In this document: piece after piece, positions 1-64,000 of the stretch
How positions within the stretch are numbered: position 1 is the first letter of the stretch
Layout: each line of letters begins with the position of its first letter
Source of the DNA: an uncultured Eubacteriales bacterium
GTDB taxonomy: Bacteria; Bacillota; Clostridia; Oscillospirales; Oscillospiraceae
Length of the DNA: 64,000 bases
Assembly (NCBI GenBank): GCA_900316205.1
Contig: ONBX01000007.1
Span: 35,456-99,455, forward strand
Direction of reading: 5' to 3'
Notes under the pieces: model-generated
What the model was told of the DNA's origin: nothing
The model's input: only the letters and a program-made list of their open reading frames with translations
Databases searched by the model: none
Translations under genes and position numbers: made by a program

Positions 1-1
1 G

Positions 2-556
2 GTCTGGAACAGCTCCGGGTACGAGAGTGTGGAGAGCCTGCGCCTGCTGGACGGGCTGGTCCAGGTCTATCTGCCGGATTTCAAATACTGGAAACCGGCC
101 CTGGCCAAGCGCTATTCTCTGGCAGAGGACTACCCCACTGTCGCCGCAGCCGCGATCAAAGAGATGGTCCGTCAGACCGGGCCCTATGTTTTGGACGAAG
201 ACGGCATGCTCCGCCGGGGGGTTCTGATCCGACATCTGATTCTGCCGGGTCAGGATCTGAATGCCATGGACGTGATTGACTTTGCCGCGGAGGAGTTTTC
301 CGCGGGCACGGTGCTTTTCTCCCTCATGAGCCAGTATACCCCCATTCCGGGGCTGGAGCGCTTTCCCGAGCTGCAGCAGCGCGTGGATGATGAGACCAAC
401 CAGCGCCTCATCTCCTATCTTCGCAGGCGCGGTCTGGAGGGCTTCTGGCAGGAAACAGACGCCGCCACAGATGAAATGATCCCCGCCTTCGACGGGACAG
501 GGGTGAACAATGTGGAATTCTCCACGTCTGAATATCCGGTATCACTTGACAAATAA
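2..556 (+). CDS. Radical SAM activase-like protein, C-terminal part (5' end outside window)
   Basis: The reading frame is open from the window edge, so the true start and the iron-sulfur cluster cysteines lie outside. The visible 184 residues begin with WNSSGYES and run through a VYLPDFKYW segment and a conserved C-terminal part with LMSQYTP. These features fit the group annotated as putative pyruvate formate-lyase activating enzymes, which make a 5'-deoxyadenosyl radical to activate a partner. The substrate is unknown. No clear terminator separates it from the next gene. Family assignment is moderately sure; function is inferred. Confidence 0.7.
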   Translation, partial: VWNSSGYESVESLRLLDGLVQVYLPDFKYWKPALAKRYSLAEDYPTVAAAAIKEMVRQTGPYVLDEDGMLRRGVLIRHLILPGQDLNAMDVIDFAAEEFSAGTVLFSLMSQYTPIPGLERFPELQQRVDDETNQRLISYLRRRGLEGFWQETDAATDEMIPAFDGTGVNNVEFSTSEYPVSLDK

Positions 557-625
557 GTCCTCACATTCCATAATCAAAACAAGCAAAGAAACAAATCGAC
601 AAGCATCTTAAAGGAGGTTTTTCCC

Positions 626-1645
626 ATGACCTATCCGGAAGTTCTGGCAGCTGCCAGAGACTGCATCGGCCCCTACTGCAAAGCATGCCCCGTATGCAAC
701 GGCCGCGCCTGCGGCAACGCCATGCCCGGCCCCGGCTGCAAATATCCCGGAGCCACCGCCTCCCGCAACTTTGACAAGTGGCAGGAGATCTTCGTGAACA
801 TGGACACGCTCTGCAAGAACGTGGAACCCGATATCTCCTTCGAGATGTTCGGGCACCGCTTCTCCGCCCCCATTTTCGCCGCTCCTCTCGGCTCTCTCCC
901 CATGCACTACGGTCCCAAGCATACGGACTTCACCTATAACTCCATTCTGGTCCCCGCTGCCGCCAACTACGGCATCGCTGCTCTCACCGGTGACGGTGTG
1001 GACCCCGAGATCATGAAGAGCTCCGTGCAGGACATGGTAAAGGTGGGCGGCATGGGCATCCCCACCATCAAGCCCTGGAACAAGGAATTCGTCTTTGAAA
1101 AGCTGGATATCGTGGAGCAGGCGGACATTTTCGCCGTGGCTATGGACGTGGACGGCGCAGGCCTCCCCTTCCTCAAGGCCATGAATCCCAACGCGGGCAG
1201 CAAGTCTGTGGATGAGATGCGGGAGATCATCGACTATGCCGGCCGTCCCTTTATCATCAAGGGCATCATGACCGTTGCCGGCGCCCGCAAAGCAGTGGAA
1301 GCCGGCGCCCACGCCATTGTGGTCTCCAACCACGGCGGCCGGGTCCAGGGCGGCGTTCCCTCCACAGCGGAAGTCCTCCCCGCCATCGCCGACGCCGTGA
1401 AGGACCGCATCACCATTCTGGTGGACGGCGGCATCCGCTCCGGAGTGGATGTGTTCCGTGCGCTGGCCCTGGGTGCGGACGGCGTGCTCATCGGCCGCCC
1501 CATTCTCACCGCCATCTACGGTGCGGGCGAAGAAGGCTTCAAGGTCTACATGGACAAGATCGTAGGTGAACTCAAATCCACCATGACCATGTGCGGTGCC
1601 GCCACTCTGAAAGACATCGACCGCAGCAAGATCTGGCAGGGCTGA
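626..1645 (+). CDS. FMN-dependent alpha-hydroxy-acid oxidizing protein
   Basis: This 339-residue TIM-barrel flavoprotein probably oxidises an L-2-hydroxy acid such as lactate. SNHGGR (residues 234-239) carries the likely catalytic histidine, K212 lies in an IIKG strand, and DGGIRSG followed by GRP near the C terminus matches the FMN phosphate site. The N terminus has six cysteines (C13, C18, C21, C24, C29, C38) in a CxxCxxC-type cluster that, from memory, is usual in the clostridial branch. The start is set by AAAGGAGG about eight bases upstream. The real substrate cannot be told from sequence. Confidence 0.85.
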   Translation: MTYPEVLAAARDCIGPYCKACPVCNGRACGNAMPGPGCKYPGATASRNFDKWQEIFVNMDTLCKNVEPDISFEMFGHRFSAPIFAAPLGSLPMHYGPKHTDFTYNSILVPAAANYGIAALTGDGVDPEIMKSSVQDMVKVGGMGIPTIKPWNKEFVFEKLDIVEQADIFAVAMDVDGAGLPFLKAMNPNAGSKSVDEMREIIDYAGRPFIIKGIMTVAGARKAVEAGAHAIVVSNHGGRVQGGVPSTAEVLPAIADAVKDRITILVDGGIRSGVDVFRALALGADGVLIGRPILTAIYGAGEEGFKVYMDKIVGELKSTMTMCGAATLKDIDRSKIWQG

Positions 1646-1664
1646 TCCTCCCGAACAGCAAAAA

Positions 1665-1698
1665 GCACTCTCTCCAAAAACGGAGAGAGTGCCTTTCA
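1665..1698. terminator. Bidirectional intrinsic terminator
   Basis: An 11-bp perfect stem (1665-1675 with 1682-1692) lies between two convergent genes. It has a short A-rich loop, an A-run on its left side and T-rich sequence on its right, so it can end transcription from both sides. Confidence 0.85.
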
Positions 1699-1713
1699 TT
1701 TCATATCTCAGAT

Positions 1714-2310
1714 TCAAGCTTCCCGCTTCAGGCTGCGGACCACGCCTGCAATAGCCATGACGGCGCCGTCGATACCGGTGATGGCGCTGTTGATACAGAG
1801 GTCATAGTTGTCGATATCGCCCCAGGCCTGATCGGTATAGTATTTATAATAGCTGGAGCGGTCCTTGTCCACCTGCTTGATCAGGCGCCTGGCCTGGTCT
1901 TCCGTAAGGCCCTGGCGCTCCATCATGGTGCGCACGCGAAACTCAACCGGCGCCATGATAAAGACACGCAGCAGATCCTTCCGACTGCGCAGCACATAGT
2001 CTGCGCAGCGGCCCACAAAGATGCTGTCCCCCTCCTCTGCCAGATTGCGGATGGCGTCAAACTGGGCGGCGGCGATCTGGGTACTGAGGCGGAAGCCCTC
2101 TCCCATGCCCATGTAATGGGGTGCGCTGGAAATATAGGGAGAGATCCGTTTTTCGTCATAGGAAGCGAGGATGGCCTTGTTGAAACTGGAATCCTCCGCA
2201 GCCCGATCCACGATCTCCTTATCCAGGCAGCGGAAGCCAAGCTCCTTGCCCAGGGCGCTTGCGATCAGGTGCCCGTTGCTTCCATGCTCTCGTCCGATGG
2301 TGATGATCAT
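1714..2310 (-). CDS. Cytidylate kinase-like family protein
   Basis: The 198-residue protein opens with ITIGREHGSNG, the modified P-loop of the cytidylate-kinase-like family, followed by a CLDKEIVD segment. The C-terminal half has the ER..LT..QA and KVD.DRS.YY..YT pattern typical of the family. It is separate from the canonical Cmk; members are common in gut Firmicutes and their nucleotide substrate is unknown. An AGGAGGGA ribosome site precedes the ATG, and a promoter (TTGCAT, 16 bp, TACAAT) is visible upstream. Confidence 0.85.
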   Translation of the reverse strand: MIITIGREHGSNGHLIASALGKELGFRCLDKEIVDRAAEDSSFNKAILASYDEKRISPYISSAPHYMGMGEGFRLSTQIAAAQFDAIRNLAEEGDSIFVGRCADYVLRSRKDLLRVFIMAPVEFRVRTMMERQGLTEDQARRLIKQVDKDRSSYYKYYTDQAWGDIDNYDLCINSAITGIDGAVMAIAGVVRSLKREA

Positions 2311-2337
2311 TCCGATCCCTCCTTTTTGGTTTCTTGT

Positions 2338-2365
2338 ATTGTACCATTTTCCGGCGAAAATGCAA
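2338..2365 (-). promoter_or_regulatory. Promoter of the cytidylate-kinase-like gene
   Basis: The -35 TTGCAT (2360-2365) and -10 TACAAT (2338-2343) are 16 bp apart on the minus strand, about 28 bases from the start codon. A GC-rich hairpin at 2369-2388 just upstream may end the preceding ribU transcript. Confidence 0.6.
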
Positions 2366-2411
2366 GCACCCCGAATAAAAATCCGGGGCGCAGGATCTTC
2401 AGGTTTTCGAT

Positions 2412-3149
2412 TCAGCTTCTCCGCTTTTTTCTCTCGTCTCCCTTGTGCATGAGGGGAGATATGCGTTTATAGAGCAGGAAGGTCAGCGCGGAAACAAGGA
2501 TCCCTTTCAGGAGGTTGAAGGGCACCACAGCATAGAGGACCAGGGTGTAGACGCTGGTGATATGTCCGTTCACTGCCGTACCCATGCCGACGATATTTTC
2601 CAGCTCCATGTGGAAAAGCTGGGCAAACTTGGGGATGAGATAGAGGGCGTTGAAGGCGCTGCCGAAAACGGTCATGACAAGGGTGCCCACGATCATCCCG
2701 ACCAGGGCGCTCTTGCGGCTGGGCTTTGCGTGATAGATGATGCTGGCGGGGAGCACAAAGGTGCAGCCCACGGCAAAGTTTGCAAAATCGCCTACAAAGG
2801 CGGTGCTGGTACCCTTGAAGATCAACTTCAGGAAAACCTTGATGAATTCCGAAACCACACCCGCCACCGGTCCCAGGTAGAAGGTACAGATCATGACGGG
2901 CAACTCGCTGAGATCCAGCTTATAGAAGCCGGGGGCGAAGAACAGCGGGATCTCCAGCAGCATGAGCACCGCCGCCATGGTGGAGAAAATGGCCGTATAG
3001 GCAATGTAGTGGGTGTCGGAAAACTTTTTGCGGTTTTTCACCAGCATGCGCTCAAAGAGCCAGGCCAGCAGAAAGAGCCCGGCGAACACAACAGCGCACA
3101 CCAGAAGAAAGCCCACGTTTTCCTTTGCGGATTGCAGCAGTTTTTCCAT
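2412..3149 (-). CDS. ribU: ECF transporter S component, riboflavin type
   Basis: A 245-residue integral membrane protein with about six hydrophobic helices. The AYTAIFSTMAAVLM segment and the LDLSELPVM motif are typical of the substrate-binding S component of energy-coupling-factor transporters. The FMN riboswitch immediately upstream points to riboflavin as substrate, which is how RibU genes are controlled in many Firmicutes. The shared ECF ATPases and T component are not in the window. The ATG at 3149 is chosen because GAGGAGG lies just upstream; the longer open frame would run through the riboswitch and is not real. Confidence 0.88.
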   Translation of the reverse strand: MEKLLQSAKENVGFLLVCAVVFAGLFLLAWLFERMLVKNRKKFSDTHYIAYTAIFSTMAAVLMLLEIPLFFAPGFYKLDLSELPVMICTFYLGPVAGVVSEFIKVFLKLIFKGTSTAFVGDFANFAVGCTFVLPASIIYHAKPSRKSALVGMIVGTLVMTVFGSAFNALYLIPKFAQLFHMELENIVGMGTAVNGHITSVYTLVLYAVVPFNLLKGILVSALTFLLYKRISPLMHKGDERKKRRS

Positions 3150-3171
3150 GTTTTTTTCCTCCTCACAAAAG

Positions 3172-3200
3172 AAAAAACCTGAAGTCTCCAAGACTTCAGG
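3172..3200 (-). terminator. Terminator of the FMN riboswitch
   Basis: On the minus strand a 10-bp stem (3191-3200 with 3178-3187) with a 3-base loop is followed by a run of T. It lies between the FMN aptamer and the ribU start, where the expression platform of a transcription-terminating riboswitch belongs. Confidence 0.85.
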
Positions 3201-3237
3201 CGCAGCAAAAGAGAGGACAGGAATATCAGATTTTCCC

Positions 3238-3344
3238 GTCTTCTTCCATCCAGACTTTACTGTCGGTTCCGGAGTCACACCGGATCGGCCCGAAGGCTCG
3301 CGGACTATACCGCCGGTCGGGAATTTCACCCTGCCCTGAAGACG
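3238..3344 (-). ncRNA. FMN riboswitch (RFN element)
   Basis: Read on the minus strand, the segment contains the conserved RFN blocks in order: AGGGCAGGGTGAAATTCCCGACC, then GCGGTATAGTCCGCGAGC, then GATCCGGTGTGACTCCGGAACC (each given only in part as a recognised block), then ACAGTAAAGTCTGGATG. The closing P1 stem pairs GTCTTC with GAAGAC at the two ends. Binding of FMN is expected to favour the downstream terminator and shut off the riboflavin transporter gene. Confidence 0.95.
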
Positions 3345-3349
3345 AGGAG

Positions 3350-3400
3350 AGTATAGCACATCATGTTTCCTTTGACAAGTCCTTCTTTCTACGCTACAAT
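3350..3400. promoter_or_regulatory. Divergent promoters with overlapping -35 boxes
   Basis: Minus strand: TTGTCA (3373-3378), 17 bp, TATACT (3350-3355), leading into the FMN riboswitch. Plus strand: TTGACA (3372-3377), 17 bp, TACAAT (3395-3400), leading into the SLOG gene. Both -35 boxes are read from the same seven bases on opposite strands, so polymerase should occupy only one at a time. Confidence 0.75.
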
Positions 3401-3442
3401 ACAGGCGACCAGGAAAGCAAGCGGAGGGAAGGAGGAACAACC

Positions 3443-3946
3443 GTGCACGAGCTGGAGATCACCTGCTGCTTTACCGGGCACCGGCCCTCCAAGCTCCCCT
3501 GGGGCTACCGGGAGGAGGATCTGCGCTGCCTGGATCTGAAAATGGATATCGTACAGGCTCTTGTAGATCTCTATCAGCGGGGCTACCGGCATTTTCTCTG
3601 CGGCATGGCCGAGGGCTGCGATCTGTATTTTGCGGAAAGTCTGCTCCTCCTGCGTCAGGTTCACGAGGATGTGAGTCTCGGTGCCGCCATCCCCTTCCGC
3701 GGCCAGGCGGAGCGCTGGAGCGCGGAGCAGCGGACCCGTTATCACCGGATCCTGGACGCCTGCGACAGCGTGTTTCTGCAGCAGGAACACTATGCTCCCG
3801 GCTGCATGATGGCGCGAAACCGATACATGGTGAACCATTCCTCCCTGCTTCTCGCCTGTTACAACGGCGAGGCCGGCGGCACCCGCAACACTATCCTCTA
3901 TGCGAAGGAAAAAGGCTTGGAGATCCTCACGATCCCTATAGAATAA
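3443..3946 (+). CDS. SLOG-family (DUF1273-like) protein
   Basis: The 167-residue protein begins with CCFTGHRPSKLPWG, the conserved TGHRP signature of the YpsA/DUF1273 branch of the SLOG superfamily, and has a GMAEGCDLYFAE segment typical of the Rossmann-like nucleotide-binding pocket. SLOG proteins bind or cleave nucleotide-derived ligands; the specific ligand is unknown. The start is GTG, supported by AAGGAGG (3429-3436) seven bases upstream. It is transcribed divergently from the FMN riboswitch. Confidence 0.82.
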   Translation: MHELEITCCFTGHRPSKLPWGYREEDLRCLDLKMDIVQALVDLYQRGYRHFLCGMAEGCDLYFAESLLLLRQVHEDVSLGAAIPFRGQAERWSAEQRTRYHRILDACDSVFLQQEHYAPGCMMARNRYMVNHSSLLLACYNGEAGGTRNTILYAKEKGLEILTIPIE

Positions 3947-3976
3947 AACAGCTGTCGGACTGACAGCTGTTTTTTA
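3947..3976. terminator. Bidirectional terminator
   Basis: ACAGCTGTC pairs with GACAGCTGT (3948-3956 with 3962-3970). A-rich sequence stands before it and six T after it, between two convergent genes. Confidence 0.9.
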
Positions 3977-4615
3977 TGTCAGCAGCATACCGCGAAGGGC
4001 ATCGAGATCCGCGGCGACTGCATCTGCGCCGGCCTGCTCCAATTCTCCTTCCGCAGCGTAGCCGTAGCCCACGCCGATGCAGGGGATCCCACAGCGTTTT
4101 GCCCCGGCCACATCGTACTTGGTGTCCCCAATGAGGACGGACTCCCCTTCCGGCGCATGCAGCCTCTCCATGGCGCGGCGGAGCACCTGCCACTTGGCAT
4201 TGCCCTCCCCTTCCTCGGCGGCGCCGCAGATGCAATCGAACAGATCGTGCAGATCCCCCCGGCGGAGGAGTTCCTCCGCCAGCACCTGGGGCTTGGAGGT
4301 GGTCACGGCCAGCCGGTATCCGGCAGCATGCAGATCCCGGAGCAAGTCCTTCATGCCGGGAAACGGCCGGCTTTCGTACAGGCCGATGGGCACATAGCGC
4401 TCCCGAAAATCACGGACGGCCTGCTCCGCATCTTCTCTCGTAAAGCCGAACTTCTCCATAAACATATCATCCAATGGAGGACCCGCGAAGCAGCGCAGGG
4501 AATCGAGCGGCGCGTCCATACCCCGTTTGCGCAGCGCATACTGTACGCAGCGGGTGATGCCCTCCACAGTGTCGTAAAGGGTGCCGTCAAAATCGAAAAA
4601 CAAATAACGATACAT
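3974..4615 (-). CDS. HAD hydrolase, phosphoglycolate phosphatase-like
   Basis: The 213-residue protein has HAD motif I FDFDGTLYDT (D8, D10), a helical cap after it, motif II at VTTSKP, motif III around the K of AKWQVL, and motif IV GDTKYDVAGA. This layout is that of the phosphoglycolate phosphatase/PpaX group, which dephosphorylates small metabolites or pyrophosphate. GGAGAGAAGC precedes the ATG. The exact substrate cannot be read from sequence. Confidence 0.85.
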   Translation of the reverse strand: MYRYLFFDFDGTLYDTVEGITRCVQYALRKRGMDAPLDSLRCFAGPPLDDMFMEKFGFTREDAEQAVRDFRERYVPIGLYESRPFPGMKDLLRDLHAAGYRLAVTTSKPQVLAEELLRRGDLHDLFDCICGAAEEGEGNAKWQVLRRAMERLHAPEGESVLIGDTKYDVAGAKRCGIPCIGVGYGYAAEGELEQAGADAVAADLDALRGMLLT

Positions 4616-4687
4616 GCTTCTCTCCTTCCCATGTCTGGTATAAAAGCCGCCGCCCTTTCATACACTGCTCAGAAAGGGGTGCATACC

Positions 4688-5593
4688 ATGGAATTCTATT
4701 TTCTCGGTGCGAATACAAAAGCCGGATTTGCTTCTCTATATGGTGCGTTCCCGCCGGAGGGCGCATATCTGCACGTACTCAAGGGCGGGCCGGGCACCGG
4801 CAAGTCCAGCATGCTGAGAGCCATAGCTAAAACGGCAAAGGAACGGGGCCTCGCTGTGGAGCAGGTTCTCTGTTCCGGGGATCCGGATTCTCTGGACGGC
4901 GTCTACATTCCCGCGCTTCGGCAGGCCTGGGCGGATGGGACCGCTCCCCACGTGCTGGAGCCGAAGCTATTGGGCGTCACCGGAGACTATATCGATCTCT
5001 CCGGGTATTTGCTTCTCCCCTTCTCCGAAGCGGAGAAGCAGGAGCTTTTGATCCTGCAGGGACAAAACAGAGAATGCTATCGACGTGCTTATAAAGCGCT
5101 GGCAGACTGCGCGGCAAAAGGTGGGGGCAAGGCAGCCGCACAGGACGATGCAGAGATCCGGACGATTCTGGATCGACTGCCGGAGAGATGTGAGCGGAAA
5201 CCGGCACGCCGCTGTTATCTCAGCGCGGTCAGCTGCAAGGGGGCGCTGAGCCTGGACGATCAGCTTGCAGACTGCGTCACGCTCCCGACCTCGCCCGAGG
5301 TCATTTCCCAGGCTGCAGGTCTGGTCCAAGAGAGGGGTTATGAAGCATTTCTCTGCCCTTCGCCCCTGGACCCGGAGATCCCGGAAGCGCTGATTCTGCC
5401 GGAAGAGAAGCTGTATCTGAAAGCCATATTCCAGCCATCAGCGGATGCGTCAAACGCACTGCGGGAGGCAGTCTCCCATTTAAAGCAAGCGAAGCAGATC
5501 CACGACCGGATGGAGCTTGTTTACCGTCCCCACATGGACTTTCGTGCGCTCAGTGAATATACGGGATCGCTGATCCGAAAGCTATTCTCCTGA
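4688..5593 (+). CDS. P-loop ATPase-like protein of unknown function
   Basis: The 301-residue protein has a clear Walker A motif GGPGTGKSS (residues 33-41) inside HVLKGGPGTG. The next segment, QVLCSGDPDSLDGVYIP, recurs in an uncharacterised clostridial ATPase family. There is no obvious sensor, transmembrane or DNA-binding segment. The ATG at 4688 follows AAAGGGG. The open frame extends far upstream, but that part is antisense to the HAD gene and lacks a ribosome site. No function is proposed. Confidence 0.75.
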   Translation: MEFYFLGANTKAGFASLYGAFPPEGAYLHVLKGGPGTGKSSMLRAIAKTAKERGLAVEQVLCSGDPDSLDGVYIPALRQAWADGTAPHVLEPKLLGVTGDYIDLSGYLLLPFSEAEKQELLILQGQNRECYRRAYKALADCAAKGGGKAAAQDDAEIRTILDRLPERCERKPARRCYLSAVSCKGALSLDDQLADCVTLPTSPEVISQAAGLVQERGYEAFLCPSPLDPEIPEALILPEEKLYLKAIFQPSADASNALREAVSHLKQAKQIHDRMELVYRPHMDFRALSEYTGSLIRKLFS

Positions 5594-5598
5594 TTTCG

Positions 5599-5640
5599 AA
5601 AAGGACAGCGGGCAAAAGCCTCGCTGTCCTTTGGTATTTG
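5599..5640. terminator. Terminator between convergent genes
   Basis: AAAGGACAGCG (5600-5610) pairs with CGCTGTCCTTT (5622-5632), followed by a T-rich stretch. It is shared by the plus ATPase gene and the minus J-domain operon. Confidence 0.85.
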
Positions 5641-5655
5641 CATCTTGATAAGCGA

Positions 5656-6330
5656 TCAGCAGCAGCACATATTCCAGCCACAGAGAGGGCCGAGGCAGAA
5701 CTGGGACAGGCACAGCGTCATGCAAAGCCGGTCCATGCGAATGCCGCTTTGATACTCCGTGGTGTAGTTGCGGTAGAAGTCGCCGCCGGTCTCCAGTTGG
5801 CGGAGAAGCTCCTGATATTCCTCGCAGTCCGGATCCAGGCGAACGGCGGTCCTGGCGTCTTCCAGAGCCGCGATCTTATTGCCCTGATACATCTTAGCCA
5901 CGCCGCTGAGATAATACCAGCGTCCGTCCCGTTCCGACGCGGGGACCCCGCTCAGCGCCGTCAGCGCCTCGGGATACATCCGATTGCGGATATAGTTGCG
6001 GGCCGCGGTATACTCGCTGCGTTCCGTCCGCCGGGTCTCCTGCTGATACCAGGTATAGGGATTGAAGCCGCCGGCACTGTTGAAGCCAGCCCAGCCATAG
6101 GGCCCGTAGGCCTGCTGGGCGGCGCCGCCGTCCCAGGTCTGCTGCTGGGCGGTGCCGTTCTTGATGGCGTCATAGGCGGCGTTCACATCGTGCATCTTTT
6201 CTGCGGCGCTCTCATCCCCCGGGTTCAGATCCGGATGATATTTTTTTGTGAGATCCCGGTAGGCTTTTTTGATCTCCTCGTCGCTGGCGTCGGGAGACAC
6301 GCCCAGGACCTGATACGGATCCTTCACCAT
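5656..6330 (-). CDS. J-domain (DnaJ-type) protein with Cys-rich C terminus
   Basis: Residues 4-60 form a J domain with the catalytic HPD tripeptide at 32-34, which stimulates the ATPase of DnaK/Hsp70. A Gly/Tyr-rich linker follows, then helices resembling tetratricopeptide units (about residues 110-180). The last 22 residues hold six cysteines ending in CCC. It lacks the zinc-finger and substrate domains of true DnaJ, so it is a specialised co-chaperone. It is the last gene of a three-gene operon with the DUF5685 and zinc-ribbon genes. Confidence 0.85.
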
Positions 6331-6332
6331 GC

Positions 6333-7157
6333 TTATTCCTTCTTTTCCCCGTACTTACGGTCAAACTGCGTCCAAAAGCCCAAACAGAGGATATTCTTGA
6401 GGATCGATACATCCTGCACCAGGGGCAGCACGTCAAAGGCCCGGAGGCAATCCCCCATCAGCATCTGCAGCACGGCGCGGAAGCGATCTTTGTTATCCGC
6501 AAGGCCATAGTAACGCCGAAAGGGATTATAATGACCGCGGGCAGCATCCCCGTCCAGGTCCATGCAGGCGTCCATCACATAGACAGCCCTGCCCAAGGCC
6601 TCACCCATACGGCGGAGCGTATCCGCCCAGCGATCCTCCCGCCATACAAAGAGCTCACCCAGGAGCCTGCCGAAGCAGGCAGAGGCCGCGTCCGGGTCCT
6701 CCCGGCGTTCCTTCTCCAGGGCGCTCAGCTCCCGCAGGCTCGTCTGCATCACGGCGCACTGCCGGGGATAGCGCCCACAGACCGCGTCGTAGGCCTTCCG
6801 CAGGGCCTTCGCCTCGCCCAGGGCCAGGAGACTTCCGTCGTCCTCCCAGTTGTCCAGGCACTTGAGATAAGCCAGAGCCAGGTTCAGATCGGCGGCATAA
6901 GCCGTGATCTCGCTCCGCTGCCAGGGCCTGGATTGGATCGGGTGTACCAGGCAAGGCTCCTCTCCCCCGCTCTCCTCCGGCTCATGCAGCGACTGAAGCA
7001 GCAGAATGAGAAAGGTCATATCGTAATTCAGCGTGAGCCGCGCCTGGATGCCGTGCCGGTCCTGCAGAGTGCGGCACAGGCCGCAGTAACAGGCCTTGTA
7101 GCGGCTCAGCTCTTCCGGCGTAAGATGCACGGTATCTGCGGCGAGGTAGCCGAACAT
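6333..7157 (-). CDS. DUF5685 family protein
   Basis: This 274-residue protein opens with MFGYL and a CYCGLCRTL cluster (C23, C25, C28), hallmarks of DUF5685, an all-helical family of unknown function often found beside J-domain genes in Clostridia. Later segments are rich in alpha helix and include [16 protein letters not shown]. Two bases separate it from the J-domain gene, so the two are probably co-translated. The helical core recalls isoprenoid-binding folds, but no catalytic aspartate motif is secure. Confidence 0.8.
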
Positions 7158-7158
7158 T

Positions 7159-7563
7159 TCAGGTTTTCCTCACAAAGGAGCTGCCGCACTTGCGGCAGAC
7201 GATCTTGATCTGCCCCTTACCCTTGGGAACACGAAGCGTGGTACGGCAGGAAGGGCAGCTGAAAAAGCGGTAATCCTTCCGCTGGAGCCAGCGCTCCTTC
7301 AACAGGCGGACAGACGAGACAACGCGGCTGCGCTTTTCCCAGTACCAGGCGTTCTCCGTCTGGCGCTTATAGATGTTGCGGGAGAACATGCGAAAATAGC
7401 TGTAGCCCAGAAGGACAATGGTAAGAAAATAGGTGATGCGGCTGAGGCCCGAGGGCAGAAACAAAGACAGCAGCATCAGAACCAGGATGAGCACAAGCAG
7501 GAAGCGATTGAAGGCATCGTTCCCGTTTCTGCCAGCCATAAATTGAAGCAATCTCTGTTTCAT
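7159..7563 (-). CDS. Membrane-anchored zinc-ribbon protein
   Basis: The 134-residue protein has two hydrophobic helices near residues 20-55 and a C-terminal zinc ribbon made of CPSC and CRKC pairs. It is the first gene of the operon with DUF5685 and the J-domain protein, only one base from the next gene. A short inverted repeat (AATGATT/AATCATT) and an extended -10-like TGGTAAAAT lie upstream. Function unknown; a role in membrane-linked protein quality control is a guess from context. Confidence 0.75.
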   Translation of the reverse strand: MKQRLLQFMAGRNGNDAFNRFLLVLILVLMLLSLFLPSGLSRITYFLTIVLLGYSYFRMFSRNIYKRQTENAWYWEKRSRVVSSVRLLKERWLQRKDYRFFSCPSCRTTLRVPKGKGQIKIVCRKCGSSFVRKT

Positions 7564-7636
7564 GTTTTCACCTGCTCGTAATGATTTTCTGAATCATTAT
7601 TTTACCATAACAGCGCCGCAAAACATCAAGAATCTG

Positions 7637-8710
7637 TTAACAAGAGCCGCCGCCTTCCCTGCTTTTCAGGCTCAGAAGGACGATCTGCTCGCAAAGCTCC
7701 GGGTAACTCATGCCGGCCAGAGCTGCAGCCTTGGGGATCAGGCTGTTGGGCGTCATGCCGGGGAGGGTGTTGACCTCCAGGCACCAGGCTTTGCCTTCCT
7801 CATCCAGGATGAAATCCGTTCTGGAGTACACCGAAAGCCCAAGGGCATCGTGGATCCGCAGCGCGAGAGAGCTGACCAGATTTTTCTCCTCCTCCGTGAG
7901 GGGCGCGGGGCAGATCTCCCGGGCACCCTCCGAGCCGCTCTGGTATTTGGAGACATAGTCAAAATCATGCCCCTCCGGCGGAACGATCTCAATGGGGCTG
8001 AGGGCCGCGCCGTTGAAGACAGGGACCGTGAGCTCCCGGCCGCGGATCTTTTTCTCCACCACGACCCGGTTCCCGTAGCGCAGGACCTCCACCAGAGCAG
8101 TGCGGAGTTCTTCCCTTGTTTCAGGCAAAACAACGCCGATGGAGGAGCCGCCGCCCACTGTCTTCACTGCGCAGGGGCAGGGCAGATTCTGCATCAGCGC
8201 GGGAATATCCTCCCTGCTGTATTTCACCTCGCGCCATTCGGCTGTGGGAACGCCGACGCTTTCCATGATGCGCTTGGCAACGGCCTTGTCCATGGCCATG
8301 GCGCTGCCCAGGGGGCCGGAGCCGGTATAGGGAACGCCCAGCAGATCCAGCGTCGCCTGGATCTTTCCGTCCTCCCCGTCCGCGCCGTGGAGACCGAGGA
8401 AGACGCAGTCCGCCAGCTTGCAAAGCTCCAGGATCCCGGGGCCGATACGGCTGGGACTCTTATCTCTGCGGGAGGCGCGGACCTGCTCCAGATCCGGCGC
8501 GCTCTTCTCGATGGAAACATTGCCGCAATGTCCGTCCGGCGCGTCAAAGAGCGCCTCCAGCGATCCCTCCACATCTTCCAGGCCCATATAGAGATCGGTG
8601 AACACAGCCTGATGGCCAAGGCTCCGCAGCGCTCTGCAGATCGACGTGGCGCTGACCAGAGAGACATGCCGCTCGGTGCTGATGCCGCCGCCCAAAACAA
8701 CGATTTTCAA
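7637..8710 (-). CDS. ddl: D-alanine--D-alanine ligase family protein
   Basis: The 357-residue ATP-grasp enzyme begins with VVLGGGISTERHVSL, a Ddl-type N terminus. The middle has the SIGVVLP loop and the end has EVNTLPGMTPNS, the conserved Mg-ATP and substrate region. It joins two D-alanines for peptidoglycan precursors; murF, which uses the dipeptide, lies about 3.3 kb away. The start is probably TTG at 8710, supported by AAGGGT upstream; no in-frame ATG precedes the conserved GGG. A likely promoter TTGTGC-17-TATGCT is about 40 bases upstream. Whether this is the only Ddl in the genome is unknown. Confidence 0.88.
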   Translation of the reverse strand: MKIVVLGGGISTERHVSLVSATSICRALRSLGHQAVFTDLYMGLEDVEGSLEALFDAPDGHCGNVSIEKSAPDLEQVRASRRDKSPSRIGPGILELCKLADCVFLGLHGADGEDGKIQATLDLLGVPYTGSGPLGSAMAMDKAVAKRIMESVGVPTAEWREVKYSREDIPALMQNLPCPCAVKTVGGGSSIGVVLPETREELRTALVEVLRYGNRVVVEKKIRGRELTVPVFNGAALSPIEIVPPEGHDFDYVSKYQSGSEGAREICPAPLTEEEKNLVSSLALRIHDALGLSVYSRTDFILDEEGKAWCLEVNTLPGMTPNSLIPKAAALAGMSYPELCEQIVLLSLKSREGGGSC

Positions 8711-8823
8711 AGCATTACCCTTCTTTCCGGTTTTGCATACCTTGATAGCATATCACCCCGGCGCCGCTTGCACAAGTCTTTTTTCTGCGGACAGTCCAAA
8801 AGGAAAAGAAATGAAAAAAAATC

Positions 8824-8851
8824 TTGACATTCTTTCAATTTGTGATATTAT
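8824..8851 (+). promoter_or_regulatory. Promoter of the tRNA pair
   Basis: A perfect TTGACA (8824-8829) is followed after 16 bp by TATTAT (8846-8851). The predicted transcript begins a few bases before tRNA-Gly. Confidence 0.85.
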
Positions 8852-8864
8852 ACCCCTTGCTGAT

Positions 8865-8940
8865 GCGGGCATAGCTCATCCGGTAGAGCGCCACCTTGCC
8901 AAGGTGGAGGTAGCGAGTTCGAGCCTCGTTGCCCGCTCCA
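8865..8940 (+). tRNA. tRNA-Gly (anticodon GCC)
   Basis: The 76-base cloverleaf has a GCGGGCA/TGCCCGC acceptor stem, a CCACC-TTGCCAA-GGTGG anticodon arm, a T arm with TTCGAGC, and an encoded CCA end. Confidence 0.97.
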
Positions 8941-8979
8941 TTCAAAACCTGTTGCGTTTGCAATGGGTTTTTTTCATAC

Positions 8980-9062
8980 GCGGGTATGGTGGAATTGGCA
9001 GACACGCTGGATTTAGGTTCCAGTGGGCAACCGTGCAGGTTCAAGTCCTGTTACCCGCACCA
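8980..9062 (+). tRNA. tRNA-Leu (anticodon TAG)
   Basis: The 83-base class II tRNA has GCGGGTA/TACCCGC acceptor pairing, the anticodon arm CTGGA-TTTAGGT-TCCAG, a short variable arm, a GGTTCAAGTCC T arm and encoded CCA. It is probably co-transcribed with tRNA-Gly 39 bases upstream. Confidence 0.96.
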
Positions 9063-9105
9063 GAAAAGGCACCCAAAAGGGTGCCTTTTCTGGTGCGGGT
9101 AACAG
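9048..9105 (+). repeat. Perfect 27-bp palindrome covering tRNA-Leu 3' end and terminator
   Basis: The left arm (9048-9074) starts inside the T arm of tRNA-Leu and includes its acceptor end and CCA. The right arm (9079-9105) is its exact reverse complement, with a 4-base AAAA loop. The inner part (AAAAGGCACCC/GGGTGCCTTTT) is a good intrinsic terminator for the tRNA transcript. The outer part is an inverted copy of the tRNA 3' end, which a terminator alone does not need. Confidence 0.95.
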
Positions 9106-9129
9106 AGCAGCTTGGTTCTGCCCGCGCAC

Positions 9130-9170
9130 AGCGCGGCGGCAGCGACGGAAGCCGCTTATGCGGCTTCCTA
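9130..9170 (+). repeat. Possible degenerate member of a dispersed repeat, with hairpin
   Basis: The segment GGCGGCAGCGACGGAAGCC resembles the core GGCGGTAACGACGGAAACG of the two 58-bp repeats between nusA and ylxR (minus strand there). It runs into the hairpin GGAAGCCGC-TTAT-GCGGCTTCC. The similarity was judged by eye over about 19 bases. Confidence 0.4.
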
Positions 9171-9310
9171 GTCCCTTTAGGGAGTTCAAGTTCTGATGTT
9201 CGTGAGATACTACAATGGATTCCTTTGTCTGACTGCTTTCTGCCTCTTTCCCATATTTTCAAGCTGTGCTATACTGTCATCAACACCTGCAGGAAGGGGG
9301 CCGACAATCA

Positions 9311-10048
9311 ATGATCTACAATAATGTCACCGATACGCTGCGTCAATGGTGCATAGAATACGGGCAAATGGGCTTGAGCATGTATGCTTTTCAAGGCGGT
9401 CCCTCTTCCCTTCTATATCGTGTGCCTTATGATCTTGCCTTCTGGCTCGGAACACTGACCGATCGTGACTTTTCCGATTATGCTTCCTATTTCCAGGCCG
9501 TCCGGGATCTGCTCCCCGTACCCATTACGCCGCCTCTGGGGCATGAACCCACTAAGATCGAGCAATACTATATACAAAATACCGAGCTGGCTTTTTTGGA
9601 ACAGTTCTCCCTTCTTGCGCCAGACTGCCCCTTCCCTGGGATCCCCTATTTCCGCGTTCTTCCGGAAGCGGAAGCCTCTTCCGTAAAAGGCAAGCTTGCC
9701 GAGCTCTGGGACTGTCGTGAAAACCAATACTGGTATCCGCTTTCCGCTGTGTCGATTCCAACCGATCAGCTCTGCTATGTCTCGACCTCATCCCTGGAAG
9801 GACATCTGGATGAGCTTGGCGCTCTTCTCCTGCTTTCCGAAAAGCACGCCTTTTGCGTGGGGGAAAGCTGGTTCAACTTACCCAACTGCGTGGAAACGGG
9901 AGAGCTTTCCGACTATGCAGGCAGCGAGTGCTTCTATGCGGCAAAGGATTATCGTTGGCTGATCTATTTCTCCCATGAGGACACCGTGAGCTTTGCAGGG
10001 AGCATCGTTCCCATGATAAAAGAACGTTTCGGGGAGGCATCAAAATGA
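9311..10048 (+). CDS. Unrecognised accessory protein A
   Basis: A 245-residue soluble protein, rich in aromatic residues (WCIEYGQMGLSMYAF near the start, YPLSAVSIP in the middle). No signal peptide, membrane helix or known catalytic motif is seen. The ATG at 9311 is preceded by AGGAAGGGGG. It overlaps the next gene by four bases, so the two form a translationally coupled pair. It lies directly after the tRNA-Leu palindrome, a typical entry site for transferred DNA. It could be an immunity-like protein, but no toxin is visible. Confidence 0.65.
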   Translation: MIYNNVTDTLRQWCIEYGQMGLSMYAFQGGPSSLLYRVPYDLAFWLGTLTDRDFSDYASYFQAVRDLLPVPITPPLGHEPTKIEQYYIQNTELAFLEQFSLLAPDCPFPGIPYFRVLPEAEASSVKGKLAELWDCRENQYWYPLSAVSIPTDQLCYVSTSSLEGHLDELGALLLLSEKHAFCVGESWFNLPNCVETGELSDYAGSECFYAAKDYRWLIYFSHEDTVSFAGSIVPMIKERFGEASK

Positions 10049-10674
10049 AAAAAGCAGCGCTTCAAAAAACCATAGCAGAGATTTGCCATGGTTTCGGCTT
10101 TGAAAAAAGCAAAGGCAGCGACTATACCAGACTTGACGAAAAGGGCGACCTTCGCTTTGTTCTGCGGATCCCCGACGGCAAAAAAGGCTTTGTCTTTGGC
10201 GCGCAGTTTCCGGATTTGGGAGAAAGCGACGGGCTCCTTTCCCACTGCATGCTGCGGCAATTTGATTTCGCCTATGAACTTGCTTATGGCGATACGAAGG
10301 AATACACAGCGGAAGAGATTCAGAGTTCAGCGGAAATCGTATTGGACTTCTATCGTCCCTATTGGGAGCTTGGCCTCCCCTACCTGCGCGAAAAGTCCAA
10401 AGAATGGACTTTCGGAGATCTGAACGATGCTCTGCGCAATCAAATCCTTCTTCGGCTGGGCCTATCCCCCATCGACCCTTATTCCGAGGAATACCTGAGG
10501 GAAACTGCGGAAAAGCTCAGGGAACGCGGAGAGCAGATCATCACACTGGAGGAGTATCTTTCCCATCAGGATTTCTATGACAGATACCGGGAACTTGGTG
10601 CCGAGATCCGTGTTGAGGAAAAGCAGGGCAAGGTGATCATCGATTTTCATCAGCCCAGATGGTTTTCCCGCTGA
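10045..10674 (+). CDS. Unrecognised accessory protein B (possibly DUF4304-like)
   Basis: A 209-residue soluble protein. Its first 60 residues (ALQKTIAEICHGFGFEKSK, then YTRLDEKGDLRFVLRI) resemble the layout of DUF4304-like proteins: an N-terminal helix, a GF turn, then beta strands. The C-terminal half is charged and helical. It starts within the stop of the previous gene (ATGA overlap). No enzyme motif is seen. Sequence alone does not give a function. Confidence 0.65.
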   Translation: MKKAALQKTIAEICHGFGFEKSKGSDYTRLDEKGDLRFVLRIPDGKKGFVFGAQFPDLGESDGLLSHCMLRQFDFAYELAYGDTKEYTAEEIQSSAEIVLDFYRPYWELGLPYLREKSKEWTFGDLNDALRNQILLRLGLSPIDPYSEEYLRETAEKLRERGEQIITLEEYLSHQDFYDRYRELGAEIRVEEKQGKVIIDFHQPRWFSR

Positions 10675-10702
10675 GCGAAAGCTCAAAAGAAAAAACGCAA
10701 AA

Positions 10703-10724
10703 GCGGGGCGCAGATGCGCCCCGC
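10703..10724 (-). terminator. Hairpin with T-tract on the minus strand
   Basis: GCGGGGCGCA pairs with TGCGCCCCGC (10703-10712 with 10715-10724). The T-rich tail TTTTGCGTTTTTTC is on the minus-strand side, although the flanking genes are both on the plus strand. It may work weakly in both directions or guard against antisense transcription. Confidence 0.5.
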
Positions 10725-10768
10725 CCGCGGTTATCCGTCCCGTTTTCCGGGAAAAACCGGTCTTCCGC

Positions 10769-10797
10769 TTGACATTTTTCCGGTTTGGATGTATCTC
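10769..10797 (+). promoter_or_regulatory. Possible promoter upstream of bofA
   Basis: TTGACA (10769-10774), 17 bp, TATCTC (10792-10797). It would give a leader of about 120 bases before the bofA start. The -10 match is only fair. Confidence 0.4.
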
Positions 10798-10922
10798 TAT
10801 AGAGTCTCTTTCGAGATCGCACCCAAAGTCTCTGTCTCTCCGAAAAGCTGTCCGCCCTTAGTATGTGCAATGCAGCAAGGCTTACGCAGGAAGCTTTTCC
10901 CTTCTGAAAAAGGAGTTTTTTC

Positions 10923-11228
10923 GTGGATAAACTTGAACTTTTGAAACAGTTTCTCGCTTCCGGACACCTTCCCTTCGCGGCCCTCTCCGCCGGCGGGCTG
11001 GTCATCATCGTGTTTCTGGTGATGCTGCTGGCCAAGCCCCTGGGGAAGATCGTGAAGCTGCTGCTGCACGCGGTGCTGGGCTTCGCGCTGCTCTTCGTGC
11101 TGAACACCTACGTGCCGCTGGAGTTTCTGCATCTGGAGCCCAGCCTTGCCAACTGCATCGTGGCCGGCGTGGGCGGCGTCCCCGGCGTGATCTTACTGCT
11201 GCTTTTTCAATACTTTATCGCGCAATGA
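10923..11228 (+). CDS. bofA: BofA family pro-sigma-K processing inhibitor
   Basis: This 101-residue membrane protein has two long hydrophobic helices (about 22-40 and 44-62) and the C-terminal GVGGVPGV segment that marks the BofA family. In Bacillus, BofA sits in the outer forespore membrane with SpoIVFA and holds the SpoIVFB protease inactive until the forespore signals, so that sigma-K is released on time. The start is GTG preceded by AAAGGAG. sigK is in the same window, about 15 kb away. Confidence 0.85.
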   Translation: MDKLELLKQFLASGHLPFAALSAGGLVIIVFLVMLLAKPLGKIVKLLLHAVLGFALLFVLNTYVPLEFLHLEPSLANCIVAGVGGVPGVILLLLFQYFIAQ

Positions 11229-11238
11229 AATAAGAACT

Positions 11239-11278
11239 CACGGGAGGATCCAAAGAAACGGATCCTCCCGTGTTTTTT
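11239..11278. terminator. Strong bidirectional terminator
   Basis: CACGGGAGGATCC (11239-11251) pairs with GGATCCTCCCGTG (11260-11272), followed by TTTTTT, between convergent bofA and the HAD gene. Confidence 0.92.
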
Positions 11279-11975
11279 ATAAAAGCCCGATCGAGACGAG
11301 AAATGCCGGCAGTTCGGAAATCGATCTGATCTCCGCCTCCGGCACGATGTCCGGCCTGCCGGGACGTCCCTGGGGATTGAGCCAGCAGGTGTGCATCCCG
11401 CTGCGGATACCGCCCTGAATATCCGAGGTAAGGCTGTCCCCCACCATCACGGCGCGGGACGCTTCAAAGTCCGGGATCCTTGCGATGCAGCGGCCGTAGT
11501 ATTCCTCCGAGGGCTTGTCCGCTCCCATGAGCTCGGAAATGAAGATATCTTCAAAATAGGGGCCGATGCCGGAGCTTGCAATCCGTGACTCCTGCACGGC
11601 GGCACAGCCGTTGGAGGCCAGGAAAAGCCGCGCTCTGCCTTGCAGTCCCCGCAGCAGCTCTTCCGCGCCTGGGATGAAACGGTGTCCGTCCGCCAGGAGT
11701 TCTTCATAACGACGCCCCACCTCCTCCGCGGAGGCGGCGATTCCCTGCTCCTCAAAGAGAAGCTGGAAACGGCGCACCAGCACCTGCTCCCGGGTCAGAA
11801 TGCCCCTCTCCAGCAGCTCCCACTGGCTGCGGTTGATGTCGCTGTAGCGGTCCAGGATCTCAGGTCTCGGGTCAAGGCCCGCTTCCCGGAAGGCCCGGGA
11901 CAAAGCCCGCTGCTCCGCCCAGTGAAAATCCAGGATGGTATCATCCAGATCCAGAAAAACAAGAGGCTTTTTCAT
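11277..11975 (-). CDS. YjjG-family HAD phosphatase (noncanonical pyrimidine nucleotidase-like)
   Basis: The 232-residue protein has motif I FLDLDDTILDF (D9, D11), a helical cap with WELLERG, motif II at LASNG, motif III K of DKPS and motif IV GDSLTSDIQGG. The order and the DDTI signature match the YjjG group, house-cleaning phosphatases for modified nucleotides. It begins four bases inside the end of murF and so follows murF in one operon. The substrate is inferred from the family. Confidence 0.85.
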   Translation of the reverse strand: MKKPLVFLDLDDTILDFHWAEQRALSRAFREAGLDPRPEILDRYSDINRSQWELLERGILTREQVLVRRFQLLFEEQGIAASAEEVGRRYEELLADGHRFIPGAEELLRGLQGRARLFLASNGCAAVQESRIASSGIGPYFEDIFISELMGADKPSEEYYGRCIARIPDFEASRAVMVGDSLTSDIQGGIRSGMHTCWLNPQGRPGRPDIVPEAEIRSISELPAFLVSIGLL

Positions 11976-13318
11976 AGCGTTTTCAGAGCCTCCGCGATAG
12001 ATTCAAAGTGCATGCCGCGAGATGCCTTCACCAGCACCCGGTCTCCCTGCCGGATGATCTCCGGGAGCAGTCGAAGAAGTTCCTCCCGGTCCGGGAACCA
12101 GCGGCCCCGTTCTCCCGCGCCGAGAGCCATTTCCCGGGAAAGAGGTCCGGTGCAGAGGATCAGGTCGACACCCTTTTCCGCGGCGTAGGCGCCGGCGTCC
12201 CGGTGCATCTCCCTCTCTCCGGGGCCAAGTTCCAGCATATCGCCAAAGACACAGACGTGCCGTCCCGCCAGCTGCATGAGGGAATCCACCCCGCATTTCA
12301 CCGAATCGGGATTGGCATTGTAGCTGTCGTCGATGAGGGTGATCTTCCCGGTCTCCGTGACGGCGGCGCGGCTGCCTACGGTTTCATAGGCGGCGATGCC
12401 CCGGATGATCTCCTCCTCGGTAAGTCCCAGGGTCAGTCCCACCGCAGCCCCTTCCAGTGCGGCATAGATCATATGATTGCCGAAGGACGGAATGCGGACC
12501 GCCATTTCTCCGCCGTCATAGAGGATCGTGCAGGCGGTATGACCCTGTTCGTCCACCCGGATATCCCGTGCGCGTATATCGCAATGATCTCCCAAGCCGA
12601 AGCTCAGCTTCTTCTGGGAGCACTCCAGCGAGCACAGCAGATCGTCGTCCCCGTTCACGATGACGACGCCATTTTCGTCCATGCCCTCCAGCATCTCGGT
12701 CTTGGCCTGAAACACACCTCTGCGGTCATGGAGAAACTCCAGGTGGGCATGACCGATCACCGTAAATACCGCCACCGTGGGATGAACGATCTTCGTCAGC
12801 GCCCGCATTTCTCCAAAGCCGGAAATGCCCATCTCCACCACGGCGGCCTCATGTTCCGGCTCGATGCGGGAGATCGTCATGGGAACGCCGATCTGATTGT
12901 TGAGATTTCTATCTGTTTTCAGCACCCGGAAGCGCTGCTCCAGGACGGAAGCGATCATCTCCTTGGCGGAGGTCTTGCCAACGCTGCCGGTGATGCCGAT
13001 CATGGGGATCATAAGGTCCCGCCGGTATTCCGCGGCGATCTTTTCCAGTGCCGTCTGCACATCTTCAACAAGGAGAATGGGCCGCGTCTCCCCTTCCGGG
13101 ATCCGCTGGGCCAGGCAGCAGGCCGCGCCCTTTTGAAAGGCCGCGGCAATATAATCGTGCCCGTCCACATTCTCGCCCTTATAGGCCACGAAAAGGTCCC
13201 CGGGCCGAACCTGGCGACTGTCGATGATGATCCGGTCCAGTTCCGAATTGCCGTCAAAAGCGCCGCAGAGCCGTCCGCCGGAGGCTTTTTCGGCGCGCAG
13301 TAAAGTCATATTCTTCAT
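11972..13318 (-). CDS. murF: UDP-N-acetylmuramoyl-tripeptide--D-alanyl-D-alanine ligase
   Basis: The 448-residue Mur ligase has an N-terminal UDP-binding domain with DSRQVRPGDLF (33-43), the ATP P-loop GITGSVGKTS (108-117), the EMGISGFGEM segment, the NANPDS motif, and a C-terminal ligase domain with FGDMLELG. It adds D-Ala-D-Ala to the UDP-MurNAc tripeptide, the last cytoplasmic step of precursor synthesis. The ATG at 13318 is chosen because GGAGGAACG lies just upstream and the promoter -10 leaves room for no earlier start. It shares an operon with the YjjG-like gene. Confidence 0.95.
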   Translation of the reverse strand: MKNMTLLRAEKASGGRLCGAFDGNSELDRIIIDSRQVRPGDLFVAYKGENVDGHDYIAAAFQKGAACCLAQRIPEGETRPILLVEDVQTALEKIAAEYRRDLMIPMIGITGSVGKTSAKEMIASVLEQRFRVLKTDRNLNNQIGVPMTISRIEPEHEAAVVEMGISGFGEMRALTKIVHPTVAVFTVIGHAHLEFLHDRRGVFQAKTEMLEGMDENGVVIVNGDDDLLCSLECSQKKLSFGLGDHCDIRARDIRVDEQGHTACTILYDGGEMAVRIPSFGNHMIYAALEGAAVGLTLGLTEEEIIRGIAAYETVGSRAAVTETGKITLIDDSYNANPDSVKCGVDSLMQLAGRHVCVFGDMLELGPGEREMHRDAGAYAAEKGVDLILCTGPLSREMALGAGERGRWFPDREELLRLLPEIIRQGDRVLVKASRGMHFESIAEALKTL

Positions 13319-13338
13319 ATCCGTTCCTCCATGTTCAG

Positions 13339-13367
13339 AGTATAGCATATGCGCCCACAGCATGCAA
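13339..13367 (-). promoter_or_regulatory. murF promoter
   Basis: TTGCAT (13362-13367), 17 bp, TATACT (13339-13344) with a TG upstream of the -10. The leader to the murF ATG is only about 15 bases. Confidence 0.75.
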
Positions 13368-13461
13368 AAGAATTCCGCGCCGTTTCGAAAAAAAGTAGTG
13401 CAATCACAGGATAGATATGCTATACTGTTGCGGTGAAATTGAGAAATAAGAGGACAGACCT

Positions 13462-14457
13462 ATGAATTACGTTGTGGTGGATCTGGAGTGGAACCAGGCC
13501 ATGAGCTCCAAATCCTCCGTCTTTAATAAGCTTCCTATCCATCTGCGGGGCGAGATCATTGAGATCGGCGCGGTGAAACTGGATGAAAACATGAAGCCCA
13601 CCGAGGAATTCACCATCGATGTGAAGCCTGTTTACTTCCGTCGCATGCACTATAAGGTGAAGAAGATCACTGGCTTTGACAAGGATCGCCTGGCCAATGG
13701 CGTTGGCTTTCCCGAAGCCCTGGCCCGCTTCCGGGAGTGGTGCGGCGACGGTGTCACCTTTCTGACCTGGGGCTGTGACGATCAGGGGATCCTGGAACAG
13801 AACATCATCATCCACGACCTGGATTGGGACTGGATCGAGGGCTGGATCAATCTGCAGCTCATCTACAATCTCCAGACCGGTGGAGACAAGAACCAGAAGT
13901 CTCTGGCCAGCGCCATGGAGCACTTTGAGATCGAGCAGACCAGAGTTGCCCACGACGCTCTGGGCGACGCTTACAACACCGCCTTGGTGAGCACGCACCT
14001 GGACATGGCCGAGGGCCTGCGCCTCTACCCCGAGGCGGACAAGATCCTGGCTTCCCGGATGCCCAACTACAAGCCCTCTGCGGAGGAGACCGGGCCCCGG
14101 GCTCTGCTGCACGAAAGCTTCGAGGGGCTGGAAAGCAAGACCGCTGCCTTTGCCGACGAACGGCTGGGCAAGGTTCTCTGCCCGGTGTGCGGCAAGGAGC
14201 TGGAAGGGACCCGCTGGGTCAACCAGGGAGATCAGCGCTATATGAATCTCTTCACCTGTGAAGAGGACGGCTCCTTCCTTTCCCGCGTCCGCTTCCGCAA
14301 GGATCCGGTGAACGGAAGCTGGGTCTGCAACAAGCTGATCTATGAGGCGGATGCGGAACTGCAGGGCTTTTACCAGAACAAAGCCAGCCAGTCCCGCCGC
14401 CGGGGCCGCAGCCGCGGCAACCGCAAGAACCGCGCCGCCAACAAGCAGCCGCTGTGA
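13462..14457 (+). CDS. DEDDh-type 3'-5' exonuclease domain protein
   Basis: The 331-residue protein starts with the ExoI motif VVVDLEWN (D7, E9). EIGAVK, the TWGCDDQG segment and HDALGDAYNT (ExoIII with H and D) complete a DEDDh active site like that of KapD and other small exonucleases. After about residue 235 there is a CPVCGKEL segment with a further cysteine that may bind zinc, and the protein ends in a strongly basic tail of Arg and Lys that could bind nucleic acid. RNA or DNA could be the substrate. An extended -10 (TGCTATACT) lies about 35 bases upstream. Confidence 0.85.
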   Translation: MNYVVVDLEWNQAMSSKSSVFNKLPIHLRGEIIEIGAVKLDENMKPTEEFTIDVKPVYFRRMHYKVKKITGFDKDRLANGVGFPEALARFREWCGDGVTFLTWGCDDQGILEQNIIIHDLDWDWIEGWINLQLIYNLQTGGDKNQKSLASAMEHFEIEQTRVAHDALGDAYNTALVSTHLDMAEGLRLYPEADKILASRMPNYKPSAEETGPRALLHESFEGLESKTAAFADERLGKVLCPVCGKELEGTRWVNQGDQRYMNLFTCEEDGSFLSRVRFRKDPVNGSWVCNKLIYEADAELQGFYQNKASQSRRRGRSRGNRKNRAANKQPL

Positions 14458-14470
14458 TGCTGAACGAGCA

Positions 14471-14513
14471 AACGACCACTTTTCACACTGGATGAAAAGT
14501 GGTCGTTTTTTTA
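14471..14513. terminator. Bidirectional terminator
   Basis: AACGACCACTTTTC (14471-14484) pairs with GAAAAGTGGTCGTT (14494-14507), followed by seven T, between convergent genes. Confidence 0.92.
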
Positions 14514-15122
14514 TTCTACCGTGCCGGCAAATACCGCATCACAGTACCTGTCCCAGAGGATCTCATACTCCTCGTGCTCCAGAAGCTTCATATCCCCCGG
14601 CGTAAAAATTCCCCGCGTTCTTGCCTCTCGCACAAAGGACCACACCCAGTCGTCCGTCTCGGAAATGACGGCATACACATGTTCGATCCCCTGCCGTGCC
14701 GCCCAAAAGAGCCTGGTATGGCCGTCCAGGGCGATATAGCGGTCTTCCCAGGGCAGGACCTGAATGATCACGTCTTTCCAGCCGGAGAGAAAAGTCTCCA
14801 CAGCCGCAAGCTTTTCCCGGTCTACATAGAACTGCGAGGGCTGTATGCGCGTGATGGGAAGCGCGATCTTCTCCGGCTGAGGAAAGCGGGCAAGCAGACT
14901 TCCCTGCGCATCGGAAAAGCGCACGATATGGGGCGCGTGAAAGCGAAAGGCCTCGATCAGTTCCGGGAAAGCCTCCCAGTTTCTGCCGCGCACAACGGCA
15001 CGGTCCGGGCCGGTGATCTCCACTTCATAAGGCTCTCCATCCACGAGATAAGCCCCGTGCTGATACAGGACCGTCTGGGAAAAACGAGGGTCCCTGTAAC
15101 TGTCAATACGCCGGATGTCCAC
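14511..15122 (-). CDS. ParB/Srx-fold domain protein of unknown role
   Basis: The 203-residue protein carries IALDGHTRLFWAARQG in its C-terminal half, the DGHxR core of the ParB N-terminal (sulfiredoxin-like) fold, preceded by the strand FYVDREKL. The N-terminal half is a beta-rich region without known motifs. It has no helix-turn-helix, so it is unlikely to be a partition protein; single-domain members can be nucleotide-binding or nuclease-like. The GTG at 15122 is chosen for GGGGGAG upstream. A promoter TTGCTG-17-TATACT (15166-15194) precedes it. Confidence 0.65.
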   Translation of the reverse strand: MDIRRIDSYRDPRFSQTVLYQHGAYLVDGEPYEVEITGPDRAVVRGRNWEAFPELIEAFRFHAPHIVRFSDAQGSLLARFPQPEKIALPITRIQPSQFYVDREKLAAVETFLSGWKDVIIQVLPWEDRYIALDGHTRLFWAARQGIEHVYAVISETDDWVWSFVREARTRGIFTPGDMKLLEHEEYEILWDRYCDAVFAGTVE

Positions 15123-15165
15123 GGTGCTCTCCCCCCCTCTCGACGACTCATCCTTCTCTTTCCCA

Positions 15166-15194
15166 AGTATAGCACAGGATCTCTTCCACAGCAA
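15166..15194 (-). promoter_or_regulatory. Promoter of the ParB-fold gene
   Basis: TTGCTG (15189-15194), 17 bp, TATACT (15166-15171) on the minus strand. The -35 overlaps the T-rich tail of the hairpin that ends the upstream regulator gene. Confidence 0.65.
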
Positions 15195-15238
15195 CAAAAG
15201 GCAGCCGGTCCAGGTCAGAAAGACGTGGATCGGCTGCC
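15195..15238 (-). terminator. Probable terminator of the Xre/GDV-repeat gene
   Basis: GGCAGCCG and CGGCTGCC (15200-15207 and 15231-15238) pair around a 23-base loop that may fold further. On the minus strand the stem is followed by TTTTGTTG. Confidence 0.55.
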
Positions 15239-15243
15239 GTTAT

Positions 15244-16338
15244 TTATTCTTCTTTGTCCTTGTTTTTCTTGCCGAAATTAAAGCTGAACGACATGGCCCG
15301 CTGTACCGCGTCGGAGATCCTGCGGCCCAGATCCTCCCCGAAGTCGGAGGTCTGCTCCGCGGCGTTCTGCGCCCTCTCGATCTCCCGATCGATCAGGTCA
15401 TCCAGGTCCCGGTCGAAGGCTTCTTCATCCCAAGCTTTCGCCTTGGATGCGCCAAAGCCTGAAACGACAGAGCCATCCACGTCGCCGCATTTGACGGAGA
15501 CGCCCGCGGTCACGCTGCCGCTCACGTCATCGCAGTTGACATTGCCGCCTGCGCTGACGCTGCCATCCACATCACCGGCCTTGACGTTGCCGCCGGCCTT
15601 TACATTGCCGTCCACATCACCGCATTCAACGCTGCCTCCGGCGGTGAGATCGCCGCCCACATCGCCGCATTCGATGCCTGCGCCTGCAAAGGCGTCCCCT
15701 TCCACGTCGCCGCATTGGAGCCCGGTGCCGGCATGGGCATTGCCGCCCACATCGCCGCAGGAAACGGATTCCCCGGCCTTCACATCACCCAGGACGCCCC
15801 GGACACCCTTGACAGACCCATGGATCTCCACGGAGAAATCGCTGAAAATATTCTGCGCAGGACCCTCATAGGAAAAGACGAAATGCTTCTTTGCAGGGAT
15901 CAGATCCGGATCACCCGCAAGATGACCCACAAGGCTGTGCCCGTGATAGAGGACGGCATAGAAGCAGTCGTCATCCGGCCAGGGCAAGTCTTCACGCGGA
16001 TCATCAGGCTCGGGTCCAGCTTCCGCTTCTTCTGTCACATCCGGCTTCTCCGGTTCTTCCGCCTGCTCAGGCAGGGAAATTGCCGTCTCTTCTGCGGGGA
16101 CCAGTGCGGTCATCCTCTCTTCCTCCGGAGGAAGCGTCTCCCGGCCAAGAAGCTGATCCACGCTGACGCCAAAGAGATCCGCCAACAGCGGCAAGGTAGA
16201 AATATCCGGGCTGGATACGCCGTTTTCCCACTTGCTCACCGCCTGGAAGGTGATGCCCAGCGCATTGGCCAGCTGATCCTGAGTCATGCCGTGCTCCTTG
16301 CGTAAACGCATAATGATATTACCAATGGATTCGTTCAT
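15244..16338 (-). CDS. Xre-type HTH regulator with GDV-repeat (beta-helix-like) domain
   Basis: The 364-residue protein has an N-terminal Xre helix-turn-helix (residues 8-64, with MTQDQLANALGIT and AVSKWENG). A Pro/Glu-rich linker (70-118), a short globular part, and then about eight 15-residue repeats (172-292) of the form GDVxGxVxAGGxVxC follow. The tail is helical, ending in FSFNFGKKNKDKEE. The repeats recall right-handed beta-helix or bactofilin/DUF4097-like scaffolds and hold about eight regularly spaced cysteines. The ATG at 16338 follows AAGGAG. It is not a membrane protein. Function unknown; DNA binding plus a self-assembling or ligand-sensing domain is inferred. Confidence 0.75.
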   Translation of the reverse strand: MNESIGNIIMRLRKEHGMTQDQLANALGITFQAVSKWENGVSSPDISTLPLLADLFGVSVDQLLGRETLPPEEERMTALVPAEETAISLPEQAEEPEKPDVTEEAEAGPEPDDPREDLPWPDDDCFYAVLYHGHSLVGHLAGDPDLIPAKKHFVFSYEGPAQNIFSDFSVEIHGSVKGVRGVLGDVKAGESVSCGDVGGNAHAGTGLQCGDVEGDAFAGAGIECGDVGGDLTAGGSVECGDVDGNVKAGGNVKAGDVDGSVSAGGNVNCDDVSGSVTAGVSVKCGDVDGSVVSGFGASKAKAWDEEAFDRDLDDLIDREIERAQNAAEQTSDFGEDLGRRISDAVQRAMSFSFNFGKKNKDKEE

Positions 16339-16440
16339 GTCGATCTCCTTTCTCAATCAGGCTGCGCGCCGCCCTTCTCTGGCAAAAGCGTAGCAGCAAA
16401 AAGCCACTTTTGCCAATAAACTGTTTGTTGAATCCTCAAA

Positions 16441-16459
16441 ACTCAACCGCCGGTTGAGT
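16441..16459. promoter_or_regulatory. Palindrome upstream of the Xre regulator (possible operator)
   Basis: ACTCAACCG-C-CGGTTGAGT is a perfect 9-bp inverted repeat with a 1-base centre, about 100 bases upstream of the regulator start and overlapping minus-strand TTGACT/TTGAGT sequences that could be -35 boxes. An autoregulatory operator is plausible but unproven. A second inverted repeat (GGCAAAAG/CTTTTGCC, 16381-16414) lies in the presumed leader. Confidence 0.45.
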
Positions 16460-16469
16460 CAAGGCTTGT

Positions 16470-16500
16470 AAAACTGCCTTCCCCCTTATGGGAGGAAGGC
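16470..16500 (-). terminator. Terminator of the nusA-ribF operon
   Basis: GCCTTCCTCCC pairs with GGGGGAAGGC on the minus strand just after the ribF stop, followed by AGTTTTAC. Confidence 0.7.
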
Positions 16501-16507
16501 GAATCTA

Positions 16508-17413
16508 TTATGCTTGCTTTGCGGCAAAATAGGCGCGGGCCGTCTCCGCGTCCTTATGGATCTGCTCAGAGAGGGCTGCGTAATCGGAGAATTTGGTCTC
16601 GTCCCGCAGGAAGGAATAAAACTCCACCCGCGCCTGACGTCCGTAGAGATTGCCGGAATAGTCCAGCAGGTGGCTCTCCACGCTGACCCGGTCCTCTTGG
16701 CTGACGGTAGGCCGGACGCCCACGTTGGTCACCGCGATATAGGCCTCCCCGTTTTCCAGATAGACCTTGGTGGCATAGACCCCGTGACGGGGCACGATGA
16801 CGCCGTGGGGGAAAAACATGTTGATGGTGGGGGTGCCCAGCTTGCGGCCCAGGTGATAGCCGGAATGGACCGTATCCGCAAGGGTATGGGGATGACCCAG
16901 CCAGCGGTTGGCCTGCTCGATCTCGCCCGCGGCGATGAGCTCCCGGATGTGGGTAGAGCTCACGATCTGCCCGTCCAGCATCACCGGCGGTATCACATCA
17001 CAGCCCAGGCCGTGCTCAGCACAGTATGCCTGCAGGCGCGCCGCCGTTCCCTGGCCTTTGTAGCCAAAGCAGAAATCGTGGCCCACCACAATGTGGCAGA
17101 TCTGCAGGTCCCGGATCAGGTCCTCCAAAAAATCCCGCCAGTCCATCTGCATGACACGGCGGTTAAAGTGGATGAAGACCACATTCTCGATGCCGTAGCA
17201 GCGGCGGATGATCTCCTCCCGGCCGATGGCGCTGTTGATAAGGGGGACCTCTTTTCCAAACACCAGGGTATCCGGATGTACGTCAAAGCTCAGCACCGAG
17301 GGCATGGCGTTTTGCTCCGCCGCCCGCTGCTTGGTACGTTTCAGAAGCTCCCCGTGACCAATATGGACCCCGTCAAAAAAGCCAAGGGCAATCACTCTCT
17401 TTGTCTCTTCCAT
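16508..17413 (-). CDS. ribF: Bifunctional riboflavin kinase / FAD synthetase
   Basis: The 301-residue protein has the FAD synthetase (nucleotidyltransferase) domain first, with ALGFFDGVHIGHGEL (9-23) and STHIRELI, then the flavokinase domain with YHLGRKLGTPTIN and VYATKV. It phosphorylates riboflavin to FMN and adenylates it to FAD. It is the last gene of the operon that runs from rimP, three bases after truB. Its product FMN is the ligand of the riboswitch at 3,238-3,344. Confidence 0.95.
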   Translation of the reverse strand: MEETKRVIALGFFDGVHIGHGELLKRTKQRAAEQNAMPSVLSFDVHPDTLVFGKEVPLINSAIGREEIIRRCYGIENVVFIHFNRRVMQMDWRDFLEDLIRDLQICHIVVGHDFCFGYKGQGTAARLQAYCAEHGLGCDVIPPVMLDGQIVSSTHIRELIAAGEIEQANRWLGHPHTLADTVHSGYHLGRKLGTPTINMFFPHGVIVPRHGVYATKVYLENGEAYIAVTNVGVRPTVSQEDRVSVESHLLDYSGNLYGRQARVEFYSFLRDETKFSDYAALSEQIHKDAETARAYFAAKQA

Positions 17414-17416
17414 GGA

Positions 17417-18286
17417 CTAAACCTCGAAAAAGCGTTTGATGCATGTAAGCTCTCCCCCGGAGACCCGGGCAAGAGCCAGAAAGGCGCCGTCGGGACCGTA
17501 GATGCGGTAATCGCCCTCCTCCGCCAACGTGGCAATGCTGCTCCCGCAGCGGATCCGCAGCTCGCCTCTTGCGTCTACGCTGAGCGAAGGGTATTCCCGG
17601 AACAGCGAATCCACCGGGAGCAGCAGGCTCTCGGCCTCTCCATCTTCGGAGGCTTGCCGAATCTCGTCCAGTGTATGGGCGTTATCGATGGAATACTCCC
17701 CGGCCCGGACCCGGCGCAGCGCGCTCATGCAGCCGCCGCAGCCCAGACTTTGGCCGATATCGTGGCAGAGCGTGCGGATGTAAGTGCCCTTGGAGCAGGT
17801 GACGTCCAGGAGCCAGTCCTCCCCTTCCCGTCCCAGGAGCCGAAGCTCGCGGATGCAGACAGGGCGGGGCTTGCGCTCCACCTCACCGCCCCGGCGGGCG
17901 ATCTCATAGAGTTTCTTTCCGCCTACCTTGATAGCGGAATACATGGGCGGGATCTGCTGGATATTTCCCCGGTAACGTGCCAGGGTCTCTTCCAGCTTCT
18001 CTTCACTGATCTCCCGAGCTTCCCCGGAAACACGGTTTCCCGTGATGTCCTGGGTATCGGTGGTGATCCCCAGACGCAGAGAGGCCAGATAGCGCTTCTC
18101 CTGGCTCTCGGCAAATTCCACCGCCCGGGTGGCGCGGCCCACAAAAACCACCAGAAGGCCGGTGGCCATGGGATCCAGGGTACCGGAGTGACCGATGCGT
18201 TTTTCATGCAGCAGCCCGCGGAGCTTGGCCACCACGTCGCTGCTGGTCCAGTCTGTGGGTTTATCCACAAGGAGGATTCCGTTCAT
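17417..18286 (-). CDS. truB: tRNA pseudouridine(55) synthase
   Basis: The 289-residue enzyme has the N-terminal GILLVDKPTDWTS motif and the catalytic region HSGTLDPMATGLL (33-45; D38 is the nucleophile), followed by the KRY motif and a C-terminal PUA-like part. It makes the T-loop pseudouridine 55. It overlaps nrnA by four bases and precedes ribF, the usual firmicute order. Confidence 0.96.
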   Translation of the reverse strand: MNGILLVDKPTDWTSSDVVAKLRGLLHEKRIGHSGTLDPMATGLLVVFVGRATRAVEFAESQEKRYLASLRLGITTDTQDITGNRVSGEAREISEEKLEETLARYRGNIQQIPPMYSAIKVGGKKLYEIARRGGEVERKPRPVCIRELRLLGREGEDWLLDVTCSKGTYIRTLCHDIGQSLGCGGCMSALRRVRAGEYSIDNAHTLDEIRQASEDGEAESLLLPVDSLFREYPSLSVDARGELRIRCGSSIATLAEEGDYRIYGPDGAFLALARVSGGELTCIKRFFEV

Positions 18287-19218
18287 GCCAGAACCTCGTC
18301 AATGGCCCGGAGCAGGAGCTCTCTGGCCTCCAGGGGCGGTACAGGCAGATTGCAGCCGGCAGCCATCTTATGGCCGCCGCCGCCAAATCTGGCGCAGAGG
18401 GCGCAGCTGTCGAAGCTCTCCCCGGATCGAACGGAGACCTTGCTGTGTCCTCCGGGGTAGTCACGGATGGTGATGCTCACCTCGCCGCATTCGGCCCGGC
18501 CGGCAAGCCCGGCCAGATCATCACAGTCGTCTTCGGTGGCGTGAGCCTCTCGAAGCATCTCGTCCGTCACGATGGCAACAACCACTTTCCCGTCTCGGTA
18601 GAAGCTCATATTGTTATAAATGAGCCCCTCCAGCTGGATACGGGCAGCGGAGACTTTGCGGAAGAAAAGCTGGTTAAGACGGGCGTTGTCCGCTCCGGCC
18701 TCCACAAGCTCCGCAGCATGGCGCAGCGCAGACGCATCGGTATTTCCATACTGAAAGCAGCCGCAGTCCGTGGAGAGGGCAATATACAGCAAATCCGCTT
18801 CTTCCTTGGTTACGTCGCCGCAGAGGGCTTTCAGGATCTCCAGCACGATTTCTCCACAGGCTGCCCGATCGCCGCAGACGCAATCCAGCGGCGCATAGCG
18901 GGAGTTGCTGGGGTGATGATCGATCGCCAGATCGATCGCCCCCGTAAAGCCCTGGGCAAACATCTTCTCCGTAGCAACATCCACGGAAACGAGATAGTCT
19001 GCTTGGAAGTCCGCAGGTGCGTAGTAGGGCTCCACAAAGGGCAGGAGCTTGGCGATGACCTGGGTGTTGGGAAAGAGATACGCGTTTTTGCCCAGGCGGC
19101 GCAGGCCGGAGCAGAGGGCAGCCGCGCTGCCCATGGTATCCCCGTCCGGGTTGCGGTGGGTCACCAAAAGAATTCTGTCCTTCTCCTGAAGAAGGGCAGC
19201 GACTTCCTCAGGCTTCAT
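18283..19218 (-). CDS. nrnA: Bifunctional oligoribonuclease / PAP phosphatase (DHH family)
   Basis: The 311-residue DHH phosphoesterase has motif I THRNPDGDTMGSA (H21, D25, D27), an LVSVDV motif II, the DHH motif in IDHHPSN, and a DHHA1 domain with GGGGHKMAAG. It degrades nano-RNA and in Bacillus also dephosphorylates 3'-phosphoadenosine 5'-phosphate. The ATG at 19218 overlaps the end of rbfA; another in-frame ATG at 19236 adds six residues, and neither has a strong ribosome site, which suggests translational coupling. Confidence 0.92.
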   Translation of the reverse strand: MKPEEVAALLQEKDRILLVTHRNPDGDTMGSAAALCSGLRRLGKNAYLFPNTQVIAKLLPFVEPYYAPADFQADYLVSVDVATEKMFAQGFTGAIDLAIDHHPSNSRYAPLDCVCGDRAACGEIVLEILKALCGDVTKEEADLLYIALSTDCGCFQYGNTDASALRHAAELVEAGADNARLNQLFFRKVSAARIQLEGLIYNNMSFYRDGKVVVAIVTDEMLREAHATEDDCDDLAGLAGRAECGEVSITIRDYPGGHSKVSVRSGESFDSCALCARFGGGGHKMAAGCNLPVPPLEARELLLRAIDEVLA

Positions 19219-19579
19219 CGTTCTCGTCCTCGTCATGCTTGATATCCAGGGAGTTGATGACCTGGCTGATGTGCGCTCCGTACTCGATGCTGTGGTCTAC
19301 TTCGAAGACCAGCTCCGGCGTGTAACGCAGGGTCATGGCCTGACCCAGCTCATGACGCAGCCAGCCTGCCGCGGATTTCAGGCCCTTTTTGAATTCCTTT
19401 TCATTCTCCAGCCCCAGGACGGAGAGCCAGACCTTGGCATAGCGCAGATCGCCCGTGGTCTCTACCCGGGTGACACTGATCATCCCCTGCTGGACCCGGG
19501 GGTCCTTCACCTGGGGAAGAAGCTTTGAGAGAACGAACTGGATATCGTCATTGGTTCTGGCAAGTTTGTTGGATGGCAT
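19208..19579 (-). CDS. rbfA: Ribosome-binding factor A
   Basis: The 123-residue protein has the KH-like RbfA core: an N-terminal LARTNDDIQ segment, DPRVQQGMISVTRV, DLRYAKVW and LRYTPELVFEVD. It binds 16S rRNA helix 1 during 30S maturation. The ATG at 19579 follows GGAGAA; the C-terminal HDEDENDEA tail is acidic. The gene follows infB after a 65-base gap that contains a palindrome. Confidence 0.94.
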   Translation of the reverse strand: MPSNKLARTNDDIQFVLSKLLPQVKDPRVQQGMISVTRVETTGDLRYAKVWLSVLGLENEKEFKKGLKSAAGWLRHELGQAMTLRYTPELVFEVDHSIEYGAHISQVINSLDIKHDEDENDEA

Positions 19580-19596
19580 GGTGTTCTCCTTTGCAA

Positions 19597-19626
19597 TGCA
19601 GGGGCGGCCCATGGGACCGCCCCTAC
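19597..19626. repeat. GC-rich palindrome between infB and rbfA
   Basis: GGGGCGG(C/T)CC-ATGG-GACCGCCCC forms a strong hairpin in the 65-base gap of the operon. The GTAGGGGCGG/CCGCCCCTGCA type resembles small dispersed palindromes known from related gut genomes (from memory). It may stabilise or divide the mRNA. Confidence 0.5.
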
Positions 19627-19644
19627 GGCTTATTCTCTATGGTT

Positions 19645-22014
19645 TTAGTCCTTGATCTGCTCCATCACGAAGCACTCGATGATGTCACCGACCTTGATGT
19701 CGTTGAACTTTTCCACCTGCATGCCGCACTCGTAGCCGGAGGCGACCTCCTTGACGTCGTCCTTGAAACGGCGGAGAGAAGCGAGACTGCCCTCGTGGAT
19801 AACGATGTTGTCCCGCAGGACACGCACATCGCAGCCGCGCTGGATCTTACCGTCCGTGCAGTAGCAACCGCAGACCGTGCCCACCTTGGAGACCTTGTAG
19901 GTCTCGCGGACCTCGGCGTGGCCAATGACCACTTCCTTGAACTTTGGCGCAAGCATGCCCTTCATGGCGGCTTCAATCTCGTTGATGCAGTCGTAAATGA
20001 CGCGGTACATGCGTATATCCACGTTGCTGCGCACGGCGCTGTCACGGGCGGCGTTGTCGGGACGAACATTGAAGCCCACGATAATGGCGCCGGAGGTGGC
20101 GGCCAACATGACATCGCTCTCGTTGATGGCACCAACGGCGCTGTGAATGACCTTGACACGGACCTCGTCGTTGGAAATCTTCTCCAGAGAGGTCTTCACC
20201 GCCTCGGCGGAGCCCTGGACATCGGCCTTCACGATCAGGTTCAAGGTCTTCATCTCGCCGGCCTGGATCTGGCTGAACAGATCCTCCAGGCTGACCTTCT
20301 TGGTACCGGGCATGGCGTTGTTGGCCTGGCTGATGCGGCGCTCCTCGGCAAGCTCTCTGGCCATACGCTCGTCGCCCACGGCGTTGAACACATCGCCCGC
20401 ACTGGGGACCTCGCTGAGGCCGGAAATCTCCACAGGGGTGGAGGGTCCGGCGGTGGTGACCCGCTGGCCCTTGTCGTTGATCATGGTACGCACACGGCCC
20501 ACTGCGGTACCGGCGATGATGATATCGCCCAGCTTCAGGGTGCCGTTCTGCACCAGGACAGTCATGATGGGGCCGCGGCCCTTGTCCAGGCGCGCCTCAA
20601 TGACGGTTCCCTTGGCGGCGCGGTTGGGATTGGCCTTCAGCTCCTGCACTTCGGCGAGGACAACCAGGTTCTCCAGCAGGTCCTCAATGCCCATGCCGGT
20701 CTTGGCGGAGATGGGCACGATGATGGTATCGCCGCCCCACTCTTCGGAGACCAGGTCGTATTCGGTAAGCTGCTGCTTGATGCGATCGGGATTGGCGCCG
20801 ACGGTGTCCATCTTGTTGATGGCGACAACCACAGGGATGTTGGCGGCCTTGGCATGGTTGATGCTTTCTACCGTCTGGGGCATGATGCCGTCGTCGGCCG
20901 CAACCACAAGGATAGCAATATCCGTCACCATGGCGCCGCGTGCACGCATGGAGGTAAAGGCCTCGTGACCCGGAGTGTCCAGGAAGGTGATAGGGCTGCC
21001 GTTGATCTCCACGGTATAAGCGCCGATGTGCTGGGTGATGCCGCCGGCCTCGCCGGAAACCACGTTGGCGTGGCGGATATAGTCCAGCAGAGAGGTCTTG
21101 CCGTGGTCCACGTGACCCATGACCACCACAACAGGAGCACGGGGGACCAGGTCCTCCGGCTTATCCTCATGGTCGTCGATGAGGCGCTCTTCCACGGTGA
21201 CGATGACTTCCTTCTCCACCTTGCATCCCAGCTCCATGGCAACGAGAGCCGCGGTATCGTAATCGATGATCTCGGAGACGGAGGCGAAAACGCCAAGCTT
21301 CATCAGCTGCTTGATGACCTCAGCAGCGGACTTTTTCATCCGGGTGGCCAGTTCACCCACGGAGATCTCCTCGGGGATCTCCACCTTCAGCTGCTGCTTG
21401 CGTGCGATCTCAAGCTGCAGGCGCTGCATCTTGTCCCGCTCCTCCTGACGGCGCTTGTTGGAGGGCTGCTGACCGCGCTGCTTGGACTTGGACTGGATCT
21501 TCTCCTTGTTGCCGCGGCGCATGCTGTTATTATTGCCAACCTTGGCGTCGCCCATGTCCTCGAATTTCTCGTTGTACTTTTCGATGTTCACGGCAGCGCC
21601 GCCGCGGGTATCCACCACGCGCTTCTCGGCCACCTGGCGCGGCGTGTGAGGCTTATCCTTCTTCTCCTGCCGGGGCTGCTGGGCAGGCGCCGCAACGGGG
21701 GTCTGGGCAGGGGCGGCAGACTTGGCGGGAGCCTTGCCTTGGCTCTGACTCTTGGCGGGCTTGGCGGCAGGCTTGGGTTCCTCCGCCTTCTCGGCAGGCT
21801 TTGCGGGGGCAGTGACCCGGAACACTTCCTCCAGGCTCGCAACCTGGTTGTGCTGGGTCATATATTCAAAAATCACATCCAGCTCAGACGTTTCCAGGAC
21901 CTGCATATGGTTCTTCGGCGGCGCGATATAATCCGTCAGGATCTGGGAAATAAGCTTGGAACCCACCCCGAAATCCTTCGCCACCTCATGTACGCGATAT
22001 TTCACCATGCTCAT
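19645..22014 (-). CDS. infB: Translation initiation factor IF-2
   Basis: A 789-residue IF-2: an N-terminal domain (1-60), a low-complexity Ala/Pro/Lys linker (65-215), an IF2_N domain, the G domain with G1 GHVDHGKT (300-307), DTPGHEAF and NKMD, then EF-Tu-like domain II and the C-terminal domain that binds initiator tRNA. It places fMet-tRNA on the 30S subunit. It overlaps ylxQ by four bases. An alternative start, MVKYR, lies two codons later. Confidence 0.97.
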
Positions 22015-22433
22015 ACGTTAGTCCTCCTTGTACCTTCTCGCTTTGAACCCTTCTGGTTCTTTCTTCTGACCGCCTTTTCCCGGCGGTCCTCCACAGCTTT
22101 CGAAGCCTCGGCATATCGCTCCGGCCACTGGGCTGCCAGCAGCTTCATCCAGGCTGAGGCAAAGCCCAGGTCGGTCACCGCAGCCACGCTGCAGCCGCCT
22201 ATGCCAAGAGCAGCCCCCAGCTCTTCCCTGCTAAAGGGCAGGGAGAGAAGCTGCACGTTCCTTCCGTTCGCCAGGTTTTCCGCCTTTCTTGCGGCATTCT
22301 CCGAAACATCCGACGCCAGGAGCAGAAGTTTTGCCTTGCCCGCGCGGAGGACCTCCGCCGCCTTGTCTTCCCCAATGGTGATGGCATTGGCCCGGCGCAT
22401 CATTCCCAGAAGGTTCAGTATTTTCTCTCTCAT
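22011..22433 (-). CDS. YlxQ-type L7Ae-family RNA-binding protein
   Basis: A 140-residue protein with the L7Ae/L30e fold in residues 1-95 ([19 protein letters not shown] at the start, [15 protein letters not shown] in the middle), as in YlxQ of the nusA operon. The C-terminal 40 residues are an extra basic tail rich in Arg and Lys, which many YlxQ proteins lack. It overlaps both neighbours by four bases. Family members bind kinked RNA; the target is unknown. Confidence 0.9.
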
Positions 22434-22696
22434 TCGCCCCGCTCCATTTCCTCGCGCAGGCGATCGTAAATCTCCGCCGGTATTGCCGTTTCAAAGGCCC
22501 GTTCCAGCGCCTTTGCCCGGATGGCCTTCTTGAGGCAGTCGGCATTGGGGCAAAGATAGGCGCCCCTGCCGTTGGCCTTTCCCCGGAAATCCAGGCTGAT
22601 CTCGCCCTCCAGGGATCGGACCACACGGATCAGCTCCCGTTTAGGCTTCATCTCGCGGCAGCCGAGGCACTGCCGCATGGGGATCTTCTTTTGCAT
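22430..22696 (-). CDS. YlxR (RNase P modulator RnpM)
   Basis: The 88-residue protein has MRQCLGCREMKPKREL, the CxGC..K..L signature, and GRGAYLCPNADCL, the GRGAY motif of the YlxR family. In Bacillus this protein binds RNase P RNA and modulates its activity. The ATG at 22696 follows GAGGTGG; a GTG four codons earlier is possible. Confidence 0.9.
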   Translation of the reverse strand: MQKKIPMRQCLGCREMKPKRELIRVVRSLEGEISLDFRGKANGRGAYLCPNADCLKKAIRAKALERAFETAIPAEIYDRLREEMERGE

Positions 22697-22718
22697 CTCG
22701 ACCACCACCTCTACGTCA

Positions 22719-22776
22719 GAAGAAGCTCGCTGCGCTCCGTTTCCGTCGTTACCGCCGAAAACTGCGCATCCGCTCC
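22719..22776. repeat. 58-bp direct repeat, copy 1 (between nusA and ylxR)
   Basis: This copy is identical over 58 bases to 22823-22880. It begins GAAGAAGCTCGCTGCGCTCC and ends GCGCATCCGCTCC. It lies between two genes of an essential operon, only 22 bases upstream of the ylxR start. Confidence 0.95.
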
Positions 22777-22822
22777 CTCCTTCTTCCTCTCAAAATCAAA
22801 CCCACGCTGTTGGGCTTTTTTT

Positions 22823-22880
22823 GAAGAAGCTCGCTGCGCTCCGTTTCCGTCGTTACCGCCGAAAACTGCGCATCCGCTCC
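22823..22880. repeat. 58-bp direct repeat, copy 2
   Basis: An exact copy of 22719-22776, separated from it by 46 bases. The spacer holds a small hairpin (CCCA...TGGG) followed by seven T on the plus strand. The nusA stop lies 29 bases to the right. Confidence 0.95.
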
Positions 22881-22908
22881 CCCTAAAAACTAGAAACTAA
22901 AAACTGAA

Positions 22909-23961
22909 TCACGCCTCGCTCTGGGGCTTGATGTCGATCTTAAAGCCGGTAAGCTTGGCGGCCAGGCGGGCGTTCTGCCCCTCCTTGCCGATGGCAAGAG
23001 AGAGCTGATTGTCCGGCACGATGACCCGGCAGCTCTTGCCGTCTTCCTGCATGGTGACGCTGATCACCTCGGAGGGAGAAAGGGCCGCGGCGATGTATTC
23101 CTCGGGGACCTCGCTGTACTTTACGATATCGATCTTCTCGCCGCCCAGCTCGTTCACGATGCTGGCAACACGGCCGCCCTTGGGACCGACGCAGGAGCCG
23201 ATGGGATCCACATTGGGGTCCTCGGACCAGACGGCCATCTTGGTGCGGCTGCCGGCTTCCCGGGCGATGGACTTGATCTCCACGGTGCCGTCAAAGATTT
23301 CGGGAACTTCCAGCTCGAAGAGGCGCTTGACAAGGCCGGGATGGGTCCGGCTGATGAGAACCTGGGGACCGCGGCCGGAGTTGCGCACTTCCACCACGTA
23401 GACCTTGATTCGGTCGCCCTCCTTGAGTTCCTCACCCTTGATGCGCTCGCCGGCGGAGAGCATGGCCTCGGTAAACTCGCTGTTGGAAGAAATACGAATG
23501 GAAACGCTGCCGTTGCGCGGCTCGATGTGAGACACGACGCCGGTGAGGATCTCGTGCTCTTTGGAGGTGAACTCCTCGTAGATGATGCCCCGTTCCGCCT
23601 CGCGAATGCCCTGAGTGATGATCTGCTTGGCCTGCTGGGCAGCGATACGGCCGAACTTCTTGGTCTCCACCGGGATATTCACGGTCTCGCCCAGTTTGGC
23701 GCGGCGGCTGATCTTCTTGGCAGCCTCCAGGTTGATCTCATGGCTGGGATCCTCCACCTGGTCCACCACGGTCTTGGTGACATACATCTCGATGCGGGAC
23801 TTCTCCTCATCCAGATCGATGGCGACGTTGTCCTCGCACTCCGGATTGTCCTTCCGGAAAGCGGCCAGCATGGCCTGCTTGATCTTGTCGTACATATAAC
23901 CGCGGGGAATGCCTTTTTCCTTTTCGATGGCCTCGATTGCCTCAAAGAATTCTGCGTTCAT
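22909..23961 (-). CDS. nusA: Transcription termination/antitermination protein NusA
   Basis: The 350-residue protein has the NusA N-terminal domain, an S1 domain (about 130-200, with [17 protein letters not shown]), then KH1 ([15 protein letters not shown]) and KH2 ([18 protein letters not shown]). It has no C-terminal acidic repeats, as is normal in Firmicutes. It binds RNA polymerase and pause or terminator hairpins. It follows rimP by 42 bases. Confidence 0.96.
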
Positions 23962-24003
23962 TTGTAACTCTCCATTCTATGCTTGAACATTTCTGTTAAT
24001 CTG

Positions 24004-24459
24004 TTAAAAAGACACGTATAAACGGACCTGCGCGATCTGGGAGGGCGCAAAACGGAGCTCCTTGCCGCGACAGTCCAGCACGACGGTTCCCTCTTCATAG
24101 CCGACGAGCTTGCCGACAAAGGATTTGCTGCCGTCCAAGGGCTTATAGAGCTTCACTTCGACCTCCGCGCCCATGAACTGCGCAAAATCGGAAGGGCGCT
24201 TCAGTTCCCGGTCAGCTCCCGCAGAGCCGACTTCAAAGACGTAGCTTTCGGGAATGGGGTCGGCCTCGTCCAGGATGGGGTCCAGACGGCGGCTGATGCG
24301 TTCACAGTCATCGATGGAGACGCCGCCATCCTTGTCGATATAAATGCGAAGGTACCAGGTGCCGGCTTCCCGCAGGTATTCCACATCCCACAGGGAGCAG
24401 CCTTCCTCCTCTACGACCGGCCTTGCCAGGTCGAAAACGCGCTCGGTGATCTTGCTCAT
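24004..24459 (-). CDS. rimP: Ribosome maturation factor RimP
   Basis: The 151-residue protein has the LWDVEY motif near residue 25, YIDKDGGVSIDDCE in the N-terminal domain, EVGSAGADRELKRPSDF at the domain boundary and a C-terminal Sm-like fold. It helps assemble the 30S subunit. It is the first gene of the nusA-infB operon; GGAGAGA precedes the ATG. Confidence 0.95.
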   Translation of the reverse strand: MSKITERVFDLARPVVEEEGCSLWDVEYLREAGTWYLRIYIDKDGGVSIDDCERISRRLDPILDEADPIPESYVFEVGSAGADRELKRPSDFAQFMGAEVEVKLYKPLDGSKSFVGKLVGYEEGTVVLDCRGKELRFAPSQIAQVRLYVSF

Positions 24460-24491
24460 GTCATTCTCTCCTACCCATAGGAATCAGTCCT

Positions 24492-24520
24492 GAAAAAAGA
24501 GTGGGCCGCAACCCACTCTC
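24492..24520 (-). promoter_or_regulatory. Attenuator-like terminator in the rimP leader
   Basis: On the minus strand GAGTGGG and CCCACTC pair (24512-24518 with 24499-24505) and are followed by six T. The hairpin lies inside the leader, between the promoter and the rimP start, so it must be read through to express the operon. Leader terminators upstream of rimP are known in other bacteria. Confidence 0.75.
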
Positions 24521-24548
24521 CATAAAAGCCATAATCCTTACTTTGTGC

Positions 24549-24577
24549 AGTATACCACTATATGGCGGGTATTGCAA
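24549..24577 (-). promoter_or_regulatory. Promoter of the rimP-nusA-infB operon
   Basis: TTGCAA (24572-24577), 17 bp, TATACT (24549-24554) on the minus strand, about 90 bases upstream of rimP. Confidence 0.8.
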
Positions 24578-24614
24578 GCTTTTTTTGCAAGATATTGGAA
24601 TCTATCGAGCAAAA

Positions 24615-24643
24615 AGCATCTGCGGCCGGGGAATCGGCCGCAG
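24615..24643 (-). terminator. Terminator of the VanY-like gene
   Basis: CTGCGGCCG (24620-24628) pairs with CGGCCGCAG (24635-24643); on the minus strand ATGCTTTTTGC follows. It lies between the VanY gene and the rimP promoter. Confidence 0.75.
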
Positions 24644-24649
24644 AAAAGA

Positions 24650-25459
24650 TCAGTATTCAAAATCGGGAACATAGTGGGCATAGAACTCCTCATAGCAGAG
24701 CTTATTGTTCATGATGAAGGTGGCTGCCTCCTCGCCCACATAGCGGTAGTGCCAGGGTTCGTCCCAGCCGGTGAGCAGCAGCTTGCGGGTGGGATAGCGC
24801 TTGATGAAGCCGTAATGCGCGCAGATGGAGTCCAGATACTCATAGAACTTCTGGTTCATATGATCGTAATTCTGGGCCACATACTGCTTGTCGTAGAGGT
24901 CCACGGCAAGCCCCAGCTGATGTTCGCTGGAGCCAGGCTCCATGGTGTATTTCTTCGCCTCTTCCACCGCCAGCTGATACTCCGGCAGCAGCCAGATCTC
25001 CTTACCCTCGATGCCCATCTCCAGTGCGATGTTATAGCATTTGCCGTCAAAGCGCTGCTTTTGATAAGAATAGGAGCGATAGGCGCCGCCGACATAAACG
25101 CCGAAGCCATTGTCCCGCAGATCCTGCATCATGGCCTCCAGATGGGGCAGCGCAGAGACGTCAAACATCATGTTCCAGGTGCCGTCGATCAGGGCAACGT
25201 CGGGCACATAGGAGGAAGCCAGCAGCCGGGAACTGTTCACCATGGCGTATTGCGGCAAGGTGATGTCGATATCCGGCCATTCGTCCTGGATCGGGTGGGG
25301 CGTCGGGGTACTGAGGACGATCTTCTCTTCCTTCACGGCATCGGGGTCGATGTTATCCGGATAGGCGGTGGCCGCATCGATCCTGGCAGACACGACGGCA
25401 ACCAGCGCAAGACACAGCAGTCCCATGCTGACAAGCCACGCGACCTTTTTCCAGTTCAA
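24650..25459 (-). CDS. M15 family D-Ala-D-Ala carboxypeptidase (VanY-like)
   Basis: A 269-residue exported enzyme with an N-terminal membrane anchor (6-25). The zinc site is H180 in SSEHQLGLAVD (with D187), and E234 and H237 in EPWHYR, the VanY pattern. It trims the terminal D-alanine of peptidoglycan precursors or stem peptides. The start is TTG, fixed by a GGAGGTG site seven bases upstream; no ATG is in a suitable place. Its promoter is strong (TTGAAA-17-TATAAT). Vancomycin resistance should not be inferred; no van genes are nearby. Confidence 0.88.
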   Translation of the reverse strand: MNWKKVAWLVSMGLLCLALVAVVSARIDAATAYPDNIDPDAVKEEKIVLSTPTPHPIQDEWPDIDITLPQYAMVNSSRLLASSYVPDVALIDGTWNMMFDVSALPHLEAMMQDLRDNGFGVYVGGAYRSYSYQKQRFDGKCYNIALEMGIEGKEIWLLPEYQLAVEEAKKYTMEPGSSEHQLGLAVDLYDKQYVAQNYDHMNQKFYEYLDSICAHYGFIKRYPTRKLLLTGWDEPWHYRYVGEEAATFIMNNKLCYEEFYAHYVPDFEY

Positions 25460-25543
25460 GAGCAGTCACCTCCCCCACTTGTTTCGATGTATGCAGTCAG
25501 CCAGGCTCTGAGGCTCCGGCCTGAAAACCGCTCAACTGTTGGT

Positions 25544-25572
25544 ATTATACCACCATTTTCTCCTTTTTTCAA
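25544..25572 (-). promoter_or_regulatory. Promoter of the VanY-like gene
   Basis: TTGAAA (25567-25572), 17 bp, TATAAT (25544-25549) on the minus strand, about 85 bases from the TTG start codon. Confidence 0.8.
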
Positions 25573-25622
25573 GTCCCATGGCCCGCCCCGTCCCCCACCA
25601 AGGCGTCACAGCACACCCAGCA

Positions 25623-26315
25623 TCAGCACCCGCCTTCCCCCAAAGCAGCTCGAAGCTTCTCCACAGCCCTTTTTTCGATGCGGGAAACATAGCTGCGGCT
25701 GATGGAAAAGCGCTCCGCCACCTGCCGCTGGGTCAGCGCTTCGCCGCCCTGCAGACCGTAACGCAGGCTGATGATCTCCCGCTCCCGCGGGCTAAGCTGT
25801 GTCTTGACGGCATCTCGCAGGCTATGGCAGAGTTCCGTTCGTTCCACCCGTTCCGTCATGTCCTCCGTGTCGCAGAGCACATCCAGGAAAGAGAGCGCAC
25901 CGCCCTCCTCTTCCACGTCCAGCGCGTCGGAGAGGCTCACGTCCCCGGCGCTTTTCCGTTTGCCGCGAAAGCTCATCAGGATCTCGTTTTCGATGCAGCG
26001 GCTGATGTAAGAGGAGAGCTTCACGCCTTTCTCCGGTCGATAGGTATTCACCCCTTTTATGAGTCCTACCGTCCCGATGGAGATCAGATCCTCCAGGTCA
26101 TCAGCCTGAGCGTAATACTTTTTCACAATATGCGCCACCAGGCGGAGATTGTGCTCCACCAGCAGATTTCTGGCCTCCAGCTCCCCTTCAGCCCAGCGCT
26201 TCAGGTATTCCGTCTCTTCTGATTTGCTGAGCGTTCTGGGGAAACTGCCCCCCGGAGCGACGCGCAGCATCCAGAAAACGCTGCCCAGCAGCAAAAGCCA
26301 TGCGCTTTCGATCAT
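25623..26315 (-). CDS. sigK: Sporulation sigma factor SigK (uninterrupted)
   Basis: The 230-residue sigma-70 family protein has the SigK pattern: a hydrophobic pro-sequence (about 1-25), LSKSEETEYLKRW, region 2 with NLRLVAHIVKKYY and DLISIGTVGLIKGV, and region 4 with LSPREREIISLRYGLQGG and an HTH. It directs late mother-cell transcription. The gene is in one piece, with no skin-type element. The pro-sequence implies proteolytic activation, consistent with bofA in the same window. A GGGGTG site precedes the ATG. Confidence 0.92.
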   Translation of the reverse strand: MIESAWLLLLGSVFWMLRVAPGGSFPRTLSKSEETEYLKRWAEGELEARNLLVEHNLRLVAHIVKKYYAQADDLEDLISIGTVGLIKGVNTYRPEKGVKLSSYISRCIENEILMSFRGKRKSAGDVSLSDALDVEEEGGALSFLDVLCDTEDMTERVERTELCHSLRDAVKTQLSPREREIISLRYGLQGGEALTQRQVAERFSISRSYVSRIEKRAVEKLRAALGEGGC

Positions 26316-26377
26316 TTTTACACCCCTGCGCTATCCTATTCAGGGACAGCTTGCCCCTATGCGGGAGATTTCAGACG

Positions 26378-26407
26378 CAAAACCGGAGGCCCGAAACGGG
26401 CCTCCGG
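26378..26407 (-). terminator. Terminator of the 5'-nucleotidase gene
   Basis: CCGGAGGCCCG (26383-26393) pairs with CGGGCCTCCGG (26397-26407) around three bases. On the minus strand TTTTGCG follows. Confidence 0.85.
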
Positions 26408-26444
26408 CAAGGGTTCAAGGATTGCTCAGGGAGGAGAATAGCGA

Positions 26445-28115
26445 TCAGGGCTTCTCTTCCACGATCACGATACGGCCTTCGCCGTAGGGGTTATCATACT
26501 GCTCGCCGACGGTGCCGCCAAGAGTGTCGACGATATAGTCGATGAGGACCTGGTTATCCAGCTTCACACGATCCTGCAGGAGCTTGCAGCCGCCGAACAT
26601 GGAGTAGCCGTCGCCCTGGTTGAGGAGCATGTAGTCATGGCTGGCCAGGGTGTAGGTGGCTTTGGGATCGATGGGCTTCCCGTTCACAAGGACATTCTGC
26701 ACACGGCGCTCGCCCTCGATACCGGCAAACAGGGTATTCTCGTCCTGCTTGCAGGGAGTATCGATGTAGGTGTGGATCTCATAGGTCAGACCGGAGACCT
26801 GCAGGAAGCCGCCGTTCTCACCGGGAACCGCACGGGCGCCCCATTCCAGAGCATCCAGGATCTGCTGGCCGGTGACTTCGATGACGCACATGGCATTGCC
26901 GAAGGGGTGGACCTTCAGGATGTCGTTGAGAGTGATGTCACCCGCCTCGATGTTGACGCGGACACCGCCGCCGTTGACGAAAGCGATATCAGCGCCGGAC
27001 TGAGCGCGGTAAGCATCGGCGCAGAGGTCGCCAAGGTTGGTCTCGGCGCGGCGGACCATACGGATGGGCTTGCCATTCTCGTCCACCGCCTCGGGATCAT
27101 TGATGGTCAGCTTGACCTGGGTAGTGGCGACAACTTCCTTCAGCTTCTCGTTCAGAGCGTTGGAAGCCTTGTCTACTGCCTTGGACATGTCGTTGGTAAT
27201 ACCGAGGAGTTCAGGAGCGGAGGTATCGTTGTTCCATTTGTAGACGCCGGCAGTGATCTTGCCGTCGCCGGCGATGCGGCAGTAACCGACGCAGGCGAGC
27301 TTCGTGCCGCAGGCGGAGCGGATGACGTCCTCGCCATCCTTGTTCTTCATGGTGACCTGCTCGGTGTCATGGCTGTGGCCATCCAGGAAGGCGTCGATGC
27401 CGGTGGTGTTCTCGATCACGTCGGCATAGGTCCAGGGGCGGCACTCTTCTTCATTGCCCATGTGGCCCAGCACAACGACATACTCGGCGCCTTCGGCCCG
27501 TGCATCGTCAACAGCCTGCTGCACAGCCTTGTAAACGCCTTCGCCGGTATCGTCCTGGAAGAAGCCATAGACGAACTCGCCCTTTTCATTCTGGAAGTAC
27601 TTGGGGGTGGAGGAGGTCAGGGTCTTGGGGGTGGTGACGCCGACGAAAGCGACCTTGGCGCCGCCCAGTTCCTTGATCACGTAGGGCTCGAACACCAGCT
27701 CGCCGTCTTTGTTGAAGTTGCAGCTGATGTACTGGAACTTGGCCTTCTCGGCCAGGGACAGGAACTGATCCATGCCATAGTCGAACTCGTGGTTGCCGGG
27801 GATCGCGATCTCGTAGCCGGCAGCATTCATCAGTTCCACCAGAGCTTCGCCCTTGGTCATGGTGCCGATGGGCTCGCCCTGGATGTTGTCGCCGTCATCC
27901 ACAAGGATCACAACGTTGCCCTGGGCTACAAGGCCGTCACGGATCTGCTCAAGGCCTGCATAACCGAAGCCCTGGTCGATGCCGCAGTGAACGTCGCTGG
28001 TGAAAAGGATCACGATGTCGGGTCTGGTTTCCTCCCCCTCGGCGAACGCGACAAAGCTGCAGCAGCCGACGATCAGCACGAAGGTAAGGAGAAGCGCAAA
28101 GAATCTTTTTTTCAT
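26445..28115 (-). CDS. Secreted bifunctional metallophosphatase / 5'-nucleotidase
   Basis: A 556-residue protein with a signal peptide (about 1-25). The metallophosphatase domain has FTSDVHCG (D41, H43), DDGDN, PGNHEFDYG and GHSHD. The C-terminal domain has NGGGVR and EVTGQQILDALEWG, the substrate-binding domain of 5'-nucleotidases. It releases phosphate from extracellular nucleotides. No LPxTG sorting motif is seen. The ATG at 28115 is chosen because the signal peptide starts there and AAAGAGG is upstream. Confidence 0.9.
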   Translation of the reverse strand: MKKRFFALLLTFVLIVGCCSFVAFAEGEETRPDIVILFTSDVHCGIDQGFGYAGLEQIRDGLVAQGNVVILVDDGDNIQGEPIGTMTKGEALVELMNAAGYEIAIPGNHEFDYGMDQFLSLAEKAKFQYISCNFNKDGELVFEPYVIKELGGAKVAFVGVTTPKTLTSSTPKYFQNEKGEFVYGFFQDDTGEGVYKAVQQAVDDARAEGAEYVVVLGHMGNEEECRPWTYADVIENTTGIDAFLDGHSHDTEQVTMKNKDGEDVIRSACGTKLACVGYCRIAGDGKITAGVYKWNNDTSAPELLGITNDMSKAVDKASNALNEKLKEVVATTQVKLTINDPEAVDENGKPIRMVRRAETNLGDLCADAYRAQSGADIAFVNGGGVRVNIEAGDITLNDILKVHPFGNAMCVIEVTGQQILDALEWGARAVPGENGGFLQVSGLTYEIHTYIDTPCKQDENTLFAGIEGERRVQNVLVNGKPIDPKATYTLASHDYMLLNQGDGYSMFGGCKLLQDRVKLDNQVLIDYIVDTLGGTVGEQYDNPYGEGRIVIVEEKP

Positions 28116-28145
28116 GCGAACAACCTCTTTCATTAGGATACATTC

Positions 28146-28173
28146 ATTATAACACCAAAATCCAGAACTGCAA
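28146..28173 (-). promoter_or_regulatory. Promoter of the 5'-nucleotidase gene
   Basis: TTGCAG (28168-28173), 16 bp, consensus TATAAT (28146-28151) on the minus strand, about 30 bases before the start codon. Confidence 0.75.
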
Positions 28174-28457
28174 TATCTTGCCATAAATCTTTTCAATTTT
28201 TCCCAGATGTTGTGGTAACTTGTACCCCTGCCATCAGTCCGCAGAAAGCGTTCCTGCAACACGGCAAGGTTTGCACAGGAATCGGCATTCGTTCTTGCCC
28301 AACATCGGTATGTCTTGTAAAACTCGTTGCTTTTTTTGTTCTTCTATGATACTATTATATTTGGATTTTGTTTAAATATTGACTCCTAAGCACTCCGCCT
28401 TCAGTTCGATTTCCGTCCTGCAAGGTCTATAAGGGACGCAGGCAGGTGTGATGAAGC
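28174..28457. promoter_or_regulatory. Intergenic region with divergent promoters (28116-28457)
   Basis: This gap of about 340 bases has no coding sequence that can be supported. It holds the minus-strand nucleotidase promoter and, on the plus strand, TTGCTT (28327-28332), 17 bp, TACTAT (28350-28355), the likely promoter of the sugar transferase with a leader of about 95 bases. The AT-rich stretch 28320-28385 stands out. No riboswitch was recognised. Confidence 0.5.
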
Positions 28458-29090
28458 GTGAATACTCAAAGCTTTTATACTCGATACGCCAAGCGATGGA
28501 TTGACTTTCTTCTTGCTCTGATCGGGCTTATTGTGCTTTCTCCTGTTTTTCTTTTGGTATCGCTTGCCATTTGGCTTGACGATCCTGGTCCGGTCATCTT
28601 CACGCAAAAGCGCTTTGGCATCAACAAGCAGTTCTTTACCCTCCACAAATTCCGGAGCATGAAAATGTCTGCTCCCCATGATACTCCCACCCATCTTCTC
28701 AGCAATCCGGAGCAGCACATCACCAGAGTCGGGCGCTTCATTCGCAAGTCCAGTCTGGATGAACTGCCACAGATCTGGGATATTCTTGTCGGTTCCATGA
28801 GTATTATCGGGCCTCGTCCCGCTCTCTGGAATCAAGAAGACCTGATTCGGGAGCGGGATCGCTACGGTGCGAACGCTCTGCGGCCGGGTCTGACCGGATG
28901 GGCACAGATCAACGGACGAGATGAACTGCCGATCGAGGTTAAAGCTCGTCTTGACGGCGAATATGCTCAGAATATCTGCTTTGCCATGGACGTCAGATGC
29001 TTTTTCGGCACCATCGGCGCCGTGCTGAACCATAAGGGTTATGTAGAGGGCGGATCTTCCTCTCGCGTGGAGAAGGAAAAGGAAAAATGA
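28458..29090 (+). CDS. Phosphoglycosyl transferase (sugar transferase), polysaccharide initiation
   Basis: The 210-residue monotopic membrane enzyme has one N-terminal hydrophobic segment (about 15-40), then KFRSMK, RKSSLDELPQ and IIGPRP, the signature of bacterial sugar transferases such as PglC and WcaJ. It moves a sugar phosphate onto undecaprenyl phosphate to start a polysaccharide repeat unit. The start is probably GTG at 28458, with a weak AGGCAGGTG site. It overlaps the next gene by four bases. These two plus-strand genes face the main polysaccharide cluster. Confidence 0.9.
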   Translation: MNTQSFYTRYAKRWIDFLLALIGLIVLSPVFLLVSLAIWLDDPGPVIFTQKRFGINKQFFTLHKFRSMKMSAPHDTPTHLLSNPEQHITRVGRFIRKSSLDELPQIWDILVGSMSIIGPRPALWNQEDLIRERDRYGANALRPGLTGWAQINGRDELPIEVKARLDGEYAQNICFAMDVRCFFGTIGAVLNHKGYVEGGSSSRVEKEKEK

Positions 29091-30169
29091 AGTTTCTGAT
29101 CTTGACCAATCATTCCTATATGCTGTGGCATTTTCGGCTTCCCCTTCTGCAGGAACTGCAGAAGCGGGGCGAGGTCGTCCTCAGTATGCCTTTTGTCGGG
29201 CATGAGGATGATTTTCAAAACGCCGGCTTTCGCTGCATTGAGACCCCCGTCGATCGACGGGGGCTTAATCCGTTCAAGGATCTGAAGCTGCTGCTTTTCT
29301 ATCGCAAACTGCTTCGACAGGAAAAGCCGGACATGGTCGTCACCTACTCCATCAAGCCTAACATCTACGGAGCCTGGCTTTGCGGACAGTATGGGATCCC
29401 CAGCTATGTCAATATTCAGGGTCTGGGGACCGCATTTCAGGGAAAAGCGATCGCAGCCATCGCTACCTTCCTGTATCGGCAGTCGATCAAAAAGGCAAAA
29501 GCTGTGTTCTTCGAGAACAAAGGCAATGCGGAGGAATTTGTCCGCAGGAGGATCCTTCCCGAAGGGAAACCTGTCATTCTGAACGGCGCAGGCGTTGACA
29601 CGGCCTATTACGCATATAGGACCTATCCCTCAGAGGCGGATGGCGTTCACTTCCTGTATTTGGGCCGGATCATGCGGGAAAAAGGTGTTGCCGAATTCTT
29701 CTCGGCCGCGCGGGCCTTAAAAGAAAAATACGGTGACGCAGTCCAATTCGACCTGGTTGGCTTTTTTGAGGATGACCTGGAGCCGCGCGCGAAAGAGCTG
29801 CAGTCCAAGGGGATCCTTCAATACCACGGTTTTCAAACCGATCCCCGGCCCTATTATGAAGCGACCCACTGTGTTGTTCTTCCCAGTTATCATGAGGGCA
29901 TGAGCAATGTGCTGCTGGAGGGCGCTGCCACCGGGCGCGCGCTGGTCACCACCGACATCCCCGGCTGCCGCGAAGCCGTGGAGGACGGTGTCAACGGGTA
30001 CTTATGTGAGAAAATGGACGCCGTAAGTCTGCAGGATCGTCTTGAGCGTTTCCTGAAGCTCAGTCCGGAGCAGCGCGAGGAGATGGGCCTTGCCGGCAGA
30101 CGGCTGATCGAACAAAAGTTCGAGAAGAACGCCGTTGTTGCAGAGACGCTGCGTCACATTCTGGCGTGA
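29087..30169 (+). CDS. GT4-family glycosyltransferase
   Basis: The 360-residue enzyme has a GT-B fold: an N-terminal half with YSIKPNIYG and NIQGLGTAF, and a C-terminal half with FLYLGRIMREKGV and PSYHEGMSNVLLEGAA, the retaining GT4 nucleotide-sugar site. The N-terminal pattern is that of PglA/CapM-like enzymes that add the second sugar to a lipid-linked primer, which suits its coupling to the initiating transferase. Confidence 0.88.
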   Translation: MKFLILTNHSYMLWHFRLPLLQELQKRGEVVLSMPFVGHEDDFQNAGFRCIETPVDRRGLNPFKDLKLLLFYRKLLRQEKPDMVVTYSIKPNIYGAWLCGQYGIPSYVNIQGLGTAFQGKAIAAIATFLYRQSIKKAKAVFFENKGNAEEFVRRRILPEGKPVILNGAGVDTAYYAYRTYPSEADGVHFLYLGRIMREKGVAEFFSAARALKEKYGDAVQFDLVGFFEDDLEPRAKELQSKGILQYHGFQTDPRPYYEATHCVVLPSYHEGMSNVLLEGAATGRALVTTDIPGCREAVEDGVNGYLCEKMDAVSLQDRLERFLKLSPEQREEMGLAGRRLIEQKFEKNAVVAETLRHILA

Positions 30170-30184
30170 GCCTCCTGATCGTCT

Positions 30185-30228
30185 AAAAAGAAACAGCTTT
30201 GACCGAGATCAAAGCTGTTTCTTTTTTA
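30185..30228. terminator. Bidirectional terminator
   Basis: AAAGAAACAGCTTTGA (30187-30202) pairs with TCAAAGCTGTTTCTTT (30209-30224), followed by T. It separates the plus-strand pair from the minus-strand cluster. Confidence 0.92.
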
Positions 30229-31101
30229 TGCACCATTTTCCGGCAGCAGATCCAACACCAGGATCTCAGGGATATTGTTAAAACGAGGAAGCTTGCTTTT
30301 GCTTGTCCCCAGTCCGCGGCTGAGTACCAGCGTATGCTCTTCGTCCCTTGAGAAAAACAAGCCCTCGCACCTGCCTGGGAATCTCCCCTGATCCGGTGCA
30401 TACAGACCACCCACAAAGGGGATGCGTACCTGGCCGCCATGGGCGTGTCCTGCAAAAATATAATCCGTATTCCAGTAGTCCAGGCTGCCGTACTTGATCC
30501 AGGCAACAGGCATATGGCAGAGCAGCAGCTTGGTCCTGTCCGTATCACAAAAGCTGTCCAAATATGCCGTTTCCATCTCATCGGCCTCATTGGTCTTGAG
30601 ATAGTAACCTGCCATACAGTAGCCGTAGATCCCGCCGATGCGAAGCGCCTGGTCCCTGATCTCCACATCGACCCAATCATATTCCAGGACCGTCGCGCCG
30701 GCTTCCGTAAAAACCGCCCGAAGATCCGTCCCATAGTTCTTCTCATGCTGCTCCTCATGATTACCATAGGACGCATAGACCGGCGCGATCTGCGCAAGCT
30801 CCCGGATCAACTCCACCGGAACATCCGTCCGCTCCTCGTACTGATTCAGCATGTCGCCGGTGAGAAGGATCAGGTCCGGCTCCTGTTCCGCAACCTTGCG
30901 GATGAGCCGCTCATTCCCCTTCCCGAACTCACTGTTGTGCAGATCCGTCAGCTGCACGATGCGAATGGGCTCGGAAAGCTTGGGATTAAAGAGCTCAAAT
31001 CGCGTAACCGTCAGCCCATAGCGGGACAAAGCATAAGATAGACTGAGTGCAGCTATCATCAGGAAAAGGACGGTGATTCCAATTCTTATGATTCGTTTCA
31101 T
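30226..31101 (-). CDS. Membrane-anchored metallophosphoesterase
   Basis: A 291-residue calcineurin-like phosphoesterase with an N-terminal membrane helix (5-25). Metal motifs are QLTDLHN, LTGDML, YGNHEE, CHMP and GHAHGGQ. This is the YkuE/YaeI group, some of which hydrolyse lipid-linked or cell-envelope phosphates. It is the last gene of the minus-strand polysaccharide cluster, ten bases after a glycosyltransferase; a role in polysaccharide lipid turnover is inferred. Confidence 0.85.
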   Translation of the reverse strand: MKRIIRIGITVLFLMIAALSLSYALSRYGLTVTRFELFNPKLSEPIRIVQLTDLHNSEFGKGNERLIRKVAEQEPDLILLTGDMLNQYEERTDVPVELIRELAQIAPVYASYGNHEEQHEKNYGTDLRAVFTEAGATVLEYDWVDVEIRDQALRIGGIYGYCMAGYYLKTNEADEMETAYLDSFCDTDRTKLLLCHMPVAWIKYGSLDYWNTDYIFAGHAHGGQVRIPFVGGLYAPDQGRFPGRCEGLFFSRDEEHTLVLSRGLGTSKSKLPRFNNIPEILVLDLLPENGA

Positions 31102-31110
31102 CGCAAGGTA

Positions 31111-32097
31111 CTACCTTTGCCTACGCTCACGCCGCTCCTGTCTCAGCCTTTTTTCATAAGCCAAAAGTGTAGGATCGTCCAGGATCCTCCAGGCACGATA
31201 CAGAAGCGGACTTGCAGCCAACGAGCGGAAGATCAGCTTTTGCTTGGTGGGCAATTCTGCGCTGTACGGTGCCAACTTCTGGAGCAGCTCGCGGCACTTG
31301 ATTTTCACATCGGCATAATCGTCCGAAAACATCTCCCCGTATCTCGCCGAGAGGACATACTTATAGCAGCGAGTAATGATCCTTCCCCGCTTTGCCGGAT
31401 CATCGATCTTCTCCAACCGCTCAAGCAGTGGTCCAATGGAATTGAACGCACCGCGGCCCCGATGGCTATGGATGGCGGAATCCTGCCTCATGAAATAGTA
31501 GTATAGCTTTGCGTCAGTAAGGCGGAATTTCATATCATCCCGGAAAAGGAGTTCATTGAAGCAGGAATCCTCTGTCGGTTCCGATCCGGAAATATAACGC
31601 AGATCTCCGATCGTGCTGCGTCTGAAGAGACGCCCCCAAGCACGGGTATGTGCGATCCTGTTTCCATAGATTTCCTGAATCGACGCGGTATGGAACCTGA
31701 CTTTGGAGCTGTCAACATCTTCCACTTGATCGGTATAGGTTTCCACGCAATCGCAGATCACCAGGTCCGTGTCTTCCTCTGCACCGGAAAGCAGCAGCTT
31801 CAAATAATCCTTGTGGATCCAGTCGTCTGAATCAATGAGCGCGATCCATTCTCCCTCGGCGATGTCGATGCCTGCGTTTCGCGCGGCAGAGAGTTTGGCG
31901 TTTTTCTGGTGGATCACACGGATTCTGCTATCCTTTGCGGCATAAGCATCACAGATCGCGCCGCAGTTGTCCGGGCTGCCGTCGTCCACCAGGATCAGTT
32001 CAAAGTCCGAAAAGCTCTGGTTCAGGATGCTGTCGACACACCTGGGCAAATAGGCTTCCACATTATATACCGGGACGATAACGCTGATAACAGGCAT
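31111..32097 (-). CDS. GT2-family glycosyltransferase
   Basis: 328 residues. The GT-A domain has SVIVPVYNVEAYL, LVDDGSPDNCG and ALIDSDDW (the DxD metal site), typical of inverting GT2 enzymes that extend polysaccharide repeat units. The C-terminal third is helical and basic and may associate with the membrane. Sugar specificity is unknown. Confidence 0.9.
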   Translation of the reverse strand: MPVISVIVPVYNVEAYLPRCVDSILNQSFSDFELILVDDGSPDNCGAICDAYAAKDSRIRVIHQKNAKLSAARNAGIDIAEGEWIALIDSDDWIHKDYLKLLLSGAEEDTDLVICDCVETYTDQVEDVDSSKVRFHTASIQEIYGNRIAHTRAWGRLFRRSTIGDLRYISGSEPTEDSCFNELLFRDDMKFRLTDAKLYYYFMRQDSAIHSHRGRGAFNSIGPLLERLEKIDDPAKRGRIITRCYKYVLSARYGEMFSDDYADVKIKCRELLQKLAPYSAELPTKQKLIFRSLAASPLLYRAWRILDDPTLLAYEKRLRQERRERRQR

Positions 32098-32113
32098 TTA
32101 GCCTCACCTCTTC

Positions 32114-33124
32114 TTATCTTTCAAACTGGCTTTTCTCACCCAAAATGGTCTCAAACGCAGCGATTACTGCTTCCATTTTTTCCTCAACCTTGTCCGTTTT
32201 TTTATCATTGACACAGAGCATCGGGCAAGACGTCCCTTTGATAGAAGCACTTAAGTAGTCAGCGGGTTTGTCCATGCTTAAAAACAGCAGCTTTTTCTGT
32301 ATTCCGCTCGGAACGATAGAGCCAGAACACCACTGCCACCACATCATCAGATATTGATTAACATCATTATGCATACGAAAGCGATGCGAACATGTTTCTT
32401 CCAATAGATCAAGGTTTTTCAGCCAAACATCTTCAAAGGTGCTCTTCAGATATGCGCTTGGCCCGTGAAAAAAAGGGGACCCAGGATAATAAGCAATACA
32501 CCATGGAGTAAGCAGCAAAGACTTCAGATTATCACGAAAGGAATACTTAAAATTGACAAAAGAGGCAATCCTTTTAAAAAAAGTCTTTCTACTATAGAAA
32601 GCCTGATTAATGGCCAATAAATCCGTGTTCAGAATCCCAAGAAACTCCAGGTCATCGTTATGAAATACATCCAGACCTGCTTGGCTAAGAGGCTTTCCGT
32701 TGCGAAAGAAATCGGACGGAGCCATTGGATTGACAAAAAACATATCATCATTCATATAGATGAACTGTTCGCTGAGTCCGCTGATCCGATGGATATTCAA
32801 TTCGATAGGGTGAGAGCTAAATGTAGGAAGCCACTGCGCAGGAATATAGTCTTCATGCTTCACAATCTGCAGTTTGGGGCAAGAAGTGTCGAGCCATGGG
32901 GGGAGGTGACCACAGGTGATAAAATGCACTTTTCTCACCCAGGGCAGATTCTTCTCGAAACCGCGAAAGACATATTTCAGAAGTCCCCAATCCCGATAGC
33001 GCTCCTCGCTACTGTCTCCTTCTGATTCTCCCATATATTTATTTCTAAGCGCTCGCCATGCGGGGTCAGAACCATCAACCCAGGGCAGTACAATATCAAT
33101 CATCGCTTCAGATGTCTCTTTCAT
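32114..33124 (-). CDS. Stealth-family sugar-phosphate transferase
   Basis: The 336-residue protein has the Stealth blocks in order: CR1 IDIVLPWVDGSDPAW, CR2 from YVFRGFEKNLPWVRK to YMNDDMFF, and CR3 around FHGPSAYLKSTF, followed by a DVNQY segment of the CR4 type. Stealth proteins move hexose-1-phosphate onto sugar hydroxyls, giving phosphodiester-linked glycans. The base composition is clearly more AT-rich than that of the neighbouring glycosyltransferase genes, suggesting a separate origin. Confidence 0.9.
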   Translation of the reverse strand: MKETSEAMIDIVLPWVDGSDPAWRALRNKYMGESEGDSSEERYRDWGLLKYVFRGFEKNLPWVRKVHFITCGHLPPWLDTSCPKLQIVKHEDYIPAQWLPTFSSHPIELNIHRISGLSEQFIYMNDDMFFVNPMAPSDFFRNGKPLSQAGLDVFHNDDLEFLGILNTDLLAINQAFYSRKTFFKRIASFVNFKYSFRDNLKSLLLTPWCIAYYPGSPFFHGPSAYLKSTFEDVWLKNLDLLEETCSHRFRMHNDVNQYLMMWWQWCSGSIVPSGIQKKLLFLSMDKPADYLSASIKGTSCPMLCVNDKKTDKVEEKMEAVIAAFETILGEKSQFER

Positions 33125-33311
33125 TCTATCTCCCTCAACTAGAATCTACTCAAAAGGGCTCTCCTAAAACTACAGCCATGTCGGAATGATATAGCGCAGG
33201 CAAAGAAGATAGGCTCCTCGCCTCATTGAAAGAGGACTTCGATCTGCCCCGTGGATACCGGCACATTCGCTAAACCGGGATTCAGGGAATAGTACCCGCT
33301 TCCGCAGGCAA

Positions 33312-34409
33312 TTATATATGCTTTTCGATAGTATCCGCAATCCGGCGGCAGGCAAAGCCATCGCCGTAGGGATTGCTGGCCGTGCTCATTCTGCGGTATT
33401 CTTCTTCATCCTCCAGCAGCAGCTTGAAGGTATCATAGATTCGTTCCTCATCGGTACCAACCAGACGCAGCGTACCGGCGGCGATTCCCTCCGGGCGCTC
33501 GGTGGTATCCCGCATCACAAGGACCGGTTTGCCGAGGGACGGCGCTTCCTCCTGGATCCCGCCGGAATCCGTCAGAATCAGGTAACTGCGGCTCATAAAA
33601 TTATGGAAGTCCAGGACGTCCAAAGGCTCGATCAGCCGGATCCGCTCAAAGCCTCCCAGCGTCTCAGCAGCGATCCGCCGCACCACAGGGTTCATATGGA
33701 TGGGATAGATCGCCTTGCAGCCCGGATGCTCCTCCAATACACGCCGGATGGCAGAAAACATGTGCCGCATGGGCTCGCCCAGGTTCTCCCTGCGATGGGC
33801 CGTGATCAGGATCAGCCGGCTGTCCCCCGCCCAATCCAGTTCGGGGTGCGTGTAATTCGGATCCACGGTAGTCTTTAATGCGTCGATGACCGTATTGCCG
33901 GTCACGAAGATCTGATCCTCCGGCTTCCCTTCCCGCAGCAGGTTCTGCTTCGCAAGCTCAGTCGGCGCAAAATGCAGCTTTGTCACGATGCTGACCGCCT
34001 GCCGGTTGAACTCCTCCGGATAGGGCGCAGCCAGGTTATAGGTGCGAAGGCCCGCTTCCACATGTCCCACCGGGATCTGCAGATAAAAGCAGGACAGACC
34101 GGTGGCAAAGGTCGTGGTGGTATCACCGTGGACCAGCACCAGATCCGGTTTCTCTTTCTCGAGAACAGCCCTCATCCCCTTCAGCACATTGCAGGTGATG
34201 TCGAAGAGGGTCTGCTTCTGCTCCATAATGGACAGGTCATAGTCCGGAACCACATGAAAGGCCTGCAGCACCTGATCCAGCATCTGCCGGTGCTGACCGG
34301 TAACGCATACCAGCGTTTCCACGGAACCTCTGCTTTTCAATTCTTTGACCAGAGGGCACATTTTGATAGCCTCCGGTCTGGTGCCAAACACCAGCATTAC
34401 TTTTTTCAT
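33312..34409 (-). CDS. wecB: UDP-N-acetylglucosamine 2-epimerase (non-hydrolysing)
   Basis: The 365-residue enzyme begins MLVFGTRPEAIKM and contains VHGDTTT, GHVEAGLRT, HRRENLG and DSGGIQEEA, all conserved in WecB/MnaA. It converts UDP-GlcNAc to UDP-ManNAc for surface polysaccharide or teichoic acid. It lies nine bases after the FrhB-like gene. The 187 bases between it and the Stealth gene hold no supported gene. Confidence 0.95.
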   Translation of the reverse strand: MKKVMLVFGTRPEAIKMCPLVKELKSRGSVETLVCVTGQHRQMLDQVLQAFHVVPDYDLSIMEQKQTLFDITCNVLKGMRAVLEKEKPDLVLVHGDTTTTFATGLSCFYLQIPVGHVEAGLRTYNLAAPYPEEFNRQAVSIVTKLHFAPTELAKQNLLREGKPEDQIFVTGNTVIDALKTTVDPNYTHPELDWAGDSRLILITAHRRENLGEPMRHMFSAIRRVLEEHPGCKAIYPIHMNPVVRRIAAETLGGFERIRLIEPLDVLDFHNFMSRSYLILTDSGGIQEEAPSLGKPVLVMRDTTERPEGIAAGTLRLVGTDEERIYDTFKLLLEDEEEYRRMSTASNPYGDGFACRRIADTIEKHI

Positions 34410-34418
34410 AAGACTCTA

Positions 34419-35738
34419 TTACTTTATCCGCCGTTTGATGGCGAAATAGGCCCTCTCCGCAAAAGATTTGACGGGATTGGGTCTCTTACCGCTTGCCTGA
34501 TGGGCAAGCATTATATTCAACTCCGCAGGATTCTCCCGATACCGGGCGCCGGCTTTGGCCTTCTGCATGTCATAATACAGGGCCCGCTCATAGTCCCAGG
34601 GATCGTCCTGCAAAAGTCTCGGATCGCACAGCGCAATGCCGCCGGACTTCTTTTTCATTTTCATCTGCTTCAAGGCAGCATAGTAAAAGCGCCTGGATCT
34701 TCCGGAGAGGTACTGGGCTTTCTCCAGCGCGCTCGCCGGGAACGGATGGAATTCCAAAGAATCACAGGCCGCTTCCCAAGCCGTCTGTCCCCGCTCGGTG
34801 CGGATCAGGACAGAGTTGCTGCCCAAAGGCGAGGAATCCATGCCCGTATAGTTATCCCCGACGGAAAGATCCGCGCAGACATTGAGCTTGTCCGCACAAT
34901 AAAGGCAACGCTCCGGCATGAAGTACTCTTTCATCCCGGCCCGCTCCTTCTTATCCAGATACCGGGTACTGCCGTCCGCGTAAAACAGCTTCATGTTCCC
35001 CGGCCAGCCGCCGCTCTCCTTGTTTTTGAAGTGCAGGGCAGTCAGCTGCTTTCCCTCGCCAAAGCGATCCGCATAATAATCATACACGTTGTAGTTGAAA
35101 ACGCCGTCACAGAACAGACCGATAAAAAGGTAATTCTCCCGATCCAGACGACGGACCCGGATCAGCTCCTGCAGTCCGCGCAACGCGCAGGGAGAAGCGA
35201 TCAGAATGACGCGGCAACCAGGGTTCTCAATGATATAGCGTACCGCCTCTTCATGGGAGACCGGAAGGTAACGGGATTTTGGAAAGCTGCTTTGATCCCA
35301 AGAATCGGAAAGATCCTCCCGCGTGATCTTTCGCGTTTTGAGCTGATCCTCATAGGAATAGGTATCCAGCGTAAACGCGGCGTCATAAAGGCCCTTGCGC
35401 AGCAATTCCGTCACCAGAGTGGTCACAACACCGCCGGAGGCGGAGACATGCCGCAGCACCTCGTCCCGGCTCCAGGCATTGAAGGACGCCAGGATCGTGC
35501 CGAACATCGCATTCAGGGGCTTGTCGCCGGTCGCCGGAGCTGAAGTCAGGCCCGGGCAGACAGACGCGCACAGGCCGCATTTGACGCACTTTTCCGCATC
35601 CACACGGGGAAGAAACATGCCATTCTGCCGTTCATAGCGGATACATGCTTTTGGGCAAACATTCTTGCATACACCGCAGGAGCAGCAGAGACCGTTTTCC
35701 GCAGTGAAAGTGACATTCTTCTTATCCATTTCCGACAA
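34419..35738 (-). CDS. FrhB/FdhB-type (coenzyme F420 hydrogenase beta-subunit-like) iron-sulfur protein
   Basis: The 439-residue protein has two [4Fe-4S] motifs near its start, C18/C19-C21-C24-C28 and C51-C54-C57-C61, then the FrhB/FdhB N- and C-terminal domains with SPCALRG and the GDNYTG segment. Proteins of this kind stand next to polysaccharide pyruvyl transferases in many surface-glycan clusters, as here (WcaK-like gene at 38,115). They probably reduce a flavin or sugar intermediate; the reaction is unknown. The start is probably TTG at 35738, ten bases after AGGAGA; an ATG three codons later is possible. Confidence 0.85.
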   Translation of the reverse strand: MSEMDKKNVTFTAENGLCCSCGVCKNVCPKACIRYERQNGMFLPRVDAEKCVKCGLCASVCPGLTSAPATGDKPLNAMFGTILASFNAWSRDEVLRHVSASGGVVTTLVTELLRKGLYDAAFTLDTYSYEDQLKTRKITREDLSDSWDQSSFPKSRYLPVSHEEAVRYIIENPGCRVILIASPCALRGLQELIRVRRLDRENYLFIGLFCDGVFNYNVYDYYADRFGEGKQLTALHFKNKESGGWPGNMKLFYADGSTRYLDKKERAGMKEYFMPERCLYCADKLNVCADLSVGDNYTGMDSSPLGSNSVLIRTERGQTAWEAACDSLEFHPFPASALEKAQYLSGRSRRFYYAALKQMKMKKKSGGIALCDPRLLQDDPWDYERALYYDMQKAKAGARYRENPAELNIMLAHQASGKRPNPVKSFAERAYFAIKRRIK

Positions 35739-35745
35739 GTCCCGG

Positions 35746-37266
35746 TCATCTCCTCAATTTCAGGATGTGCTGGAACAGTTCAACGCTGGCCTTGAACTCC
35801 CAGCGGCGATAATTGAGCAAAACGAAAACGACATTGGGAAGCACAAGGCAGATCACCATTCTCAGTAAAAACGCAGGGATCCCCTCCCCCAGCAGGCTGC
35901 AGAGGAAAAAGCAGGCGACGCCGCCAACTGCCATGCTGAGCGCGTACACCAGCATTTTGCCGTAGTACTCCCGACTGCTGCGATGGAAGACATATTTGAA
36001 AATCGTGTAGTTCTCCCAGGGGACGGAGATAAAAAGAGAGAAGATCGTAGAAAGAATGATGCCGGAGACGCCGATGACCTGGACCAGGTAAATGTTCAGG
36101 ACAAGATTCGTCACCATGCAGACATAAGGCCGGAACCGGTCCTCCCACCAGATGCCCGCGGCATCCTTGTAGGTGACGGGGATCTTGCGTGACATATAGA
36201 TATAGAAATAGAGGCCGAAGAAAAGGACCATGTAGAAGGGAAACATCAGCTTCTCCCCTACCCAGATCTTCATAAAGGGCTGATACAGCGTGACCAGGCA
36301 CACCGTGCACCAGGTCACCAGCCAGGAGTTGATGAAGGAGAACTTGATAAAGTCGTGATAGTTTTTCTCCACCGACTCCATCGCGATGCTGTTGCCGAGA
36401 CCGGCCAGCATAGCGGAATAGGCAATGCCAAGGAACCCGCTGACGGAGCTCATGATATAGTGGTAGTTGCCGTATATCGCGATCGTGGTAAGGCCCTTGA
36501 AGGCAGACATCACGATATTATCCGCAGCATGCAGGACCACAGTGTTCAGCTTGGTTCCGATCAGTGCGCTTACCTTCTTGGTGATCGACTTCCTGGTTTC
36601 CTCATCGACCTCGCCTTCGGGTTTCAGGTCCGGATAATGCCGGTCCACGTAGATGCAGCGGATGATATTCGTGACGATGGTAAAAACCGGGATCCATATG
36701 ATATAGGCGTAATAATTCCGGAACAGGAAAAGGCAGCTGAGCATCACCACATAAGAGAGCGGCGTGATGACCATGTTGATCTTACTGCCAACATCCCCTC
36801 TTTGGTGTGCCGCTAAAATCGAACTCTTATAAGCAAAGAGCCAGTAGTTCAGACAGGCATTGAGCAGATAGATGAAGTAGAGAACATAAATATTGACGTC
36901 AGAGGGGACGTCTCCCTTGATCAGGCGCCGCAGGAAGGGCATCAGGCAGAGGCCCAGGACAAAGATAACAACTCCGATCATGCGGAAAAAGCGCTTATAC
37001 AGATTGACCAGCGCGCGGATCTGGACCTTGTCGCCGCTTGCAACCGGCTTATACATGCTGAAGACCAGCGCATTGCCCGCTCCCATTTCTGCCAGGCTCA
37101 GGAAACTCAGGATAGAGCTGAACAGACTGCTCAAGCCCAGATATTTCGTCCCCAGCACATAGATGATCGCCGTGCGGGAGGCAAACGGAAGGACAATACC
37201 AACGATTTTGTTTAGTACGCCGAATATGATGTTCCTGACAGTGTTTTTTGTGCGTTCGATTTTCAT
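35746..37266 (-). CDS. Polysaccharide flippase (Wzx-like)
   Basis: A 506-residue membrane protein with about 12-14 hydrophobic helices. The first 60 residues (IIFGVLNKIVGIVLPF and YLGLSSLFSSILSFL) match the MOP/PST flippase pattern. It is expected to turn undecaprenyl-linked repeat units to the outside of the membrane for polymerisation. It overlaps the LicD gene by four bases. Confidence 0.9.
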   Translation of the reverse strand: MKIERTKNTVRNIIFGVLNKIVGIVLPFASRTAIIYVLGTKYLGLSSLFSSILSFLSLAEMGAGNALVFSMYKPVASGDKVQIRALVNLYKRFFRMIGVVIFVLGLCLMPFLRRLIKGDVPSDVNIYVLYFIYLLNACLNYWLFAYKSSILAAHQRGDVGSKINMVITPLSYVVMLSCLFLFRNYYAYIIWIPVFTIVTNIIRCIYVDRHYPDLKPEGEVDEETRKSITKKVSALIGTKLNTVVLHAADNIVMSAFKGLTTIAIYGNYHYIMSSVSGFLGIAYSAMLAGLGNSIAMESVEKNYHDFIKFSFINSWLVTWCTVCLVTLYQPFMKIWVGEKLMFPFYMVLFFGLYFYIYMSRKIPVTYKDAAGIWWEDRFRPYVCMVTNLVLNIYLVQVIGVSGIILSTIFSLFISVPWENYTIFKYVFHRSSREYYGKMLVYALSMAVGGVACFFLCSLLGEGIPAFLLRMVICLVLPNVVFVLLNYRRWEFKASVELFQHILKLRR

Positions 37267-38105
37267 GGGTTGCCCATTTCCTTCAGGTAGTCTCTGTAGT
37301 CCTTTTCACAGTCGTAGATGATTTTTCCAAAAGCAAGTTCATGACCATATCCCCGCTCCTCAAGAGGCGGCGGAGTCATATAATCTCCATACATATTTTT
37401 CAGAACCAGGTCACAGTCGAGCGGGGCTAAAAACGAGATTCCTTCAAAGCAAATCTGTCTACCCTGCCCAAACGCTTTCTTGGGATAATGGCGACGAAGC
37501 TCATTATCTACCATGGCAACATCGCAACCTTCTTTGATGTCAAGGAACACAGCGCGCGTCAGTATATCGCACAAATAAATGCGAAACCTCCAGGGAAGCA
37601 TATACAATAGTCTGAGTTTTCTATTGTTAAGTTGTTCAGGCTGAACAGCAGTTAAGAATTCTTTTGCCAGCAATGTACGGCAAAGGCGAAAAGCCGTTTG
37701 CTGGTGTTTGATACCACGCTCTGTAGCGGCGTCTCCTACAATGGGAAAGATATCAATACTAATACCATAATGAATAGAATAATTCTTCCATGCCACCGGC
37801 ATCGACGTCGTACCATTGGCGCGCAGTTTCGCCCAGAGTTCGTTATAACCCCGGTCTGTCCGATAGGTCTGCAGAAAAAGCCAGTCCGGTAGCTGTTTGG
37901 GAGCTATCCGGAGGAATTTGCGATAATCAGAAATCGGCATCGAAACGTCTATATCATTATCCCAGGGAATGAAGCCTCCGTGACGAACTGCGCCGAGCAG
38001 GGTCCCCCAAGAAAGAAAATACTGAAGATCGTTTTCATCACAGATCCTTGCGAATTCTTTCAGGATCTTCAGTCCGTAAAGCTGAACCTCTCGAAGTGTA
38101 GCCAT
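37263..38105 (-). CDS. LicD-family phosphotransferase
   Basis: The 280-residue protein has the LicD core SWGTLLGAVRHGGFIPWDND then IDVSM (residues about 32-56), a nucleotidyltransferase-like site with paired Asp residues. LicD moves phosphocholine, or in other members another phospho-alcohol, from a CDP precursor onto a sugar. No choline uptake or CTP:phosphocholine gene is seen, so the donor is open. AT-rich compared with its neighbours. Confidence 0.9.
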   Translation of the reverse strand: MATLREVQLYGLKILKEFARICDENDLQYFLSWGTLLGAVRHGGFIPWDNDIDVSMPISDYRKFLRIAPKQLPDWLFLQTYRTDRGYNELWAKLRANGTTSMPVAWKNYSIHYGISIDIFPIVGDAATERGIKHQQTAFRLCRTLLAKEFLTAVQPEQLNNRKLRLLYMLPWRFRIYLCDILTRAVFLDIKEGCDVAMVDNELRRHYPKKAFGQGRQICFEGISFLAPLDCDLVLKNMYGDYMTPPPLEERGYGHELAFGKIIYDCEKDYRDYLKEMGNP

Positions 38106-38114
38106 GATGTGCTC

Positions 38115-39308
38115 CTATTTTTCCTTGTCCAATTCAAGGACATCAAATACATTATTCTCCTGGATTGCCTGCAAGTGCTGCCGGATCCGCTCGGCCTTTT
38201 CCCGCCAGGTCACGGAAAGTCTCGCGATTGCAGAATCCAGTTCTTCCTCATGCAGTTCCTTGCCCACATCAAAAGCAAAGCGCTCCTGCTCAAAGGTTTT
38301 GAGCAGGTTCTGATACTTTACCGCCCAGCCGATCGCGATGCAGGGAACCGCGTTCTTATAGGCGTGCACAAGCGCGTGGAAGCGAGACGCGATCAGGAAC
38401 GGGAAGCGTTTCACCAACTCATTGAATTCCAGACAGTTAAAATCCTGCTCCAGAAGGATCACGCGATCATCCGATTTGAAAGAGGCCTTCAGCTTTTTGC
38501 ACAAAGGGATATCCACGCTGGCATGGCTGAGAATGCATACCCTGTGCCCCTGTCGAAGGACTGCACCGATCGCTGCGGTGTACAGACGCAGCGCTTCTTC
38601 CATCCCGATGGCTTCCACAATGCGCTGATTCGGGACAAGGCCCGCACAGTTGTCCGGGATATCCGGAACGGAAAGAGCTTTCGTCCCGCGAAACACATTC
38701 TTCAGTTCGATCCCCCGGTTGTTCAGCACCAGATCCGGAAGCAGGCATACATTTTTCAAGCCATAAGTCTCCCGCAGCGCATCCAGGCCTTCCTGCTCAC
38801 GCGCGCAAATCAGCTTTACCGACGCAAGCAATTCGGGAAGCTTTTCCGCTGCAGCCTTCTTTTCACCGCTGAAATCAAAAGGCCCAAAGGACTGGGGCAT
38901 CAGATAAACCGGGATGTGAAACGCCTTGGCAAACTCCAGGTGTTCCACATAGGTCCTGAGCTGGTTCGGGCCAAAATTGGAGCCCAGGCCATAACCGCTT
39001 ACATTCACCATAAGATCGCAGTTGCGATACAGTTCTTCGCACGTGCGGAACGCCGCTCCCCCCTTCAGTTTGCATGCAAGTTTCAGAAGCGGGTCGCTCT
39101 GCGCCTTGGCAAACTTGATTGGATACCATCCCGTAAAGCGGAATGCGTATTGCTCCAACTCTTCCTTCGGACGTCTCCGGTCCATTTCGGAAAGAACATA
39201 GATCTCGTGGTCGGGAAAGCGTTTTTTCAGCTCATCGACCGCCACAAACACCATGGCCTGAGCGCCCTTGTTGAAAAGCTCCCCGCCGGTAATGATGATA
39301 TTTCTCAC
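38115..39308 (-). CDS. Polysaccharide pyruvyl transferase family protein
   Basis: The 397-residue protein begins NIIITGGELFNKGAQAM and has the FGPFDF and ILSHASVD segments of the WcaK/CsaB family. It adds pyruvate ketals, or carries out a related enolpyruvyl transfer, to surface sugars. The FrhB-type protein encoded about 2.4 kb away is its usual neighbour. It overlaps the next upstream glycosyltransferase gene by four bases. Confidence 0.88.
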   Translation of the reverse strand: MRNIIITGGELFNKGAQAMVFVAVDELKKRFPDHEIYVLSEMDRRRPKEELEQYAFRFTGWYPIKFAKAQSDPLLKLACKLKGGAAFRTCEELYRNCDLMVNVSGYGLGSNFGPNQLRTYVEHLEFAKAFHIPVYLMPQSFGPFDFSGEKKAAAEKLPELLASVKLICAREQEGLDALRETYGLKNVCLLPDLVLNNRGIELKNVFRGTKALSVPDIPDNCAGLVPNQRIVEAIGMEEALRLYTAAIGAVLRQGHRVCILSHASVDIPLCKKLKASFKSDDRVILLEQDFNCLEFNELVKRFPFLIASRFHALVHAYKNAVPCIAIGWAVKYQNLLKTFEQERFAFDVGKELHEEELDSAIARLSVTWREKAERIRQHLQAIQENNVFDVLELDKEK

Positions 39309-40231
39309 TTTTTACGCAATCCTTTCACAAAATGGGACAGTTTGTGAACCATAGCCGAAAAGTATACAAAGGGCAGCGGCGCGCCGATGTATTCCGCGCA
39401 CTGTTTTTTCGTAAGCCGGTAGGGCTCATCACAAAATGTGTGGTCACAGTAAAAGGTGTACCACATCTTCATTTTCTCTTTCAGTGGGTAATGCAGGAAC
39501 TCAGCCTTCTCCCGCAGGCAAAGGCCGGCTCCCTGCGGATTCTTGATAAAGCGCATATTGCCCTGCCGGGTAAGGCCGTCTTCCAGATAATTGCAGACCC
39601 AGATGATCTCATCAAAGATCCGCACCTGGTATCCGTCGTTTGCCATCCGGTTCCAGGGGATGCAGGGGGTCATAAAGTTTTCTCCGGGGAATTCCGGATA
39701 CTTGTATTTCCGGTGAAGCTCCGTGTACCACACGCCGGCATGCTCGCCGTCCACCACGTCCTTCGTATATTCCGGATAACGGACAAATACGTTGCAATCC
39801 TTATAAGGCGCGCCGAGCGGACGGTTCGGAGAGTAGTCCTCGCTGGTCCCGCGATTGCCAACCACGCCCATAAACATGGGTTTATCGTGAATGGTGCTTT
39901 CCCAGTAGACGACCCGCTCCAGCGCATTGTCCGTCAGATAATCGTCGGAATCCATGATAAAAAACAGTTCTCCCCGGGCCAGATCCAGCCCTCGGTTGAT
40001 GGCGCGGCATTTGCCGCCGTTGGGCTGTTTTTCAAAACGGATGGGAAAATCATTCTCCTCCGCCATCCAAGCACGGACCAGTTCCTCCGTATTTTCGGTG
40101 GAGCCGTCGTCGATGATCAGCCATTCGAAGTCCCGAAAAGTCTGACGCTGCACAGAGCGATAAAGCCTTTCCAGAATGTAGGCGCGGTTGTAGGTGGGGG
40201 TAAACAGTGTAATTTTATATTGATAATCCAT
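39305..40231 (-). CDS. GT2-family glycosyltransferase
   Basis: 308 residues with TLFTPTYNRAYILERLY, IIDDGSTE and IMDSDDYL, the GT-A motifs. The following KDVVDGEHAGVWY and CIPWNRM segments are found in a group of glycosyltransferases of polysaccharide clusters. The ATG at 40231 is chosen for GAGG upstream. Acceptor and donor unknown. Confidence 0.9.
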   Translation of the reverse strand: MDYQYKITLFTPTYNRAYILERLYRSVQRQTFRDFEWLIIDDGSTENTEELVRAWMAEENDFPIRFEKQPNGGKCRAINRGLDLARGELFFIMDSDDYLTDNALERVVYWESTIHDKPMFMGVVGNRGTSEDYSPNRPLGAPYKDCNVFVRYPEYTKDVVDGEHAGVWYTELHRKYKYPEFPGENFMTPCIPWNRMANDGYQVRIFDEIIWVCNYLEDGLTRQGNMRFIKNPQGAGLCLREKAEFLHYPLKEKMKMWYTFYCDHTFCDEPYRLTKKQCAEYIGAPLPFVYFSAMVHKLSHFVKGLRKK

Positions 40232-40241
40232 TATATTATCC

Positions 40242-41222
40242 TCAAAACCCAATTCCCAACATGTTTCTGATCCTGCATGTCAGGGGAAGAGAGCAAAAGG
40301 CAAGGGTCAGCCAAATGAGATGAGAGGTCTTCATTTTTCTTCGCGCCTGGGAGGAAAACGTGTTATCTCTCACTGCAGCCTGAAGAAACGAAATAACCTT
40401 CTCTGTCTCTTCCGTCGAGAGATGCTTCAAAGCCATCTGTCCATGATAGATACACGCGAAAGCAAGTTTGATTTTCGCCAAATCGGCCAGCTCTGGGAAC
40501 ATCGCACGCATATCATTTGATAATTGTACCAGACCTTCAATCGCATCCAGACGTTTGAGAGAGTAGCCCTCCCCCATGATGCTTCCCGGGCGCTGGAAAT
40601 AGAAGTATCCAATATAATCGATCACACTGACGCTGCGCGCTCTTCCGACAGCCTGATAGCTCCAGAAAACATCCTCATGGAACTTTCCGACCGGGAAAGG
40701 GAGATCCTCGGCAATAAAACGCCGGTAGAGCTTATACCACACCGGTTGCTTCAGGAGTGATTCCTCCAGCAATGCTTTTTCCGCATCCTGGCCCTCTAAA
40801 ACCCGGTTTTTCTTCACCGTCAGCAGCCGGGAGGGTGTGCCATCCGCCCAAACCATTTCAACGGTGCAGGCAGCGATATCGCTGTCATCCCGCTCCATAG
40901 CCGCAGCAAGCCGTTCCAGCATCTCCGGGGCGATCCAATCGTCGCTGTCAATAAAGGCGATGTACTCCCCCTTTGCGATCGCCATACCGGCATTGCGCGC
41001 GTCACTGAGCCCGCCGTTTTCCTTGTGGATCACACGGATACGAGGGTCTTTCTCCGCCCAGGAATCACACATGGCCGGGCAAGCATCGGGAGAGCCGTCA
41101 TCCACCAGGATGATTTCCATGTTTCGATAGCTCTGATCCACGATCGACTGCACACAGCGATCCAGATACGGTTCGACCTTATAAACCGGGACGATCACAC
41201 TGATCAAAGCCTCGGTGCTCAT
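40242..41222 (-). CDS. GT2-family glycosyltransferase
   Basis: 326 residues. VIVPVYKVEPYLDRCVQ, LVDDGSPDACP and IAFIDSDDW are the GT-A motifs; the middle part has FHEDVFWSYQAVGRA, common in the EpsJ-like group. The end is hydrophobic (IWLTLAFCSLPLTCRI) and may sit in the membrane. It overlaps the GT4 gene upstream by four bases. Confidence 0.9.
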   Translation of the reverse strand: MSTEALISVIVPVYKVEPYLDRCVQSIVDQSYRNMEIILVDDGSPDACPAMCDSWAEKDPRIRVIHKENGGLSDARNAGMAIAKGEYIAFIDSDDWIAPEMLERLAAAMERDDSDIAACTVEMVWADGTPSRLLTVKKNRVLEGQDAEKALLEESLLKQPVWYKLYRRFIAEDLPFPVGKFHEDVFWSYQAVGRARSVSVIDYIGYFYFQRPGSIMGEGYSLKRLDAIEGLVQLSNDMRAMFPELADLAKIKLAFACIYHGQMALKHLSTEETEKVISFLQAAVRDNTFSSQARRKMKTSHLIWLTLAFCSLPLTCRIRNMLGIGF

Positions 41223-42433
41223 TTCATTCCCTCTTCCAGAATTCTGTTGACGATTTTCACCGGATCAAAATCTGTCAAAGGACGGTTAACGACCTCGCCA
41301 AGCTCGCCTCTTTGGATCCGCTCGATGGCCGCCGCAATATCTTCCACATTGTTCTCACAAAATACGAACCTGTGATAAGGCTCAAAAAACGCCCTCAAGA
41401 TCATCTTTTCTTCCTCCGTTCCGTCAAGGATAAACAGAACGGTTTTGTCCGTAGCGGCATATTGATAAATCTTTCCGGGGATTTGCCCGCCCTTGCGGTT
41501 ACAGAGGAAAACCAGGACAGTTGTCTGTGCTTCAAAACCACGCAAGGCTTCCAGCTGTACGCGGGGGTGCACCTGCACGAGATCATTCGATTCCAGGTGA
41601 ACATTGGAATCGCCGCATATCGTAACAGGTACGCCGCTTGCATTAGCCGCCTCATAAAACGGCCGGAGATCCCGGGCGGGGAGTTCATAGTTACCGAAGT
41701 AGCCGAAGTGGATTCCGTTTATCTTTCCTTGCGCCGAACCGGGAGCATAATAGGCAGGAAGAGGCTCCCAGAACATCTTCTCTTTATTCTCGGGATAAAG
41801 CTTTTTTTGGTTATCCAGCGTGATCGGGCTGACATAACAAATTCTTTGGCCAAACCCAAGCAGCCGTTTCTCCTCCTGAAAAATCGCGTCTTTCCCGTTA
41901 AACCCGTACGCATCGCTATACCAGGGATCCTCCCAGATCTGGATCCAGCGGGCTGCCTTTACCCGTCCGGACTCCAGCAAATTGTGGGCTAACAAATGAC
42001 TGGTAACAGGGGTAGAAATGGAGAGTAGAAGATCGTAGTCCACATTGCTGTGAAAATGCCCGGCTCTGCGAACAAAGGGAGCATAAATACCATGAACGCC
42101 GTAGAGCGAGAGGATCCATTTTTTGAACCGATACAGGAACGACTTCCTCTTATTTGCCTTTCCCTCAGCGGGAGTGGCTTTCGCAGTTTCCGCAGGTCGC
42201 ATCTTCCTGCGCTTCAAAGACAGTCTCTCATAGAGGCTCATTCCATAGTACGAATAACACCGTACAGACTCAGGAATGCACATATTGGGATCCTTCTGAT
42301 ACACCTTTCCATCGGCGCTGAGTAGCGTAAGCTCATGCCCTGCGTCAACGAGGCCGCGAATATAGGCCAGATGGCACAGATTTGCCGAGGAATTCACCTG
42401 GATGCAGTCCCCGTTAACAACAAGTATTTTCAT
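41219..42433 (-). CDS. GT4-like glycosyltransferase
   Basis: 404 residues with a GT-B layout: ILVVNGDCIQVNSSANLC at the start, HFGYFGNYE at the start of the second domain, PVTICGDSN and GGQIPGKIYQYAATDK near the donor site. This PGKxxEY-like motif replaces the usual EGF/EA pair, as in a branch of GT4 from surface clusters. It overlaps the acyltransferase gene by four bases. Confidence 0.8.
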   Translation of the reverse strand: MKILVVNGDCIQVNSSANLCHLAYIRGLVDAGHELTLLSADGKVYQKDPNMCIPESVRCYSYYGMSLYERLSLKRRKMRPAETAKATPAEGKANKRKSFLYRFKKWILSLYGVHGIYAPFVRRAGHFHSNVDYDLLLSISTPVTSHLLAHNLLESGRVKAARWIQIWEDPWYSDAYGFNGKDAIFQEEKRLLGFGQRICYVSPITLDNQKKLYPENKEKMFWEPLPAYYAPGSAQGKINGIHFGYFGNYELPARDLRPFYEAANASGVPVTICGDSNVHLESNDLVQVHPRVQLEALRGFEAQTTVLVFLCNRKGGQIPGKIYQYAATDKTVLFILDGTEEEKMILRAFFEPYHRFVFCENNVEDIAAAIERIQRGELGEVVNRPLTDFDPVKIVNRILEEGMK

Positions 42434-43542
42434 AAGATTCGATTCAAAAACCTTCCGAACAAAGTTTCTGCCTTTTCGCAGAGATTTGTAATGAATGGAG
42501 CTCTTTCAATCCGCCCTACAGTCGCTTTCCGAAGTTTATCAAGTAGGATGCAGACGAGAAAAATGGCAATTGTACATCCAAGGAGCATAAGTCCAAAAAT
42601 AGGAGAATCCATTTTCGACGGGAGATCCAGTTCCTTCCAAATCCACGGTGAGAGATTCGCATGCGCATGGATCAGATAAACACCAAGAGTTGCTGGAGCA
42701 AGCCATGTAATAAGTCTGCTAATGATGTTCTTCTGTATCCGCAGGTTCAGGAAAGCAGTAAATGTGAAGATCGTAGAAAGAAATACCGGAAGAGAATTGT
42801 AGTGATACCAAGTTCCAACAACACTCCGAACCAGCTGGATTCTCTGCCCGAGAATGCAGAACAGGAACGTCACAACCGCGGTAATTCCGAGCCACATCAG
42901 AAGTTTTCCTGTTGTTTTTCCCTTTGGAGTATAATAGAGGGAAAACCATGCGGCCGTGAGATAGAGCACGACAAACCAAGCCAAGCCCCAACCACCACCG
43001 GAGTTCATACCTGCAAAACTGGGATGAATAGAACTCCAGGCAGAAAACAAAAGCCCTAGTGTAAGGATCAGAAGGCCGTGCGTTTTTTTATCCATCGCCC
43101 GAATCGCGATATTCAGGAAGGGGGAAAGCAGATACAAACCTATATAAATGGTGATGAACCAGTAGCGCCCCGTAAGGATTGGGAAGAAGCAGCTCAGCAA
43201 AGCCACTGCCGAAAATGGGATTTGCCCGACCATCATGAAGATCAATTTGATGACAAAGGAATAAAAGGCAACTTCCATCCAGATCTCGACGATCTTTTTC
43301 AGGCGAAAACGAGAGCGCACAAGAAAATAACCGCTCAGCATGACATAGCAGTTAACCGAGATCTGGGTCAGCATATATAGAAACCGAACCAGAACTAATT
43401 GGCCGATCCCTGCTTTCGAAGATGCCTCCAGCACCCCGGTGTGGTCAATGCTGTGCATAAGGATGATCAGCAGCATTGAGAGGATCCGGAGCAGGTCAAG
43501 GCTTACATTCCGAATTGGTTTATTACTATTTTTTTCCTCCAC
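42430..43542 (-). CDS. Acyltransferase family 3 membrane protein
   Basis: 370 residues with about ten membrane helices. SLDLLRILSMLLIILMH near the start is the signature of the acyltransferase-3/OafA-WecH family, which acetylates polysaccharide sugars using acetyl-CoA. The start is GTG at 43542, fixed by AGGAGG seven bases upstream and overlapping the end of the FkbH-like gene by 17 bases. The gene is more AT-rich than its neighbours. Confidence 0.88.
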   Translation of the reverse strand: MEEKNSNKPIRNVSLDLLRILSMLLIILMHSIDHTGVLEASSKAGIGQLVLVRFLYMLTQISVNCYVMLSGYFLVRSRFRLKKIVEIWMEVAFYSFVIKLIFMMVGQIPFSAVALLSCFFPILTGRYWFITIYIGLYLLSPFLNIAIRAMDKKTHGLLILTLGLLFSAWSSIHPSFAGMNSGGGWGLAWFVVLYLTAAWFSLYYTPKGKTTGKLLMWLGITAVVTFLFCILGQRIQLVRSVVGTWYHYNSLPVFLSTIFTFTAFLNLRIQKNIISRLITWLAPATLGVYLIHAHANLSPWIWKELDLPSKMDSPIFGLMLLGCTIAIFLVCILLDKLRKATVGRIERAPFITNLCEKAETLFGRFLNRIL

Positions 43543-45364
43543 GGAGCATCCTCCTGACTTTATGATACAGCGGAGCAAGCATTTCCTTTCCTTCGATCAG
43601 GTGCATCTTTATTCTACTGGTTTCCCGGATCTCGCTTCCGGTACACGCATTGACGATATCGACCATTTCCTTTGCCAAGGAATAGTAGACCGGTTTAATG
43701 TAGTGATTGAAGTGATCGTAAAAGCTGCTTTGATCAACGAGATAGCGGTTGACATCCATCAGGCGAACATTCGGTATATCCTTAGCCCATTCACGGATAC
43801 TTTGATTCATGGCACGATGGACAAGATGTCGATCCGCGTATGCGGGATTCGTGTTCTTCTCATATTCCAGTTCCCCGCCGAGCATGACGACCAGCGTACA
43901 GGACTCTGAAAGCCTGGAGCGAATATATGCCAGATTCTCCACCACGGTGTTTGGGTCATTTCTGCCGAGGAATTCATATTTATCTGCAAATTCGCGAAGG
44001 ATCTCCTTCGTAAAGGGAAAACCCGCATTATAATAGCGTCCACTGATGATTCCGTCCCAGTTTTTCGGGTCAGTCATCGGGTGCAGGTACTCAAGAAAAG
44101 CAAGGCGCTCACCTGTTCCCCTTCTCTGATATACACCCAAATTCGCATCTGTCAGGATGCTGATAAAAACAACTTTATATCCCAGACGGTAGATTCGGTC
44201 GTTATACATCCCAGCATCGGCAAAGGGAACCTCCCGTAAAACGCGGTTCTTTTGCTCTTCTGTCAGACGAGCCGCCTCCACCAGATGTGTCGTGTGACCT
44301 GTAGACTCAACCAAGACACCCCGAGAGTTCGTATAAGTGAACTCCGTATCGAAGAGTTCTGTCTGCGCGATATAGGGATAAACCTGAAACAGATCGCATG
44401 GCCCCTTCACAAGAACTGTATGCTCCTTGAGATTCTTGATCTGAAGCCTGTCTTCCGTCTCGCCTGTCTCTGTCTGATTGATCCAATCCGGGCCTTCTTT
44501 CATTGACAGGTCACTGATGACCTCGCCAACTGCGATGTAGTCCGGTCTTCCCAGTTTGTTATATACATACTGCTCGATCCCCATGCCCAAAGTGCGGCAA
44601 GAGAAGCAAAAATGAACCAGGCGCTTCTCTTTCAAGGCATAGAGACCGACAATGCCATAATCGCCGAATTTATCCGAAACAGATATGTATCCGGCTTCTA
44701 CATCAGGGTCCGCAAAAAGAGCAGAAAGCTCCTCCTTCGAGCTGCGAAGCTTTGTGAAATTCAACTGATTGGAGCGCATATTCAGCTCATACAGACGATC
44801 CAGGTTTTCCAGACAGTCGTGCCTGATTTCTACCCGGATCCGGCTTTCCCGAAGAAATTCCTCGTTGGAACTGTAGTGACTCTTCGCTTCCCGTTTCTCT
44901 TCCAAAACCTTGTACTGGGCCAGGCGCTTGTGTTCAGGGTCTTTTTTACTGCTATGCTCACACGCAGTCAAAAGCTCCGGGATCGACTCCGGCCCTTCTG
45001 TCATGATTTCCGGGCAGAAAAAACGAACTTCCTCCCGGTTGGAATGGTTGTCATCCAGGAAAAGAACATTTGCAGCTCTCAACTGCATATCTGCGATCAG
45101 CTGCTTTACCCTGGCTCCCTTAGGCTCCCAATTTACAGACGGGAACACAAAGAGGTCCCATAGTCCTTCTTCCCGCAGTCTGTTTTCCACCACGCCAGGA
45201 TCGTTTTTGCTGCAAATGGAATTGACAATACCCACGTCTGTCAGCTTCTGCAAGAGAGCGCGGTTATCCTCAGGGATCTCGGCGCCGCCCTCCATGAGCG
45301 TCCCCTTCCAGAAGGTCTCGTCCAAATCCCAAATCACAAGCTTGATTTTATCAAATTGAACCAT
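43526..45364 (-). CDS. FkbH-like HAD enzyme fused to a C-terminal SGNH-like domain
   Basis: 612 residues. The HAD-IIIC domain (about 1-150) has VIWDLDETFWKG (D13, D15), SICSKNDP and FLDDNHSNREEV. A GNAT-like domain (about 160-320, with LYELNMRSNQLNFTKLR and FGDYGIVGLYALK) completes the FkbH core. After about residue 350 comes an extra domain ending YDHFNHYIKPVYYSLA, in which D and H match the last block of SGNH hydrolases. FkbH proteins load a glyceryl unit from 1,3-bisphosphoglycerate onto an acyl carrier protein. The fusion suggests forming an acyl unit and then moving it to a sugar; that is inference. Confidence 0.82.
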   Translation of the reverse strand: MVQFDKIKLVIWDLDETFWKGTLMEGGAEIPEDNRALLQKLTDVGIVNSICSKNDPGVVENRLREEGLWDLFVFPSVNWEPKGARVKQLIADMQLRAANVLFLDDNHSNREEVRFFCPEIMTEGPESIPELLTACEHSSKKDPEHKRLAQYKVLEEKREAKSHYSSNEEFLRESRIRVEIRHDCLENLDRLYELNMRSNQLNFTKLRSSKEELSALFADPDVEAGYISVSDKFGDYGIVGLYALKEKRLVHFCFSCRTLGMGIEQYVYNKLGRPDYIAVGEVISDLSMKEGPDWINQTETGETEDRLQIKNLKEHTVLVKGPCDLFQVYPYIAQTELFDTEFTYTNSRGVLVESTGHTTHLVEAARLTEEQKNRVLREVPFADAGMYNDRIYRLGYKVVFISILTDANLGVYQRRGTGERLAFLEYLHPMTDPKNWDGIISGRYYNAGFPFTKEILREFADKYEFLGRNDPNTVVENLAYIRSRLSESCTLVVMLGGELEYEKNTNPAYADRHLVHRAMNQSIREWAKDIPNVRLMDVNRYLVDQSSFYDHFNHYIKPVYYSLAKEMVDIVNACTGSEIRETSRIKMHLIEGKEMLAPLYHKVRRMLRGGKK

Positions 45365-45493
45365 GTAACTTCACCATCACTCACTGACGAGTTTTTCCGA
45401 TCAAAGGCAAGAAGCCTTTCTTCCGGAGGCATGCTTTTCCATAAAACACATGTAGGATTCTCTTTCTTTTACTTTCGAGCGCGATGCTGCTTT

Positions 45494-46603
45494 TCAAAGC
45501 GATTCCAGCATCTGCTCAACCGCCTTCACTGTATTCTCTACGCTGAAGTACTTTCCTCTCTCCATTGCTTTCTCCCGATAATGATCCAACAATCCAGGCT
45601 CAGTGAGCATTTTTTTTACGCCCTGATACAAAGCCTCTTCGTTGTTTTCGCTAATGAGGCCATATTTATTATCGCCCAGCATCTCCCGCATCCCGGATAC
45701 CTCCGTTGTGCAGACCGGAGTCCCGACGATCAGGGCCTCCGTCGCTGCGGTGGAAAAGCCTTCGGTCAGACTGGAGCAGATAAAGAGATCACAGCGGGCA
45801 AGATATCGATACGGATTCGTCGTATATCCCAGGAACGTGACGCAGTCCCCCAGATCCAAACTTTGAACCAGATTTCGAAGATTCTCTTCCTCCGGTCCCC
45901 TTCCCAGCAGGTAAAGATGTGCCGGGATTCCTTCCCGGCGAAGCTTGCCTGTTGTCCTGATCAAGCGGTCAAAAGCCTTCAATGGCTTCATGGTCCCGAC
46001 TGCAGCAAGCTTTTTCTCCTCAGGTGAAAACAGTCCATCTTCAACCTTCTCAAGTGCTTTTTCCCGAATGACTGCGCTTTCAACCGTATTATACAAGACC
46101 TGTCCGGGAACATGGACAGGCATATTCCTCATAAATTCCTCTCCAACTTTTTGAGAAACAAAAATGAGCCTGTCAAACGCCCCATAGCACTGTTTGCATT
46201 CGTCCACACTGCGAAAGGAGGCTGCAATTCTTTCAGGGCTTCCCTGTATGCTGTGGATCCAGCAAATCAGTTTGGTATCCGGATCCTCACAGCCACTGAT
46301 CACCCGCGCAGAGGGTCCCTCCAGATACGAGACCTCAATATCATAATGCTCTTTTACAAAGAGCTTATGGAGCGCAGCTGGCGTCAGCAGCTTCATCCAA
46401 TAGGTATTGGCAGGGATCATCCGGGGAAACACCCGGACAAGCTTAATGTGATCCTTCAGGAAGCGCTCGTTGGTTCCGCCGCCGAAAAGGACCTGAACTG
46501 TAACGTCAAAGCGCTCCGGATCCAGATGATTCACCAGGTTGACCAGGACCTTTTCCGCGCCGCCGCCACCCAGGTCATGGATCAAAAACAGAACCTTTTT
46601 CAC
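45494..46603 (-). CDS. GT4-family glycosyltransferase
   Basis: 369 residues. The N terminus KKVLFLIHDLGGGGAEKVL is the GGAE signature of retaining GT4 enzymes; the second domain has AVGTMKPLKAFDRLI, YLLGRGPEEE and SSLTEGFSTAATEAL. The GTG at 46603 is chosen because the GT fold starts there and AAGGAAG is upstream. It overlaps the GT2 gene upstream by four bases. Confidence 0.9.
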   Translation of the reverse strand: MKKVLFLIHDLGGGGAEKVLVNLVNHLDPERFDVTVQVLFGGGTNERFLKDHIKLVRVFPRMIPANTYWMKLLTPAALHKLFVKEHYDIEVSYLEGPSARVISGCEDPDTKLICWIHSIQGSPERIAASFRSVDECKQCYGAFDRLIFVSQKVGEEFMRNMPVHVPGQVLYNTVESAVIREKALEKVEDGLFSPEEKKLAAVGTMKPLKAFDRLIRTTGKLRREGIPAHLYLLGRGPEEENLRNLVQSLDLGDCVTFLGYTTNPYRYLARCDLFICSSLTEGFSTAATEALIVGTPVCTTEVSGMREMLGDNKYGLISENNEEALYQGVKKMLTEPGLLDHYREKAMERGKYFSVENTVKAVEQMLESL

Positions 46604-47430
46604 TTTTGTTCCGCTTCCTTCTTCCTCGCATATTTGCGCAGATGAATGTACTGATAGATTCCTGTCGGTACAAAAGCTTTCCAGACATATAGAAATGGAC
46701 GATACCTGGGCCAACCGCGGATTCCCATCAAGGTATAACCTTTATATCGGGTAAGCGCACTGTTTAAACGAGCTCGGAATGTCCTTTTTTTTACCGACTG
46801 CCGGTCATCCAGATAAACATAGAGAAGATCCGGCATATTATAGCCTCTGAAACCGGCAGCAAGAAATCTGCACCACAGGTCTACGTCTTCAACTCGAATT
46901 GCCCTGGGATCCTCTGAATAACCGCCAAGAGCATCATATACGCGCTTATAGGTCATGATCGTAGGATGAGAAAATGCGTTTTGGCGCACCATCGATTCTT
47001 TTGTTGGCTCAGGGTATCGGACTATGGTCCCGATTGTTTTCTCGCCGTCCGTCACCAACTGTCCCGTACCGACCAGATCGTACTCCGGGTGCTCCTGCAG
47101 AAACACCACCTGCTTCTCCAGGCGTTCCGGCATGCACCAGTCATCGGCGTCCATGCGGGCCACCAGTTCGGTTTTCACTTCCCGAAGACAGCGGTTCAAG
47201 GAATAGGGCAGTTTCCTGTTCGTCTCATTCTGCAGAACAACGAATTTATCCGGATAACGCTTCTGATAATCCTGCAGGATCTCCACCGTACGGTCGGACG
47301 AGCCGTCGTCACAGCAGATCAAGATCCAGTTGTCGTAGGTCTGCGCCAGAATCGAGTCTATGGCCTTTTCCAGCGTTTTCTCGCTGTTATAGCAGGCCAT
47401 GATGATGGAGACGGTATTCTGATCGATCAT
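46600..47430 (-). CDS. GT2-family glycosyltransferase
   Basis: 276 residues with SIIMACYNSEKTLEKAI, CCDDGSSDRT and ARMDADDWC, the GT-A motifs with the DxD site, then EDVDLWCRFL near the base. The enzyme is shorter than its neighbours and ends in a basic helix. It overlaps both neighbours by four bases. Confidence 0.9.
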   Translation of the reverse strand: MIDQNTVSIIMACYNSEKTLEKAIDSILAQTYDNWILICCDDGSSDRTVEILQDYQKRYPDKFVVLQNETNRKLPYSLNRCLREVKTELVARMDADDWCMPERLEKQVVFLQEHPEYDLVGTGQLVTDGEKTIGTIVRYPEPTKESMVRQNAFSHPTIMTYKRVYDALGGYSEDPRAIRVEDVDLWCRFLAAGFRGYNMPDLLYVYLDDRQSVKKRTFRARLNSALTRYKGYTLMGIRGWPRYRPFLYVWKAFVPTGIYQYIHLRKYARKKEAEQK

Positions 47431-49193
47431 ACTCTGTACACAACCTTTACAAGATTCCGGTGAAGCAGCTCTTTCGTGAAGCGGAGGCTGAGTTTCTCCT
47501 CAGATTCAGTTTCTACGGAGAAGCCGATCTGACCAAGCGTATTTCTCAGCAAAACATTCTTTTTTGTTTTGATCAGGCACATTTCACCTTGGAGGCACTC
47601 CTCCCGCTCCAAAAGAGAGGAAAAAAGCGCGCTTTCCACGAATTTACCGGCAACGCGGCAGGACATGGCAAATTCCCTCAGAATAAGCTTATCCTGCTGC
47701 TTGCAATATTGTCCGAAGCCCACGATCCCGTAATCGCCGAAATCGTCCCCGCAGGAGAAAGCAAAGGCCTGATAGCCATCGCGCAGCAAGGCCTGATTGA
47801 ACTCTTCCCGGCTGTATTTGACGCCGGACATATTCAACTGATTGGTCCGCGTCAGCAGTTCATAGCAGCGCAGCAGTTCCTTTTCTGTCTTCGGCTCGAA
47901 AACTTCTGCCTGCAGATGGCATTTCTGCAAAAAACTGATGGTGTCGTCATGATCCTCCGCCATCACGCTGCGGCGCTTCGCCTCCGCCCGGTACATCTGG
48001 CGGCGATGACGGCTCTCCTCTGTGACCATAACGGAAAACTCCGGGCGTTCTAGGAGCGTGGCCAGCTCCGGAATGTCATAGCAGCGAACCTGCGGCAGCG
48101 CGCTGCGCACCTGTTCCCGCTCAAAAACGGAATCGTCCAGGAGGGCAAAGGTATCCACCCCGATATTCAGATCCCTGGCAATCTGTTGGATCGAAGCGCT
48201 CTTGGCGTTCCAGTGGATCTGGGGATAGAGGAAATACTCCGCAAGGCCCAGCCGTTCCACCACGGGCCAGGCTGCATCGTAGTCGTTTTTGCTGGCAATG
48301 GACTGCAGGAACCCACGCTCATCCAGAGCCTGGATGAGCTCTCTCACGCCTGGTCGGAGCTGCAGCAGCTCCGGTTCACTTTCGATCAGGGTGCCGTCCC
48401 AAAGGGTATTGTCCAAATCCCAGACAACACACTTCACTTTTGCAGCGGGTTTTTCCGCGGTAACAGGAGTTCCCTTTACAAAATCGCACCAGAGGATCTC
48501 CACATCCGCTTCCAGATCGTTTTCCGGATAGATCTTGATCAAATTGTTGCTGCGCCAGCACTCCGGGGACAACTGCCCCTTGTCAAGGGCCAGCAGGTTC
48601 TCTCCCGGAGCAAGGGAAAGAGAGCTGCGGAAAACCGGCTGATTCTCCCGGTAAACTTCCAGAATCAGATGAAAAGGCTGTTTTTCAAAGCTGTAGCCAT
48701 GAAAAATGAAGGCATCCACAGCGCTGTCTTCGGCCTTCATGCCGCGAAGTCTTCTCCGCCGCAGATACTCCGTTCCGCGGATCATTCCCCAGCGAAACTT
48801 GACCGGTGCGGGAGATTCCACGACCCTGCGAAGCCGGTTCCCCAAGGCCTGGTTCTTGTCAGTCATCACCTGGTAATCCGAGACGGACAGCATCGCCGGA
48901 TATACAATGGTCATCATATTGCCCCAGGGCCGGAATCTGACCCGGGCAGCCTGACCGCAGCAGCCTCTCTCTTCCCGGCGAACCCGGATCCCGTTATAAA
49001 AGCGCTTGCAGCGTCCGTCCGCGCGGGCCTCGAACTGCGTACAGGTCTGAAAGCAAAGCGGCGCGGAGCATTCCAGGCAGTGCTCCTCCCACATGGTGGG
49101 ACGAACAGCATCGATCCGGAATACCTCCGCGATGTTTTTTTGATAGTGTGGTACCTCGCTATCCGCGGGGTCAGCATAATAAAATTGATACAT
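47427..49193 (-). CDS. FkbH-like HAD enzyme with Cys-rich N-terminal domain
   Basis: 588 residues. The first 90 hold seven cysteines (C39, C42, C47, C51, C62, C78, C79) in a zinc- or iron-sulfur-like arrangement, followed by a beta-rich part to about 245. The FkbH core then starts: VVWDLDNTLWDG (D259, D261), SIASKNDY, LLDDSVFEREQV, and a GNAT-like part with LTRTNQLNMSG and DFGDYGIVGFGQY. FkbH enzymes form glyceryl-carrier thioesters. The N-terminal extension is not one I recognise. It overlaps the GT2 gene by four bases. Confidence 0.82.
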   Translation of the reverse strand: MYQFYYADPADSEVPHYQKNIAEVFRIDAVRPTMWEEHCLECSAPLCFQTCTQFEARADGRCKRFYNGIRVRREERGCCGQAARVRFRPWGNMMTIVYPAMLSVSDYQVMTDKNQALGNRLRRVVESPAPVKFRWGMIRGTEYLRRRRLRGMKAEDSAVDAFIFHGYSFEKQPFHLILEVYRENQPVFRSSLSLAPGENLLALDKGQLSPECWRSNNLIKIYPENDLEADVEILWCDFVKGTPVTAEKPAAKVKCVVWDLDNTLWDGTLIESEPELLQLRPGVRELIQALDERGFLQSIASKNDYDAAWPVVERLGLAEYFLYPQIHWNAKSASIQQIARDLNIGVDTFALLDDSVFEREQVRSALPQVRCYDIPELATLLERPEFSVMVTEESRHRRQMYRAEAKRRSVMAEDHDDTISFLQKCHLQAEVFEPKTEKELLRCYELLTRTNQLNMSGVKYSREEFNQALLRDGYQAFAFSCGDDFGDYGIVGFGQYCKQQDKLILREFAMSCRVAGKFVESALFSSLLEREECLQGEMCLIKTKKNVLLRNTLGQIGFSVETESEEKLSLRFTKELLHRNLVKVVYRV

Positions 49194-49214
49194 GGTAACG
49201 CTCCAAATGCTGCG

Positions 49215-50192
49215 TCAATTAGAAACCCGTTCGGCAGCCTCCGACATATTCAAGCTCTCCATGCCGTATGCTTCACGAAGCTTGCTGTAATACGAAAAAA
49301 TCTCTTCCAGTTGATGCATATGGAAATCCGTATGGACGCCAATGTTGTGGGGATGCCACCAGAGATGAAAGCTCAGACCTTTCTTCGCAGCATGCAGCAT
49401 CTGCCGCTTGATCCGATGGATTTTCAGTTTTTCCAGGAAAAAGAGCTTATCGAAGCGAGGCTTGTACATTCTGGAGCCGGGCAGGTGCACAAGGTCTCCC
49501 TCTTTCCTGGGCTGATATCCGCCCTGTCCGGTAAGCGGAAGGTATACATCCATCAGGCGAAGAGCCCGAAGCAGTGTGTGATTGCGGACTCGCTCGTGAA
49601 TCCAGTCCTGCTCCTCATCCCGATAGGCCACAAAGCCTTTGGATGCAACGATTTTTTCATAGGCAGGGATCGTCTGATTGCGGGGAAACACAATGGATTG
49701 CAGCGCATAGCCCTTATCTGCCGCGATCCGGATCGCAGCATCAAGATCCGCGGAAAACTGCTCCGCGGTCTGCCCCTCCTCCCGGCAATAATAATGGGAA
49801 TAGGTGTGGCTGCCGATTTCCTGTCCCGGGGCCTCTGACACAAGGTGGATCAGGTCAGGCGCAAAAAAGCAGTCCTCATGACCTGTCGGAAACGCAGGAT
49901 CCGCAAACAAACGGTAGGAAGAAAGCTTGGCATTCCGGTAGTGAGGCACAAGGTCTTCTTCGGGAAAATAGCGCTGGGCTTCCTCCCGGTTTTCCGCAAA
50001 CATGAGTCCCACCGTGGCCCAGGTCGCATGGATTCCATATTTTTCAAACAGCTTCAGAAGCTGCGGGATCGCTTTTCTTCCGCCAAGAACATGATCCTGA
50101 TAGGACTCCAGGCTGTGACCATCCTGCATGCCCCAGAACAGCTCAAAATCGAGAGATACGATCAGTTGTGCTTTGTGATGTATATTCTTCAT
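49215..50192 (-). CDS. Polysaccharide deacetylase family protein
   Basis: 325 residues. IVSLDFELFWG gives the first NodB motif (Asp and Glu), IGSHTYSHYYC the metal-binding histidines, and SFHLWWHPHNIG the C-terminal His motif. No signal peptide is visible, so it may act inside the cell on lipid-linked sugars or sugar nucleotides, like PgaB-related or formyl-removing enzymes. The start could be 50192 or 50204; neither has a strong ribosome site. Confidence 0.85.
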   Translation of the reverse strand: MKNIHHKAQLIVSLDFELFWGMQDGHSLESYQDHVLGGRKAIPQLLKLFEKYGIHATWATVGLMFAENREEAQRYFPEEDLVPHYRNAKLSSYRLFADPAFPTGHEDCFFAPDLIHLVSEAPGQEIGSHTYSHYYCREEGQTAEQFSADLDAAIRIAADKGYALQSIVFPRNQTIPAYEKIVASKGFVAYRDEEQDWIHERVRNHTLLRALRLMDVYLPLTGQGGYQPRKEGDLVHLPGSRMYKPRFDKLFFLEKLKIHRIKRQMLHAAKKGLSFHLWWHPHNIGVHTDFHMHQLEEIFSYYSKLREAYGMESLNMSEAAERVSN

Positions 50193-50248
50193 AGCTTTTC
50201 TCATATAGATTTACAAGCAGTTCACTTCATACCAATTAAGTTCCGTAC

Positions 50249-51448
50249 TCATTGTCCTCCTATGGATGAAGAATCTTTAGAGAAAATGATCTCTACGGCT
50301 TTTTCTGCAGCGCCCCCATATGACGCAATGTATTTATTCTTTATACTGGCACGCGTGTATTCGCATTCTTTATGATAATCCATATTGATAATGCTGTTAA
50401 GTAGTTCGACTTCACTACGTATCACTCCATGCGAGAACAGCAGATTCAGATCCGTATATAGCCCTCTTTCCTTCAAATAATTATCATAATCATAGCCATA
50501 GCAGAAAATTGGTCTTTCTAATATGGAATAATCAAACACCACGCTGGAATAGTCAGAGATCAAGATATCCGCAACTTTTAACAAATCATTAATACGAGGA
50601 TACTTGAACGCATTGATTACAAAACCGTCAGTTGGTAGAGCATCCGTCAGTTTTACTACTTCATAATGTGCAGTAATAATTAACACATATTCTTCTCCAA
50701 GTTTCTCCCGCCAAGCATCGAAATGGAAGGGTATAGATAATAAAGTCTGCCCAGACAGAGATTTGCTGAACTCTCGAAAAGTCGGTGCATATAGAATCAC
50801 TTTTTTATCCTGAGGCACACCTAACTTCTCTTTAAGCATCTGTATTTCTTCAGGCGTGGCAGTTGTCAAATCATCATTTCTCGGGAGGCCAGTCTGGTAA
50901 AAAACCGATCTAGGCATGTCCCACGCGTGAGTTAGGATATCAATCTCTTCTTTTCCCTCAATAAAAATACCGTCAAATTGCTCCTGAAAAGCGATGTGAA
51001 AAGCTCTATCGGCTTGCTCAATATCACGGCCAAGTCGTTTAATACCTGCCATACCATGCTGAAACATGTAATATTTGGTAGCTTTCTTCTTAAACTTCAG
51101 CCCACGAGAAGCGCTGGAATTCGTAATCCAATAACCAGCTTTTAGCGCAGTAATGTAATATGCAGCAGAATCTACTCTCACAGAGTGCTCCACCTGAGGA
51201 AACTCTCTGGGAGATACAAAAGCCCAGACATACTTATGCATCGAAGAAACCGGATGATTCAGCAGATACTCATACAAGACTTTTGGACTATCATCATATT
51301 TCTGGCCTCCATAGCTGATAAAAAGGATCAAGTTTGGATCCGTTTTTACAAACAAGCCAAAAAGCCTTAAAAGAAATGAACATATGTAATAGTAAAGGAA
51401 ATAAAGAGATTTGTTATTCTTTACAAGCAATTTTAATTTGGAAATCAT
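50249..51448 (-). CDS. CDP-glycerol glycerophosphotransferase family protein
   Basis: 399 residues. After a hydrophobic N-terminal helix come FISYGGQKYDDSPK, WITNSSASRG, MFQHGMAGIKRLG, and ILISDYSSVVFDYSIL, the TagB/TagF pattern. It moves glycerol phosphate, or a related alditol phosphate, onto a lipid-linked sugar. The gene is the most AT-rich in the cluster, with many AAA, ATA and TTA codons, a sign of recent transfer. Confidence 0.9.
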   Translation of the reverse strand: MISKLKLLVKNNKSLYFLYYYICSFLLRLFGLFVKTDPNLILFISYGGQKYDDSPKVLYEYLLNHPVSSMHKYVWAFVSPREFPQVEHSVRVDSAAYYITALKAGYWITNSSASRGLKFKKKATKYYMFQHGMAGIKRLGRDIEQADRAFHIAFQEQFDGIFIEGKEEIDILTHAWDMPRSVFYQTGLPRNDDLTTATPEEIQMLKEKLGVPQDKKVILYAPTFREFSKSLSGQTLLSIPFHFDAWREKLGEEYVLIITAHYEVVKLTDALPTDGFVINAFKYPRINDLLKVADILISDYSSVVFDYSILERPIFCYGYDYDNYLKERGLYTDLNLLFSHGVIRSEVELLNSIINMDYHKECEYTRASIKNKYIASYGGAAEKAVEIIFSKDSSSIGGQ

Positions 51449-51472
51449 ATGAATCGTGCTCCATAAGAATGA

Positions 51473-52579
51473 TTACAACAGTTTCCAAGTAATCCCGGCC
51501 TGATAATAAAAGAAGAAAGAATAAATCGCCATAACTCCTCCCTCGATTAACAGGGCAGAATCCGGTCTGAACAATTCATGGATCAGCCAAGGGATCAGGA
51601 TATAGTTAGTAAGACTAAAGTAAATCGGAAGGCGTCCAACAATAATGCCGCTGGTAAAAAAGCTGAACACATAAAATCCGGTGGAAACAACAGACAGATT
51701 CACGCACATATTGATCAGCGCATCATCCACTTCTTCGATCCTTCTGCGAAATACCAGAGAAAGCGCAGTGGGAACAGCATAAAACAAAACTCGAAAAATG
51801 TTGGTTCCATCATCAACAGCCTGATTGAAATAAATGATATCTCCTTCATAGACAGTATCTTCCATCGCATTGGTAATGAAGCCGGTCACTGCATCCAAAA
51901 AATATATGGAGAGGACGATGCCGATCATAAAAAGAATAGTCCGGAAATTCCACGCTTTTCCGTTAACAAGGAAAACAAATGGCAGAAAGATCAATGCTGA
52001 TGTGTGAAATAAACTTGCAAAAAGGACAATCAACACCATCCACACATATTTTCTATGCAGCAGAAGCGGAAGTGCAGCAAAGATGATCGTGACCGCCAAA
52101 AACTGCCGCATTCCGTTGTGCATCCAAGAAAGGTAATCCGTGGAAGCAACAAAAAGGAACATACTCAACAAGTAGTTTTCCGAATACTTTCTATATATTC
52201 TAACTAAAATGTAGATTTGAATCGCGGCAATGATCAGGAAAAAAACAACAGAATCGTCTGAAATGATCGTTTTGATCAGATATTCAAATACTACAAATCC
52301 TCTGTCCTTTGACCTGGAAGAAACATAGGACCATAGATTTGCAAGGCCTGTCGGCATCCGATTGAAAGTCAGTCGGTACATGCCGGTATCACCAAAGCTG
52401 TCAGGGCGCCACCCGGCCCAGATCACATAAGGAATTGCCAGAATGGCCGCAGGAAGCTTTCCCCAGCGGATGCGGGGATGCCCCAGAACGATTTCCTCGC
52501 GTCTGGGGATAAAAGCCAGACTTACTGCGCCGAACAGGAACATCCAGATCAGCAGCCACCAATAGTTTCTCAGTTCCAT
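51473..52579 (-). CDS. EpsG-family polysaccharide polymerase (Wzy-like)
   Basis: 368 residues, about ten membrane helices. WAGWRPDSFGDTGMYR and RGFVVFEYLIK match the EpsG family, which joins repeat units outside the membrane. The ATG at 52579 follows GGAGAAAG. The 158 bases to the ATP-grasp gene hold no gene I can support. AT-rich for the region. Confidence 0.85.
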   Translation of the reverse strand: MELRNYWWLLIWMFLFGAVSLAFIPRREEIVLGHPRIRWGKLPAAILAIPYVIWAGWRPDSFGDTGMYRLTFNRMPTGLANLWSYVSSRSKDRGFVVFEYLIKTIISDDSVVFFLIIAAIQIYILVRIYRKYSENYLLSMFLFVASTDYLSWMHNGMRQFLAVTIIFAALPLLLHRKYVWMVLIVLFASLFHTSALIFLPFVFLVNGKAWNFRTILFMIGIVLSIYFLDAVTGFITNAMEDTVYEGDIIYFNQAVDDGTNIFRVLFYAVPTALSLVFRRRIEEVDDALINMCVNLSVVSTGFYVFSFFTSGIIVGRLPIYFSLTNYILIPWLIHELFRPDSALLIEGGVMAIYSFFFYYQAGITWKLL

Positions 52580-52737
52580 TCTTTCTCCGTACTGCGTCAT
52601 TTACGCAGATCAACGTCAAGTTATTATCCCAAAGAATCCATACAGATCATTGGGATCCTTCGTAAACAATCCATCAAAAGAGGGCAGCAAGAAGACACGC
52701 CATGGGTTGACTCCAAACTATCTCAAGCTCGACTGTG

Positions 52738-53781
52738 TCAATTCGCCATTTCCATCCAGCGTCTTTTTACGATAGTACCGTATTTCAGTTGACTGGCCGG
52801 GAGTTCCTCGCGGAGCAAATGCTTGATGCATAGATAGGGCAGATTGACGCCTGCAAGAGCAAAATACGGGATCCCCGCCGTGATCCTGGGATTACATTCC
52901 ATGATCAAAGGAGTTCCGTCCGCTCTCTCCCGAAGATCAAAGCCGATATTGCCATCCAGCCCCAGTTTCTCTGTAACAGCAGCACAAAGTTCCATCACCG
53001 CAGGAGCATCCACGATCTGCGCATCCAGCATGATGCTGTTTTCCATCCGAAGGCTCCTCCTGCAGCAGCCGACCAGGATTTTTCCATGGTCAGCAAGAAG
53101 ATCTACCGAGTATTCCGCACCGGGGAGATACTCCATAACCAGAAGCTCCGGAAAGCGCTCTCCTTCCTCAAGGATCTGAACAAGCTCTTCCAGGCGGATG
53201 ATACCGGCACTGGGCTTCTCGTGCAGGAACATTTCAAAACGGGATATGTGGGAATCCAAAACACGGAAACCTCTGCTTCCGCTGCTGTTGGTCGCCTTAA
53301 CGCACACACGTTTTTCCGGGTATCCAAGCTGTGCTGCCTTTTCGCAAAGCTCTTCCATACTGCGGACAGAATAATAGTCTGCACAGGGCAGGCCTTGCTC
53401 CTTTATAAAATCCAGGAGCTTTCGTTTGTCATTGGCAATGGCAAGCGCGGCAGGATCGGAAACTGAAACCTTGGTACCCACCGCAGCGAAGCGATCCCGG
53501 TTTTCTGCCAGAGCATTCAACTCCACCGACATGATGGGAAGGAGAATGTCGATCTTCTCTTTTTTGCAGATCTCAAGCAGCGCATCCACATAGCCCGGAT
53601 CATCTCCCCTGGGAACCGGGTACGCCTTATCGCACATCTGCAGGATCGTAGGATCATCACTCATGTCCGCTCCGACCAGACGGATCTCTCGCTCGCCGTT
53701 CTGCTTGATGCATGCCATCGTTCCCGGCATAAACACATTGCCCGCAGCAGTGATCAAAACATTACATGATTTCAGCTTCAT
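52738..53781 (-). CDS. ATP-grasp ligase
   Basis: 347 residues. An N-terminal Rossmann part (VLITAAGNVFMPG) of the carbamoyl-phosphate-synthase type is followed by the ATP-grasp fold with SVSDPAALAIANDK, CVKATNSSGSRGF, MEYLPGAEYSVDLL and IMECNPRITAG (Mg-binding Glu and Asn). Such enzymes join a carboxylate to an amine or thiol through an acyl phosphate. Directly behind a PLP decarboxylase gene, it resembles the aminoacyl-carrier ligase of butirosin (BtrJ) in context; this is inference. The start has no strong ribosome site and is probably coupled to the gene before it. Confidence 0.85.
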   Translation of the reverse strand: MKLKSCNVLITAAGNVFMPGTMACIKQNGEREIRLVGADMSDDPTILQMCDKAYPVPRGDDPGYVDALLEICKKEKIDILLPIMSVELNALAENRDRFAAVGTKVSVSDPAALAIANDKRKLLDFIKEQGLPCADYYSVRSMEELCEKAAQLGYPEKRVCVKATNSSGSRGFRVLDSHISRFEMFLHEKPSAGIIRLEELVQILEEGERFPELLVMEYLPGAEYSVDLLADHGKILVGCCRRSLRMENSIMLDAQIVDAPAVMELCAAVTEKLGLDGNIGFDLRERADGTPLIMECNPRITAGIPYFALAGVNLPYLCIKHLLREELPASQLKYGTIVKRRWMEMAN

Positions 53782-53789
53782 CGACACAC

Positions 53790-55004
53790 TCAAAAAATAT
53801 AGGTTTGGAGCAGATCCTCACCGGTCTCCGCTCTCTTGACCAACACATACTCATCGCTCTCCGTGTGAGCGATCATCGCACAGTTCGGTAGAATAAAAGG
53901 CGGCTTCAGCACGTTGGAATAGCCTCCCACATTGCCGAAGACCACATAATCCCCTACCGCAAGTTTCCCGGAAAAATCCTTATACACAACATCCTGCTCG
54001 AGGCAGGTATACCCAGTCAGATCAACGGCATCGAACTGATGCTGCGGATTGCCGCAGGGAACGACGCGGACAGGAAGCTGCTTCAGGGTACAGGTCTCCC
54101 CCAACATGTGGACGCCGGTATCCAGGACTGCGAAAGAATGGCCGCGGGCTGTCTTTATGGCCTGCACGCTGGAGATGCAGTCCACAAAGCGGCTTACCAA
54201 GGTCGTCCCGGGTTCGGTGATCAGCCAGGGGGCATCTTTCCCAGGATAGTGCTCCGCCATAAGCGCCGCGGTAACACCGGCATAATCCTCATAGCTCGGA
54301 GCATGATCAAATTGCGCCGCAAACGCAGGATCCATACTGCCGAACATTCCGCTCCCAAGGTCAATGTAAGCAGGCGCTTTATCAAAAAAGCGGTCTGCCA
54401 GCACAAGCATCGTTTCCATCCTGCGCTGCCAGGCTGCCTTGCTTCGACAGCGGCTGATGTGACAATGGAGTCCGGATACATTCAGATTCGGCACCGCAGA
54501 AACCATCTGAAAAGCCTGTGAAAGCTCTTCCTCGTCCATACCAAAACGAGAGACAAAGCCCTGACCCACATCAATGTTCACACGGAGCCCGATTCGGAAT
54601 TGCCGCTCCTCACGCATTTTTGCGAGATCGCAGAGCCGCGCCAGCTCATCCAGGCTGTCTGCATGGACCATGGCGCCGTTGAGGAAAGCCCGGTCCCCCG
54701 CAGCTCCCTTGCAGGGGCCATTGAAGATGATCTCTTCGTCCGGGAACCCGATCCTCTTCGCCAGATCGTATTCCATGCCGGAAACGACCTCGGCGTATGC
54801 CCCGATCTTTCTGACGGTCTTGCAGATATAAGGCGCGTAATTGGTCTTAAAGGAATAAGCGATCCGATACTTCTCATAATAAGTCCGCATCGCGCCTTCC
54901 AGGCTGCGGGCATTGTTCAGGAAAGCTGTTTCTTCAAACACATATACGGGGCAGCCGAAACGGCCGGTCAGCGCATCAAGGCTCTCCTTTGTATAGCACA
55001 TCAC
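53790..55004 (-). CDS. PLP-dependent fold-III decarboxylase (DapDC/ODC-like)
   Basis: 404 residues. The pyridoxal-phosphate lysine is in RIAYSFKTNYAP (the FAVKAN-like site), with SGLHCHIS, DLGSGMFG and EPGT motifs. It lacks the exact lysA signature, so the substrate is not fixed: a free basic amino acid, or a carrier-bound amino acid as for BtrK. It overlaps the PIG-L gene by four bases and is followed by an ATP-grasp gene. Confidence 0.85.
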   Translation of the reverse strand: MMCYTKESLDALTGRFGCPVYVFEETAFLNNARSLEGAMRTYYEKYRIAYSFKTNYAPYICKTVRKIGAYAEVVSGMEYDLAKRIGFPDEEIIFNGPCKGAAGDRAFLNGAMVHADSLDELARLCDLAKMREERQFRIGLRVNIDVGQGFVSRFGMDEEELSQAFQMVSAVPNLNVSGLHCHISRCRSKAAWQRRMETMLVLADRFFDKAPAYIDLGSGMFGSMDPAFAAQFDHAPSYEDYAGVTAALMAEHYPGKDAPWLITEPGTTLVSRFVDCISSVQAIKTARGHSFAVLDTGVHMLGETCTLKQLPVRVVPCGNPQHQFDAVDLTGYTCLEQDVVYKDFSGKLAVGDYVVFGNVGGYSNVLKPPFILPNCAMIAHTESDEYVLVKRAETGEDLLQTYIF

Positions 55005-55663
55005 AGCCCGGTCCCTTCATCGAAATTCATTTCCAGACGGAGGATCTCAAAGGCCTCCGCATACTTTTTCCCGATCTCGTAGCCGCGGAAACCGCAGCGG
55101 CAGCGGACGCCCTCGATCCAATCCTCCGCACCGAACTTGTTATACTCGCTGGTATGGCATTTCAGAGAAGCGATTTTCTTGTCCAAGGTCTTACTGATAT
55201 CCACATACAGCGTTGGTTTAAACGAGACATAGGAGCGGCCGGAAGGCGTAATAGGCTCATAAAAGAATACGGTATTCTTTCTTCGGGCGGCAGCAATACT
55301 GGCCTTGGAAACGCCTTCATGGGCCTGATGCGTATCAAAAGGATGGTGGGTAAAGACCACATCCGGATCATAGTCTGCCATACGCAGGTCGATCGCAGTG
55401 ACCACGTCGGATTGGAACGGAATATCCTTTGTAGGGAAATCCAGGATCTCAATATTTCGGATCCCCAGCGTGTGGAGCGCATTCAAGCCTTCCTTCACAG
55501 CGATTTCATCCGAACGCTGAACCGCTCCCTCTTTGTTGGTATAGCCGGATTTGCTCATGATGAGCACCTTGACATCGTGTCCTGCTTCTATCGCTTTTGC
55601 AAGTGTTCCGCCGCATGCGATCTCAATATCGTCCAAATGTGCGCCAATGGCCAGAATTCTCAT
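55001..55663 (-). CDS. PIG-L family deacetylase
   Basis: 220 residues. GAHLDDIEIACGG carries the zinc ligands (H9, D12 region) of the AHPDDxE motif with Leu in place of Pro, and THHPFDTHQAH the third ligand. PIG-L enzymes remove N-acetyl groups from GlcNAc-type sugars or small molecules such as bacillithiol precursors. The ATG at 55663 has AGGAG upstream. It overlaps the PLP decarboxylase gene by four bases. Confidence 0.9.
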   Translation of the reverse strand: MRILAIGAHLDDIEIACGGTLAKAIEAGHDVKVLIMSKSGYTNKEGAVQRSDEIAVKEGLNALHTLGIRNIEILDFPTKDIPFQSDVVTAIDLRMADYDPDVVFTHHPFDTHQAHEGVSKASIAAARRKNTVFFYEPITPSGRSYVSFKPTLYVDISKTLDKKIASLKCHTSEYNKFGAEDWIEGVRCRCGFRGYEIGKKYAEAFEILRLEMNFDEGTGL

Positions 55664-55818
55664 GAACTGCAATTCTCCTGTATTCCTTCATCCGTCCTGC
55701 AGTCTGGTTACTTTTGAACAGGGCAGATTCGCAATAAAGATTCATCTTTGATAGAAATATAAACCGTAAGCGAGCCCAACTGCCCGCCGCTATCGTCATG
55801 CCGGATTGATTCCGCAGA

Positions 55819-57357
55819 TCATTCGCCGACTTCCGCCTGTTCGGGATTTCCGGACTGATCTGCCTCCTTCCTGGCCTTTGCAGCTGCCTTTTTTGCGGAA
55901 GAAGCCTTCTTCTCCGATGTATAAGACTTGGAGCTGTATCCGTAGCTGCCATAGCCGTACTTGCCATAGCCGTACTTACCATAGCCGTAATAACCGTAGC
56001 GTCCTCCGCGAGTGCGTCCGCCGTTCAGGATGCAGCCAACGATCGGGGCGCCGGCAGTGGTGAGTTCCTCAACGCCTTCAAAGATGTAGCGCCGGCGGGC
56101 AAAGTCGCTCATGATCACATAAGTCACAGCGTCAACATGCCGAACCAGCATCATGGCGTCCACCAGCATAGCGGAAGGCGGCGTATCCAGGATCACCACA
56201 TCCGCCATGGAGCGCAGCGTATCAATGACGTTCTTCATATTCTCGCTGCTGAGGATCTCCACCAGTCTGGGTTCCCGTTCGCCGCCGGGAAGCAGGGTAA
56301 GTCCGATGGGATTGCCGTGATCGGTAACCGGCACAAGAGACTCCTCCAGCTTACTCTTGCCGCGAAGGATAGAAACCAGGCCGGGATACTTGTCTTTCAG
56401 CTCGAAGATCTGGCTGACAGTGGGATTACGCAGGTCGCAGTCCACCAGGACCACGCGCTTGCCCTTGCGGGCCATGGCGATCGCCAGATTCGCAGCAACA
56501 GTGGACTTGCCCTCGCCGGAGATAGAACTTGTCACCATGAGGACCTGCTTGCCCTCCATCTGGCGTTCCAGACGGGTACGGATCAGGCGCATCGCCTCAA
56601 CATAGTCAGAGTTTTCCCCATCGTTGAGGATATTGATCTCTGTGCGGGCGGAGTTGCGGCGCTGCTTCTTCTGATAAAACGGCAGTGTGCCGAGGCAGGG
56701 GATGTTGAGCAGGGCGCGGAGCTCAGACTCACTGCGTATGGTGCGGAAGCTGACCACATTCAGAACGACCAGCAAAATACCCAGCGCAAAGCCGATGGCA
56801 GCCCCGCGCTTGATGGAGCCGCGAATGACAGACTGTCTGCCGCTGTCGGTAGGCACACCGCTCTCGTCGATCACAGTCAGTTCGGTCTGTCCAACGACGA
56901 ACTGAGCGACCTCCGGGTAGTTATTCAGCACGGACTGCAGGATATCATAAGCATACTGTGCATCCCAGGAGCTTACGGTAATGGTCAGCAGATTCGTTCC
57001 CTTGATGCTGCTTACGGTAATGGTGCCGGGCACACTGTTGGTCCCCAGATCCTCAGCGATCACGTCGGAAAGCGCACCGCTGGTCAGGATATAGGGGAAA
57101 ATAAGGCCCATCTGTTCTGCCGTGTTTTTATTCGCATAGGTTCCGCCGTTTACGATCTCCACAGACACGGTCGCCTCAGCCACATAGGTAGGGCTGTAGG
57201 AAACGGTCGTGCGGTAATAAAACAGCGCAGCTACCACCACTGTCAGCACCACAACCAGGATCCACATGCGCTTCAGGCGATGGAAAAAGTCGTTTACAAA
57301 AGAGATAACATCAATTTTTTCGGACTCGGCCGATTTATTCGCTATCTTTTCATTCAT
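55819..57357 (-). CDS. Tyrosine-protein kinase with Wzz domain (CpsC-CpsD fusion), copy 2
   Basis: 512 residues. A Wzz-type chain-length domain with two membrane helices (31-47, 185-203) precedes a BY-kinase domain with Walker A SSISGEGKST (276-286), Walker A' VLVDCDLRNP and Walker B VVILDTPP. Near the C terminus, YGYYGYGKYGYGK is part of a tyrosine-rich tail, followed by a Lys/Ala-rich end. Such proteins set polysaccharide chain length by autophosphorylation of the tail. It lies nine bases after the first kinase gene, and the two proteins differ in sequence. Confidence 0.92.
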   Translation of the reverse strand: MNEKIANKSAESEKIDVISFVNDFFHRLKRMWILVVVLTVVVAALFYYRTTVSYSPTYVAEATVSVEIVNGGTYANKNTAEQMGLIFPYILTSGALSDVIAEDLGTNSVPGTITVSSIKGTNLLTITVSSWDAQYAYDILQSVLNNYPEVAQFVVGQTELTVIDESGVPTDSGRQSVIRGSIKRGAAIGFALGILLVVLNVVSFRTIRSESELRALLNIPCLGTLPFYQKKQRRNSARTEINILNDGENSDYVEAMRLIRTRLERQMEGKQVLMVTSSISGEGKSTVAANLAIAMARKGKRVVLVDCDLRNPTVSQIFELKDKYPGLVSILRGKSKLEESLVPVTDHGNPIGLTLLPGGEREPRLVEILSSENMKNVIDTLRSMADVVILDTPPSAMLVDAMMLVRHVDAVTYVIMSDFARRRYIFEGVEELTTAGAPIVGCILNGGRTRGGRYGYYGYGKYGYGKYGYGSYGYSSKSYTSEKKASSAKKAAAKARKEADQSGNPEQAEVGE

Positions 57358-57366
57358 GGCCGCACC

Positions 57367-58848
57367 TCACTGTTCCGCCTTTTCATAATGGCCATACTGC
57401 CCATAGCGGCCATACTTCCCGTAGCGGCCGTAGTGACCGTAACGGCCATAGCCGCCGTAGCCGCCGATGGTTCTGCGGGCGCCGGGCAGGGACTGAACCT
57501 GGCTCAGAACACAGCCTGCAAAATGCGCATGACAGTCACGCAGCGAGTCAATGGCGTCGTTCAGATCCTGAGCCAGGACCGTGTCATACTTGACGACAAG
57601 GATGCTCATGTCGGAAAGATCCGCCAGGACCTCCGCGTCAGCCATCAGGGACATGGGGGGCGAGTCTATGACAATGAAATCGTAATGCTCACGAACCAGA
57701 GCGATCAGACGGCTCATATAGTCGGAGGAAACGATATCCGTGGAGTTGGTGTAGTTACGCTTATTGAGCAGCAGATCCAAGCCCCGCTCCTCATCGTGAA
57801 CCATGGCGTCGGCAAGATTGGCCTGACCCATCAGAACAGAGCCAAGGCTGGCTTTCAGCTTGTCGTTGGGTTTCAGGAACATGGTATTCAGCGTAGGGCG
57901 GCGCATATCGCCGTCGATCAGAAGGACCGAATAGCCCTGCTGCACGAGAGTCAAGGCAAGGTTTGCACAGGTGGTGGACTTACCCTCATGCTCCTGCACA
58001 CTGGTGACCAGGATGACCTTGGCGTGGATCTTATGGGCCTGGGAAGAAACATGGGCGGCGATCTTCTTGAATCGCTCCACAAACTCGAATTTGGCCGACA
58101 GGTCCGTGACCAGCAGCTTTCTCTTTTTTCGTCCGACCCATTCCTTGATGGAACGATATTCGTTCTCCTGATGGATCATACCGAGAGACTTTGCATCCAG
58201 CTGGTTTTCCAGGTCCTTTTCGCTCTTGACCGTCTCTTTCCGGTAAGAGAGGTACATGAATACCAAAATCAGTGCAGTCATGCTGAGGACGAAGGCACGC
58301 CTTGTCTGAGACGCGGCGGAGAACGAGGTATCCGCTCTGGTGGGAACCGTCGGATCCTGCAGAATTTCCATGACCATATCCGCAGAAACGAACTGTGTCA
58401 GGGTATTCATGTTGTACATGATGGAGCGGATGGTGCGGTAGGTATTCTCCGGGGTATCCGCCGTCACGCGAAGCGTCATCAGGTTGGTACCATTGATTAC
58501 CTTCGCACTGGCCGTGGCGCGGAAGGTATCCGTTCCCAGATCCTCACAGACCTTTTTCTTCAGCAGGTTGCTGTTGAGGATATTGGAAAAGCTGTTGGCC
58601 ATGGTGGAGGCCGCGGAAAGATTGCTGTAGGTATAATTGCTGGCGGTCTTGGAGGTGACCACGAAGGTCGCGGTGGTGGAATAGGTGTTGCGGAAATCGG
58701 CGCGAACGGTCATGTTCACGATCATGGCAACGGCGATGGCGCCGAGGAGGATCGCCCACAGGTTGCGAAGCACGTCCCGCAGGATGCTGAAAAGATCCAG
58801 CCGCTCCAGCAGGGAGGCGAATTGATAATCCTGTTTATATTCGTTCAT
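57367..58848 (-). CDS. Tyrosine-protein kinase with Wzz domain, copy 1
   Basis: 493 residues with the same layout as its neighbour: membrane helices at about 30-46 and 185-200, kinase domain with VTSVQEHEGKSTT (281-293), VLLIDGDMRRP and FIVIDSPP. The Walker A region reads HEGKST where most BY-kinases have GEGKST. The tail GYGGYGRYGHYGRYGKYG is a regular Tyr-Gly repeat with Arg and Lys, more ordered than that of copy 2. It overlaps the Ig-like gene by four bases. Confidence 0.92.
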   Translation of the reverse strand: MNEYKQDYQFASLLERLDLFSILRDVLRNLWAILLGAIAVAMIVNMTVRADFRNTYSTTATFVVTSKTASNYTYSNLSAASTMANSFSNILNSNLLKKKVCEDLGTDTFRATASAKVINGTNLMTLRVTADTPENTYRTIRSIMYNMNTLTQFVSADMVMEILQDPTVPTRADTSFSAASQTRRAFVLSMTALILVFMYLSYRKETVKSEKDLENQLDAKSLGMIHQENEYRSIKEWVGRKKRKLLVTDLSAKFEFVERFKKIAAHVSSQAHKIHAKVILVTSVQEHEGKSTTCANLALTLVQQGYSVLLIDGDMRRPTLNTMFLKPNDKLKASLGSVLMGQANLADAMVHDEERGLDLLLNKRNYTNSTDIVSSDYMSRLIALVREHYDFIVIDSPPMSLMADAEVLADLSDMSILVVKYDTVLAQDLNDAIDSLRDCHAHFAGCVLSQVQSLPGARRTIGGYGGYGRYGHYGRYGKYGRYGQYGHYEKAEQ

Positions 58849-59735
58849 GCTTCATCCTCCACCACAACGAACAGGGATGCCGTGCCGTAATCGGTGCGAT
58901 AGGTGCCGCCGTCGGCCATTGGCGTTCCGCGGGTAAGCTTGTAGGTCACCGTATAGACGCCGGGTGTCTTATAATTGACCTTGCTGTCGTCGATCGAAAT
59001 ATCTTCGTCCGGATTAAAGCCCAGATCAGAGAACTTCCGGGTATTGCCGGCGGTCCAGATTCCCTCCAGATAGCTGCGGTAATTCGGTTTTTCCCCGGTC
59101 TTGATGTAGATGATGTAATCGCTCAGTGCCGGGGAAGCCTTGGAATAAGACTCAAAATCTTCGTAAGTCGCCACAAGGACGAGGGAAGAACTATCGCCTG
59201 CGCTGTTGGTCACCAGGAAATGGATGGACTGCTTGCTGGCGGATTCACTGGCTGTCTCCGTATCGCCCATGGTGATCTTGATCTGGGAACTCAGATTTCC
59301 GTCCAGGCAGTCTGTCGCGCGCATATGGCGCAGATAATCGTAGCTGGAGTTTCCGGCGACGAAGCGAAGAGGTTCACTGAGCACAAATCTGGGAGAATGA
59401 TAGTCGGTATAGACGAGCTTTCTCACATAAGTACCGACGTTGTTGCTCTTGTCGAAAGCAGCGTAACTGACATTGCGGGTGGCTTTGGCGATAAACTTGG
59501 ACTTGGAAACAACCACGATACTGTCCGTCACGTCTCCGTCCAGGTTGTCCTGAGCGCTCATACCCTGGAGTAAGGCCTCGTCGGAGTCATTGACGCTCAG
59601 GCTCATCTGCTCGCTTCCGGCAGTGATCTCAGGCGCCACATAGTCTGAGGTGACATACTCCCGGATGCTGTTGAACATGAAAACAGCAAAAACGACCAGG
59701 AAAAACACGAGCAGCAGCAGTCTCAATCTTCTCAC
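58845..59735 (-). CDS. Membrane-anchored Ig-like (DUF5011-type) protein
   Basis: 296 residues. A single N-terminal helix (about 4-22) is followed by extracellular beta domains with APEITAGSE, SAQDNLDGDVTDS, RATDCLDGNLSSQ and GVYTVTYKLTRG, the D-x-DGD-type loops of DUF5011/HYR-like folds. It is probably an exported scaffold or polymerase partner acting with the kinases. It has no catalytic motif. It lies 12 bases downstream of cpsB. Confidence 0.8.
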   Translation of the reverse strand: MRRLRLLLLVFFLVVFAVFMFNSIREYVTSDYVAPEITAGSEQMSLSVNDSDEALLQGMSAQDNLDGDVTDSIVVVSKSKFIAKATRNVSYAAFDKSNNVGTYVRKLVYTDYHSPRFVLSEPLRFVAGNSSYDYLRHMRATDCLDGNLSSQIKITMGDTETASESASKQSIHFLVTNSAGDSSSLVLVATYEDFESYSKASPALSDYIIYIKTGEKPNYRSYLEGIWTAGNTRKFSDLGFNPDEDISIDDSKVNYKTPGVYTVTYKLTRGTPMADGGTYRTDYGTASLFVVVEDEA

Positions 59736-59747
59736 GGAAAGGTCCTC

Positions 59748-60494
59748 CTAAAAAGGAATAGGTTCGTATCCCAGCAGCTCCCGGCCGCCCAGGATACGCG
59801 CGGGGTTTTCTTCAAGCAGGAGGCGGCAGTAATCCGCCCCGAAACGTTCCATTAGATAGTCCCGGATCTCAGCCATGTGGGTGCTCCGCTGACGGGGACT
59901 GTGAGCGTCGCTGGCAACGCAGGCAGCCAGGCCGTGCTGAAGCAGCAGCAGGGCTGTGCGCCGCGGATCCGGGCCGAATCGGCCCAGGATACTGCCCTTG
60001 TTAAGCTGGAGCGGGTAGCCCTCTATGCACCAGTCAAAGGCAAAGTCAGGATCCTCCTGAATACAATAATACCGCTCGGGATGGGCAATGACAGGCTGAT
60101 AACCAAAATCCCGGCATTGCCGAAGGATCTTGCTGCAAAAGCCCGGGTCTTCATCGAAGGCGAATTCCATCAGAAAATACCGGGTGCCGTTCAGGGTCCA
60201 GACCTGCTTTCTGCGCAGCAGATCGGGCAGCTCCGGCGTTGCATAGACTTCCATGCCCCGACAGATCTGCAGCGGGATGCCGGCCCTTTCTCTCGCCCGG
60301 TCCAGGCGCTCAAACAGGGATCGGATCTCATCGCTGACATAGTTTTCGAATTCCCCGGGGATGTTGCAGTGGGGCGTGGCGACGATGGTGTCGACGCCGC
60401 TTTCCGCCGCCATGGCCAGCAGCTCCAAAGACTCCTCCATGGACTGGGAGCCGTCGTCCACCCCGGGAAGGATATGAGAATGGATATCGATCAT
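59748..60494 (-). CDS. CpsB/YwqE-type tyrosine-protein phosphatase (PHP fold)
   Basis: 248 residues. IDIHSHILPGVDDG gives the first metal site of the PHP fold; ATPHCN, GMEVYATP, IAHPERYY and SDAHS supply the others. CpsB-type phosphatases reset the BY-kinase, and it is the first of the kinase genes here, as in streptococcal capsule loci. It lies 12 bases after the ABC exporter gene. Confidence 0.92.
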   Translation of the reverse strand: MIDIHSHILPGVDDGSQSMEESLELLAMAAESGVDTIVATPHCNIPGEFENYVSDEIRSLFERLDRARERAGIPLQICRGMEVYATPELPDLLRRKQVWTLNGTRYFLMEFAFDEDPGFCSKILRQCRDFGYQPVIAHPERYYCIQEDPDFAFDWCIEGYPLQLNKGSILGRFGPDPRRTALLLLQHGLAACVASDAHSPRQRSTHMAEIRDYLMERFGADYCRLLLEENPARILGGRELLGYEPIPF

Positions 60495-60506
60495 GCAAAA
60501 CCTCTG

Positions 60507-62291
60507 TCAGAAATCCATGGCCAGGCGGCTGGATTCCTCCTCGCTGAGTTCGGTGACCCTGGTGTCCACCACCCGATACACCCGCTGGCACATATTGAGC
60601 ACCGTGGGCCGGTGGGTGGTGACAATGCAGGTCTTGTTGGGATGCCGCTGAATGATATTGCGCAGCACCTGGCGCTCCGTCGCCACATCAAGGGCAGAGG
60701 TAGCTTCATCTAACAAAAGGACAGGCGCGTCTCGGAGGATGGCGCGGGCGATGGCCACGCGCTGGGCCTGGCCTTCAGAAAGACCGCGGCCTCTCTCCCC
60801 CACCGAGCTGTTGATCCCCTCCGGCATTTTGGAGACAAAATCCCAGGCGCAGGCGGTTTTCAGCGCCTCGATCAGCTCCTCATCGGTGGCGTCCTCCCGG
60901 ACAAGGCGCAGGTTCTCCGCCACCGTCCCGGAGAGGACGGCGTTGCCCTGGGGCACATAGGAGAACAGTCCCCGGCTGTCGGCATTCATCTCCACTTCGG
61001 TGCCGTCGGAGGCGCGAAGGAAGGCGGTGCCGGCGTCGGGATGGATCAGTCCAAGGATCAGGCGGATCATGGTGGTCTTCCCCTCGCCGGAGGGCCCCAC
61101 CAAGGCAACGATCTCGCCGGGGGACGCGCGGAAGAAAGAGCTGGTAATGACCCGTTTTTCCTCCACATAGGAAAAGTCGACCCCGTCCATGCGGACCTCC
61201 AGACCGTCTTCCGCCAAGGGAACCAGATCCTGAGATTCGGGAATATGCTGCTCTCTGGGGAGCTCGATGAGTTCCCGGATACGGTGAGCGGAGACGGAGC
61301 TGGAAAGGAACGACGGAATGATGCTGATCACATTGTTGAAGGCGCTGGAAAGACGGCTGCGCTGCTGCAGGAACAGGGTCATGGTGCCGTAGGTGATCTG
61401 ATGGCCCCAGAGGAGGAACAGCGAATAGCCGAAGGCTGCATACTGAACCGCCATGCCAAGCAAAGAAAGCAGCACGTTTGTCTTGATGGTGAACATGTTA
61501 TAGTCCAGGCTGATCTCGCGGAGCTTGTGTTGCCACTCACGCAGCTTGCGGCCGTAGCTCTTCATCACGCCGAAGGACTTGATGGTATCAAAATGATAGA
61601 AGGTCTCCACCTCAAAGCCCATCATTTTGCTGCCGGTCTCCTTGACCTTGCGGGAGTATTCCCGCTGCTTGCGGATCAGGACCTTGGACATGAGCAGCAT
61701 GACAGGGGCGCTGGCAAAGGCGATGAGGGACATGACCTTGTTATAGTGCCAGATCACGGCAAAGGTCACGATAAAATTATAGACTGCGATGATAATGGAC
61801 GGCAGCCAGCTGATGGCGTTTTTGCTGACGGTGCTCACATCGCTGTTGAAGCGGTTGAGCAGATCGCCGCTGGAATAGGCGCCGATGGCCTTCCAGTCCA
61901 CATCGATGATCTGATCGAAGATATCCGCCTGGATATCGTTGTTGATGGCAATGCTGAGTTTCGTGGAAATACGGGAGATGACGCTGCCGAAGACAAGATT
62001 GAACAAAGCGCTGCCCAGCATAATGACGATCATCAGGGCAAGCTTGGAGGTCTGATACCCGGTGATAATATCGATGACATACTTGCCGGCGATGCTGGAG
62101 ACGATGCCAAAGCTGGTGCTGAAAACGCCAAGGAGCGTATAAAACAGGATAGCGATCTTATAGCGCCGGCTGTAGGTAAAGATCCAGCGCCAATCGTCCA
62201 GGATCTCGCCGAAGGTCCCTTCCTGCCAGCGTTGTCTCAGGGCGTGGAGAGAAGCAAAGAACGCCCGTTTATCCTCTTTTGGCTGGTCCAT
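60507..62291 (-). CDS. ABC transporter, fused permease and ATPase
   Basis: 594 residues. The membrane domain (about 55-330) has six helices, and the ATPase domain has GPSGEGKTT, LSEGQAQRVAIARA and LLLDEATSALD. It is a half-transporter of the MsbA/peptide-exporter kind with no peptidase domain. The ATG at 62291 follows AAGGGGAG. Upstream lie a frameshifted nucleotidyltransferase and a PqqD-like gene, so it may export a peptide or lipid rather than the polysaccharide. Confidence 0.88.
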   Translation of the reverse strand: MDQPKEDKRAFFASLHALRQRWQEGTFGEILDDWRWIFTYSRRYKIAILFYTLLGVFSTSFGIVSSIAGKYVIDIITGYQTSKLALMIVIMLGSALFNLVFGSVISRISTKLSIAINNDIQADIFDQIIDVDWKAIGAYSSGDLLNRFNSDVSTVSKNAISWLPSIIIAVYNFIVTFAVIWHYNKVMSLIAFASAPVMLLMSKVLIRKQREYSRKVKETGSKMMGFEVETFYHFDTIKSFGVMKSYGRKLREWQHKLREISLDYNMFTIKTNVLLSLLGMAVQYAAFGYSLFLLWGHQITYGTMTLFLQQRSRLSSAFNNVISIIPSFLSSSVSAHRIRELIELPREQHIPESQDLVPLAEDGLEVRMDGVDFSYVEEKRVITSSFFRASPGEIVALVGPSGEGKTTMIRLILGLIHPDAGTAFLRASDGTEVEMNADSRGLFSYVPQGNAVLSGTVAENLRLVREDATDEELIEALKTACAWDFVSKMPEGINSSVGERGRGLSEGQAQRVAIARAILRDAPVLLLDEATSALDVATERQVLRNIIQRHPNKTCIVTTHRPTVLNMCQRVYRVVDTRVTELSEEESSRLAMDF

Positions 62292-62396
62292 GTCTTCTCC
62301 CCTTCCGCGCATAAGCCGTACCTTCTATAGATTATAGCATTATACTTCAGAAAGCACAAGGATTTTTCCGGATTAAAAAATGATAATACCAGAAAA

Positions 62397-62465
62397 ATGA
62401 GGATTTACGCTCTATGGCAGCGCGTCAACCGCCTGTTCCGCGACAGCGCCGACAGCTTCAACTGA
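62397..62465 (+). CDS. Possible 22-residue peptide gene
   Basis: A short ATG frame of 22 codons (MRIYALWQRVNRLFRDSADSFN) stands alone on the plus strand between the ABC gene and the nucleotidyltransferase. No good ribosome site is seen, so this is weak. A GC-rich hairpin follows 19 bases after the stop. Confidence 0.2.
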   Translation: MRIYALWQRVNRLFRDSADSFN

Positions 62466-62483
62466 AAAGCCGATCGGCATAGA

Positions 62484-62522
62484 GAGACGCCTCCTGCATC
62501 TTGCGCAGGAGGCGTCTCATTT
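62484..62522. terminator. GC-rich hairpin between convergent and minus genes
   Basis: GAGACGCCTCCTGC (62484-62497) pairs with GCAGGAGGCGTCTC (62505-62518) and is followed by ATTTAT. The weak T-tail makes its strength uncertain. Confidence 0.6.
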
Positions 62523-62535
62523 ATCTCTGTGAACC

Positions 62536-63724
62536 TCAGTCTCGCGGGATGATCCTGTACTCCTTCAGCAGCTCGATGCGCTCACGCCCGATCTGGAGGC
62601 TTCTGGAGGCGTTTGTTTCCCCTCCCGCAAGATATAGCCAGACCCGGTGCGCCCAGGCCGCTGGCAGCAGCCAGGGATGCTTTGCCGCGTAGGGGAAACG
62701 CTTTTGAAGATATGCTTTTCCCGGGAAAAGGCTCTTCCGGATCCCGCGGCGTGCTCTCCCCTGCTTCCCGGCGGCCACCGCCTCCAGGGTGATGTTGCTG
62801 CTGTGGATCCGGTCGGGATCGTCCGCCCCGTAAAGCCCGTCGGTCAGGATGTCAGCCATCATCGGCCCCGGATCTGCCTCCAGCGCTTCAAAGGGAGACA
62901 GCCCAGCAGAAATCCCCAGCTCCTCTTCTGCGATGCGAAACAGGGCCGCGCAGAAATACTGGATCTTCTTCTCTTCGCAGAGGCGATAAAGCCTCTGCCC
63001 ATTGATCCTGTCGTGATACCGCAGGGCGAATAAGCCTATATCCGCCACATGCCGCATGCCGATGCCGCTGTGCAGAAAGTGCTTGTAGGCATGGCACAGC
63101 AGATACAGCAGATGGTCCGTCGGCGAAAGCGTGAGCAGGCTCACGTCCTCCGCCTGCAGTGTCTCCGCCCGGTCCCAGGCGCCCTCAAAGAGCTCGTTCA
63201 GATCCCCGTAGGCGCTTGAGGATTCCGGGAAGAGCGTTCCGTGCAGCTCCAGGTAAGTGGGCGAATTCGGCTTATGATAGCTGCGCTCTCCCGTCCCTTC
63301 CGAACGTCAGGAATCGGTGCCAGGCCTCCATCTCCCCTTCCGGGATCAGCAGATCCTCGTCCATGGAGGGGCGCAGGCAGGGCTGCGGATAGAGCGACCG
63401 GCACACGATCCCTTTCAGCACCATGGCGCGAAGGCCCTCCTTCTGCGCCGCGGCATAGAGGGAGAGAAACTCATTGGTCTGCACCATTTCCCGCACGGCG
63501 ATCTTCACGGAGAGCTCCCGCTGCTTACGGTAGATCCCCCTGTCCATCTGCCGGAAGGACGGCAGCGAGCAGGCGGTGTCGAAGATCAGGGGCAGGATCT
63601 GCTGGTCAAAGGCCAGGCGCAGAAGCTCCTCCCACGCGTCCGGCGAAAGGGCCGGATCCTCCGGCTTCTCTCCCCGGATCCCGCTGCGCAGAAGCGCAAG
63701 GAAGGCCTGATGGATCTTCCTCAT
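62536..63724 (-). pseudogene. Nucleotidyltransferase family protein, frameshifted
   Basis: Two open frames on the minus strand together match one protein of the uncharacterised nucleotidyltransferase family (PF14907-like). The first (63272-63724) has LKGIVCRSLYPQPCLRPSMDEDLLIPEG, with the D-x-D site split over SMDEDLL. It ends early at 63272. The second starts in another frame and, read back through the break, gives GERSYHKPNSPTYLELHG then TLFPESS and runs to 62536. The break is near 63290-63310. It may be a true pseudogene or a base error in the sequence. Confidence 0.75.
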
Positions 63725-63996
63725 GACTTTTCCTCCGCCGGAACCAGAAAGCCATCCTCATGCAGCTTCTCGAACACCGGCTCATACAGCCTGCGCGTTT
63801 CCTCCATGGTCTTGCCGAAAACCTTGCTCAGCCCCTCCAGCGCAAGCTCGCTGGAGCCTCGCCGTTCCACCAGAAAAAACGCAAAGGCCCAGTGCCGCGG
63901 CAGCGGTCGCACCACCGGGCAGCTATCCCAGATCTCCCTTTTTGCGGTCAGGATATCCGTATCACAGATCCGGATGCTGACCACGCCCTCTCTCAC
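63721..63996 (-). CDS. Small PqqD-like winged-helix protein (may extend past window edge)
   Basis: 91 residues visible. The last 60 (FFLVERRGSSELALEG, then FGKTMEETRRLYEPVFEKL) resemble a PqqD-type domain that brings a precursor peptide to a modifying enzyme. The usual aromatic and acidic residues are only partly kept, so the call is weak. It overlaps the nucleotidyltransferase frame by four bases (ATGA). The start is a GTG close to the window edge with no visible ribosome site, so a longer protein is possible. Confidence 0.45.
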   Translation of the reverse strand: MREGVVSIRICDTDILTAKREIWDSCPVVRPLPRHWAFAFFLVERRGSSELALEGLSKVFGKTMEETRRLYEPVFEKLHEDGFLVPAEEKS

Positions 63997-64000
63997 CTTA

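Follow-up and report, generated by a model that had tools for sequence, protein, structure and literature searches.

Two FkbH-like enzymes encoded without a neighbouring acyl carrier protein in a glycan gene cluster of an uncultured Oscillospiraceae bacterium

In the excerpts of the literature that we consulted, FkbH enzymes act as loaders of an acyl carrier protein (ACP) or of a carrier domain, forming glyceryl-ACP from 1,3-bisphosphoglycerate (PMC7489565). Glycans appear in the same excerpts: cj1302 of Campylobacter jejuni is described as an FkbH-domain gene of the flagellar glycan locus (PMC7099621), and a D-glyceroyl amide is entered in a table as part of an O-antigen (PMC10609480). WcbI is described there as a polysaccharide enzyme with Cys14/His201 (PMC4104973), and GSCFA as an uncharacterized SGNH family (PMC9487903). 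A carrier-free FkbH was not found described in the open-access literature searched.

We investigated two FkbH-like genes, FkbH1 and FkbH2, on a 99-kb contig (C51), within a 64,000-nucleotide stretch that is referred to here as the window. A preliminary description had placed two FkbH-like enzymes and an acyltransferase in one glycan cluster, and this holds: both open reading frames lie on the minus strand (Table 1), both exceed the curated cut-off of the NCBIfam FkbH profile TIGR01686 (146.65 bits), with 157.9 bits for FkbH1 and 240.9 bits for FkbH2, and an acyltransferase-3 gene (AT3) follows FkbH1. A CDP-glycerol glycerophosphotransferase is also encoded in the cluster.

Table 1. Features of the FkbH1/FkbH2 region, in window coordinates
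Feature	Position	Strand	Remarks
FkbH1	43526..45364	-	612 aa; FkbH domain (HAD + GNAT-like), then a Cys-type C-terminal domain, probably SGNH-like
FkbH1 HAD part, residues ~1-140	44945..45364	-	D13 D15 T17 K53 D104 D105
FkbH1 GNAT-like part, residues ~141-296	44477..44944	-	Cys256 in FSCRTLGMGIEQ
FkbH1 C-terminal domain, residues ~313-612	43529..44428	-	G321-P322-C323-D324 after first strand; N520, D550, H554
FkbH2	47427..49193	-	588 aa; N-terminal domain (Cys motif + beta) followed by full FkbH domain
FkbH2 N-terminal domain, residues 1-248	48450..49193	-	H38 C39 C42 C47 C51 C62; beta strands 161-243
FkbH2 FkbH domain, residues 253-573	47475..48437	-	Cys512 in MSCRVAGKFVES
NodB-type polysaccharide deacetylase, directly before FkbH2	49215..50204	-	PF01522 31.6 bits, cut-off 23.1
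GT4-type glycosyltransferase GT4a, directly before FkbH1	45494..46714	-	name read from sequence
GT2-type glycosyltransferase GT2a, after FkbH2	46600..47430	-	name read from sequence
Acyltransferase-3 (AT3) membrane protein, after FkbH1	42430..43578	-	PF01757 103.3 bits

The Asp pair of the HAD part and the conserved Cys on the GNAT side are intact in both proteins; the preliminary description had named loss of the Asp pair or of the GNAT site as evidence against its reading. In FkbH1, D13/D15/T17, K53 and D104/D105 are present, in motifs kept by 9/9 aligned sequences, and FkbH2 has D259/D261/T263, K302 and D353/D354. The Cys of the SCR motif (Cys256 in FkbH1, Cys512 in FkbH2) occurs in 46 of the 47 FkbH sequences, the exception (L077) ending before the SCR region; its presumed role in FkbH rests here on conservation. 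The GNAT-side motifs QLN, DxxG and SCR, together with the HAD motifs, are among the most conserved columns of the FkbH alignments. The TIGR01686 match spans profile positions 3-322 in FkbH2 and stops at 285 of 323 in FkbH1; it stops at 280-288 in the 10 other FkbH1 genes, so that the FkbH1-type match is about 38 positions short in all 11 genes scored.

Structure prediction, proposed earlier as a check, gave HAD and GNAT fold matches for FkbH2, the FkbH domain of which was matched by Foldseek to BF1531/MDP-1 (HAD) and to GNATs, among them SpNatD, RimI and PseH. The HAD part of FkbH1 matched BF1531 (3slr) and MDP-1, and the 50 PDB matches listed for the FkbH1 model are HAD-type phosphatases; its GNAT part is recognized from sequence alignment and a few GNAT matches in BFVD. 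By sequence, BF1531 (3slr) is the closest solved structure for both proteins. The AF2 models (pLDDT 87.9 and pTM 0.50 for FkbH1; 75.2 and 0.52 for FkbH2) are no guide to domain packing, because pTM is about 0.5.

The absence of an ACP from the window, noted in the preliminary description, was confirmed with PF00550 over the whole genome, which yielded three matches above cut-off, on contigs C27, C55 and C57, and none on contig C51. A second ACP profile, seeded with ACPs adjoining FkbH genes, recovers the same three; one is a strong ACP (60 bits), and two adjoin AMP-ligase-like genes (neighbours read from sequence). As to the earlier suggestion of a carrier elsewhere, no ACP dedicated to FkbH1 or FkbH2 was found, and a shared fatty-acid ACP is weighed below.

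We then compared the locus with FkbH genes from 300 genomes of the same bacterial family, and extended the survey to 390 other genomes of the class and 293 of the phylum. A 217-aa fragment (L102) was excluded from the FkbH counts, and L077 was included in the ACP count and excluded from the tree. In the family sample, 29/29 other FkbH genes have an ACP adjacent or nearby: in 28 cases the two overlap or are separated by at most 61 bases, and in one the distance is 2.2 kb. None of 15 FkbH1/FkbH2 genes at 12 loci has one beside it; these counts are over related clade members that are not independent, with flanks limited by contig ends in L058 (2.0/4.3 kb) and L066 (5.9/4.5 kb). Four further FkbH1/FkbH2-type loci (L110, with flanks of 4.3 kb in total, and L113-L115) were searched for an ACP and none was detected; an 83-aa gene adjoining the Rhizobium relative (L115), considered as a candidate, matches neither Pfam nor the ACP profile. 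Two genomes contain both situations, namely G692 and G681, where another FkbH has an ACP nearby and FkbH1 does not, nor does FkbH2 in G692. With the second profile, 33/33 control loci, including the 14 from which its seeds came, score 49.8-124.3 bits, whereas none of the 16 loci without a carrier exceeds 7.1 bits. Two control plasmid FkbH loci have annotated carrier proteins; the annotated Streptomyces carrier of L117, matched weakly by the first profile made from the three own ACPs (E 0.098), is detected by the second at 50.2 bits. Since an ACP stands beside 29/29 other FkbH genes versus none in 16 FkbH1/FkbH2-type loci, the lack of a carrier characterizes two FkbH clades and is not peculiar to the window. 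In a midpoint-rooted tree of 46 rows, a single branch (support 97/83) separates FkbH1 and FkbH2 from the ACP-type sequences.

FkbH1 orthologs share 60-64% identity in seven genomes and 41% in G169, and the relatives in G169 and G691 score slightly under the TIGR01686 cut-off (142.9 and 137.5 bits, respectively). The FkbH1 domain was found in 3/390 other class genomes, one of which (G620) has a 217-aa fragment, and in 0/293 phylum genomes. FkbH2 orthologs show 58% (L062), 57% (L110), 55% (L059) and 36% (L066) identity; FkbH2 with its N-terminal domain occurs only in G174 of the family sample, and its domain in 0/390 other class and 0/293 phylum genomes.

FkbH1 had been described as fused to an SGNH-like domain. 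The extra C-terminal domain of about 300 residues is real, and its SGNH nature is backed in part, by fold matches, with Pfam GDSL staying below its cut-off (12.9 versus 32.9 bits; E 0.16) as the sole match of the domain in Pfam and NCBIfam. In an alignment of 12 members, two of them from Alphaproteobacteria (L058 and L115 left out), G321, C323, D324, N520 and H554 are invariant and D550 nearly so. Cys323 of the G-P-C-D motif, a Cys in 12/12, sits where SGNH enzymes have the Ser of GDS, and the block V Asp/His pair is present, spaced DxxxH in the window protein versus the usual DxxH. A BFVD search with the FkbH1 model returned GDSL/SGNH folds, for example a Fadolivirus lipase over 282 columns (E 6.0e-3; TM by target 0.58), the hits giving no aligned range within FkbH1. 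From fold matches and motif position, the domain is probably SGNH-like. Given hhalign probabilities of 0.3% and 13%, respectively, we claim homology neither to GSCFA (PF08885) nor to the N-terminal domain of the class ii FkbH proteins discussed below. Single-member Pfam/NCBIfam matches in relatives' extra domains (for example IFS, E 0.0099, and GapS4b, E 0.0063) are scattered and were taken as chance.

The Cys-rich N-terminal domain of FkbH2 was borne out as well: C39, C42, C47, C51 and C62, along with H38, are invariant in 4/4 aligned members, and the motif is confined to the FkbH2 type among the FkbH sequences compared. This domain of the window protein matched nothing in Pfam or NCBIfam, and sequence searches of the PDB with both extra domains gave no convincing match (best E 0.084). 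Residues 36-68 fall below pLDDT 50 in the AF2 model.

A GT4a ortholog (52-55% identity) is present in 6/6 glycan loci (L058-L063), and a GT2a ortholog (56%) occupies the same position in L059. AT3 is beside FkbH1 in L058, L060 and L061, as a truncated copy in L062, 6 kb off in L065, and not beside it in L059, L063, L064, L101 and L103. A deacetylase-type gene directly precedes FkbH2 in 5/5 loci (four NodB-type, one DUF2334); the NodB deacetylase of the window is without an N-terminal hydrophobic segment by hydropathy. Relatives without window-type glycosyltransferases weigh against our main reading, set out below: FkbH1 of L101 lies between purA-like (read from sequence) and CapA-like genes, that of L064 follows ABC-transporter-like genes, and the FkbH2 relative of L066 also has no gene resembling the window glycosyltransferases. 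L064 has sugar-dehydrogenase-like and polymerase-like ORFs 7-10 kb upstream (names in L064 read from sequence), and the GT4a relatives in L065 and L103 are only distant (22-26% identity).

Acylation is the most natural reading of the cluster, and nothing tested refuted it. The lack of a carrier gene, together with an extra undescribed domain on each enzyme, suggests that they may place an acyl group straight on the sugar coat. We give an even chance to the reading that FkbH1 and FkbH2 represent two FkbH clades that work without a dedicated ACP and modify the cluster's polysaccharide. By analogy with the family, both enzymes would use their HAD and GNAT parts to take up 1,3-bisphosphoglycerate and remove a phosphate, with the glyceryl group then linked through a thioester to the conserved Cys (C256 or C512). 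In FkbH1, Cys256 might hand the acyl group on to Cys323 in the fused SGNH-like domain; this domain would stand in for the ACP as thiol acceptor and could then esterify or amidate the sugar on which the adjacent GT4a acts. For FkbH2, the adjacent deacetylase might strip the acetyl group from an N-acetyl sugar precursor, leaving an amine to which the GNAT part would transfer the glyceryl group, exchanging N-acetyl for N-glyceryl. Taken to its full extent, FkbH1 would be a one-polypeptide acylation machine found from Clostridia to Alphaproteobacteria, with a Cys of an SGNH-like domain replacing the carrier, and FkbH2 with its deacetylase a second, carrier-free N-acetyl/N-glyceryl swap, neither of which turned up in the open-access literature searched; this fuller proposal is tentative, and we lean somewhat against it.

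A different possibility is that both enzymes load the housekeeping fatty-acid ACP, feeding AT3 or the fused domain, and that the carrier is simply unclustered. We consider this rather unlikely, and retain it because the window's own genome has three ACPs, the strong one and the two by AMP-ligase-like genes; furthermore, at least one ACP is present in 12/12 other FkbH1 or FkbH2 genomes, in five FkbH1 genomes just one ACP is detected at E up to 0.1 (in G620, FkbH1 is a C-terminal fragment only), surrounded by fatty-acid genes in three of them (read from sequence), and FkbH2 retains the full FkbH domain. However, all 29 ACP-type FkbH genes have their own ACP adjacent or nearby, though their genomes presumably hold fatty-acid ACPs too, and the match of FkbH1 to the FkbH domain ends early.

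It is improbable that the acyl group goes to coenzyme A or some other small thiol, with FkbH1 making glyceryl-CoA for its fused domain or AT3. The loop by which GNATs bind CoA reads RxxGxG; R257-x-x-G260-x-G262 is kept in the 11 FkbH1 sequences aligned, and no ACP-type sequence in the same alignment combines the two glycines. Yet the corresponding loop of FkbH2 is RxxGxF, and G260 gives way to Asn in the relatives from Loktanella and Komagataeibacter and to His in that from Rhizobium, substitutions because of which we slightly lowered our estimate for this route; the bafilomycin paper, moreover, speaks of glyceryl-CoA in its abstract and of glyceryl-ACP in its discussion. There is equally little chance, in our judgement, that the two proteins are sugar-phosphate or glycerol-phosphate phosphatases with a GNAT-like part that only binds substrate and transfers no acyl group. 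Intact HAD motifs, the match of the HAD part to solved phosphatases and the CDP-glycerol glycerophosphotransferase in the cluster are consistent with such a role, but the GNAT-side motifs, like those of the HAD part, rank among the most conserved columns.

If the two clades are carrier-free, a decorated surface sugar could be reached by a short route that starts at a glycolytic intermediate, and a testable function would be gained for genes that now carry the labels 'HAD-IIIC family phosphatase' or 'hypothetical protein'. The linkage of FkbH to a deacetylase in two different arrangements suggests a wider exchange of N-acetyl for other acyl groups on bacterial surface sugars. The other arrangement is the short-form (class i) operon of the same family, in which a NodB-domain protein directly precedes the ACP in 11/11 cases (two of the 11 NodB matches were profile seeds) and an MBOAT precedes the NodB gene, again in 11/11. 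The MBOAT profile was seeded with L059, four control loci and a spurious 54-aa ORF; Pfam confirms MBOAT in 4/4 scanned loci, one exactly at the cut-off. With this profile and the second ACP profile, neither an MBOAT nor an ACP was found in the window.

Among described systems, FkbH and Mad7/Mad14 of polyketide/tetronate clusters have the same HAD + GNAT-like FkbH domain with its HAD and SCR motifs, and differ in a stand-alone ACP partner, as far as the excerpt describes (PMC7489565), whereas FkbH1 and FkbH2 have none and bear fused domains instead. As described in its source, cj1302 resembles them in placing an FkbH domain within a glycan locus. WcbI and GSCFA have a Cys after the first strand, as does the C-terminal domain of FkbH1, and WcbI is also glycan-linked, a likeness by published description only. 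Class ii FkbH proteins (N-terminal domain of ~180-300 aa, gene next to an ACP) share the FkbH domain and are BF1531-like by layout only; they have an ACP in 18/18 and an MBOAT in 10/18 cases, in contrast to the carrier-less FkbH1 and FkbH2. We assume that the cj1302 locus, too, holds ACP genes. The class i operons, which we take to resemble Dlt export, link FkbH to a NodB deacetylase domain, as is the case for FkbH2. However, a carrier and a membrane transferase belong to these operons, and their deacetylase has a hydrophobic segment at its N terminus (2/11 checked), whereas the window has neither component of Dlt-like export (MBOAT + carrier) and presents a carrier-free set.

FkbH1 (612 aa) and FkbH2 (588 aa) scored 157.9 and 240.9 bits, above the curated FkbH cut-off of 146.65 bits, and, judged from sequence, are members of the FkbH family by domain; a profile search of their whole genome returned these as its sole two FkbH matches. 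By sequence, BF1531 (3slr) is the solved protein closest to both (E 4.8e-5 for FkbH1, 1.6e-11 for FkbH2). A motif scan found the DxDxT pattern in 47/47 FkbH sequences, of which 46 also have the SCR Cys and the one lacking it (L077) is truncated; in FkbH2 of glycan locus L059, the scan caught an earlier site, and the SCR site per alignment is MSCRVAGKYVES.

Features of FkbH1, FkbH2 and related loci (L-numbers, fetched comparison loci)
Feature	Locus	Position (strand)	Detail
FkbH1	window	43526-45364 (-)	HAD residues D13, D15, T17, K53, D104, D105; SCR-motif Cys C256
FkbH2	window	47427-49193 (-)	HAD residues D259, D261, T263, K302, D353, D354; SCR-motif Cys C512
FkbH1/acyltransferase 3 overlap	window	43526-43578	53 bases if the acyltransferase ORF begins at TTG
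PIG-L deacetylase, LysA-like PLP enzyme, ATP-grasp ligase	window	52738-55672	consecutive
FkbH2 relative, with DUF2334 deacetylase-type gene	L066	5195-7693	no nearby gene resembling window glycosyltransferases
FkbH1	L064	9986-11833	preceded by two ABC-transporter-like genes
FkbH1	L101	8772-10595	flanked by purA-like and CapA-like (PF09587) genes
Komagataeibacter plasmid protein	L113	7633-10719	1028 aa; DUF1796 papain-like, TPR repeats, whole FkbH1-type enzyme; GT61 gene adjoins
GSCFA-family gene	L114	10883-12238	adjoins Loktanella FkbH1 relative
Rhizobium FkbH	L115	7320-9533	long N-terminal region; C-terminal domain with NCQ motif

The minus-strand polysaccharide cluster comprises, in order, an EpsG-type polymerase, a CDP-glycerol glycerophosphotransferase, a NodB-type deacetylase, FkbH2, GT2- and GT4-type glycosyltransferases (GT2a, GT4a), FkbH1, acyltransferase 3, more glycosyltransferases, a pyruvyltransferase, a LicD-like protein and a flippase. 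Pfam backs EpsG, the glycerophosphotransferase, the deacetylase, acyltransferase 3 and the pyruvyltransferase; the glycosyltransferase, LicD and flippase names come from sequence reading only. The true start of acyltransferase 3 is probably later than the TTG. The PIG-L, LysA-like and ATP-grasp genes, counterparts of which are absent from the related loci compared, may provide sugar deacetylation and amino acid attachment.

Neither enzyme has the partner acyl carrier protein (ACP) gene of an ACP-dependent FkbH-ACP pair. A PF00550 search of the whole genome found three ACPs over the cut-off, none on the window contig; as read from sequence, the first has neither a fatty-acid gene nor a ligase gene within the 3.2 kb fetched, the second is preceded by an AMP-ligase and followed by a condensation-like protein, and the third is flanked by an AMP-ligase and a thioesterase-like gene. 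Searching 300 genomes of the family with FkbH2 (E up to 1e-20) gave 33 matches; once the window pair and the matches of FkbH2 and FkbH1 type in genomes G174 and G169 are set aside, 29 remain, all of which were fetched. An ACP adjoins every one of these 29 FkbH genes, overlapping the called ORF or at most 61 bases off in 28 and 2.2 kb off in L085. Near FkbH1/FkbH2-type genes, no ACP was found in 15 cases within the available flanks (window, L058-L066, L101, L103), nor in L110 or the plasmid loci L113-L115. A second profile, built from ACPs adjoining FkbH genes, scored 49.8-124.3 bits in 33/33 control loci (14 of them seed sources); across the 16 carrier-less loci its scores did not exceed 7.1 bits. 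The preliminary description of two FkbH enzymes without a local ACP in a glycan cluster is borne out and extends beyond the window to these loci.

The best explanation, to which we assign roughly even chances, is that FkbH1 and FkbH2 attach glyceryl, or an acyl group like it, to the glycan directly; its main rival is that a shared fatty-acid ACP serves both enzymes. PF00550 ACPs are present in 12/12 other genomes bearing FkbH1/FkbH2, none close to either gene, the nearest on a shared contig lying ~45 kb off in G689 and ~200 kb off in G346. One ACP apiece at E up to 0.1 is present in five of these genomes (G620, G688, G689, G690, G694), the FkbH1 evidence in G620 being a C-terminal fragment only. 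Around these single ACPs, fatty-acid genes could be read in three, namely plsX-like (L107), FabK/FabD-like (L108) and FabH to FabF-like (L109), and none in L105 and L106. Elsewhere in the genomes G692 and G681 lies a further FkbH that does have an ACP, right beside it in L111 and at a distance of 1.6 kb in L112.

In a tree of 46 FkbH domains, the FkbH1-type (11), FkbH2-type (5), short-form ACP-adjacent (class i, 10) and long-N-terminal-domain ACP-adjacent (class ii, 20) sequences each fall on one side of a branch, with FkbH1 and FkbH2 split off from both ACP types (support 97/83); the root is a midpoint, so that ACP gain and loss are not distinguishable. Among titles and abstract openings of open-access literature mentioning FkbH, we found no carrier-free FkbH use. 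Among papers there that name both FkbH and polysaccharide, a single one deals with a glycan locus, that of the C. jejuni FkbH gene cj1302 (PMC7099621); a D-glyceroyl amide is entered for a Pragia fontium O-antigen (PMC10609480).

The FkbH profile match ends at position 280-288 of 323 in 11/11 FkbH1-type genes scored and, in the same tables, reaches 320-322 in FkbH2-type and class ii genes. Past this match, the ~300 residues of the window FkbH1 have no Pfam or NCBIfam match above cut-off; AlphaFold2 (mean pLDDT 87.9) predicts that they form an alpha/beta domain with G321-P322-C323-D324 directly after its first strand. Matches of the model listed from the PDB were all HAD-type phosphatases; those among predicted viral proteins included several GDSL/SGNH lipases, such as Fadolivirus A0A7D3V796 (E 6.0e-3, 282 columns, TM 0.58 by target), the aligned range not being given for any. 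We read this domain as probably SGNH-like, with Cys replacing Ser. G321, C323, D324, N520 and H554 are invariant in a 12-member alignment that takes in the Loktanella and Komagataeibacter plasmid proteins and excludes the Rhizobium relative, which carries ANCQSG and DCVH motifs and was misaligned at the Cys in another alignment. The NCQ motif of this relative resembles one of WcbI. The GSCFA motif, after which an SGNH family of unknown function is named, contains a Cys.

GT4a orthologs (52-55% identity) occur in six glycan loci (L058-L063), adjoining FkbH1 in L058, L060, L061 and L063. FkbH1 is not confined to glycan clusters: L101 and L064 have no gene similar to the window glycosyltransferases; sugar-dehydrogenase-like and polymerase-like ORFs were read 7-10 kb upstream in L064. 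A stretch resembling FkbH, at 26-27% identity, is encoded in two records of faecal phages, MT835480.1 and MT839313.1.

Residues 1-248 of FkbH2 contain H38, C39, C42, C47, C51 and C62, invariant in 4/4 aligned sequences; in the predicted structure, this Cys part (below pLDDT 50) is followed by a beta region, and structure comparison identifies the rest as complete HAD and GNAT. The N-terminal domain had no family match in the window protein and, outside FkbH2-type proteins, was found in 0/390 other genomes of the class and 0/293 others of the phylum. A deacetylase-type gene immediately precedes FkbH2 in the window, in L059, L062 and L110 (all three 59-65% identical to that of the window) and in L066 (DUF2334); the four checked (window, L059, L062, L066) lack a strongly hydrophobic N-terminus.

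All 11 short-form ACP loci (L067-L077) share the order MBOAT, protein with C-terminal NodB domain, ACP, FkbH, where Pfam backs two of the NodB proteins and two of the MBOATs; the two NodB proteins checked for hydrophobicity have an N-terminal hydrophobic segment. MBOAT occurs in 21/29 ACP-type loci versus 1/12 carrier-less loci, the one (L059) being itself a profile seed. Two arrangements therefore tie FkbH to deacetylation, the first having carrier and MBOAT and the second lacking them, and this is the main ground for a model in which FkbH2 would act by reacylation following deacetylation. The MBOAT-NodB-ACP-FkbH order may represent Dlt-type export, with FkbH substituting for the adenylating enzyme.
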